From: Actinomycetota bacterium
Lineage (GTDB): Bacteria > Actinomycetota > Nitriliruptoria > Nitriliruptorales > Nitriliruptoraceae
Direction of reading: 5' to 3'
DNA length: 32,871 nucleotides
NCBI GenBank assembly: GCA_017852335.1
Contig: JAFMLG010000014.1
Location: forward strand, 1 to 32,871
This document shows positions 1 through 32,871 of this stretch, piece by piece; within the stretch, counting starts at the first letter, position 1, and each line of letters starts with the position of its first letter. Below the pieces are notes generated by a model that had not been told where the DNA came from, did not search any database, and saw only the letters and a list, made by a program, of their open reading frames with translations. The position numbers and the translations under genes were made by a program.

Positions 1-2
1 AC

Positions 3-719
3 CTCGACCGCCACGTCGCCGCCGGCCCCGCGTCCGCCGCGACGCCGGCCGCCGCACCCCGTGCGTCGGGCCGGTCCGACGACGCGCGCCGCCGCGCCGT
101 CCGCGCCGCCACGGCCCGGACGACGATCCGCTCGGCCGCGATCCCGCAGTTCACCCTGTACCGACGGCTCGACGTCGGGGCCGCCGCCGAGCGCCGCGCC
201 GGCCGCAGCTGGGTCACCGAGATCGGCCGGGCGCTCGCCGCCGCGCTGTGGCGGCACCCCGAGTGCAACGCCGTCTGGGACGACGAGGCCGGCGAGTCCC
301 GACCCCTGCCCGGCGTCCGCGTCGGCGTCGCGGTCGACGGCCCGGTCGGACTGGTCGTCGTGGCCGTCGACGACCCCGACGCCCCGGCACCGGAGGCGGC
401 GGACGCCGCGGTCCGGGCCGCGATCGCACGAGGGCGGGCCGGCAACGTCCTCCCCGCCGACCTCAAGGACGTCTCGACCACGATCTCGAGCCTCGGGGCC
501 CTCGGGGTCGACCGCTTCAACGCCCTCCTCGTCCCGCCGCAGCCGACGATCCTCTCGGTCGGACGGATCGTCGACACGCCCGTCGTCGTCGACGGCGTCG
601 TCCGGGTCCGTCCGATGATGGAGGTCGGGCTGACGGTGGACCACCGCGTCGCCGACGGCGCCGACGGCGCGCGCTTCCTCGAGACCTTCGTGCGGCGCTT
701 CGAGGGACTGGGGGAGTGA
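3..719 (+). CDS. Dihydrolipoamide acyltransferase (E2), C-terminal catalytic part, cut by window start
   Basis: This is the 3' end of an E2 component of a 2-oxoacid dehydrogenase complex, which moves an acyl group from lipoyl-lysine to CoA. The open frame enters from the left edge, so lipoyl and subunit-binding domains, if present, lie outside. The visible 238 residues are the catalytic domain. They begin with an Arg/Ala-rich stretch and IPQFTLYRRLDV, which matches the usual IPHFTL...DV entry of the family, and end with LTVDHRVADGADGARFLETF, which holds the catalytic His of the DHRxxDG motif. The stop overlaps the ptsH start by one base (TGATG), so the two genes are probably cotranscribed. 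Which oxoacid it serves (pyruvate, branched-chain) cannot be told. Because the Kgd protein in this window has no lipoyl domain, this E2 is a possible lipoyl partner for it; that is inference from mycobacterial DlaT. Confidence 0.88.
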   Translation, partial: LDRHVAAGPASAATPAAAPRASGRSDDARRRAVRAATARTTIRSAAIPQFTLYRRLDVGAAAERRAGRSWVTEIGRALAAALWRHPECNAVWDDEAGESRPLPGVRVGVAVDGPVGLVVVAVDDPDAPAPEAADAAVRAAIARGRAGNVLPADLKDVSTTISSLGALGVDRFNALLVPPQPTILSVGRIVDTPVVVDGVVRVRPMMEVGLTVDHRVADGADGARFLETFVRRFEGLGE

Positions 720-973
720 TGCCGTCGTTCACGCACACCATCGAGGACGAGGTCGGGCTGCACGCGCGGCCGGCCGCCATGTTCGTCCGGGCCGCCGGCG
801 GGTTCACCGCCGACATCACGGTGGCCCGTGATGACCGGACGGCGGACGCGAAGTCGCTGCTCGAGGTCCTGCAGCTCGAGGCGGGGAGGGGCGCGGTCGT
901 CACGGTGACGGCCGAGGGACCCGACGCCGACGAGGCGCTGGCCGCGCTCCGCGAGGTCCTGACCGCCGGCTGA
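719..973 (+). CDS. ptsH: Phosphocarrier protein HPr
   Basis: HPr (84 aa) carries phosphate from enzyme I to PTS enzyme II components or regulatory targets in the cytoplasm. The hallmark GLHARPA is at residues 13-19 with the phosphorylated His at position 15. Ser46 in DAKSLLEVLQL sits where the regulatory serine of Gram-positive HPr lies. Length and spacing are canonical. The ATG start overlaps the stop of the upstream E2 gene by one base. Enzyme I is encoded about 2.2 kb away on the opposite strand (3201-4865), and no enzyme II gene is seen in the window, so the substrate is unknown. Confidence 0.95.
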   Translation: MPSFTHTIEDEVGLHARPAAMFVRAAGGFTADITVARDDRTADAKSLLEVLQLEAGRGAVVTVTAEGPDADEALAALREVLTAG

Positions 974-1006
974 CCGGTCGTCGCCGGGCTGCCCGCGTGG
1001 CCCCCG

Positions 1007-1711
1007 TCAGCGCAGGCGCGACTCGCGGCGCAGGCTGACGGTCACCCCGTCGGCGTCGGGACGGACGCCGACGAGCGCGATGTCGTGCAGCCGCACGATC
1101 CCGCCGTCCCCCGCCGTCGCCGCGCCCTCTGCCGCGCCCGCGGCCGCGCGGCCGATCATCGCCGTCCGGCACCCGAGCGCCGCGGACCGCGCGGCGCCGG
1201 CCGGCCCGCCCTCGAGGGCCGCGACCCGGTGCGGGACCTGCCCCAGGTCGGCGAGGAACGCCGCCGCCCGCGCGGCGGCGTCGGGACCGCCGAGACCCGT
1301 CAGGGTGGGTCCCGGCGCGGCGATCCGGGCCCGCCGCAGCAGCCGTGCCAGTTCGTCCTCATCCGCCCGCGTCCAGAGGGCCGCCCGCCCCCGCGGCAGC
1401 GCGCGGAGCAGCGAGGCCGCCCCGCGCGTCCGCCGCACCGTCCGGAGCAGCAGCTCCTGCCGTGCGGCGAGCGCCGTCACCTCCGCCGCCGGATCCGCGT
1501 CCGGCGCGTGCCGTGCGACCACCGCCGCGGAGGGGCGCGCCGCCGCGTCCGCGAGGACCGCGTCCGGGTCGGCACCCACCCGTCCGGCCCACCATCGCCA
1601 CCGTGCCCGCTCGGCCGCGGCCGCGTCCAGCAGCACCCCGACGGGGTCGATGACGACCAGTCCGACCGTCCACGTCCGGCCGAAGGGGCCCCGCGGCGTC
1701 GCGGTCCCCAC
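1007..1711 (-). CDS. HAD-like protein with degenerate catalytic motifs
   Basis: A 234-residue protein with the layout of a HAD-superfamily hydrolase but without its key residues. Motif I reads LVVIDPVGVLLD (Asp22, then Pro-Val where the second catalytic Asp would be at 24). The C-terminal acidic motif, normally EDSPAG or similar, reads ALEGGPAGAARSAALG, so its Asp is also lost. The GTG start lies immediately after the ispD stop (TGAGTG), so it is the last gene of the ptsI - HAD - ispD operon. It converges on ptsH with only 33 bases between them. GC-rich codon use and a complete frame argue against a recent pseudogene. A non-catalytic or binding role is possible; the function is unknown. The HAD assignment itself is moderately sure. 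Confidence 0.72.
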   Translation of the reverse strand: MGTATPRGPFGRTWTVGLVVIDPVGVLLDAAAAERARWRWWAGRVGADPDAVLADAAARPSAAVVARHAPDADPAAEVTALAARQELLLRTVRRTRGAASLLRALPRGRAALWTRADEDELARLLRRARIAAPGPTLTGLGGPDAAARAAAFLADLGQVPHRVAALEGGPAGAARSAALGCRTAMIGRAAAGAAEGAATAGDGGIVRLHDIALVGVRPDADGVTVSLRRESRLR

Positions 1712-2437
1712 TCAGTCCGTCCCGCCGGGGGTCTCGTCCCACGTCCCGGCGCGCTGCTCGGCCCCGATGAGGTCCTCGATGAACGTCACCTTCGTGTTGT
1801 CGGGGTCCCCCTCGACGGTGGTGACGCGGAGGTCCGAGAACCGCGCGACGGACTCGGCCGTGTCCACGCCGTGGAAGCCCGCGGCGTCGGCCCGTCGGTA
1901 GGCGTCGAGCAGCTCGCGGGCCCGGAACGCCTGCGGGGTCTGGACGCCGCGGAGATCGGCCGCCCCGACCGGGGCGGAGCGGCCCGACGGGTCGACGCGG
2001 AGCAGGAACTCGCTCTCGAGCGGGAGCGCCGGGAGCGCACCACCGGTCACGGCCGCCGCCCGGAGGATCCGGTCGAGGAGCGCCTGACGGACGAACGGGC
2101 GCGCGGCGTCGTGGATCGCGACGAGCGTCACCGTGCCGTCCTCGATGTCCGGAGCGATCGCCTCGAGGCCGGCCCGTTCGCTGTCGTGCCGCGTGTCCCC
2201 GCCGTCGACGACCGTCCGCAGCTTGGTCACGTCGAGGCCGGACGCGATCGCGGTCGCGCGGTCGCGGTCCTCGGGCCGGACGACCAGCACGACGTCGTCG
2301 ACGAGGGGGCAGCGCTGGAACGCGGCGAGGGACCAGCCCACCATCGGGACGTCGCGCAGACGGAGGTAGACCTTGTTGTCGCCGACGCCGAGCCGGGCGG
2401 CCGAGCCGCCGGCCAGCAGGATCGCGGTGGTGGTCAC
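1712..2437 (-). CDS. ispD: 2-C-methyl-D-erythritol 4-phosphate cytidylyltransferase
   Basis: IspD (241 aa) joins MEP and CTP to form CDP-methylerythritol in the non-mevalonate isoprenoid pathway. The N-terminal nucleotide-binding loop is AILLAGGSAARLGVGDNKVYLRL, with Lys22 taking the place of the usual PK lysine. IHDAARPFV, GVQTPQAF, DTAESVARF and GDPDNTKVT are standard IspD motifs in the right order. The start is GTG at 2437, overlapping the stop of the upstream HAD gene as GTGA. In many bacteria ispD directly precedes ispF; here ispF is about 3.2 kb away on the other strand (5609-6124), and ispD instead sits in the ptsI operon. Confidence 0.95.
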   Translation of the reverse strand: MTTTAILLAGGSAARLGVGDNKVYLRLRDVPMVGWSLAAFQRCPLVDDVVLVVRPEDRDRATAIASGLDVTKLRTVVDGGDTRHDSERAGLEAIAPDIEDGTVTLVAIHDAARPFVRQALLDRILRAAAVTGGALPALPLESEFLLRVDPSGRSAPVGAADLRGVQTPQAFRARELLDAYRRADAAGFHGVDTAESVARFSDLRVTTVEGDPDNTKVTFIEDLIGAEQRAGTWDETPGGTD

Positions 2438-3204
2438 GCGGCCGCCGCCGCGACCTCGTGGAGGAAGCCGGCCAGGTCGGTGGCGAGGTGCAGGTCCGCG
2501 GCCGCGACGGCGGCGTCGCTCGCGCCCGTGACCGCGACGCCGGTCCCGGCCGCGCGCAGCATCGGGACGTCGTTCTCCGCGTCCCCGACGGCGACGACCT
2601 CCGACAGCGAGAGGCCCAGCGCGGCGACCACGTGGCGCAGGCCCGCGGCCTTGTCCGCCGCCGGAGCGTTCCACTCGAGGAAGCGGTGGCCGGTCCGCTG
2701 GACCCGGGCCCGGTCCGCGGCCAGGGTCCTGAGGTCGCCCTCCTCCGCGGCCTCGACGATGCTCAGGACCTTGATCACGGCCCGGCCGTCGCGGTCGGCC
2801 GTCGTCGGCATCGGCTCGCCGAGGACCTCGAGGACGTCGTGCTCGGGCCGGACGCGGTCGGTGACCAGCCGGCCGTCGGCGAGGTAGATCGCGTGGGGCA
2901 CGTCGCGGGCCCGGAGGACCTCGACGACCTCCTCCGCCACCACCTCGTCGAGGGGCTCCAGATGGTGGAACGTGCCGTCGGAGGCGACGACCGCCCCGCC
3001 GTTGCAGGTCACGTGCGGGCCGGGCAGGTCGAGCAGCTCCCAGAGGCCGCGGATCGACGACCACAGCTTGCCCGTCGCCATCACCAGCGGGACCCCGGCC
3101 GCCGTCACCGCCCGGACGGCGTCCCGGCGGGCCGGGGGGAGGGTCCCGTCGTGCTCGATCAGGGTGCCGTCGACGTCGACGGCGATCAGCCGGACGGGGG
3201 TCAC
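2434..3204 (-). CDS. Cof-type HAD-IIB phosphatase
   Basis: A 256-residue haloacid-dehalogenase hydrolase of the Cof/IIB class. Motif I is LIAVDVDGTL with nucleophile Asp10 and acid/base Asp12. Motif II follows in VPLVMATGK. The IIB cap lies in the middle, around CNGGAVVASDG. Motif III lysine and motif IV VVAVGDAENDVPMLRAAG come near the C-terminus. All catalytic motifs are intact, unlike the other HAD-like gene of this operon. The GTG start at 3204 overlaps the ptsI stop (GTGA), and its own stop overlaps ispD the same way. The frame is open further upstream, but the fold begins at this GTG. Family members dephosphorylate sugar phosphates, nucleotides or PLP; the substrate cannot be read from sequence. 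Confidence 0.88.
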   Translation of the reverse strand: MTPVRLIAVDVDGTLIEHDGTLPPARRDAVRAVTAAGVPLVMATGKLWSSIRGLWELLDLPGPHVTCNGGAVVASDGTFHHLEPLDEVVAEEVVEVLRARDVPHAIYLADGRLVTDRVRPEHDVLEVLGEPMPTTADRDGRAVIKVLSIVEAAEEGDLRTLAADRARVQRTGHRFLEWNAPAADKAAGLRHVVAALGLSLSEVVAVGDAENDVPMLRAAGTGVAVTGASDAAVAAADLHLATDLAGFLHEVAAAAA

Positions 3205-4865
3205 GGCAGCAGCGGGGCGACGAGCTCCCGCACGGCGTCCGCGTCGGGCAGCGTCAGCGCCCGCTCGGCCGCGGCCCGGACCGCGACCGGGTCCAGCTGC
3301 GCGACGGTCCACCGGACGAGGTCGACCCGGGACGCGGTCACCGAGAGCTCCTCGACGCCGTAGGCGAGGAACAGCGCCAGCGTCGCCGGGTCCCCGGCGG
3401 CCTCGCCGCAGACGGCGGTCGGGACGCCGGCGGCCGCACCGGCCGCCGCGGTCCGGGCGACCAGCTGGAGCACCGCCGGGTTCGCCGCGTCCTGGTGCGC
3501 CCCGAGGGCACCGTGCGTGCGGTCGGACGCGGTCACGTACTGCGTGAGGTCGTTCGTCCCGATCGAGAGGAAGGCGGCCCGCTCGGCGAGGTGGGGAGCG
3601 AGCAGGGCCGCGGACGGGGTCTCGACCATGACGCCGGCCGGGGGAGGGGTCCGGCCGGTCGCGACCGCGCGCGCCTCGAGCCGCGCGACGCCGGCCGCGA
3701 GATCGGCGGGCGACGAGACCATCGGGAACATGACCCGGAGCCGTTCCGGTGCGTCGACCCCGAGCAGCGCATCCAGCTGCACGTCGAACAGGTCGGGGTG
3801 CGCCAGCGTCAGCCGCAGCCCGCGCAGCCCGAGGAACGGGTTCTGCTCGGCCGGGAGCGCGAGGTACCCGACCTCCTTGTCCCCGCCGATGTCGAGGGTC
3901 CGGACCACGGTCGGGTCGGCGAACGCCTCGACCGCGGCCCGGTACGCCGTCAGCTGCTCCTCCCGGTCCGGGGCGTCGTCGCGCTCGAGGAAGAGGAACT
4001 CGGAGCGGAACAGCCCGATGCCGTCGGCCGCGGCCTCGGCGGCGTCGGCGACGCCGTCGAGCGTCCCGACGTTCGCGGCGACGAGCACGCGGTGCCCGTC
4101 GAACTCGGTCCGCGTCCCGCGGTGTCGGCGGTGCTCCTCGGCCCGGCGGTGCTGACCCTCGATGGCGGTGGCTGCACGGTCCCGTTCGGTGTCGTCCGGG
4201 TCGACGATCACGCGGCCGGCGTCGCCGTCGACGAGCACCGTGGTCCCGTCGGTCACCGCGGCCATCAGCCCCGCGGCGCCGACGACGGCGGGGATGCCGG
4301 CGGCCCGGGCCACGATGGCGGTGTGCGACGTCGGGCCGCCGCGCTCGGTCGCGAACGCGGCGACGCGTCCGAGGTCGAGGCGGACCGTGTCGGCGGGGGT
4401 CAGGTCGTCGGCGCAGACCACGGCGTCGTCCGGCACGTCGGGGTCGGCGCCCTCACGGCCGGCCGCCGTCGCGACCAGCTCGCGGCCGACCCCGCGGACG
4501 TCGTCGGCCCGCTGGGCGAAGTACTCGTCCTCCATCGCGGCGAACGTGGCGGCCATCCGCTCGACCGCGGCCCGGATCGCCGCGACCAGCGGGTCCCCGG
4601 TCCCGGTCCCCGCGGCCACGTCCTTCGCCAGCGCCGGGTCGGTCGCGATGAGGGCGTAGGCGTCGAGGACGTCGGCCTCCTCGACCCGGCCCTCGTCCCG
4701 GACCCGGGCCGCGAGGCCCTCCAGGCGGTCCGCGGTGCCGCGGGCGACCTCGGTGAAGGTCCGGTCGGTCGGGAGGTCGTCGGGGACGTCCAGCGGCTCG
4801 ACGCGGACGGCCGGTCCGAGGGCGAGGCCCTCGGACGCGGCCCGCGCCTGCAGCTCCGTCCCCAC
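3201..4865 (-). CDS. ptsI: Phosphoenolpyruvate-protein phosphotransferase (PTS enzyme I)
   Basis: Enzyme I (554 aa) takes phosphate from PEP and passes it to HPr. The phosphorylated His is His181 in ERGGPTSHTAIVARAAGIPAVVG. The PEP-binding barrel shows GIGLFRSEFLFL, the signature LSIGTNDLTQYVTASDR, and the catalytic Cys486 in AVCGEAAGDP. Length is close to the usual 570 aa. The frame stays open far upstream, so the start had to be chosen. GTG at 4865 is where homology begins, and a -10-like TACGCT lies 6 bases before it, which suggests a leaderless transcript starting at the GTG. The gene heads a coupled operon with a HAD phosphatase, ispD and a HAD-like protein. No enzyme II is nearby. Confidence 0.95.
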   Translation of the reverse strand: MGTELQARAASEGLALGPAVRVEPLDVPDDLPTDRTFTEVARGTADRLEGLAARVRDEGRVEEADVLDAYALIATDPALAKDVAAGTGTGDPLVAAIRAAVERMAATFAAMEDEYFAQRADDVRGVGRELVATAAGREGADPDVPDDAVVCADDLTPADTVRLDLGRVAAFATERGGPTSHTAIVARAAGIPAVVGAAGLMAAVTDGTTVLVDGDAGRVIVDPDDTERDRAATAIEGQHRRAEEHRRHRGTRTEFDGHRVLVAANVGTLDGVADAAEAAADGIGLFRSEFLFLERDDAPDREEQLTAYRAAVEAFADPTVVRTLDIGGDKEVGYLALPAEQNPFLGLRGLRLTLAHPDLFDVQLDALLGVDAPERLRVMFPMVSSPADLAAGVARLEARAVATGRTPPPAGVMVETPSAALLAPHLAERAAFLSIGTNDLTQYVTASDRTHGALGAHQDAANPAVLQLVARTAAAGAAAGVPTAVCGEAAGDPATLALFLAYGVEELSVTASRVDLVRWTVAQLDPVAVRAAAERALTLPDADAVRELVAPLLP

Positions 4866-4871
4866 GCGGTC

Positions 4872-4877
4872 AGCGTA
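4872..4877 (-). promoter_or_regulatory. -10-like hexamer for ptsI (leaderless)
   Basis: On the minus strand the hexamer TACGCT lies 6 bases upstream of the GTG of ptsI, so transcription would begin at or next to the start codon. No Shine-Dalgarno sequence is seen between them. The same arrangement occurs at two other minus-strand genes in this window (starts at 11696 and 18096). No clear -35 is visible. Confidence 0.5.
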
Positions 4878-4990
4878 GACCCGGGGTCCGAGGGGGCGTC
4901 CGCCCCGGGGGTCGGCCACGAACCCCTCTCGGACCAGCGGTGGACCGCGACGGCGGTGCGCCGGCCCGGTCCCTCGACCCGACCCGCCAG

Positions 4991-4996
4991 TAGGCT
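4991..4996 (+). promoter_or_regulatory. -10-like hexamer upstream of the 5058 gene
   Basis: TAGGCT fits the TAnnnT pattern seen before most transcription units here. It lies in the 192-base divergent gap between ptsI and the gene starting at 5058, giving a predicted leader of about 55 bases. No convincing -35 is seen. Confidence 0.4.
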
Positions 4997-5024
4997 CGGG
5001 ACCGAGGTCCTGTCCGTCCGACGT

Positions 5025-5040
5025 GCTCCCGCGGGGGAGC
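5025..5040 (+). other. Leader hairpin before the 5058 gene
   Basis: GCTCCC (5025-5030) and GGGAGC (5035-5040) form a perfect 6-bp stem with a GCGG tetraloop, 17 bases before the ATG at 5058. It would lie inside the predicted leader RNA. In DNA this rich in G+C such stems are common, so the role is uncertain. Confidence 0.35.
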
Positions 5041-5057
5041 GGCCAGGGGTCCGTCCG

Positions 5058-5603
5058 ATGAGCACGTGGGGCGTCCTGACGCTGACGCCGCTGGGCACCG
5101 CGCGTCTCGCCCAGCACCGGCGCGCGCTGTCCGGCTTCCTCGACGGGCTGGTCGCCGTGCCCTCCGCCGCCGCGGCGCCGGCCCGAGCGCGGCTCGGCGG
5201 CATCCTGGGCGCCCTCGTGGACGGGCTCTCGTCGGTCCCGCGCGACGTCGACCGGATCGCGCTGCTCGACGACCGCGCCCTCGACTCCCTCGGCGTCGAG
5301 CCGGTCCTCGAGATGCTGTCCTGGCTGGACGACGACCACGCCGCCGTCGTCCGGGCCGCTCCCGTCACCGACGCGCTGAAGCGGGTCGAGGGCGACGCGG
5401 TCGTCGGCGGGGTCGAGCGGGCCGGGCTGTACGTCCCGCAGCCGCCGCACATCATCCGCCGCCGGGAGCTGGAGGCCGCGCTCGGCGCGACGGACCTCGC
5501 CCGGGTCGCCGGGGATCCGGCGGGCCTGCTCGTCGCGGCCGGGCACGCGATCCGCGTCGTGCGCGACGCCGGGCCGCCGTTCACCCTGACGGCCGCGGCC
5601 TGA
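5058..5603 (+). CDS. Conserved-looking protein of unknown function
   Basis: A 181-residue cytoplasmic-looking protein that I do not recognise. It has no signal peptide, membrane segment or metal motif. The N-terminal part is Ala/Leu-rich and probably helical (about residues 10-65). Acidic stretches follow around EMLSWLDDDHAAVV. A more conserved-looking core reads AGLYVPQPPHIIRRRELEAAL near residues 127-147. The ATG start lies after a plausible promoter and leader, and the stop is 5 bases before the ispF GTG, so it is the first gene of the ispF unit. High GC at third codon positions supports coding. The Kgd, ispF and cysS neighbours give no hint of function. Confidence 0.7.
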   Translation: MSTWGVLTLTPLGTARLAQHRRALSGFLDGLVAVPSAAAAPARARLGGILGALVDGLSSVPRDVDRIALLDDRALDSLGVEPVLEMLSWLDDDHAAVVRAAPVTDALKRVEGDAVVGGVERAGLYVPQPPHIIRRRELEAALGATDLARVAGDPAGLLVAAGHAIRVVRDAGPPFTLTAAA

Positions 5604-5608
5604 CCCGG

Positions 5609-6124
5609 GTGGGGCCGACCGTCCGCGTCGGTATCGGGACCGACGTCCACGCCCACGGTGCGCCCGTCCCCGACGCCACCGTCGTGCTCGGGGGTGTGAC
5701 GATCCCCTGCGACGCCCCGCTGGTCGGGCACTCGGACGCCGACGTCGTCGCGCACGCGATCGCCGATGCGGTGCTCGGGGCCGCGGCCCTCGGCGATCTC
5801 GGGGCGCGGTTCGGCGTCGACGACCCGGCGCTGGCCGGAGCGGACTCGCTCGGACTCCTCGCCCGGGTCGTCGCCGACGCCCGGGAGGCCGGGTGGGACG
5901 TGGGGAACGTCGACGTGACGGTCGTGGCGCTCCGCCCGCGGATCGCGCCGCACCGCGCGGCCATGCGGGACCGGCTCGCGGTCGTCCTCGGTGTGGACGT
6001 CGACGCCGTCTCGGTCAAGGCGACGACGACCGACGGTCTCGGCGCCGTCGGCCGCGGCGAGGGCGTCGCCGCCCAGGCGGTCTGCCTGCTCGTCGCCCGA
6101 GGGGACGCGTCCCCCCGGGAGTAG
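5609..6124 (+). CDS. ispF: 2-C-methyl-D-erythritol 2,4-cyclodiphosphate synthase
   Basis: IspF (171 aa) cyclises CDP-methylerythritol 2-phosphate with loss of CMP, two steps after IspD in the MEP pathway. Metal ligands are visible as Asp12 and His14 in GIGTDVHAH and His41 in VGHSDADVVAHAIADAVLGAAALGDLG. The C-terminal signature is KATTTDGLGAVGRGEGVAAQAV. The family works as a trimer with a metal at each subunit interface. The GTG at 5609 is 5 bases after the upstream stop. The frame is open further upstream inside the preceding gene, but homology begins here. The TAG stop also forms the first bases of a -10-like hexamer for cysS. Confidence 0.95.
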   Translation: MGPTVRVGIGTDVHAHGAPVPDATVVLGGVTIPCDAPLVGHSDADVVAHAIADAVLGAAALGDLGARFGVDDPALAGADSLGLLARVVADAREAGWDVGNVDVTVVALRPRIAPHRAAMRDRLAVVLGVDVDAVSVKATTTDGLGAVGRGEGVAAQAVCLLVARGDASPRE

Positions 6125-6127
6125 CCT
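6122..6127 (+). promoter_or_regulatory. -10-like hexamer upstream of cysS
   Basis: TAGCCT overlaps the stop codon of ispF and matches the TAnnnT pattern found before other units in the window. It would give cysS its own promoter besides readthrough from ispF. Confidence 0.35.
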
Positions 6128-6132
6128 CGCCG

Positions 6133-6150
6133 CGCGCCGCCCGCGGCGCG
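6133..6150 (+). other. Perfect hairpin in the ispF-cysS gap
   Basis: CGCGCCGC (6133-6140) and GCGGCGCG (6143-6150) form a perfect 8-bp stem with a 2-base turn, starting 9 bases after the ispF stop. It could be a terminator or processing stem for the ispF message, or the 5' end of a cysS leader. There is no U-run after it. Confidence 0.4.
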
Positions 6151-6178
6151 TCCGGCCCGTCCCGACCCGGTGGTCCGC

Positions 6179-7606
6179 ATGTCCCTCTTCCTGTTCGACA
6201 CCCTCCGCCGCGCCGAGGTCGAGTTCGTCCCGGCCGTCGAGGGCCGGGTCGGGATGTACGTCTGCGGCCCGACGGTCCAGGCCGAGCCGCACGTCGGGCA
6301 CGGGCGGGCGGCGGTCGTGTTCGACCTGCTCCGCCGTCACCTGCAGCACTCGGGGCTGTCCGTCCGGTACGTGCAGAACGTGACCGACATCGACGACAAG
6401 ATCATCCTCCGTGCCCGGCGCGAGGGCACCGACGCCGCCGCCGTCGCGACGCGGTACGGACGGGTGTTCGAGCGGACGATGGACGCGCTCGGGGTGCTGC
6501 CGCCCGACGTCCGGCCGCTCGCGACGGGCCACCTGCTCGAGATGCAGGAGCTGGTCACCGCGCTGATCGCGGCCGACCGGGCGTACGTCGTCGACGGCGA
6601 CGTGTTCTTCCGCGTGCGGTCCTTCCCCGCCTACGGACGCCTCTCGAACCGCCGCGTCGACGAGCTGGTCGAGGGCGAGGACGTCGTCGACGCCGACCGC
6701 AAGGAGGACCCGCTCGACTTCGCGCTCTGGAAGGCCGCGAAGCCCGGCGAGCCGTCCTGGCCGTCGCCCTGGGGGCGCGGACGTCCCGGCTGGCACCTCG
6801 AGTGCTCGGCGATGTCGGTGGCGCACCTCGGGGCCGGGTTCGACATCCACGGCGGTGGGCTGGACCTCGTCTTCCCCCACCACGAGAACGAGATCGCCCA
6901 GCACGAGGCCGCGCACGGCACGACGTTCGCCCGCCACTGGGTGCACAACGGCATGGTCACGATGGGCGAGGCGAAGATGTCGAAGTCCGTCGGGAACGTC
7001 GTCGGGCTCGGCGACGCCGTCGCCGCGGTCGGCCGTGGGCCGCTCCGCCTCTGGTACCTCTCGGCCCAGCACCGCACGCCGCTGACCTTCGACGACGACC
7101 GGCTGGCCGACGCCGGCACCGTGTTCGCGCGCTTCCTGACCTTCGCCCGGGCCGCCCGTCGCGCCGCCGGTGACGCGGCGCCGGACGGCGCGACCGGACG
7201 GCGTCATCGTGACGCGTTCGTCGCGGCGCTCGACGACGACCTGAACGCCCCCGTCGCGGTCGCGGCGCTCCACGAGCTGGTCGCCGACGGCGGCGAGCGG
7301 CTCCGTCGTCCGGACGCCGAGGCGGGCGCGCTGGCCGACCTCGCCGCGACGCTGGTCGAGCTGGCCGACGACGTGCTCGGACTCGGCGTCGCGGACGTCC
7401 TGGCCGAGGAGGCGGCGCTCGGCGCCCGCGTCGCGCCGCTCGTCGAGGACGCGCTGGCCCGCCGGACCGAGGCCCGCGCCGCGAAGGACTTCGCGACCGC
7501 CGATGCGATCCGCGACCGCCTCGCCGCGGCCGGCGTCGTCGTCGAGGACGGGCCGGCCGGCGCGGTCTGGCACGTCCCGGCCCGGCCGGTGGCCGCCCCG
7601 CGGTGA
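6179..7606 (+). CDS. cysS: Cysteinyl-tRNA synthetase
   Basis: CysRS (475 aa) charges tRNA-Cys with cysteine. The class I signatures are present: the HIGH-like HVGH at residues 38-41 and KMSKS at 266-270. Zinc ligands fit the family pattern, with Cys29 in YVCGPTV, Cys in HLECSAM, and His in FPHHENE. The DALR anticodon-binding tail follows, ending in ATADAIRDRLAAAGVVVEDG. The length and the tail distinguish it from the shorter mycothiol ligase MshC. ATG at 6179 is preferred; an in-frame GTG at 6170 adds only three residues. Its stop overlaps the rlmB GTG (GTGA), so the two are coupled, as in many actinobacteria. Confidence 0.96.
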   Translation: MSLFLFDTLRRAEVEFVPAVEGRVGMYVCGPTVQAEPHVGHGRAAVVFDLLRRHLQHSGLSVRYVQNVTDIDDKIILRARREGTDAAAVATRYGRVFERTMDALGVLPPDVRPLATGHLLEMQELVTALIAADRAYVVDGDVFFRVRSFPAYGRLSNRRVDELVEGEDVVDADRKEDPLDFALWKAAKPGEPSWPSPWGRGRPGWHLECSAMSVAHLGAGFDIHGGGLDLVFPHHENEIAQHEAAHGTTFARHWVHNGMVTMGEAKMSKSVGNVVGLGDAVAAVGRGPLRLWYLSAQHRTPLTFDDDRLADAGTVFARFLTFARAARRAAGDAAPDGATGRRHRDAFVAALDDDLNAPVAVAALHELVADGGERLRRPDAEAGALADLAATLVELADDVLGLGVADVLAEEAALGARVAPLVEDALARRTEARAAKDFATADAIRDRLAAAGVVVEDGPAGAVWHVPARPVAAPR

Positions 7607-8391
7607 GCGGCCCCGCGCGGGGCGGCGAGCGGCTGGTCCACGGCCTCCACCCGGTCCGCGAGCTGCTCCGGGCCGGCCGGCGGGTCACCGGGCTCCGCGT
7701 CGCGACGGGCCGCCGCAGCACCCCCGAGCTCGAGGAGCTCGTCGCCCTCGCGGTGGAGGCCGGCGTCCCGGTCGACCGCGTCGAGGGCGAGGAGCTGGAC
7801 GAGGCGGCGCCCGGCGCGGTCCACCAGGGCGTCGTCGCGACCGCGCCCCCGTTCCCGTACGCGACCCCCGAGGACCTGCTCGCCGCCGCCACGCGGTCCG
7901 GCCGTCCGGCGCTGCTGGTCGCGCTCGACGGGGTGACCGACCCCCGCAACGTCGGCTCGATCGCCCGGACGGCCGAGGCCGTCGGCGCCCACGGGCTGAT
8001 CGTCCCCGAGCACCGCAGCGCCGCCGTCACGCCGGCCGTCGAGAAGGCCGCCGCGGGCGCGCTGGCGCACCTCCCGGTCGCCCGCGTCACGAATCTCGTC
8101 CGGACGCTCGAGGCGCTGGGCCGGGCCGGGGTCTGGTCGCTGGGGCTCGACGGCACGTCGCCGACGCCGCTGACCGGTCACCCGCTGGCGGACGGGCCGG
8201 TCGTGCTGGTCGTCGGCGCCGAGGGCCGCGGGCTGACGCGGCTGGTCCGGGAGCGGTGCGACGCGCTGGTCGCGCTGCCGATGCGGGGTCGGGTCGGGTC
8301 GCTGAACGCGTCGGTCGCGGCCGGGGTCGCGCTGTACGCGCTGCTCGCGGCGCGGGACGCCGCCGCGGTCGGGGACGACCGTCCGGAGTAG
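7603..8391 (+). CDS. rlmB: 23S rRNA (guanosine-2'-O-)-methyltransferase RlmB
   Basis: A SpoU/TrmH-family RNA 2'-O-methyltransferase (262 aa), placed in the RlmB group that methylates G2251 of 23S rRNA. The N-terminal RNA-binding domain begins GERLVHGLHPVRELL. The knotted SAM-binding domain has motif 1 ALDGVTDPRNVGSIARTAEAVGA, motif 2 VVGAEGRGLTRLV and motif 3 LPMRGRVGSLNASVAAGVALYALL. The GTG start overlaps the cysS stop by four bases. The cysS-rlmB order is typical of actinobacteria and supports RlmB over other TrmH paralogues, though exact target specificity cannot be proven from sequence. Confidence 0.92.
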   Translation: MSGPARGGERLVHGLHPVRELLRAGRRVTGLRVATGRRSTPELEELVALAVEAGVPVDRVEGEELDEAAPGAVHQGVVATAPPFPYATPEDLLAAATRSGRPALLVALDGVTDPRNVGSIARTAEAVGAHGLIVPEHRSAAVTPAVEKAAAGALAHLPVARVTNLVRTLEALGRAGVWSLGLDGTSPTPLTGHPLADGPVVLVVGAEGRGLTRLVRERCDALVALPMRGRVGSLNASVAAGVALYALLAARDAAAVGDDRPE

Positions 8392-8394
8392 GGT
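8389..8394 (+). promoter_or_regulatory. -10-like hexamer upstream of the FAH-family gene
   Basis: TAGGGT overlaps the rlmB stop codon and fits the TAnnnT pattern. The predicted transcript would begin near 8401 and carry a short hairpin, CGCACC (8403-8408) with GGTGCG (8417-8422), before the ATG at 8438. Confidence 0.33.
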
Positions 8395-8437
8395 CCGGCG
8401 GTCGCACCCCGACGTCGGTGCGGCGGGCGGGGGACCG

Positions 8438-9304
8438 ATGCGGCTCGCGATGCTCCGGCTGGACGGTCGTGAGGTCGCCGCCGTCCGGCACGACCGGGGC
8501 TGGCTCCCGACCGAGCCGGTCGCCGGGATGCCGCCGGGCGGGGACCTCGCCGCGGTGCTGCGGGCCGGACTGGACGACGCGCTGCGCGATCGCATCCGAA
8601 CGGACGCGGGGCAGGCCCCGGACGACGCCTTCGTGGCGGACGGCGAGGCGCGGTTCGCCCCGCCGTTCCGCCACCCGCGCATGGTCCTCGGCATCGGGCT
8701 GAACCACCGGGCGCACGCCGAGGACCTCGGGACGGTCCAGACCGACGGGCCGGCCTCGTTCCTGAAGGCGGACCACACGATCGTCGGGGACGGCGACGCC
8801 ATCGTGCTGCCCGACCCCGCCGTCGCGGCGCGGATCACGTCCGAGGCCGAGCTGGGCCTCGTCATCGGCCGCCGTGCGTGGCGGGTCGACGAGGCCGACG
8901 CGCTCGCGCACGTCGCGGCCGTCTGCTGCGTCCTCGACCAGACCGCCGAGGACGTGCTGCAGTGCGACCCGAGGTTCCTCACCCGCGCGAAGAACCACCC
9001 GACGTTCCTCTCCTTCGGACCCGAGCTCGTGACCCTCGATGAGGTCCTCGGCGCCGACGGGGCGCTCGATCACCTCGTCGTCGAGACCGTCCGGAACGGC
9101 GAGGTCCACCGGGCGGCGCCCGTGGCCGACCTGGCGATGGGGCCGGCCGAGCTGGTCGCGTTCCACAGCCGGGTGATGCCGCTCGAGCCGGGGGACCTGA
9201 TCCTGACGGGCACGCCCGGTGCCGCGGTCGTCTCGGCCGGTGACGTCATGACCTGCCGGATCGCCGGGGTCGGCGATCTGACCAACCCGGTCGCCGCCGG
9301 CTGA
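8438..9304 (+). CDS. Fumarylacetoacetate hydrolase family protein
   Basis: A 288-residue member of the FAH superfamily, metal-dependent enzymes that hydrolyse or decarboxylate diketo acids and related compounds (fumarylpyruvate, acylpyruvates, 2-hydroxyhepta-diene-dioates). The first 75 residues are the variable N-terminal part. The FAH barrel follows, with VLGIGLNHRAHAED around 83-96, Lys110 in SFLKADHT, and metal ligands Glu136 and Glu138 (SEAELGLVIG) and Asp167 (CVLDQTAED). Near the end comes PLEPGDLILTGTPGA. The ATG at 8438 follows a G-rich ribosome-binding stretch 4-11 bases upstream. It is probably its own unit. The exact substrate is unknown and no aromatic-degradation genes are nearby. 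Confidence 0.9.
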   Translation: MRLAMLRLDGREVAAVRHDRGWLPTEPVAGMPPGGDLAAVLRAGLDDALRDRIRTDAGQAPDDAFVADGEARFAPPFRHPRMVLGIGLNHRAHAEDLGTVQTDGPASFLKADHTIVGDGDAIVLPDPAVAARITSEAELGLVIGRRAWRVDEADALAHVAAVCCVLDQTAEDVLQCDPRFLTRAKNHPTFLSFGPELVTLDEVLGADGALDHLVVETVRNGEVHRAAPVADLAMGPAELVAFHSRVMPLEPGDLILTGTPGAAVVSAGDVMTCRIAGVGDLTNPVAAG

Positions 9305-9334
9305 TCCGGTCCCGCGGGGCACCGCGGTCAGAAG

Positions 9335-9568
9335 GTGGCGACGGCCTCCGGTGAGGCCCCCGGGCGTTCCGGCGAGGCCCCGGGTCGGGGTCGTGGTGAG
9401 CCGCAGGACCCGGACCCGGACCCCGAGCCGGAGCCGGAGCCCGAGCCCGAGCCCGAGCCGGACCCCGAGCCCGGCGCGAACGCGGGTGGCGGTCCGCCGA
9501 CGACCCCTCCGGGGCAGGGCGATGCTGCACCGGGGAACGGCAGGGGCAGGGCCCGGGCGCAGGACTGA
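9335..9568 (+). CDS. Possible small Pro-Glu-rich protein (doubtful)
   Basis: An open frame of 77 residues from GTG at 9335, lying in the 314-base gap between the FAH gene and tRNA-Thr. It has a central block of alternating Asp/Glu-Pro dipeptides (residues 25-46) flanked by Gly/Arg-rich and Gly/Pro-rich ends. Third codon positions are mostly G/C, as in real genes here, but the repeat would give the same bias by composition alone. A purine-rich AGAAG touches the start codon, too close for a good ribosome-binding site. It has no signal peptide or membrane segment. It may be a real disordered peptide, the remnant of a cell-wall linker like that in the 10146 gene, or non-coding repeat DNA. Confidence 0.25.
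   Translation: MATASGEAPGRSGEAPGRGRGEPQDPDPDPEPEPEPEPEPEPDPEPGANAGGGPPTTPPGQGDAAPGNGRGRARAQD
9407..9472 (+). repeat. (GAS CCS)n hexamer repeat, copy 1
   Basis: Eleven tandem units of GAC/GAG followed by CCG/CCC. Part of it (9431-9459) is identical over 29 bases to 10401-10429 in the LytR_C gene, making a direct repeat that flanks tRNA-Thr and the DUF3263 gene. Confidence 0.85.
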
Positions 9569-9618
9569 CCGCGGGGCCGGCCCGGCCGGAGGCTCCGCAG
9601 CTCGGCCGTCGCACCCGG

Positions 9619-9691
9619 AGCCGGGGGCGGGAATCGAACCCGCGACCATCCGCTTACAAGGCGGGCGCTCTGCCGACTGAGCTACCCCGGC
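9619..9691 (-). tRNA. tRNA-Thr, anticodon UGU
   Basis: A complete 73-base tRNA on the minus strand. The acceptor arms GCCGGGG and CCCCGGC pair perfectly, the D arm is GCTC...GAGC, the anticodon loop is CTTGTAA with UGU at 9658-9656, and the T arm is GCGGG-TTCGATT-CCCGC. The discriminator base is U and CCA is not encoded. The first anticodon-stem pair (27-43) is C-A, a mismatch; the other four pairs are sound. A -10-like hexamer lies 10-11 bases upstream of its 5' end. Confidence 0.95.
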
Positions 9692-9701
9692 GGGTCCGGG
9701 C

Positions 9702-9707
9702 ACGCTA
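9702..9707 (-). promoter_or_regulatory. -10-like hexamer for tRNA-Thr
   Basis: TAGCGT on the minus strand, separated from the tRNA 5' end (9691) by 10 bases, so transcription would start only a few bases before the mature tRNA. The hexamer is the same as in the divergent promoters at 11703 and 24452. Confidence 0.5.
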
Positions 9708-9764
9708 TCCGGGGGCGTCCGGGGCCCGTCGGGAGGCCCCGCGGGGCGAGTCCCACGGATGGAG

Positions 9765-9793
9765 TTGCACGGGTGTCGTTCGCGCGCCATGAT
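9765..9793 (+). promoter_or_regulatory. Sigma70-like promoter for the DUF3263-LytR_C pair
   Basis: TTGCAC (9765-9770), 17 bases, then CATGAT (9788-9793): a good -35 with correct spacing and a fair -10. This is the only site in the window with a recognisable -35. Predicted transcription starts near 9800, about 40 bases before the GTG at 9841, with GGAGG shortly before that start codon. Confidence 0.5.
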
Positions 9794-9840
9794 GGGGGCC
9801 CGTCGGCGGCCCCCGGCCGCCCCGACCGCCCGGAGGCGCC

Positions 9841-10143
9841 GTGACCGCGCTGGCCGTCCCGACCGAGACCGCCGCCACCGCCGAGCCCGGCGACCTCGAC
9901 GCACGCTCCCGCGCGATCCTCGACCTCGAGCGCGGGTGGTGGCGGGTCGCCGGCGCGAAGGAGGACGCGATCCGCGAGCGGCTCGACCTCTCGCCGTCGC
10001 GGTACTACGAGCTGCTCGGCGCGCTCCTCGACGACGAGGCCGCGCTGGCCCACGACCCGATGCTGGTCCGGCGGCTCCGCCGTCTCCGGGCCGCGCGGCA
10101 GCGCTCGCGCGCCCAGCGCCGCACGGTCGCCGCGGCGGGCTGA
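9841..10143 (+). CDS. DUF3263 protein
   Basis: A 100-residue actinobacterial protein of the DUF3263 family. The diagnostic core is present: ILDLERGWWRVAGAKEDAIRERLDLSPSRYYELLGALLDDEAALAHDPMLVRRLRRLR, with paired Trp, paired Tyr and a basic C-terminal helix. The SPSRYYELL segment looks like a helix-turn-helix, so DNA binding is a fair but unproven idea. GTG at 9841 follows GGAGG at about 6 bases. The next gene starts 2 bases after its stop and encodes a LytR_C protein. From memory the same pair occurs in mycobacteria as Rv0430 and Rv0431 (virR), the latter linked to envelope and vesicle control. Confidence 0.9.
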   Translation: MTALAVPTETAATAEPGDLDARSRAILDLERGWWRVAGAKEDAIRERLDLSPSRYYELLGALLDDEAALAHDPMLVRRLRRLRAARQRSRAQRRTVAAAG

Positions 10144-10145
10144 CC

Positions 10146-10739
10146 ATGGCCGGCCGCGCGGATGACGACGCGGCGGTGCGCTCCCCGTTCCGTCCCGCGA
10201 TGCTCCGCGTCGTCGGGATCGCGGTGGCGTTCCTCGTCGTGACCGCCAGCCTGTTCGCCGGCGTCGGGGCGTGGCGCGGTGATGACGCGGCCACCGCCGA
10301 GCCCGCACCGGTCGAGGAGCCGTCGGACGACGGGGACGTCGCGCCGGCCCCCGCGCCCGAGCCGGCCGCCGACGAGGCCCCCGAACCGGAGCCGGTACCC
10401 GAGCCGGAGCCCGAGCCCGAGCCCGAGCCCGAGCCGGAACCGGTCGGCCCGGACCCGGCCGACGTGACGGTCCAGCTGCTCGACGCCGAGCTCGACGACG
10501 GCGGTGCCGCGCTCGGCCGTGCCGCCGACGCGCTCGACGCCTTCGACGTCGTCGCGCGCAACCGCGTCGCCGAGTCCCGCGCCGACGCGTACGCCGCGAC
10601 GACCGTCCTCTACACGCCGGGGTTCGAGGCCGAGGGTCGGCTGGTCGCCGCGACGCTCGGTGCGACCGAGGTCCGGGCGGTCACGCCCGAGAACCGGCTC
10701 TCCGACGCGGTCATGGTCCACGTCGTCGTGAAGGGCTGA
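10146..10739 (+). CDS. Membrane-anchored LytR C-terminal domain protein (VirR-like)
   Basis: A 197-residue envelope protein. A basic N-terminus precedes one membrane helix (about residues 20-41). A Pro-Glu-rich, wall-spanning linker follows (about 50-105, with a near-perfect Glu-Pro run at 80-99). The LytR_C domain occupies about 107-197 (VTVQLLDAEL...AATVLYTPGFEAEGRLVAATLG...VMVHVVVKG). LytR_C domains in actinobacteria act outside the membrane; mycobacterial VirR is a comparable protein. It is coupled to DUF3263 with a 2-base gap. It converges on the exchanger gene with 3 bases between the stops, leaving no room for a separate terminator. Role inferred: cell envelope maintenance. Confidence 0.85.
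   Translation: MAGRADDDAAVRSPFRPAMLRVVGIAVAFLVVTASLFAGVGAWRGDDAATAEPAPVEEPSDDGDVAPAPAPEPAADEAPEPEPVPEPEPEPEPEPEPEPVGPDPADVTVQLLDAELDDGGAALGRAADALDAFDVVARNRVAESRADAYAATTVLYTPGFEAEGRLVAATLGATEVRAVTPENRLSDAVMVHVVVKG
10383..10442 (+). repeat. (GAG CCS)n hexamer repeat, copy 2
   Basis: Ten near-identical hexamers coding Glu-Pro in the wall linker of the LytR_C protein. A 29-base stretch (10401-10429) is identical to 9431-9459 upstream of the tRNA. Confidence 0.88.
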
Positions 10740-10742
10740 CCC

Positions 10743-11696
10743 TCAGCCGGCCAGCGACGGCAGCGACGCGGTGAACGCCGCGTACGCCATCAGCAGCACG
10801 GCGCCCTCGAGCCGACCGACGCGGCGGCGGAGCACCAGCAGCAGGCTGACCGCGACCGCGACGCCGAGCATGACCAGCGTCGAGCCGGCCAGGGACGGTC
10901 CGACCACCAGGCCCTGTGCGGCCCCGGCGGCCGCGACGACGCCGCCCACGGCCGCCGCGTTGAACACGTTGCTCCCGAGCAGGTTCCCGACGAGCAGGCC
11001 GGCCTCACCACGACGCGCCGACTGCGCCGCGGTCGCGAGCTCGGGCAGCGACGTCCCGATCGCGATGATCGTCAGGCCGACGATGCCCTCGTCGAGCCCG
11101 GCCCGGGCCGCCAGATCGGTCGCCCCCAGGACCATCGCCTGCGCCGCGGCCAGCGTCCCGGCCAGTCCCAGCAGGGTCCGCACCGCCTCGCGGCCACCCC
11201 TGACGCGCTCCTTGCTCAGCTCCTCGATGGCCGGATCGATCCGGACGGTCCCGAAGCGCGAGAGCACGATGACGAGCGTCAGCACCGCGACCAGGAGCAG
11301 GCCGAGGAGCACCGCCTCCACCGCGAGCAGCCGCCCCTGGAGCACCCACGCGAACGCGGCGACGGAGGCCAGCGACAGCGGCACCTCGCGCCGGACGATG
11401 TCCGGCTCGATGGCGAGCGGCGCGACGACCGCGGCGGCGCCGAGCACCAGGAGCAGGTTCGCGATGTTCGACCCGATGATGTTGCCGGTCCCGAGGTCGA
11501 TCGCACCCTGAGCCGCCGCCAGGCCAGAGACGAGCAGCTCGGGGGCGCTGGTCCCGAAGCCGACGATGACGACGCCGACGACGACGGGGGCGAGGCGCAG
11601 CTCGACGGCCAGCCGGGCCGAGCCGAGCACGAACTGGTCCGACGCGCGCACGAGCACGACGAGACCGAGCGCGAGGAGCAGGACCGAGGGGAGCAT
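10743..11696 (-). CDS. Sodium/calcium exchanger family (CaCA) membrane protein
   Basis: A 317-residue integral membrane antiporter of the Ca2+/cation antiporter family, YrbG-like. The two inverted alpha repeats are clear: GFGTSAPELLVSG (ion-binding Glu53) with GNIIGSNIANLLLVLG, and AIGTSLPELATA (Glu219) with GNLLGSNVFNAAAV. About ten hydrophobic segments are expected, with a charged cytoplasmic loop near 150-172 (RIDPAIEELSKERVRGGRE). Family members swap Na+ (or H+) for Ca2+ across the membrane; the ions here are inferred. The ATG at 11696 lies 6 bases after a -10-like TAGCGT, so the mRNA is probably leaderless. It is divergent from the FKBP gene. Confidence 0.92.
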   Translation of the reverse strand: MLPSVLLLALGLVVLVRASDQFVLGSARLAVELRLAPVVVGVVIVGFGTSAPELLVSGLAAAQGAIDLGTGNIIGSNIANLLLVLGAAAVVAPLAIEPDIVRREVPLSLASVAAFAWVLQGRLLAVEAVLLGLLLVAVLTLVIVLSRFGTVRIDPAIEELSKERVRGGREAVRTLLGLAGTLAAAQAMVLGATDLAARAGLDEGIVGLTIIAIGTSLPELATAAQSARRGEAGLLVGNLLGSNVFNAAAVGGVVAAAGAAQGLVVGPSLAGSTLVMLGVAVAVSLLLVLRRRVGRLEGAVLLMAYAAFTASLPSLAG

Positions 11697-11702
11697 GCCC
11701 GG

Positions 11703-11712
11703 ACGCTAGCCT
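11703..11712. promoter_or_regulatory. Overlapping divergent -10 elements (exchanger / FKBP)
   Basis: ACGCTAGCCT reads TAGCGT on the minus strand (11708-11703, 6 bases before the exchanger ATG) and TAGCCT on the plus strand (11707-11712, 17 bases before the FKBP ATG). The shared core GCTAGC is palindromic, so one site could drive both directions. On the plus strand the transcript would start almost at the GGAGG at 11720. Confidence 0.5.
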
Positions 11713-11729
11713 CTGGCTCGGAGGCGTCC

Positions 11730-12296
11730 ATGTCCGTTCCCGCCCGCCGGGGCCACCGTCCCGCCCGTGTCGCGCGCCGCGGACGCCGCGCCGCCGCCCT
11801 CGCCCTGGCCGTCGCCGCCGCGGTGCTCGTCGGGTGCGCGGACGACACCCGACCGACACCGGAGCCGGCCGTGGAGGACGCGGCCCGACCCGAGACCGGA
11901 GCCACCGTGGACGCGCCCGACGCCACCGAGATCCTCACCCTCGCGCGGGCGGACCGGACCGACCCGCCGGCGGCGCTCGAGGTCCTCGACCTGACGGTCG
12001 GGGAGGGGGCGGAGGCGACGGCCGGGACCCGCGTCGTCGTCCAGTACCTCGGCGTGCGGTGGAGCGACGGCGGCGTGTTCGACGCGTCGTGGTCGCGCGG
12101 CGAGCCGTTCGCGTTCGACCTCGGCGCCGGGCTGGTCATCGCCGGCTGGGAGCAGGGCGTCGCCGGCATGCGCGTCGGCGGGCGCCGCGTCCTCGTCATC
12201 CCACCGCAGCTGGCGTACGGCGACCGTGGTGCGGGCAGCGTCATCGGACCGGGCGAGACGCTCGTGTTCGCCGTCGACCTCGTCGAGGTCGGGTGA
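11730..12296 (+). CDS. FKBP-type peptidyl-prolyl isomerase lipoprotein
   Basis: A 188-residue secreted lipoprotein. It has a twin-Arg-rich basic N-terminus, a hydrophobic stretch and the lipobox AVLVGC (Cys36). An acidic/Thr linker follows (40-85) and then one FKBP domain (about 85-188). Signature segments are VVVQYLGVRWSDGGVFDASWSRGEPFAFDLG, VIAGWEQGVAGMRVGGRRVLVIPPQLAYG and the end GPGETLVFAVDLVEV. It should help fold exported proteins outside the membrane. ATG at 11730 is preceded by GGAGG. The stop overlaps the next gene (GTGA), so it leads an operon with an unknown protein and a nitrobindin-like protein. Confidence 0.94.
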   Translation: MSVPARRGHRPARVARRGRRAAALALAVAAAVLVGCADDTRPTPEPAVEDAARPETGATVDAPDATEILTLARADRTDPPAALEVLDLTVGEGAEATAGTRVVVQYLGVRWSDGGVFDASWSRGEPFAFDLGAGLVIAGWEQGVAGMRVGGRRVLVIPPQLAYGDRGAGSVIGPGETLVFAVDLVEVG

Positions 12297-13378
12297 CGCC
12301 GGACGCGGACCTCCGCGATCTCCTCGCCCTCGGCGACCTGGACGGGCTGGTCCGCGAGGTGGATCGTCGCGCCGGTCGCGGCGACTGGGACGGGCTCGTC
12401 GCCCTGCGGGACGCCTGCCTCGCCGCGACCGAGGAGACGGGTCGGCAGCTGTGGGGGCCGGCCCGGTACGCCGGGTACCGGATCGCGCTCGAGGGGCCGG
12501 CCGCGCTGGCGGCGGCGATGCCCGAGCCGGGCGTCGCGCGCCACGGGCTCGGCCCGCTGACCGAGGTCGTCGCGCAGGACCACCCGTTCACCGCGCTGGC
12601 CGACCACCTCGACGCCGCCGTGCGGCCGGTCGTCGCTCAGGAACGGGTGCTGCGCGGCGAGGACCTCCGGGCCGACCCGCGCGCCGCGCAGCCGGATCCC
12701 GAGGCCCCGCCGCTGCGCCTCCAGCCCTTCGAGCCCGTGTACGCGCTGCCGACCTACCGCCCGGCCGAGCGGCTCGACGGCGCGCCGGCCCCCGCCGGCG
12801 TCGACCCGCTCCCGCTCCCCGCCACCGGCGACCGTCCCGCGCCGGGGGCGGCGGGCCCCGCCCCGGCCCGCGCGACCGCCCTGGCCGCGGCCCTCCGCGA
12901 CGTCGTCGCCGTCTGGGAGGCCGCCTCCGACGCGCGGGTCGCGACGGCCGCCCGCGCCGAGGGCTCGGCCGTCGCCGCGGCGCTGGCCGCCGCACCCGAC
13001 CTCGACGCGGTCCGGACCCTCGACGTCCCGGGTCTGCTCGCGACGTTGGCGTTCGCCGGGGCGTCGGGCGGGACGCACGGCCCCCGGCGGGGCGGCGCGG
13101 CCGGTCGGGCCGCCGCGTGGTGGGTCGCCCGCGTCGCCGCCGGCCTCGACGCGGCGGGTCCGGTCGACCCCGACGAGCTGGAGTTCCGGCTCGAGGACCT
13201 CGAGCTGGTCGCGTTCACGACGCCGGGGCCGGCCGCCTGGCGTCTCCAGGTCGCCATCGGGGACCCGGCCGCGGGTCTCGCGGCCGCCGTGTCGGCGGTC
13301 GACGCGCCGGCGCGGCACCCTGTGGGGGAGGACGCGCCGGAGGACGACGCGTCGACGCGCCCCGGAGCCGCCCCGTGA
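12293..13378 (+). CDS. Protein of unknown function between FKBP and nitrobindin-like genes
   Basis: A 361-residue protein I do not recognise. The N-terminal half (1-130) looks helical and ordered: LRDLLALGDLDGLVREVDRRAGRGDWDGLVALRDACLAATEETGRQLWGPARYAGYRIALEG. A proline-rich middle follows (about 130-195). The C-terminal half contains AWWVARVAAGLD and ELEFRLEDLELVAFTTPGPAAWRLQVAIGDPAAGLAAAVSA. The disordered tail is acidic. It has no signal peptide, membrane helix or obvious catalytic motif. It is translationally coupled on both sides by GTGA overlaps, which argues strongly that it is a real gene. A cytoplasmic role tied to its neighbours is possible; no function is assigned. Confidence 0.82.
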   Translation: MTPDADLRDLLALGDLDGLVREVDRRAGRGDWDGLVALRDACLAATEETGRQLWGPARYAGYRIALEGPAALAAAMPEPGVARHGLGPLTEVVAQDHPFTALADHLDAAVRPVVAQERVLRGEDLRADPRAAQPDPEAPPLRLQPFEPVYALPTYRPAERLDGAPAPAGVDPLPLPATGDRPAPGAAGPAPARATALAAALRDVVAVWEAASDARVATAARAEGSAVAAALAAAPDLDAVRTLDVPGLLATLAFAGASGGTHGPRRGGAAGRAAAWWVARVAAGLDAAGPVDPDELEFRLEDLELVAFTTPGPAAWRLQVAIGDPAAGLAAAVSAVDAPARHPVGEDAPEDDASTRPGAAP

Positions 13379-13866
13379 CCGAGGTCCACCCCGCGCTCGG
13401 CCCCCTCGCGGGGCTGGTCGGGACGTGGCGCGGGGAGGGCGAGGGCGCCTACCCGACGATCGCGTCGTTCGCGTACACCGAGATGGTCGTGTTCGGCGCC
13501 TCCGGTCGCCCGTTCCTCGCGTACGCGCAGCGGACGTGGCGCGCCGGGACCGAGGCGCCGCTCCACGCCGAGACGGGATGGCTCCGCGGACCGGCCGACG
13601 GTCGGGCCGAGCTGGTCGTCGCGCAGCCGACGGGGCTGGCCGAGGCGTCGGTGCTGACCGTCGGCGACCGGGACGGCGCGGTGGTGCTCGACGGGGCCCG
13701 GACGCCGCTGCTGCGCAGCCCCGGCGCGCGTCCCGTCGTCGACGTCCGCCGCCGGTTCGTGCTGGACGGCGACGAGCTGCGCTACGACCTCTGGATGACC
13801 TGGGCCGGCCACGAGGACACGCACCACCTGCGGGCGGTGCTGCGCCGGACCGTCCCGGCCGCCTGA
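13375..13866 (+). CDS. Nitrobindin-like heme-binding beta-barrel protein (DUF1794/THAP4-like)
   Basis: A 163-residue member of the nitrobindin family, small beta-barrel proteins that bind heme b and react with NO or peroxynitrite. The N-terminal signature is LVGTWRGEGEGAYPTIASFAYTE, with Gly16-x-Trp18-x-Gly20-x-Gly22. Barrel strands follow: GRPFLAYAQRTW, LHAETGWLR and AELVVAQPTGLAE. The C-terminal AGHEDTHHLRAVLRR supplies the likely heme-binding His (150 or 151). GTG at 13375 overlaps the preceding stop. The rhodanese gene follows 47 bases later. A role in NO or oxidative stress is inferred from the family. Confidence 0.9.
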   Translation: MTEVHPALGPLAGLVGTWRGEGEGAYPTIASFAYTEMVVFGASGRPFLAYAQRTWRAGTEAPLHAETGWLRGPADGRAELVVAQPTGLAEASVLTVGDRDGAVVLDGARTPLLRSPGARPVVDVRRRFVLDGDELRYDLWMTWAGHEDTHHLRAVLRRTVPAA

Positions 13867-13913
13867 CCGCACGACCACCGCGCCGACGTCGGCGCGCCCC
13901 CACGGAGGACGAG

Positions 13914-14228
13914 ATGGACGCGAACGAGGCGGTCCGCCGCGACGACCTGTTCCTGCTGGACGTGCGCGAGCACGACGAGTGGCGGGCCGGCCGCGTCACC
14001 GGTGCGCACCACATCCCCCTGCGCGAGCTCGGCGCCCGACAGGCCGAGATCCCGACGGACCGACCGGTCCTCTGCGTCTGCCGCTCGGGCAGCCGCAGCG
14101 GCATGGTCGTCCGAGCGCTCCGCGACGCCGGGTACGACGCGCACAACCTCGACGGCGGGCTGCAGGCCTGGGTCGCCGACGGCCACGACCTGGTCGACGA
14201 GGACGGCGGGACGGGCGAGGTGATCTGA
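13914..14228 (+). CDS. Single-domain rhodanese (sulfurtransferase)
   Basis: A 104-residue rhodanese-like protein. The fold begins FLLDVREHDEWRAGRVTGAHHIPLREL. The active-site loop is CRSGSRSG with the sulfur-carrying Cys56, and the end reads GYDAHNLDGGLQAWVADG. The six-residue loop CRSGSR fits sulfur transfer (thiosulfate or persulfide). ATG at 13914 has GGAGG about 5-9 bases upstream; the frame is open earlier but there is no homology there. The Cu-ATPase GTG comes one base after its stop. Rhodaneses next to copper exporters may help with sulfur or copper stress, but that link is inference. Confidence 0.92.
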   Translation: MDANEAVRRDDLFLLDVREHDEWRAGRVTGAHHIPLRELGARQAEIPTDRPVLCVCRSGSRSGMVVRALRDAGYDAHNLDGGLQAWVADGHDLVDEDGGTGEVI

Positions 14229-14229
14229 G

Positions 14230-16962
14230 GTGTCGGCCGGTCCGAGCACGGCCCCGAGTGCGGCGCCGGCCGCGCCGGCCGGGACCGTCCGCGTGGTCCT
14301 CCCCGTCGAGGGGATGACCTGCGCGTCCTGCTCGGCCCGCGTCGGGCGGGCGCTGGCGAAGGTCGAGGGTGTCGCCGACGCGACGGTGAACTTCGCGACG
14401 CACCGCGCCGCCGTGACCTACGACCCGGCGACGACCGACGGCGACGCGCTGCGGGCCGCGATCGAGCGGGTCGGGTACGCGGTCCCCGACGTCCCCGACG
14501 ACGCGGCGATGCATGCCCGGCGCGGACGGCGGCTCGGCCGCCGTCTCGCGCTGGCCGGGACGCTGACCGTCCCGGTGCTGCTGGTCTCGATGGTCCCGGC
14601 GCTGATGTTCGACGGCTGGCAGTGGCTGGCGCTGGTGCTGACGACGCCGGTGGTGCTCGGGGCCGGCTGGGAGTTCCACCGCAACGCCGCGGTGAACCTC
14701 CGCCACGGCGGTGTCACGATGGACACGCTGGTCTCGATCGGGACCCTGACCGCGTACGGCTGGTCGGTCTGGGCGCTGGTCGCGCTGGACGCGGCGGAGC
14801 TGCACGGCGGCATGCGCCTCTCCGTGTCCGGCCTGCCCGACGTCTACCTCGAGACGGCGGCGGCCATCGTGACGCTGATCCTCCTGGGCCGGTCGTTCGA
14901 GCACCGCGCGAAGGGACGGTCGTCGCGCGCCATCGCCCGCCTGCTCGAGCTCGGTCCGCGGACCGCCGAACTGGCCGACGGCCGCGAGGTCCCGGTCGCG
15001 GACCTCGTCGCAGGGGACCGGATCGTGCTGCGCCCCGGCGCCCGGGTCCCCGTCGACGCCGTCGTGCGCGAGGGCCGCTCGACGCTCGACACCTCGATGC
15101 TGACCGGCGAACCGGTCCCCGTCGAGGTCGGGCCCGGTGACGAGGTCGTCGGCGGGACGCTGAACGGCGCCGGTCGCCTGGTCGTCGAGGCCAGGGCCGT
15201 CGGCGCGGGCACCGTGCTGGCGCAGATCGTCGACCTCGTCGCGCAGGCCCAGGGGGGGCGCGCCCCGGTCCAGGCCCTCGTCGACCGGGTGACCCGTTGG
15301 TTCGTCCCGGTCGTGCTGGCGGTCGCGCTCGGGGTGCTCCTCGCCGGGACGGCGGCCGGGGACCCGTCGGGCGCGCTGACGCGGGCGGTCGCCGTCCTCG
15401 TCATCGCCTGCCCCTGCGCGCTCGGGCTGGCGACGCCGACGGCGGTCATGGTCGGGGTCGGCCGCGGGGCCTCGCTCGGCGTCGTCGTCCGCGGCGTCGA
15501 GGCGCTCGAGGCCAGCGGCCGCGTCGACACGGTGGTGCTCGACAAGACCGGGACGCTGACCGAGGGCCGGATGGCGCTCGTCGACGTCCGGCCCTCGTCG
15601 TCCCTCGCCGCCGACCCGGCAGCGCTGGCCGTCGTCCGCGCCGCCGTCGCGGCCGCCGAGGACGCGTCCGAGCATCCCATCGCCCGCGCCGTCGCCCGGG
15701 ACCTCGCCGCACCGGGGGATCCCGCGGCGGAGGTCGCCGCGTTCACGGCGCTGCCCGGCGTCGGCGTCGCGGCGACCGTGACGGTCGGCGGCGCCGAGCT
15801 CGAGGTCGTCGTCGGCCGGCCCGAGCTGCTGTCGGAGCACGGCGTCGCCCTGCCCGACGACCTCGCCGCCGCGCTCGAGGCGGAGGCCGCGGCGGGCAGG
15901 ACCGCGATCGCGGCCGCCGTCCGCGGTGGCGCCGTGGCGGCGGGGGCGGTGCTCGTGCTGGCGCTCGCCGACACGCCGAAGCCGGGCGCGGCCGCGGCGG
16001 TCGCGGCGCTGCACGGGATGGGGCTCGCGACGGTCCTGCTGACCGGGGACCGGGAGGCCACCGCCCGGGCCGTCGCGGCCGAGCTCGGGATCCCGCGGGT
16101 CGTCGCCGGCGTGCTGCCCGACGGGAAGGAGGCCGTGGTCCGCGGGCTCCAGGACGAGGGCCGCGTGGTCGCGATGGTCGGCGACGGCATCAACGACGCA
16201 CCGGCCCTCGCCCGGGCCGACCTCGGGATCGCGATGGGCGGCGGGACCGACGTCGCGATCGAGGCCGGGGACGTGACCCTGGTCACCGGGGACCCGCGGG
16301 CCGTCGCCGACGCGGTGGCGCTGGCGCGTCGGACGCTCGGGACGATCCGGGGGAACCTCGTCTGGGCGTTCGGCTACAACGCCCTCGCCATCCCGCTGGC
16401 CGCGGCGGGGCTGCTGAACCCGATGGTCGCCGCCGCCGCGATGGGACTGTCCAGCGTGTTCGTCGTCACGAACTCGCTGCGGCTGCGGCGGTTCCGCGGT
16501 GCGCGCGACCGCGCGCCGACGCGGCGCGAGCGGCTCGAACGGGCCGGTGTCGCGCTCGTGACCGCCGCGGCGCTTGCGGGTCTCGTCGGGACGGCGGCGG
16601 CGTTCCAGCGCAGCCTGCTCCCGGGTCGGACGGTCCCGGTCGCGCTGACCGCCGGTGGTCTGGAGCCGGCGGCGATCGCGGTCGCCCCCGGTGAGCGGGT
16701 CACGTTCGTCCTCGACGCCGACGCGACGACCTCGTTCCACCTCGTCGACGTCGTGGATCTCGCGCTGATGCGTGAGGCCGCCGCGGGCACGACGATGGAC
16801 CACGGCCGCGACGCGGTCGGGACGATCGTCCCGGCCGGGACGACGGTCCGCCTGACGTGGACCGCACCGGACGACCCGGACGCGCTGCTGCGGCTGCGGC
16901 TGCACGACGACCTGCGCGACACGACCGCCGAGCTGGTCCCGACCGACGAGGAGTCCCCGTGA
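14230..16962 (+). CDS. copA: Copper-translocating P-type ATPase with C-terminal cupredoxin-like extension
   Basis: A 910-residue P1B-1 ATPase that exports Cu+ from the cytoplasm. An N-terminal heavy-metal domain carries GMTCASC (Cys31, Cys34). The membrane part has the CPC motif (Cys394-Pro-Cys396), YN in YNALAIP and MGLSS in the last core helix, all Cu+ signatures. The phosphorylated Asp438 is in DKTGTLTEG, HP is in SEHPIARA, and the hinge is GDGINDAPALARADLGIAMG near 650. Unusually, after the last core helix there is an extra hydrophobic helix (about 773-793), then about 110 residues resembling a cupredoxin strand set (PVALTAGGLEPAAIAVAPGERVTFVLDADATTSFHLV, ending VRLTWTAPDDPDALLRLRLHDD), which would lie outside the membrane. 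Its stop overlaps the DUF3309 gene. Confidence 0.94.
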   Translation: MSAGPSTAPSAAPAAPAGTVRVVLPVEGMTCASCSARVGRALAKVEGVADATVNFATHRAAVTYDPATTDGDALRAAIERVGYAVPDVPDDAAMHARRGRRLGRRLALAGTLTVPVLLVSMVPALMFDGWQWLALVLTTPVVLGAGWEFHRNAAVNLRHGGVTMDTLVSIGTLTAYGWSVWALVALDAAELHGGMRLSVSGLPDVYLETAAAIVTLILLGRSFEHRAKGRSSRAIARLLELGPRTAELADGREVPVADLVAGDRIVLRPGARVPVDAVVREGRSTLDTSMLTGEPVPVEVGPGDEVVGGTLNGAGRLVVEARAVGAGTVLAQIVDLVAQAQGGRAPVQALVDRVTRWFVPVVLAVALGVLLAGTAAGDPSGALTRAVAVLVIACPCALGLATPTAVMVGVGRGASLGVVVRGVEALEASGRVDTVVLDKTGTLTEGRMALVDVRPSSSLAADPAALAVVRAAVAAAEDASEHPIARAVARDLAAPGDPAAEVAAFTALPGVGVAATVTVGGAELEVVVGRPELLSEHGVALPDDLAAALEAEAAAGRTAIAAAVRGGAVAAGAVLVLALADTPKPGAAAAVAALHGMGLATVLLTGDREATARAVAAELGIPRVVAGVLPDGKEAVVRGLQDEGRVVAMVGDGINDAPALARADLGIAMGGGTDVAIEAGDVTLVTGDPRAVADAVALARRTLGTIRGNLVWAFGYNALAIPLAAAGLLNPMVAAAAMGLSSVFVVTNSLRLRRFRGARDRAPTRRERLERAGVALVTAAALAGLVGTAAAFQRSLLPGRTVPVALTAGGLEPAAIAVAPGERVTFVLDADATTSFHLVDVVDLALMREAAAGTTMDHGRDAVGTIVPAGTTVRLTWTAPDDPDALLRLRLHDDLRDTTAELVPTDEESP

Positions 16963-17117
16963 TCCCGACCTGGCAGGTCGTCGTCCTCGGTGCGCTGACG
17001 CTGTTCGTCGCGCCGCTCTGGCCCTGGAGCCGCGGCTGGACCTGGGCGCCGGCCGGGATGCTCGGGATGGGGCTGGCCGGGCTGGTGCTGTTCTCGCTGA
17101 CGGTCGTGCCGGCCTAG
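16959..17117 (+). CDS. DUF3309-like small membrane protein
   Basis: A 52-residue protein from GTG at 16959, overlapping the copper ATPase stop as GTGA. It has two hydrophobic segments (about 5-20 and 32-50) separated by WPWSRGWTWAPAGMLGMG. This resembles the WPYSRGWGYGPSGGLG turn I recall in DUF3309 proteins, which are tiny two-helix membrane proteins of unknown role. Coupling to the ATPase suggests an accessory or regulatory peptide for it; that is inference. It converges on the DUF4349 gene with 22 bases between stops. Confidence 0.75.
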   Translation: MIPTWQVVVLGALTLFVAPLWPWSRGWTWAPAGMLGMGLAGLVLFSLTVVPA

Positions 17118-17139
17118 TCGCGCGCGGCGACCGGGCGGG

Positions 17140-18096
17140 TCAGGTCCCGGTGGTCGCCGCCGCGCGCCGACGGGCGCGCCGCTCCCGCCGGGCCCGCCAG
17201 GCGCGGCGCAGCAGCCAGAGCACCAGGCCGACGGGCAGCACCACGACGACCGTCCAGACGGCCGCCACCACGAGCCATCGGCCGACGGTGACCAGCGCCG
17301 CGACGGCGTCGCGCAGCACGCCCGGCAGGTCCCAGCCGCCGGCGACCGGGGTGGTCGCACCGGCCTGGACGACGTTCACGGTCACCGTCGAGAGGGCGAC
17401 CTGGTCGGCCAGCTGACGCCGCCACCCCTCGGTCGCGTCGATCTCGGTCCGGACCCCGTTCAGCCGGTCCGCGACCACGACGAGGTCCTCCGCGGAGCCG
17501 CCGCGCTCGCGGACCTCGGTGAGCAGCGCGCGCAGCTCGGCCTCGAAGGCGCGCAGGTTCTCGAGCCGGGCGTCGAGATCGGTCAGCTGCGCGGTCACGT
17601 CGACCTCGTCGACGCTGCGGGTCGGGACCGACCGGGCGAGCGCGTCGAGCTCGTCGACGACCGCGTCGAGCCCGTCGGACGGCACGCGGAGGGTCAGGCT
17701 GCCCGAGACGGTCCCGTCGTCGGCGCGGGACAGATAGGTGCCGGCGACGTACCCGCCGGCCCGGACGGCGACGTCCGCGACGGCCTCGACGGCGGCCGCC
17801 CCGTCGTCGACGACGAGGTCCAGGTTGGCGTTCCGGACGACGGCGCGGCCGTCGACCATCGCCTCGGGGGGGAGGCCGGCGTCGCCGCCGACCGCGTCGC
17901 GCTCGACCGCCATGTCCTCGACGAACGGCGCCGCGGGCGCCGGCATGGACTCGACGGCCATGCCGGAGGACCCCTCGACGGCGTCGTCACCCCCCCCGCA
18001 GGCCGCGAGGCCGAGCGCCAGCGCGACCGCGACGGCGGCGCCGCGCCGGACCGTGGCACGGGCGGGGCGAGGACGGGGGGCGGTCGGGGTCTCCAT
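17140..18096 (-). CDS. DUF4349 lipoprotein
   Basis: A 318-residue envelope protein. The basic N-terminus and hydrophobic core end in lipobox GLAAC (Cys33). An acidic, Met/Pro-rich spacer follows, then the DUF4349 domain (about 80-265): RNANLDLVVDDGAAAVEAVADVAVRAGGYVAG, LTLRVPSDGLDAVVDELDAL, and a long coiled-coil hairpin DLDARLENLRAFEAELRALLTEV...VVADRLNGVRTEIDATEGWRRQL. One C-terminal membrane helix (about 275-300) is followed by a strongly basic tail. The double anchoring (lipid plus helix) is typical of the family, whose function is unknown. ATG at 18096 lies 7 bases after TACGCT on the same strand, so the message is probably leaderless. Confidence 0.9.
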   Translation of the reverse strand: METPTAPRPRPARATVRRGAAVAVALALGLAACGGGDDAVEGSSGMAVESMPAPAAPFVEDMAVERDAVGGDAGLPPEAMVDGRAVVRNANLDLVVDDGAAAVEAVADVAVRAGGYVAGTYLSRADDGTVSGSLTLRVPSDGLDAVVDELDALARSVPTRSVDEVDVTAQLTDLDARLENLRAFEAELRALLTEVRERGGSAEDLVVVADRLNGVRTEIDATEGWRRQLADQVALSTVTVNVVQAGATTPVAGGWDLPGVLRDAVAALVTVGRWLVVAAVWTVVVVLPVGLVLWLLRRAWRARRERRARRRAAATTGT

Positions 18097-18103
18097 GCGG
18101 CGG

Positions 18104-18109
18104 AGCGTA
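18104..18109 (-). promoter_or_regulatory. -10-like hexamer for the DUF4349 gene (leaderless)
   Basis: TACGCT on the minus strand with 7 bases to the ATG at 18096 and no ribosome-binding site between them. The hexamer is identical to that before ptsI. Confidence 0.5.
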
Positions 18110-18164
18110 GGTCCGGGCCCGCCGCGCGACCGGGGCCGGCCGGCCCCCCGGCGACCCTCCGCAG

Positions 18165-18170
18165 TACCCT
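18165..18170 (+). promoter_or_regulatory. -10-like hexamer upstream of kgd
   Basis: TACCCT lies 61 bases before the kgd ATG, giving a C-rich leader of about 55 bases with GAGGACGAG just before the start. I see no hairpin in this leader. Confidence 0.4.
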
Positions 18171-18231
18171 GCCGACCACCGCGCGCCCCGCCGCGCCGCC
18201 GAGCGCCTCCGCCACCGCACCCGAGGACGAG

Positions 18232-21200
18232 ATGGCTGCCCCCGCGTCCGGACCGCGCCCCTCCGCGGCCAACGACTGGCTGGTCGCGGAGATGGAGGAG
18301 CGGTTCGCGGCCGACCCCGCCTCGGTCCCCGAGGAGTGGCGCGTCCTGCTGGCGGGCCGTGCCGCGGGGAACGGCCGCGCCGGGAACGGCCACGCGGGGA
18401 ACGGCCACGCCCCGGTCGGTGCCGTCGCGGCCGGCCGGCCGGCGGCCGTCGCCGAGGTCGATCCCGATGGGCCGGCGCCGCGCCGCCTGCGCGGGACCGC
18501 GGCCCGCATCGCCGAGAACATGGCCCGGTCGCTCGAGGTCCCGACGGCGACGTCGGTCCGCGAGGTCCCGGCGAAGCTGCTCGAGGTCAACCGCCGGATC
18601 GTGAACAACTACCTCGCCCGCATCGACGGCGGGAAGGTCTCGTTCACCCACCTGATCGCGTACGCGATGGTCCGCGCCCTCGACGACGTCCCGGCGATGG
18701 CGCGGCGGTACACGGAGGTCGACGGTCGACCGGCGGTCCTCGAGGGCGGCCCGGTCGGGCTCGGCATCGCGGTCGACCTGCCCGACGGCGACGGGGGTCG
18801 GACGCTGCTCGTCCCGGTGCTCCGCGACGTCGGCGCGATGGACTTCGCGGCGTTCCTCGCCGCCTACGAGGAGCTGATCCGCCGCGTCCGCGCGAAGGAC
18901 CTCGACCCGGCCATGCTCTCGGGCGCGACGATGACGGTGACCAACCCCGGCACCATCGGGACGGTGCTCTCCGTGCCCCGCCTGATGCCCGGGCAGTCGG
19001 CGATCCTCGGCGTGGGGTCGATCGCGTACCCGGCGTCGCTGCAGGCCGCGGACCCGCGCATGGTCGCGGACCTCGGCATCGGCCGCTCGGTGACGCTGAC
19101 GTCGACCTACGACCACCGCGTCATCCAGGGCGCCGAGTCCGGCCGGTTCCTGCAGCGCGTCCACGAGCTGCTGACCGGCGAGCACGCGTTCTACGACGAG
19201 GTCTTCGCCGCGCTCGGCCTGCCGTACGAGCCGGCCCGGTGGCGGACCGACGAGTCGCCGGCCGCGGGTGACGCCGAGGGCCAGCTCGCGAAGCAGCTGC
19301 GCGTCAGCCAGCTGGTGAACGCCTACCGGGTCCGGGGTCATCTCATCGCGGACCTCGATCCGCTGCGCCAGCAGCCGCCGCGGATGCACCCCGAGCTCGA
19401 CCCGACGTCGTACGGCCTCTCCATCTGGGACCTCGAGCGCGAGTTCCTCGTCGACCTCGCCGGCCGGGCGCCGGTCCGGATGCAGCTCGGGCAGATCCTC
19501 TCCGTGCTCCGCGACGCCTACTGCCGCTCGGTCGGCGTCGAGTTCGGTCACGTCCTCGACCCCGAGGAGAAGCGGTGGCTCCGCGAGCACCTCGAGGGCG
19601 AGGACCGGACCCTCACCGTCGAGGAGCACCGCTGGATCCTCGGCCGCCTCAACGCCGCCGAGGCGTTCGAGACGTTCCTCCACACGAAGTACGTCGGGCA
19701 GAAGCGGTTCGGCCTCGAGGGCGCCGAGTCGCTGATCCCGCTGCTCGACGCGGTCTGCGAGCGGGCCGCCGACGACGGCGTGCGTGACGTCGTCCTCGGC
19801 ATGGCCCACCGCGGGCGCCTGAACGTGCTCTCGAACATCCTCGGGAAGTCGCACACCCAGATCTTCGGCGAGTTCGAGGGGCAGGTCGCGCCCGACACCG
19901 TCCAGGGCTCCGGCGACGTCAAGTACCACCTCGGCACCCACGGCGAGTACCGCTCGCGGCTCGGGAACCGGGTCGCCCTGCACCTGCCGCCGAACCCGTC
20001 GCACCTCGAGGCCGTCGACCCGGTCGTCGAGGGCATCGCGCGCGCGATGCAGGACCGGTACGACCTCGGCGACACCGGGGAGTTCCCGGTCCTGCCGCTG
20101 CTGATCCACGGCGACGCCGCGTTCGCCGGGCAGGGCGTCGTGTTCGAGACGCTCCACCTCTCGCAGCTGCGCGGGTACCGGACCGGCGGCACGGTCCACG
20201 TCGTCGTGAACAACCAGGTCGGGTTCACGACGTCGCCGGACTCGTCGCGGTCCTCGCACTACGCGACCGACGTCGCGAAGGCCGTCCAGGCCCCCATCCT
20301 CCACGTGAACGGCGACGACCCCGAGGCCGTCGTCCGCGTCGCCCGGCTGGCGTTCGAGTACCGCCAGCGGTTCCACCGCGACATCGTCATCGACCTGGTC
20401 TGCTACCGCCGCCACGGGCACAACGAGGCCGACGACCCGTCGTTCACGCAGCCCGGGATGTACGCGCTGATCGAGGAGCGCCGCTCCGTCCGTCGCCTGT
20501 ACACCGAGCGGCTGGTCCGGAGCCGCGACCTCACCGCCGAGGACGCCGAGGAGGCGCTCCGCGACTTCCAGGATCGGCTCGAGCGGGCCTTCGCCGCGGC
20601 GAAGGACGCGCTGGCGCCCGAGGCACCGATCGCCCGGCCGCCGGTCGAGCGGGGGGTGCTCCCGCCCGTCGGGACTGGCGTGCCGCGCGAACTGCTCGAG
20701 GCGGTCGCCGCGGCCCAGTTCGCCGTCCCCGACGGGTTCCGTCGCCACCCGAAGCTGGACCGGATCCTGAAGCGGGCCGAGGAGCGGTTCGCGGCCGGCG
20801 AGGTCGACTGGGCGCTCGGCGAGGCCCTCGCGTTCGGGACGCTGCTGGCCGAGGGGACGACGGTCCGGCTGGCCGGGCAGGACTCGCGGCGCGGGACCTT
20901 CTCGCACCGCCACGCCGTCGTCGTCGACTTCCGTGACGGCACCGAGCACCTCCCGCTGGCCGCGGTCGCGACCGACGACGCGAAGTGGTTCGTCCACGAC
21001 TCGCCCCTCAGTGAGTACGCGGCCCTCGGCTTCGAGTACGGCTACTCGGTCGAGCGACCGGAGGCGCTGGTCTGCTGGGAGGCGCAGTTCGGCGACTTCG
21101 CGAACGGCGCCCAGATCGTGATCGACCAGTTCATCGTGGCGGCCGAGGACAAATGGGGCGAGCGCTCGGGGCTGGTGCTGCTGCTGCCGCACGGCTTCGA

Positions 21201-21858
21201 GGGCCAGGGTCCCGAGCACTCCTCGGCCCGGATGGAGCGGTTCCTCACGCTCTGTGCCGAGGACAACATCCAGGTCGTCGACGCGACCACCGCGGCCCAG
21301 CTGTTCCACGTCCTTCGTCGTCAGGTCCGCCGCGAGCAGCGCACGCCGCTGGTGCTGTTCACGCCGAAGTCGCTGCTCCGCGCCGCCGCCACGGTCTCGA
21401 CCCTCGACGAGCTGACCACCGGTTCGTTCCGCGAGGTGCTCGACGACCCGGCGTTCCTGCCGGGCGGCGCGCGGGCGGACCGTGCCGACGCCGTGACCCG
21501 TGTCCTCATCGGCACGGGCAAGGTCGCGTACGACCTGATGGAGGAGCGGGACCGACGGGACGTCGACGTCCCGGTCGTCCGCGTCGAGCAGCTGTACCCG
21601 TTCCCCGAGGCGCAGCTGGCCGACGTCCTGCGCCGCTATCCGGCCGCGACCGACGTGCGATGGGTCCAGGAGGAGCCGGGGAACATGGGGGCGTGGTCGT
21701 TCGTCGACGGCCGGCTCTGGAACCTGCTGGAGGACCTCGGGGACGGGCGCCGGCTCGGCCGCGTCAGCCGGGCGTTCTCGGCCTCACCGGCGACCGGTCA
21801 GATGGTCGTGCACCAGCAGGAGCTGGCGCAGCTGCTCGAGGAGTCGCTCGGCGCCTGA
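18232..21858 (+). CDS. kgd: Multifunctional 2-oxoglutarate decarboxylase / dehydrogenase E1-E2 (Kgd)
   Basis: A 1208-residue fusion typical of actinobacteria that decarboxylates 2-oxoglutarate with thiamine diphosphate in the TCA cycle. The N-terminal helix (ANDWLVAEMEERFAADPASVPEEWRVLL) is the E1-type docking segment. A linker holds three AGNG(R/H) repeats (45-59). The E2-like acyltransferase domain spans about 85-340, with TYDHRVIQGAESG (His295). The E1 part follows, with GMAHRGRLNVLSNILGK (His526) and RRHGHNEADDPSFTQP. The transketolase-like domain (about 790-990) has GQDSRRGTFSHRHAV and EAQFGDFANGAQI. The C-terminal domain ends MVVHQQELAQLLEESLGA. No lipoyl domain is present, so lipoyl must come from a separate E2. 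It is divergent from the DUF4349 gene. Confidence 0.97.
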   Translation: MAAPASGPRPSAANDWLVAEMEERFAADPASVPEEWRVLLAGRAAGNGRAGNGHAGNGHAPVGAVAAGRPAAVAEVDPDGPAPRRLRGTAARIAENMARSLEVPTATSVREVPAKLLEVNRRIVNNYLARIDGGKVSFTHLIAYAMVRALDDVPAMARRYTEVDGRPAVLEGGPVGLGIAVDLPDGDGGRTLLVPVLRDVGAMDFAAFLAAYEELIRRVRAKDLDPAMLSGATMTVTNPGTIGTVLSVPRLMPGQSAILGVGSIAYPASLQAADPRMVADLGIGRSVTLTSTYDHRVIQGAESGRFLQRVHELLTGEHAFYDEVFAALGLPYEPARWRTDESPAAGDAEGQLAKQLRVSQLVNAYRVRGHLIADLDPLRQQPPRMHPELDPTSYGLSIWDLEREFLVDLAGRAPVRMQLGQILSVLRDAYCRSVGVEFGHVLDPEEKRWLREHLEGEDRTLTVEEHRWILGRLNAAEAFETFLHTKYVGQKRFGLEGAESLIPLLDAVCERAADDGVRDVVLGMAHRGRLNVLSNILGKSHTQIFGEFEGQVAPDTVQGSGDVKYHLGTHGEYRSRLGNRVALHLPPNPSHLEAVDPVVEGIARAMQDRYDLGDTGEFPVLPLLIHGDAAFAGQGVVFETLHLSQLRGYRTGGTVHVVVNNQVGFTTSPDSSRSSHYATDVAKAVQAPILHVNGDDPEAVVRVARLAFEYRQRFHRDIVIDLVCYRRHGHNEADDPSFTQPGMYALIEERRSVRRLYTERLVRSRDLTAEDAEEALRDFQDRLERAFAAAKDALAPEAPIARPPVERGVLPPVGTGVPRELLEAVAAAQFAVPDGFRRHPKLDRILKRAEERFAAGEVDWALGEALAFGTLLAEGTTVRLAGQDSRRGTFSHRHAVVVDFRDGTEHLPLAAVATDDAKWFVHDSPLSEYAALGFEYGYSVERPEALVCWEAQFGDFANGAQIVIDQFIVAAEDKWGERSGLVLLLPHGFEGQGPEHSSARMERFLTLCAEDNIQVVDATTAAQLFHVLRRQVRREQRTPLVLFTPKSLLRAAATVSTLDELTTGSFREVLDDPAFLPGGARADRADAVTRVLIGTGKVAYDLMEERDRRDVDVPVVRVEQLYPFPEAQLADVLRRYPAATDVRWVQEEPGNMGAWSFVDGRLWNLLEDLGDGRRLGRVSRAFSASPATGQMVVHQQELAQLLEESLGA
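18364..18408 (+). repeat. Three 15-base tandem repeats in the Kgd linker
   Basis: Units at 18364-18378, 18379-18393 and 18394-18408 share GGGAACGGCC and encode AGNGR, AGNGH and AGNGH. In-frame copy-number change would only lengthen or shorten the flexible linker. Confidence 0.9.
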
Positions 21859-21883
21859 GCGCCCGGGCGACCCCCAACGGCCG

Positions 21884-23464
21884 CTAGGCCCGCTCGAGCA
21901 CGACGGCCGTGTCGGCCGGGAGCGTCCCGTCGAAGGTCCCGCCCTCGCCGGCCGCCGCCCCGTCGCTCCCGATCCGGACGACCCAGGCGCCGTCGGCGAA
22001 CGCCGGGACCGTGGCCGTGCGTCCGGCCATCTCGGCCAGGGTCACCATCCGGGCGTCGCCGAGCTCGCGCACGAACCCGAGGACCCCGTCCGGGATCCCG
22101 TCCGCCGCCCCGAGGACGCGCTGCGCCCCGCGGACCAGCACCTCGTGGGAGGACCGCAGCGCGATCAGCCGCCGCGTCAGGTGCAGGGCCGACGCCGGGT
22201 CCGCCTCCTGCGCCGCGACGCTGAGCGCCGCCGCGTCCGGCGGCAGCGGCAGCCAGGCGGGGTCCGGCCAGCCGCAGCCGGGCTCGGACGTCCACGGCAT
22301 CGGCGCGCGGCAGCCGTCCCGGCCGCCCGGATCGACCTCGCGCTCGGTCGGCACCTCGGCGTCCTCCAGCGCCAGCTCGTCGCCCTGGTACAGCGTCGGC
22401 ACTCCGCGCAGGGTCAGCAGCACGCAGAGCGCCGCCCGCGCGCGCGCGCGCGAGCCGACGCGGGTCGCCAGCCGCGGCTTGTCGTGGTTGCTCAGCACCC
22501 AGGCCGGCCAGAGGCCCCGGGCGGCGAACGCCGCGTCGACCTCGGCGATGCGGCGGGCCCACTCGGCCGCGTCCCACGGCGCCAGCAGCAGCTGGAAGGT
22601 GAACGCGAGGTGCAGCGCGTCGTCGCCGACGTGCGCGAGGACGGCGTCGACGTCCTCGAGGAAGGCCTCGCCGATCATGACCGCGCCGCGCTCGTCGAGC
22701 ACCCGGCGCGCCGCGGCGAGATGCCCGCGGGTGCTCGGGTGCCAGTGGAACCAGCCGCGGCCGTCGGGCGGCGTGCCCGGGGGGTCGTCGGGGTAGGTGC
22801 GGTCCTGGCCGATCAGGACGATCGCGTCGGCGCGGAACCCGTCGACGCCGCGGTCGAGCCAGAACCGCAGCACGTCCAGCTGCGCCTCGCGCAGGCCCGG
22901 GTCGTCCCAGTTCACGTCGGGCTGCTCGGGCAGGAAGTGGTGGAGGTAGTACTGGCCGGTGGCGTCGTCGTACGTCCAGGCCGGCTCGGGCGCGAAGTGC
23001 CGGATCCAGTTGTTCGGCGGTCCGCCGTCGGGGGCGGGGTCGCGCCAGACGTACCAGTCGCGGTGCGGGTCCTCGCGGGAGGACCGCGACGCCGTGAACC
23101 ACGGGTGCCGGTCGGACGTGTGGTTCGCGACCCAGTCCAGCCAGACGCGGAGACCCCGCGCGTGCGCGTCGGCGATCAGGCCGTCGACGTCCGCGAGGGC
23201 CCCGAACAGCGGATCGACGTCACGGTGGTCGCTGATGTCGTACCCGAAGTCGGCCATCGGCGACCGGAAGAACGGGGAGGACCACACGGCCCCGACGCCG
23301 AGCGACGCCAGGTGGTCGAGTCCGGCGCGCATCCCGGCGAGGTCCCCGACGCCGTCGCCGTCGGTGTCCCGGAACGACCGCGGGTAGACCTGGTAGACGA
23401 CGCCGTCGAACGGCGGACCGTCCGGCGCCGTGCCGTCCGCCGACGGGTCGCGGGCCTCAGCCAT
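21884..23464 (-). CDS. GH13 alpha-glucosidase / oligo-1,6-glucosidase family
   Basis: A 526-residue glycoside hydrolase of family 13 acting on alpha-glucosides. It begins VVYQVYPRSFRDTDGDGVGDLAG, including the Asp-rich calcium-type loop (33-41). Conserved regions are DWVANHTSDRHPWF, GFRADAI (nucleophile Asp213), MIGEAF (acid/base Glu266) and LSNHDKPR (Asp328). The C-terminal beta domain ends the protein. No signal peptide is seen, so it is cytoplasmic and acts on imported oligosaccharides such as sucrose, maltose or isomaltose; the substrate is not certain. The ATG at 23464 overlaps the PfkB gene by 8 bases, with GGAGG inside that gene. It fits the AglE-like binding protein at 31607. Confidence 0.94.
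   Translation of the reverse strand: MAEARDPSADGTAPDGPPFDGVVYQVYPRSFRDTDGDGVGDLAGMRAGLDHLASLGVGAVWSSPFFRSPMADFGYDISDHRDVDPLFGALADVDGLIADAHARGLRVWLDWVANHTSDRHPWFTASRSSREDPHRDWYVWRDPAPDGGPPNNWIRHFAPEPAWTYDDATGQYYLHHFLPEQPDVNWDDPGLREAQLDVLRFWLDRGVDGFRADAIVLIGQDRTYPDDPPGTPPDGRGWFHWHPSTRGHLAAARRVLDERGAVMIGEAFLEDVDAVLAHVGDDALHLAFTFQLLLAPWDAAEWARRIAEVDAAFAARGLWPAWVLSNHDKPRLATRVGSRARARAALCVLLTLRGVPTLYQGDELALEDAEVPTEREVDPGGRDGCRAPMPWTSEPGCGWPDPAWLPLPPDAAALSVAAQEADPASALHLTRRLIALRSSHEVLVRGAQRVLGAADGIPDGVLGFVRELGDARMVTLAEMAGRTATVPAFADGAWVVRIGSDGAAAGEGGTFDGTLPADTAVVLERA
22437..22452. repeat. (CG)8 alternating run in the GH13 gene
   Basis: Sixteen alternating C and G bases inside the coding region, translated as Arg-Ala repeats in GSRARARAALCVLL. 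Such runs can slip in replication or adopt Z-DNA; here the frame is intact. Confidence 0.9.
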
Positions 23465-24401
23465 CGGTCGCCTCCACGAGTTCGGACCGTCGCGGCGGGT
23501 CGGCCCCGGGACGGGTGCAGGTCAGGGCGGCGACGCGGGCGGCCGTGCCCAGCGCGGTCGTGATCGCCTCGGTGTGGGCGGCGGCCAGCGTCCGCCGGTC
23601 GAGCAGTCCGCCGGCGTCCAGCGCCGACAGCAGGCCGGCGGTGAACGCGTCGCCGGCCCCGACGGTGTCGACGACCTCGACGCGGGGACTCGGGACGGTC
23701 GTCAGGACCTCCCCGTCGCGCAGCGCCACCGCGCCCTCGGCCCCCCGGGTCACGACGACGAGGGTCCCGTCGGCCGCCCAGCCCCGGGCCGCCTCCACCG
23801 GGTCCGCGCCGGGGTGCAGGACGGCCAGGTCCTCGTCGCTGACCTTCACGAGGTCCGTGCCGGTCGCCGCCGCGTCGAGCGCCGCCCGCGCCGCCGCGAG
23901 GTCCGGGATCACGGCCGGCCGGACGTTCGGATCGAGGCTGGTGAACGCGCGCGCGGCGCGGTCGGCGAGCAGGCCGGCCAGCGTCGCCCCGGTGCCGGGT
24001 GTCGCCAGCGTCACGGCCCCGAGCGAGACGTGCAGCGGGAGCGCCCGGACCGCGGGTGGCAGTGCCGCGACGTCCGCCGGGGTCAACCCGACGGCGCTGG
24101 TGCCGTCGAGGTAGAAGCCGTAGGACGCGACGCCGGCCGCGTCGAGGTGGACCATCGCCAGCGTCGTCGCGTCCGCGGTGCGGTCGGGCAGGACCGTCGT
24201 CACCCCGGCGTCGGCCAGCCGGGCGGCGAGCAGCTCGCCGAACGCGTCGACCGAGAGCGGTCCGAGGTACCCGACGGGCAGCCCGAGCCGGCCGAGGCCG
24301 ACCGCGACGTTCAGGGGGGACCCGCCGGGCAACGGTCGCAGGTGGCCGGCCGCGTCGGGGACGAGGTCGACGAGCGCCTCGCCGGCGACGAGCACCCGCA
24401 C
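23457..24401 (-). CDS. PfkB-family carbohydrate kinase (fructokinase-like)
   Basis: A 314-residue sugar kinase. It starts VRVLVAGEALVDLVPDAAGHLRPLPGGSPLNVAVGLGRLG, the fructokinase/ribokinase N-terminal signature with the substrate-binding GGSPxN. The C-terminal signature is VEVVDTVGAGDAFTAGLLSAL with catalytic base Asp251. The overall look is that of bacterial fructokinases, which would fit phosphorylation of fructose released from sucrose by the following GH13 enzyme. GTG at 24401 was chosen because homology starts there; the frame is open upstream. It is first in a two-gene minus-strand unit with GH13. It lacks the sulfonate-site pattern seen in the other PfkB kinase of this window. Confidence 0.9.
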   Translation of the reverse strand: MRVLVAGEALVDLVPDAAGHLRPLPGGSPLNVAVGLGRLGLPVGYLGPLSVDAFGELLAARLADAGVTTVLPDRTADATTLAMVHLDAAGVASYGFYLDGTSAVGLTPADVAALPPAVRALPLHVSLGAVTLATPGTGATLAGLLADRAARAFTSLDPNVRPAVIPDLAAARAALDAAATGTDLVKVSDEDLAVLHPGADPVEAARGWAADGTLVVVTRGAEGAVALRDGEVLTTVPSPRVEVVDTVGAGDAFTAGLLSALDAGGLLDRRTLAAAHTEAITTALGTAARVAALTCTRPGADPPRRSELVEATDG

Positions 24402-24451
24402 GGCCCCGACCTCCGTCGTCCCGGCGCCCCCCGTGGGGACGCAGGCCGACG

Positions 24452-24461
24452 ACGCTAGTGT
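24452..24461. promoter_or_regulatory. Overlapping divergent -10 elements (PfkB-GH13 / GH31)
   Basis: ACGCTAGTGT reads TAGCGT on the minus strand (24457-24452) and TAGTGT on the plus strand (24456-24461). It is the only such site in the 121-base gap between the divergent kinase and GH31 genes. The layout closely repeats the one at 11703-11712. Confidence 0.48.
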
Positions 24462-24488
24462 CCGCGTCACCGCGGCTGCGACGTCGTC

Positions 24489-24512
24489 GTCCCCCGCGGC
24501 TCCCGCGGGGAC
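24489..24512 (+). other. Leader hairpin abutting the GH31 ribosome-binding site
   Basis: GTCCCC (24489-24494) pairs with GGGGAC (24507-24512) and GCGG (24496-24499) with CCGC (24503-24506), leaving one bulged C and a CTC loop: ten base pairs in all. The ribosome-binding GGAGGT starts at 24513, directly after the stem. Confidence 0.45.
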
Positions 24513-24522
24513 GGAGGTACCG

Positions 24523-26760
24523 GTGCAGGCCCACCACGAGGGCGTCGCCCGGGTCCGCGGCGCCGAGCCGCTCACCGCGTTCGAGGTCGTCGAGTCCGGT
24601 CCGGGCCGCGCGGTCGTGCGGGTCATGGGCGGCCGTCTCGAGCTGACCGTCCACCGTCCCGGCACGTTCCGCGTGCGGTGGCTCGTCGCGGACCCCGCAC
24701 CGACCTACGGGATCCTGACCGAGGACGGCGCGCGGCCCGATCCCGGTCCGGTGGCCGAGCCGGACGTCGACGTCGACCCCGACGGTGCGGCGCGGCTGCG
24801 TCTGACCTCGGGGGACGTGACGCTGGTGTTGCGCGGTACGCCGCTGCGCCTCGAGCTGGAGCGCGACGGGCGGCGCATCCTCGGGCCGGCCGGTGACCGC
24901 TCGATCGACGGCGATCTGCGGTTCCCGGCCGTCGCCCGTCACGACGGCGGCTGGCTGCTGGCGTTCGAGCTGCCGTCGGGCGAGCGCGTCCACGGCCTCG
25001 GCGAGAAGTGGGCGGCGCTGGATCGGCGCGGCCAGCGCGTGCGGTCCTGGAACGAGGACGCGACCAACGTCAACAGCGAGCTGTCGTACAAGAACACGCC
25101 GTTCGCCTGGAGCCCGACCGGCTGGTGGTGGTTCCTGCACACGCCGGCCCCCGTCGAGCACGGCGTCGGGTACCCGAACTGGTCGCACCGGACGCTGCTG
25201 GTCGCGCTCGAGGACCCCGAGCTGGACCTGTTCCTCGGCGCGCACGACGGGCCGACCGACGTCATCGGGCGGTACACGGACCTCACGGGTCGCGCGTCGC
25301 TGCCCCCGGTCTGGTCCTACGGGGTCTGGTTCTCGCGGGCCTACTACGAGACCGCCGAGGACGCCCTGGCCGCGGCCGAGGGGCTGCGCGACCGACGCAT
25401 CCCGTCCGAGGTGCTGCTGCTGGACGGTCGGGCCTGGCACGCCTGGACGACCCGGTTCGACTTCTCCTGGGACCCCGAGCGGTACCCCGACCCGGCCGCG
25501 TTCGTCGGGCGGCTGAAGGACCTGGGCTTCCGCACGAACCTCTGGGAGTACTCCTACCTCTCGGTGCGGAACCCGCTGTTCAACGAGCTCGAGGAGAAGG
25601 GCTACTTCCTCCGGAACCCCGACGGCTCGACGTACGTCCACCGCTGGTTCCCGTGGCCGTTCGAGGAGCACTACCCCTGGCTCCCGCCCAGCGGCATCAT
25701 CGACTTCACGAACCCCGAGGCCTACGCCTGGTTCCGCGACCAGCACCGTGACCTGATCGACCTCGGCGTCGCGGTGATGAAGACCGACTACGGCGAGGCC
25801 GTCCCGACCGACGTCGTCGCGCACAACGGCGACACCGGGCACCGGCTGCACAACGTCTACACGCTGCTCTACAACCGCTGCGTCTTCGAGGCGTTCGAGC
25901 GGCACGGAACCGGGGCCCCGATGGTCTGGGGCCGCTCCGGCTGGGCCGGCGTGCAGCGCAGCCCCGTCCAGTGGGGCGGCGACCCGCAGTGCGACTGGGA
26001 GGGGCTGGCGGCCTCGGTCCGCGGCGGGCTGTCCTGGGGCATGAGCGGCGGGCCGTTCTACAGCCACGACATCGGCGGGTTCGCCCGCGGCCAGGTCGCG
26101 CCGGAGCTGTACGTGCGGTGGGCCCAGGCCGGGATCCACTGCTCGCACACCCGGTTCCACGGCATCGGGGAGCGCGAGCCCTGGGCGTACGGCGACGAGG
26201 CCGAGGACATCGTCCGGACGTGGTGCGAGTGGCGCATGCGCCTCGTCCCGTACCTCCAGGCCTGCGCCCTCGAGGCGGCCCGGACCGGCGTGCCGGTGAT
26301 GCGGGCGATGGCGCTGGCGTTCCCCGACGACCTCGCCGCCGATCGGGACCTCCAGTACCTCCTCGGCCCGTCGCTGCTGGTCGCGCCCGTGGTGCGGGCC
26401 GACGGCCGCGTCCGCGTCGTGCTCCCCTCGGGTTCCCGGTGGTGCGAGCTCGCGACCGGGACCTGGCACGAGGGCGGCACCGTCCTCGACCTCGAGGTCC
26501 CGCTGGACACGATCCCGCTGTTCGGCCGCGAGGGGCACCTGCTGCCGCTCGGCCCCGTCGTGCAGCACACGGGCGAGCTCGACGGCCCGCTCGTCGTCGA
26601 CGAGGTCGTCGCGTTCGGCGCACCGACCGTCCCGCTCGACCTGCCGGTCGTCGACGCCGACGGGCGCGTCGATGCGACCGTGACGCTGGCGCCCGACGGC
26701 GCCGGCGGCCTCACCGGCCTCGGAGCGCTGACCGGCGCGCCGACCCTCACCGTCCGCTGA
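24523..26760 (+). CDS. GH31 alpha-xylosidase / alpha-glucosidase, YicI-like
   Basis: A 745-residue family 31 glycoside hydrolase. The N-terminal beta-sandwich (1-270) includes HGLGEKWAALDRRGQ. The catalytic barrel starts LPPVWSYGVWFSR. The nucleophile is Asp422 in VAVMKTDYGEAVPTD, and the acid/base is Asp487 in QWGGDPQCDWEGL, 65 residues apart as in YicI. SGGPFYSHDIGGF and HSRFHG-like CSHTRFHGIGEREPWAY follow, then C-terminal beta domains (LFGREGHLLPLG). It is cytoplasmic, with no signal peptide. YicI releases alpha-xylose, and relatives act on alpha-glucosides. It does not look like the sulfoquinovosidase YihQ branch by eye. GTG at 24523 has GGAGGT 4 bases upstream. Confidence 0.93.
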   Translation: MQAHHEGVARVRGAEPLTAFEVVESGPGRAVVRVMGGRLELTVHRPGTFRVRWLVADPAPTYGILTEDGARPDPGPVAEPDVDVDPDGAARLRLTSGDVTLVLRGTPLRLELERDGRRILGPAGDRSIDGDLRFPAVARHDGGWLLAFELPSGERVHGLGEKWAALDRRGQRVRSWNEDATNVNSELSYKNTPFAWSPTGWWWFLHTPAPVEHGVGYPNWSHRTLLVALEDPELDLFLGAHDGPTDVIGRYTDLTGRASLPPVWSYGVWFSRAYYETAEDALAAAEGLRDRRIPSEVLLLDGRAWHAWTTRFDFSWDPERYPDPAAFVGRLKDLGFRTNLWEYSYLSVRNPLFNELEEKGYFLRNPDGSTYVHRWFPWPFEEHYPWLPPSGIIDFTNPEAYAWFRDQHRDLIDLGVAVMKTDYGEAVPTDVVAHNGDTGHRLHNVYTLLYNRCVFEAFERHGTGAPMVWGRSGWAGVQRSPVQWGGDPQCDWEGLAASVRGGLSWGMSGGPFYSHDIGGFARGQVAPELYVRWAQAGIHCSHTRFHGIGEREPWAYGDEAEDIVRTWCEWRMRLVPYLQACALEAARTGVPVMRAMALAFPDDLAADRDLQYLLGPSLLVAPVVRADGRVRVVLPSGSRWCELATGTWHEGGTVLDLEVPLDTIPLFGREGHLLPLGPVVQHTGELDGPLVVDEVVAFGAPTVPLDLPVVDADGRVDATVTLAPDGAGGLTGLGALTGAPTLTVR

Positions 26761-26815
26761 CGCGGCGGTCCGCCGGCCGCTCGCTCCCGACCCCCGTCCG
26801 CCCCGGAGGATCCTT

Positions 26816-28078
26816 ATGACCGACGCGACCCTCGGCCGTCCGGCCCACCTCGTCGACGAGCACCCGACGTTCGTCACGCACCTCGAGTGCGGGCTGACGG
26901 GGGAGCGGTTCGAGGCCGACACCGTCCAGACGCTGTCCAGCGCCGGCCGGCCGCTGCTGGTCCGGTACGACCTGGACGCGGCGCGCGAGGCCGTGTCCCG
27001 CGACGCCGTCGAGGCGCGGCACGACGACTGGTGGAAGTACCGGGAGATCCTCCCGGTCCGGCGCAGCGAGGACGTCGTCTCGCTCGGCGAGACGTTCACG
27101 CCGCTGATCCCGGTGCCGCGCTCGGCCGCCCGGCTGGGCGCCTCGTGGGCGCTGGTGAAGGACGAGGGGCGCCTGCCGACCGGGTCGTTCAAGGCCCGTG
27201 GGCTCGGGATGGCGGTGTCGATGGCGAAGGAGTTCGGCCTGACGCGGCTGGCGATGCCGACGAACGGCAACGCCGGCGCCGCCATGGCCGCCTACGCGTC
27301 GCGGGCCGGTCTCGAGACCTTCATCTTCTGTCCGGCCGACACGCCCGAGGTGAACGTCCGCGAGATCGCGCTGCAGGGCGCGAACGTCTGGCGGGTGGAC
27401 GGACTGATCGACGACTGCGGCCGCATCGTCGGTGAGGGGAAGGAGGCGATGGGCTGGTTCGACGTCTCGACCCTGAAGGAGCCGTACCGCATCGAGGGCA
27501 AGAAGACGATGGGCGTCGAGCTGCTCGAGCAGCTCGGCTGGGAGGTCCCGGACGCGATCATGTACCCCACGGGCGGCGGCACCGGCCTGATCGGGATGTG
27601 GAAGGCGTTCGACGAGCTCGAGGCCCTCGGCTGGATCGGTCCCGAGCGGCCCCGGATGTACGCCGTCCAGGCCGCCGGCTGCGCGCCGATGGTCCGGGCG
27701 TTCGAGGCCGGCGAGCGCCACGCCACCCGGTGGGAGGACGCGCACACGATCGCGAGCGGCATCCGCGTGCCGGCCGCCGTCGGTGACTTCCTGATCCTCG
27801 ACGCCGTCCGCGACTCGGGCGGTGCGGCGATCGCCGTCGAGGACGACGACATCGACCGCTGGGCGACGACCGTCGCGCAGGAGGACGGCCTGCTGATCTG
27901 CCCCGAGGGCGCCGCGACGTTCGCCGCCTGGGAGCAGGGCCTCGAGCGCGGCCTCATCGGCCGGGACGACCGCGTGGTGCTGTTCAACTGCGGGAACGGC
28001 CTGAAGTACCCGATGCCGCCGGCCGACCGCGTCCTCGCCACGCCGGTCGACTGGGACGCGATGGCGGCGGGGGCGTGA
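26816..28078 (+). CDS. Threonine-synthase-like PLP enzyme
   Basis: A 420-residue fold-type II PLP enzyme of the threonine synthase family. The PLP lysine is Lys126 in DEGRLPTGSFKARGLGMA. The phosphate-binding loop is YPTGGGTGLIGM, and MPTNGNAGAAMAAYASRAG and PYRIEGKKTMG are family segments. The N-terminal zinc-ribbon-like part is reduced to HLECGLTGERF. Threonine synthase makes threonine from phosphohomoserine; the related cysteate synthase makes cysteate from phosphoserine and sulfite. No hom or thrB is adjacent. Instead it is fused by a GTGA overlap to a sulfolactate-dehydrogenase-like gene, so a role other than threonine synthesis deserves thought. ATG at 26816 has a strong GGAGG site; the GH31 stop is 55 bases upstream. 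Confidence 0.88.
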   Translation: MTDATLGRPAHLVDEHPTFVTHLECGLTGERFEADTVQTLSSAGRPLLVRYDLDAAREAVSRDAVEARHDDWWKYREILPVRRSEDVVSLGETFTPLIPVPRSAARLGASWALVKDEGRLPTGSFKARGLGMAVSMAKEFGLTRLAMPTNGNAGAAMAAYASRAGLETFIFCPADTPEVNVREIALQGANVWRVDGLIDDCGRIVGEGKEAMGWFDVSTLKEPYRIEGKKTMGVELLEQLGWEVPDAIMYPTGGGTGLIGMWKAFDELEALGWIGPERPRMYAVQAAGCAPMVRAFEAGERHATRWEDAHTIASGIRVPAAVGDFLILDAVRDSGGAAIAVEDDDIDRWATTVAQEDGLLICPEGAATFAAWEQGLERGLIGRDDRVVLFNCGNGLKYPMPPADRVLATPVDWDAMAAGA

Positions 28079-29019
28079 CCGGTCCCGGACGGCCCCGCGT
28101 CGTCGTCAGCGAGTTCATGGACCCGGCCGCCGTCGCGCGGCTGGCCGAGGGGGCCGACGTCCACGAGGACACCACCCTGGTCACCGACCGGCCGCGGCTG
28201 CTGACCGCCGTCGCCGACGCGGACGCGCTGGTCGTCCGGGACCGCACCCGCGTCGACGCCGAGGTCCTGGCCGCGGCGCCGCGGCTGCGGGTCGTCGGAC
28301 GCCTCGGCGTCGGGACCGACAACCTCGACCTCGAGGCCCTCGCCGACCGCGGGGTCGCCGTCCGGCTCGCGACCGGGGCGAACGCCGTCTCGGTCGCCGA
28401 GCACGTCGTCGGGTCGCTGCTGGTGCTCTCCCGCCCCGCGTTCGGCGCTACCGCGCGCCTGGTCGCGGGGGAGTGGCCCCGGACCGAGCTGATCGGCCGC
28501 GAGCTCTCGGGTCGGACGCTCGGGCTGGTCGGGTTCGGGGCGACGGCCCGCGAGGTCGCGGCGCGGGCCGCGGCCCTCGGCATGTCGATCGTCGCATCGG
28601 ACCCGATGGTCACCGACGGTGGGCCCGGGGTCACCATGCTCGACCTCGACGCGATGCTGGCCGTCAGTGACGCGGTCAGCGTCCACGCGCCGCTGCTGCC
28701 GTCGACCCGCGGGCTGATCGGCGCCGACGCGCTGGCGCGGCTGCCCGAGGGGGCGGTGCTCGTCGACACGTCGCGGGGTGGGGTCGTCGACCACGACGCG
28801 GTCGTCGCGGCGCTGCGGTCGGGGCACCTCGCGGGCGCCGCCCTCGACGTCTTCCCCGAGGAGCCGCTGACGCCGGCGCTGACCGCCCGGTACGCGGACG
28901 TGCCGGGGCTGCTGCTGACCCCGCACCTCGCCGGCGTCACCCGCGAGTCGAACGTCCGGGTCTCGGGCGTCGTGGCCGAGGCCGTGCTCGCCGCGCTGGC
29001 GGAGGGCGCCGGGGCGTGA
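28075..29019 (+). CDS. D-isomer-specific 2-hydroxyacid dehydrogenase, (S)-sulfolactate dehydrogenase (SlcC)-like
   Basis: A 314-residue NAD-dependent 2-hydroxyacid dehydrogenase. It starts RVVVSEFMDPAAVARLAEGADVH and continues RLGVGTDNLDLEALADRGVAV and GANAVSVAEHVVG, closely like SlcC as I recall that family. The nucleotide loop is GLVGFGATAREVA, with GFGATA in place of GxGxxG. The catalytic triad is Arg234 (TSRGGVVD), Glu263 (DVFPEEP) and His284 (LTPHLAGVT). SlcC oxidises (S)-sulfolactate to sulfopyruvate; phosphoglycerate dehydrogenase is the main alternative, but the ACT/ASB tail of SerA is absent. GTG at 28075 overlaps the upstream stop, and its own stop overlaps the kinase start. That context supports a sulfonate substrate. 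Confidence 0.85.
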   Translation: MTGPGRPRVVVSEFMDPAAVARLAEGADVHEDTTLVTDRPRLLTAVADADALVVRDRTRVDAEVLAAAPRLRVVGRLGVGTDNLDLEALADRGVAVRLATGANAVSVAEHVVGSLLVLSRPAFGATARLVAGEWPRTELIGRELSGRTLGLVGFGATAREVAARAAALGMSIVASDPMVTDGGPGVTMLDLDAMLAVSDAVSVHAPLLPSTRGLIGADALARLPEGAVLVDTSRGGVVDHDAVVAALRSGHLAGAALDVFPEEPLTPALTARYADVPGLLLTPHLAGVTRESNVRVSGVVAEAVLAALAEGAGA

Positions 29020-29957
29020 CCCCGCGGCTGCTCTGCGTCGGGACCGCGGTCGTCGACCTCGTGGTGGACCTGCCGGGGCCGCTCGCGGTCGGGGCGAAGC
29101 AGTTCGTCCCGGCGCTCCGGACGGTCGTCGGCGGGCCGGCCACGACCGCCGCCGCGGCGGCCGCCCGCCTCGGGGCCGAGGTCCGGCTGCTCGCCCCCGT
29201 CGGGGACGACGACCGCGCGGACGTGGTCCGGTCCGCGCTGGCCGCCGTCGGCGTCGAGGACGCCCTCGTCGTGCGGTCGGACGCCGCGACCGCGACGTCG
29301 CTGGTCCTCGTCACCCCCGACGGCGAGCGGACCATCGTGAACGCGACGCCGGACGCGCTGCGCGGGCCGCTCGACCCCGACGACGCCGCGGCCCTGCGTG
29401 CGGCCGTCGCGGCGGCCGACGCGGTCCTCGCCGACGTGCGCTGGCCCGCCGCGGCGGCGCTGGCCCTGGCCGCCGCCCGGGCGGCCGGCGTCCCGGGGAT
29501 CCTCGACCTCGACCGGGCGCCGGCCGCCGACGCCGGGCTCCTGACCGGTCTCGTCCGGGCGGCCAGCCACGTCGCCGCCTCGCGCGACGGGCTCGACGAC
29601 CTGCTGGCGGTCCACGCCCCGGGGACCACGACGGACGCCGACCCGGCCGCGGCGCTGGCCGTCCTGGCCGAGGTCTCGGGCGGGGCCGTCCCGCTCGTCA
29701 CCCTGGGATCCGCCGGGGCGGCGTGGGCGGTCGATGGGGTCGTGGCGACCGCGCCCGCCCCGACCGTGACCGTGGTCGAGACGCTCGGCGCCGGGGACGT
29801 CTGGCACGGGGCGCTGGCCACGGGCCTCGCCGCGGGCCGTACGGTCGCGGACGCCGTCGCGGACGCGAACGTCGCCGCGGCGCTGCGGTGCACCCGCCGG
29901 GGCGGGTGGGAGACGCTGGCCGACGCCGCCGAGGTGGCGGCCGCACGGGAGGGATGA
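29016..29957 (+). CDS. PfkB-family kinase resembling 6-deoxy-6-sulfofructose kinase YihV
   Basis: A 313-residue PfkB kinase with catalytic Asp261 in VVETLGAGDVWHGALATGL. It resembles E. coli YihV more than fructokinases do: GAKQFVPALRTVVGGPATTAAAAAARLGA, DGERTIVNATPDAL, VLADVRW, GAGDVWHGALA and AALRCTRRGG all have close YihV counterparts that I recall. From memory, YihV binds the sulfonate with Lys27, Asn109 and Arg138; by eye these fall on Lys28, Asn109 and Arg142 here. The predicted reaction is ATP-dependent phosphorylation of sulfofructose at C1. GTG at 29016 overlaps the SlcC-like stop, and its stop overlaps the isomerase ATG. Alternatives are another PfkB sugar kinase of unknown substrate. 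Confidence 0.88.
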   Translation: MTPRLLCVGTAVVDLVVDLPGPLAVGAKQFVPALRTVVGGPATTAAAAAARLGAEVRLLAPVGDDDRADVVRSALAAVGVEDALVVRSDAATATSLVLVTPDGERTIVNATPDALRGPLDPDDAAALRAAVAAADAVLADVRWPAAAALALAAARAAGVPGILDLDRAPAADAGLLTGLVRAASHVAASRDGLDDLLAVHAPGTTTDADPAAALAVLAEVSGGAVPLVTLGSAGAAWAVDGVVATAPAPTVTVVETLGAGDVWHGALATGLAAGRTVADAVADANVAAALRCTRRGGWETLADAAEVAAAREG

Positions 29958-31369
29958 TGACCGCACGCATCGGCCTGGTCGCGCTGGCGCGCGGCACCTT
30001 CGACCTCGGCGCCGCGGCGGACACGGCGGCCGCGCTTCGGGCGACGCTCGCCGCCGCCGGTCACGACGTCGTCGACCCGGTCGACCTCGCCGAGGACGGC
30101 GACGCCGCCGCGGCGGCCGCCCTCGCGCTGGCCGTCGCCGACGCCGCCTCGCCGCTGGACGCGGTGCTGGTGCTCGAGGCGACGTTCACCGACGGCACGC
30201 TGCCGTCGACGGCCGTCGCCCCGCTCCGCACCGACCTGCCGGTGGTGCTCTGGGGCGCGCCCGAGCCGCGGACCGGCGCACGCCTGCGGATGAACGCGCT
30301 CTGCGGGATCAACCTCGCCGCGTACCGCCTGCGTCACGAGGGTCGCGACGTCCGGGCCGTGTACGCCGACCCGGCGGGGCCCGACGCGGCGGCCCGTCTC
30401 GCCGCCGCGCTGACCGGCCCGTCGGACGCGCCGGCGCGGCCGGCGCCGCCCGCGCCGCCCGCGCCGACTGCCGAGGACCGGGTCCGGGCCGGGGCGGTCC
30501 GGGCCCGCCTCTCGGGGCTGACCGTCGGACAGGTCGGGGATCAGCCCGACGGGTTCGACCCCTGCGTCGCGGACCCCGCCGACCTCGCCGCGCTCGGCGT
30601 CGGGCTCGACCGCGTCGAGCTGTCCGCGATGTTCGACCGCGCCGCCGCCGCGGACGCCGCGGCGCTGGCACCGCTGCGCGCCGTCGTCGACGCCCGGGGC
30701 GCGGACGCGCTGGACCCCGTCGGGGTCGAGGCGACGCTGCGGCTCCACGTCGCCCTGCGCGGCCTCGCCGACGACCGCGGCTGGTCCGCGGTCGCGACGC
30801 GGTGCTGGCCCGAGTGCTTCGCCGAGGCCGGGGGCGCGGCCTGCGCCGCGCAGGGGATGCTCGCCGACGACGACCTGCCGGCGACCTGCGAGGCCGACGT
30901 GCTGGGGGCGGTCACGGCGGTGGCGCTGGGCGCCGCGGCCGGTCGGACCGCGTTCGTCGCCGATCTCGTCGACGCGGCGCCGGACGGCACGGTCGCGTTC
31001 TGGCACTGCGGGCTGGCCGCGCCGTCGCTGGCGCACCCCGACGAGCCCGTCGGGGTCACGGTCCACCCGAACCGGCGGGCCCCGCTGCTCCACGAGTTCC
31101 GGCTCCGCCCCGGACGGGTCACGATCGCCCGGTTCGGCCACACCGGTGGACGGCTGCGCCTGGCCCTCGGCGGCGGCGAGATCCTCGACGCCCCCCGGCC
31201 CTACACCGGGACCTCGATGGTGGTCCGGCCGGACACCCCCGCCGACGACCTGGTCGCCACCGTCATGGCGGAGGGTCTGGACCACCACTACGGCGTCGTC
31301 CACGGCGACGTCCGCGGGGTGATGGCCGCGCTGGCCGAGGAGCTCGGGATCCCCGTCCTGCCGCTCTGA
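29954..31369 (+). CDS. L-fucose/arabinose-isomerase-fold protein, possible sulfosugar isomerase
   Basis: A 471-residue protein of the fucose isomerase-like superfamily, which interconverts aldoses and ketoses with a divalent metal. The N-terminal Rossmann-like part (IGLVALARGTFDLGAAADTAAALRATL; VLVLEATFTDGT; LWGAPEP) leads to the C-terminal domain with TRCWPECF, PATCEADVLGAVTAVALGAAAGR (Glu313, Asp315), VAFWHCGLAAPSLA and LDHHYGVVHGDV (His444, His445), candidate metal and substrate residues. It is coupled to the YihV-like kinase by an ATGA overlap; a second ATG at 29957 is better spaced from the GGGAGGG site. From memory the sulfoquinovose isomerase SqvD/SftI belongs to this superfamily, so isomerisation of sulfoquinovose is a fair guess. 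Confidence 0.85.
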   Translation: MMTARIGLVALARGTFDLGAAADTAAALRATLAAAGHDVVDPVDLAEDGDAAAAAALALAVADAASPLDAVLVLEATFTDGTLPSTAVAPLRTDLPVVLWGAPEPRTGARLRMNALCGINLAAYRLRHEGRDVRAVYADPAGPDAAARLAAALTGPSDAPARPAPPAPPAPTAEDRVRAGAVRARLSGLTVGQVGDQPDGFDPCVADPADLAALGVGLDRVELSAMFDRAAAADAAALAPLRAVVDARGADALDPVGVEATLRLHVALRGLADDRGWSAVATRCWPECFAEAGGAACAAQGMLADDDLPATCEADVLGAVTAVALGAAAGRTAFVADLVDAAPDGTVAFWHCGLAAPSLAHPDEPVGVTVHPNRRAPLLHEFRLRPGRVTIARFGHTGGRLRLALGGGEILDAPRPYTGTSMVVRPDTPADDLVATVMAEGLDHHYGVVHGDVRGVMAALAEELGIPVLPL

Positions 31370-31387
31370 GCCGACCGGGGCCGCGCG

Positions 31388-31404
31388 CCCGGGGCCGCCC
31401 CGGG
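31388..31404 (+). terminator. Possible terminator hairpin after the isomerase gene
   Basis: CCCGGGG (31388-31394) and CCCCGGG (31398-31404) form a 7-bp all-GC stem with a CCG loop, 18 bases after the stop. There is no U-run, so termination is only suggested by position. Confidence 0.3.
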
Positions 31405-31443
31405 GCCGACCCGGGCCCCTCAGCGGACGTGCGACCCCCGTAG

Positions 31444-31449
31444 TACGCT
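31444..31449 (+). promoter_or_regulatory. -10-like hexamer for the binding-protein gene
   Basis: TACGCT, as in the ptsI and DUF4349 promoters. The predicted start falls near 31456, inside the palindrome CACGTACGTG (31453-31462), a typical place for a repressor operator. The leader to the ATG at 31607 would be about 150 bases. Confidence 0.45.
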
Positions 31450-31460
31450 CGGCACGTACG

Positions 31461-31580
31461 TGAGCCGCCCCGCCGGGAACGGGGTCGGACCCCTCCCCGT
31501 CGGCGCGGACGCGTCCGCGCGGACCCCGGGGCGGCTCAGGGGTGGTGCGCACGACACGTGCCGCGGAGGCTCCGCGGCAC
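31461..31580 (+). promoter_or_regulatory. Structured leader of the ABC binding-protein gene (candidate RNA switch or operator array)
   Basis: A perfect 12-bp inverted repeat, TGAGCCGCCCCG (31461-31472) and CGGGGCGGCTCA (31527-31538), encloses two inner elements. These are GGGGTC-G-GACCCC (31481-31493) and an 18-base perfect palindrome with core GGACGCGTCC (31503-31520). A separate perfect 10-bp hairpin, GTGCCGCGGA (31558-31567) with TCCGCGGCAC (31571-31580) and a GGC loop, ends 10 bases before the GGAGAGG ribosome-binding site. As RNA this looks like a closed junction plus a hairpin. CCCCG at 31468-31472 could instead pair with CGGGG at 31480-31484, giving alternative folds. I match it to no known riboswitch class. 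Confidence 0.45.
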
Positions 31581-31606
31581 GAGCACTGAGGAGAGGACGA
31601 CACACG

Positions 31607-32871
31607 ATGAAGAGGACCAAGCTGCGGTTCGCGGCTCCCCTCGCGGCGCTCGGGCTGGTGCTCGCCGCCTGCGCCGGGGACGCCGACGAGCCGGCCGCCA
31701 GCCCGGAGCCGGCCCCCGCGCCGGAGGCCGAGGAGAGCAACCCCTGGGACGACCTCGCCGAGGACGACTTCCTGGGCCGCGCCCTGGCCGGGGCCTACGA
31801 GGGCCGTTCGGTCAGCGTCTTCGGCTCGGAGCGCTCCGAGGTCGAGGCCGGCGCCTTCAACGACACCCTCGCGCTGTTCCGTGAGGCCACCGGCATCAAC
31901 GCCGTCTACACGGGTTCGGCGGACTTCGAGCCCCAGCTCAACGTCATGATCCAGGGCAACAACCCGCCGGACATGGCGCTGATCCCGCAGCCGGGCGGCG
32001 TCGTCGGGTTCGCGCAGGCCGGCTCGATCCAGGCCGTCCCGGCCGCGGTCGTCGAGCGGACCAACGCGCAGTTCCCCGCCGGCACCAACGACCCGTACGT
32101 CTACGAGGGGAGCACCTACGCGCTCCGCTACAAGACGGACCTCAAGTCGATCCTGTGGTTCAACAACGCGATCTTCGCCGACAACGGCTACGAGATCCCG
32201 GACACCTGGGACGGCCTGAAGGAGCTCAGCGCCACGATGATCGCCGACGGCATCACCCCGTGGTGCGTCGGCATCGAGTCGGGCGGCGCCACCGGGTGGC
32301 CGTTCACCGACTGGATGGAGGAGATGGTCCTCCGCCTCGAGGACGAGAACCTGTACGACGAGTGGACCGCCGGTGACGTGACCTTCTCGGACCCGCGCAT
32401 CGTCGCGGTCGCCGAGGAGATCCTCTCCGTCTGGAACACGCCGGGCATGGTCTACGCCTCGGGCGGCACCATCGCGGCCACGCCGTTCGGTGCCAACGCC
32501 GAGCCGCTGGTCAACGGTGACTGCGCGATGCACCGTCAGGCGCAGTTCTTCGCCTCGTTCTTCGACACCGCGGGCGGCACCATCGGCCCCGACGGTGACG
32601 TCGGCGTCGCGTACTTCCCGGCCGGTGGCGACGGGCGCACCCCGGTGCTGACCGCCGGGAACTCCGTCGGCGCGTTCCGTGACGCTCCCGAGGTCTGGGC
32701 GCTCATGACGTGGCTCACCGACAGCGAGGGCCAGGAGGCGCGTCAGCGCGCCCAGGCCGCGCGTGCGGCGGCGGCCAGCGGTGCGGGGGCGGCCTCCGGG
32801 TTCATGTCCTCGAACATCAACCTGGACCCGTCGGTCTTCAACCCGGTCGAGCAGACCTGGTACGAGACCCT
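31607..32871 (+). CDS. ABC transporter substrate-binding lipoprotein, AglE-like, cut by window end
   Basis: The first 421 residues of an extracellular solute-binding protein, open to the window edge. The signal peptide ends in lipobox LVLAAC (Cys22), followed by a Pro/Glu-rich spacer. The mature part begins SVSVFGSERSEVEAGAFNDTLALFREATGINAVYTGSADFE. The stretch YALRYKTDLKSILWFNNAIFADNGYEIPDTWDGLKEL...GITPWCVGIESGGATGWPFTDWMEEMVLRL closely resembles alpha-glucoside-binding AglE as I recall it. The ATG at 31607 follows GGAGAGG. It probably heads an operon with permease genes beyond the window. With GH13, the fructokinase-like kinase and GH31 it suggests uptake of alpha-glucosides. Binding of a sulfonated glycoside is an untested alternative. 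Confidence 0.93.
   Translation, partial: MKRTKLRFAAPLAALGLVLAACAGDADEPAASPEPAPAPEAEESNPWDDLAEDDFLGRALAGAYEGRSVSVFGSERSEVEAGAFNDTLALFREATGINAVYTGSADFEPQLNVMIQGNNPPDMALIPQPGGVVGFAQAGSIQAVPAAVVERTNAQFPAGTNDPYVYEGSTYALRYKTDLKSILWFNNAIFADNGYEIPDTWDGLKELSATMIADGITPWCVGIESGGATGWPFTDWMEEMVLRLEDENLYDEWTAGDVTFSDPRIVAVAEEILSVWNTPGMVYASGGTIAATPFGANAEPLVNGDCAMHRQAQFFASFFDTAGGTIGPDGDVGVAYFPAGGDGRTPVLTAGNSVGAFRDAPEVWALMTWLTDSEGQEARQRAQAARAAAASGAGAASGFMSSNINLDPSVFNPVEQTWYET

Follow-up and report, generated by a model that had tools for sequence, protein, structure and literature searches.

The leaders of the ompA and papA mRNAs of E. coli and of the aprE mRNA of B. subtilis are 5'-terminal stem-loops that stabilize the mRNA (primary papers in the reference list of PMC3997798). 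In other bacteria too, stem-loops in 5' untranslated regions (UTRs) are documented mRNA stabilizers (PMC7509114). The solute-binding proteins (SBPs) of importers usually exceed their translocators, and stem-loops 3' of SBP genes are a documented route to this excess of SBP over permease (PMC9045158). The msiK motif RNA (RF01747) forms the leader of a gene for a sugar-ABC ATPase in actinobacteria. It is a long hairpin that has an 11-nt bulge and carries the ribosome-binding site (RBS) within its base (PMC2864571).

We describe here the leader of an SBP gene of an uncultured actinobacterium that resembles each of these systems in part. Like the ompA, papA and aprE leaders, it has a predicted stem at or very near the presumed 5' end of the RNA, a Shine–Dalgarno (SD) tail after the structure, an exported product, and a fold that is kept where the sequence is not. 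Unlike them, it is branched, GC-rich and actinobacterial, and the stabilization is here a prediction. As in the Ruminiclostridium ABC importers (PMC9045158), a strong conserved hairpin lies between the SBP and permease genes of the relatives; however, the hairpin of the congeners is not followed by a U-run, and the permease gene has a promoter-like site of its own ahead of it. Like the msiK motif, it is a structured 5' UTR that belongs to a component of a sugar ABC system in actinobacteria, but in the window the SD lies outside the predicted stems, and the leader has no match in Rfam.

The gene and its relatives

The window, that is, the whole stretch of DNA analysed (32,871 nt), is one entire contig from the 1.7-Mb assembly of a small-genome member of the family Nitriliruptoraceae. 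The genus is represented by four genomes in our collection, those of the window and of the congeners L036, L037 and L038, and the leader comparison therefore has n = 4. All four carry the orthologous SBP gene, the congeners' proteins being 92–96% identical to that of the window, and a scan of genome contigs for further orthologues returned the same three congeners only. More distant orthologues (57% identity) were taken from another genus (G011 and G022). The gene starts at the ATG at 31607. An in-frame GTG at 31460 would lengthen the protein, but the ATG, with its SD and predicted lipoprotein signal, is the start common to the relatives.

Promoter and predicted fold of the leader

The promoter block is the best-conserved part of the region in the four genomes, CGACCCCYGTAGTACSCTC being common to all of them and present as a single copy in each. 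No -35 element was recognizable ahead of TACGCT. The assignment of this hexamer as the -10 element is supported by TATACT and TAGACT, which lie about as far from the start codon in G011 and G022. Judged by the conserved -10 alone, transcription would start at ∼31455–31458, and P1 of the window would then begin ∼3–6 nt 3' of the start; the relatives give a like spacing. The leader after the -10 is 146–157 nt long in the four congeners.

The original prediction, made from the window alone, had described here the -10-like hexamer, a palindrome at the start site, a perfect 12-bp stem closing 54 bases, two inner palindromes and a perfect 10-bp hairpin ahead of the RBS. All of these are present (Table 1), the inner palindromes being GGGGTCGGACCCC at 31481–31493 and the 18-nt GCGCGGACGCGTCCGCGC at 31503–31520, inside P3; the hairpin has the 3-base loop described, but its stem is 11 bp rather than 10 bp. 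The minimum-energy (MFE) and centroid folds of the window's leader agree with each other: P1 closes P2 and P3, and P5 follows. The SD is outside the stems in the predicted fold. Predicted SD accessibility varies from 0.17 to 0.67, values that speak neither for nor against a direct control of translation by sequestering the SD.

Table 1. Features of the leader and of the surrounding region. Positions are those of the window unless a congener is named.
Feature	Position	Strand	Remarks
Promoter block CGACCCCCGTAGTACGCTC	31432–31450	+	-10 hexamer TACGCT at 31444–31449; kept in congeners as CGACCCCYGTAGTACSCTC
Start-site palindrome CACGTACGTG	31453–31462	.	seen in sequence; absent from congeners' leaders
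P1, 5' arm of outer perfect 12-bp stem	31461–31472	+	counterpart stems in L036–L038
P1, 3' arm	31527–31538	+	54 nt between arms
P2, inner hairpin GGGA-ac-GGGGU-cgg-ACCCC-UCCC	31475–31497	+	in MFE and centroid folds; relatives have GGGGGGUC..GAUCCCCU
P3, inner hairpin	31499–31524	+	in MFE and centroid folds; relatives' individual folds have a hairpin of different sequence at the same place
P4, GUGGU-GCGC-ACGAC	31542–31555	+	weak in window, one G-G mismatch; strong GGGGC-NNNN-GCCCC in three relatives
P5, CGTGCCGCGGA-GGC-TCCGCGGCACG	31557–31581	+	11 bp, 3-nt loop, before RBS; same place in all congeners
Shine–Dalgarno GGAGAGG	31590–31596	+	GGAGAGGAC in all four congeners
ABC-importer solute-binding lipoprotein gene	31607–32871	+	SBP_bac_8, E 1.7e-9; truncated by contig end
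Strong GC-rich 3' hairpin	L036:4430–4463, L037:4439–4472, L038:4434–4466; also L010, L011		compensatory changes, two genera
Promoter-like site GTGCGTTAGCCT, -10 TAGCCT	L036:4520–4531, L037:4592–4603, L038:4510–4521		ahead of permease gene; kept in 3/3

Structure compared with chance

The whole leader folds with z = -2.46 and -2.34 in two computations. At 78% GC the folding energy alone is only mildly unusual, since z ≤ -2.4 was also obtained for 4 of the 82 segments sampled from the window. The stems themselves are rarer. Perfect stems of 10 bp or more with a span of up to 90 number 32 across the window. Only three of them have 12 bp, and P1 is one of these; P5 is also among the 32, of which only P5 and one other have a loop of 3 nt. 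In 300 shuffles of the leader, a 5' stem as long was obtained in 0.7%, a 3' hairpin like P5 in 1.0%, and both together in none, under criteria that were chosen post hoc with the sequence already seen. For this window, two perfect stems of this kind inside 130 bases are out of the ordinary, in line with the original prediction, but the overall folding energy is only modestly low.

The individual folding z of the relatives' leaders is only -0.9 to -1.4. The leaders of G011 and G022 (∼160 nt) gave no folding-energy signal and, by the criterion used, no P5-like hairpin, for which reason both were left out as support. Possible 5' stems were seen in these two, one of 11 pairs in G011 (shuffle p = 0.017) and one in G022 (p = 0.19).

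Leader architecture in the congeners

The leaders of the three relatives are 81–87% identical to one another, whereas the window's leader is ∼70% identical to any of them, with many gaps. The third codon positions of the SBP gene are 74–80% identical in all pairs. Compared with this ordinary rate, the window's leader (31450–31606) looks as if it had been rapidly remodelled, or replaced, since its divergence from L036–L038.

In all four leaders, an outer stem near the expected start encloses two hairpins, and another hairpin stands before the SD. Counterparts of P1, P2, P3 and P5 occur in every leader; P4 is strong in the three relatives and weak at best in the window. The predicted hairpin layout is thus kept across the four known congeners while the sequence drifts. 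Among the three alignable relatives (hand alignment for P1 and P2), P1 shows compensatory changes (U-A, C-G and G-U at one pair, U-G and A-U at another) and P2 a change from U-A to G-U, and P5 shows a compensatory change from C-G to U-A in L038. P4 and P5 have no broken pair in these three. In a simple neutral simulation that started from the hand-aligned stems of L036 and used the leader divergence observed, the probability of no more than one broken pair in 30 was P = 0.0004 for L038 and P = 0.011 for L037.

Covariation in homologues, proposed as a check of the original prediction, was found in part: some pairs are compensatory, but the signal is weak in a structure-blind alignment, which holds 2 doubly changed pairs only, a number reached by 54 of 500 shuffles. 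In the same alignment, sliding the partners by 1–3 columns lowered the pairing from 94% to 37–57%. P1 is part of the MFE fold of the L037 and L038 leaders up to the ATG, and is lost once the first coding bases are added. When the window was added to the hand alignment, P1 and P5 were fully paired with most of their pairs changed; because this alignment was built by following the structure, it is no test of the pairing. The conserved columns are those of the promoter, the stems and the SD tail, with no aptamer-like core, and the conserved unpaired sequence is limited to a short GCATC in the three relatives and the SD tail. Together with the promoter block kept at its 5' side, the shared stems and their compensatory changes fit the proposal that an RNA element begins at the predicted start.

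Searches for known regulators

An Rfam search, also proposed beforehand, gave no match for the leader at the gathering score, and none even at E up to 10; the msiK motif RF01747 was without a match as well. No conserved unpaired ligand-binding core was found among the orthologous leaders. A covariance model built from the three relatives failed to recognize the window's own leader, and in 35 genomes of the family it found only those three relatives and no leaders of other genes. Its next-best matches (G008, G006 and G032; E 0.005–0.017 per genome) were not ahead of SBP genes and were rejected as chance. No extra copies of the leader occur in the window's own genome, where the matches were parts of coding sequences or self-complementary only. 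There is no conserved upstream ORF among the orthologues, only GTG, ATG and TTG frames that do not match one another, which speaks against a leader-peptide attenuator. Nothing in these searches, or in the start-site palindrome, which does not recur, points to an aptamer core, to attenuation by a leader peptide or to an operator present in several copies. On present evidence, the leader is not a new class of regulator.

The region 3' of the SBP gene

The long hairpin GAGGTGCCGGCGCC...GGCGCCGGCACCTC and its variants lie directly 3' of the SBP gene in L036–L038; the promoter-like site GTGCGTTAGCCT comes next in all three, and in L038 the permease gene follows. The strong 3' hairpin, GGTGCCGGC...GCCGGCACC, stands behind the gene in five genomes (G011 and G022 included), with six pairs doubly changed. 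The relatives thus show the layout of the stoichiometry-control systems, a stem-loop immediately 3' of the SBP gene, with the permease gene after it in L038. The promoter-like site ahead of the permease gene suggests separate transcription units for the binding protein and the permeases. For the window itself we infer this arrangement from its relatives, since its contig stops within the SBP gene and the rest of its genome has no contig that matches the region 3' of it.

In L038, the product of the permease gene (4591–7014) that follows the hairpin and the promoter-like site has 807 aa, and a very long N-terminal extension precedes its BPD_transp_1 domain (residues 633–792).

Alternative explanations

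The leaders have 69–78% GC, and it could be argued that they pair by chance and look alike by descent, with no selected fold. The modest folding z, matched by 4 of 82 window segments, the unexceptional shuffle control on the structure-blind alignment and the absence of a folding-energy signal in G011 and G022 are in accord with this, as is the evolution of the leader among the three relatives, which is about as fast as that of third codon positions. Composition, however, does not readily account for one stem layout at matching places in four diverged leaders with compensatory changes, nor for P4 and P5 remaining unbroken in the three relatives, nor for the low neutral probabilities given above, nor for two long perfect stems that never came together in 300 shuffles. 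We consider this explanation unlikely, though it has to be taken seriously. Far less credible is that the palindromes are DNA operators at which a protein would repress or activate the sugar operon, an option of the original prediction that has in its favour the perfect palindrome at the start site and the several others 3' of it. The palindromes are not kept as sequences in the congeners, despite proteins 92–96% identical, the promoter block alone being retained; and the start-site palindrome with its flank (GCACGTACGTGAG) has no second exact copy across the four genomes.

The other option offered, a riboswitch-like RNA, is not supported by these results. In a regulatory switch, the P1–P5 fold would alternate with a pairing of the 5' arm of P2 to the loop and 3' arm of P5, under the control of a ligand, a protein or a small RNA. 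Given the full alignment of the relatives' three leaders, RNAalifold favours a P2/P5 helix of 11 bp (in L036, CCGGGGGGUCC with GGACCUCCCGG); in the alignment trimmed of P3 this pairing is about equal in energy to the local hairpins, and a gene for a transport protein is a usual target of such control. But one pair of the alternative is broken in L037 and one in L038, with none lost from the local hairpins, and runs of G and C are promiscuous in pairing. The lack of a conserved unpaired core and of an Rfam match, and a covariance model that recognizes neither the window's leader nor leaders of other genes, speak against it further, and a switch of this kind appears improbable. Since the long-range P2–P5 helix is possible in all three relatives, one may also imagine a lineage-specific leader RNA of the Nitriliruptoraceae that toggles between the local hairpins and this helix, with a sugar, a protein or the translation status as the signal, the helix layout and not the conserved letters carrying the function; we offer this as a speculation with little chance of being right.

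A proposed role for the leader

The leader is most likely of an ordinary mRNA-stabilizing or expression-setting kind, which fits better than a sugar-sensing riboswitch. Specifically, we propose, with about even confidence, that it is a structured 5' UTR, probably under selection, that sets the stability or expression of an SBP mRNA made as its own unit. The segment 31455–31606 would be the untranslated leader of this separately transcribed mRNA and would fold into a branched 5'-terminal domain, in which P1 closes off P2 and P3, followed by a P4 that is small or missing and by a strong P5 just before the SD. The paired 5' end and the hairpins may shield the RNA from 5'-end-dependent decay and may hold the RBS in a defined tail beyond the stems. 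The 3' hairpin would terminate transcription or protect the 3' end; either way, the binding protein would be made in excess of permeases that have their own promoter-like site. Together, the 5' structures and the 3' hairpin would give the SBP mRNA a higher level or a longer life than the mRNA of the permeases. Selection would then act on shape and stability and not on a ligand-binding sequence. We infer the start site, the mRNA half-life and the stoichiometry in this scheme from sequence.

If the structured-UTR reading is true, the locus would be an instance, from an uncultured, deep-branching actinobacterial family, of a general arrangement in which an SBP gene is expressed separately, flanked by a structured leader at the 5' side and a hairpin at the 3' side. 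As the window's leader has diverged past third codon positions with its layout kept, the locus is also a compact case for asking if selection at mRNA ends acts on shape alone.

Sequence upstream of the leader

Just 3' of the upstream operon, positions 31381–31419 of the window consist of dense, overlapping GC-rich inverted repeats that could not be aligned to the congeners; they are possibly the terminator of that operon. Between the PfkB kinase gene and the leader lies a gene for a 447-aa protein (30025–31369). The protein has no Pfam match at E 0.001, and is sugar isomerase-like by its gene neighbourhood and a reading of its sequence only.
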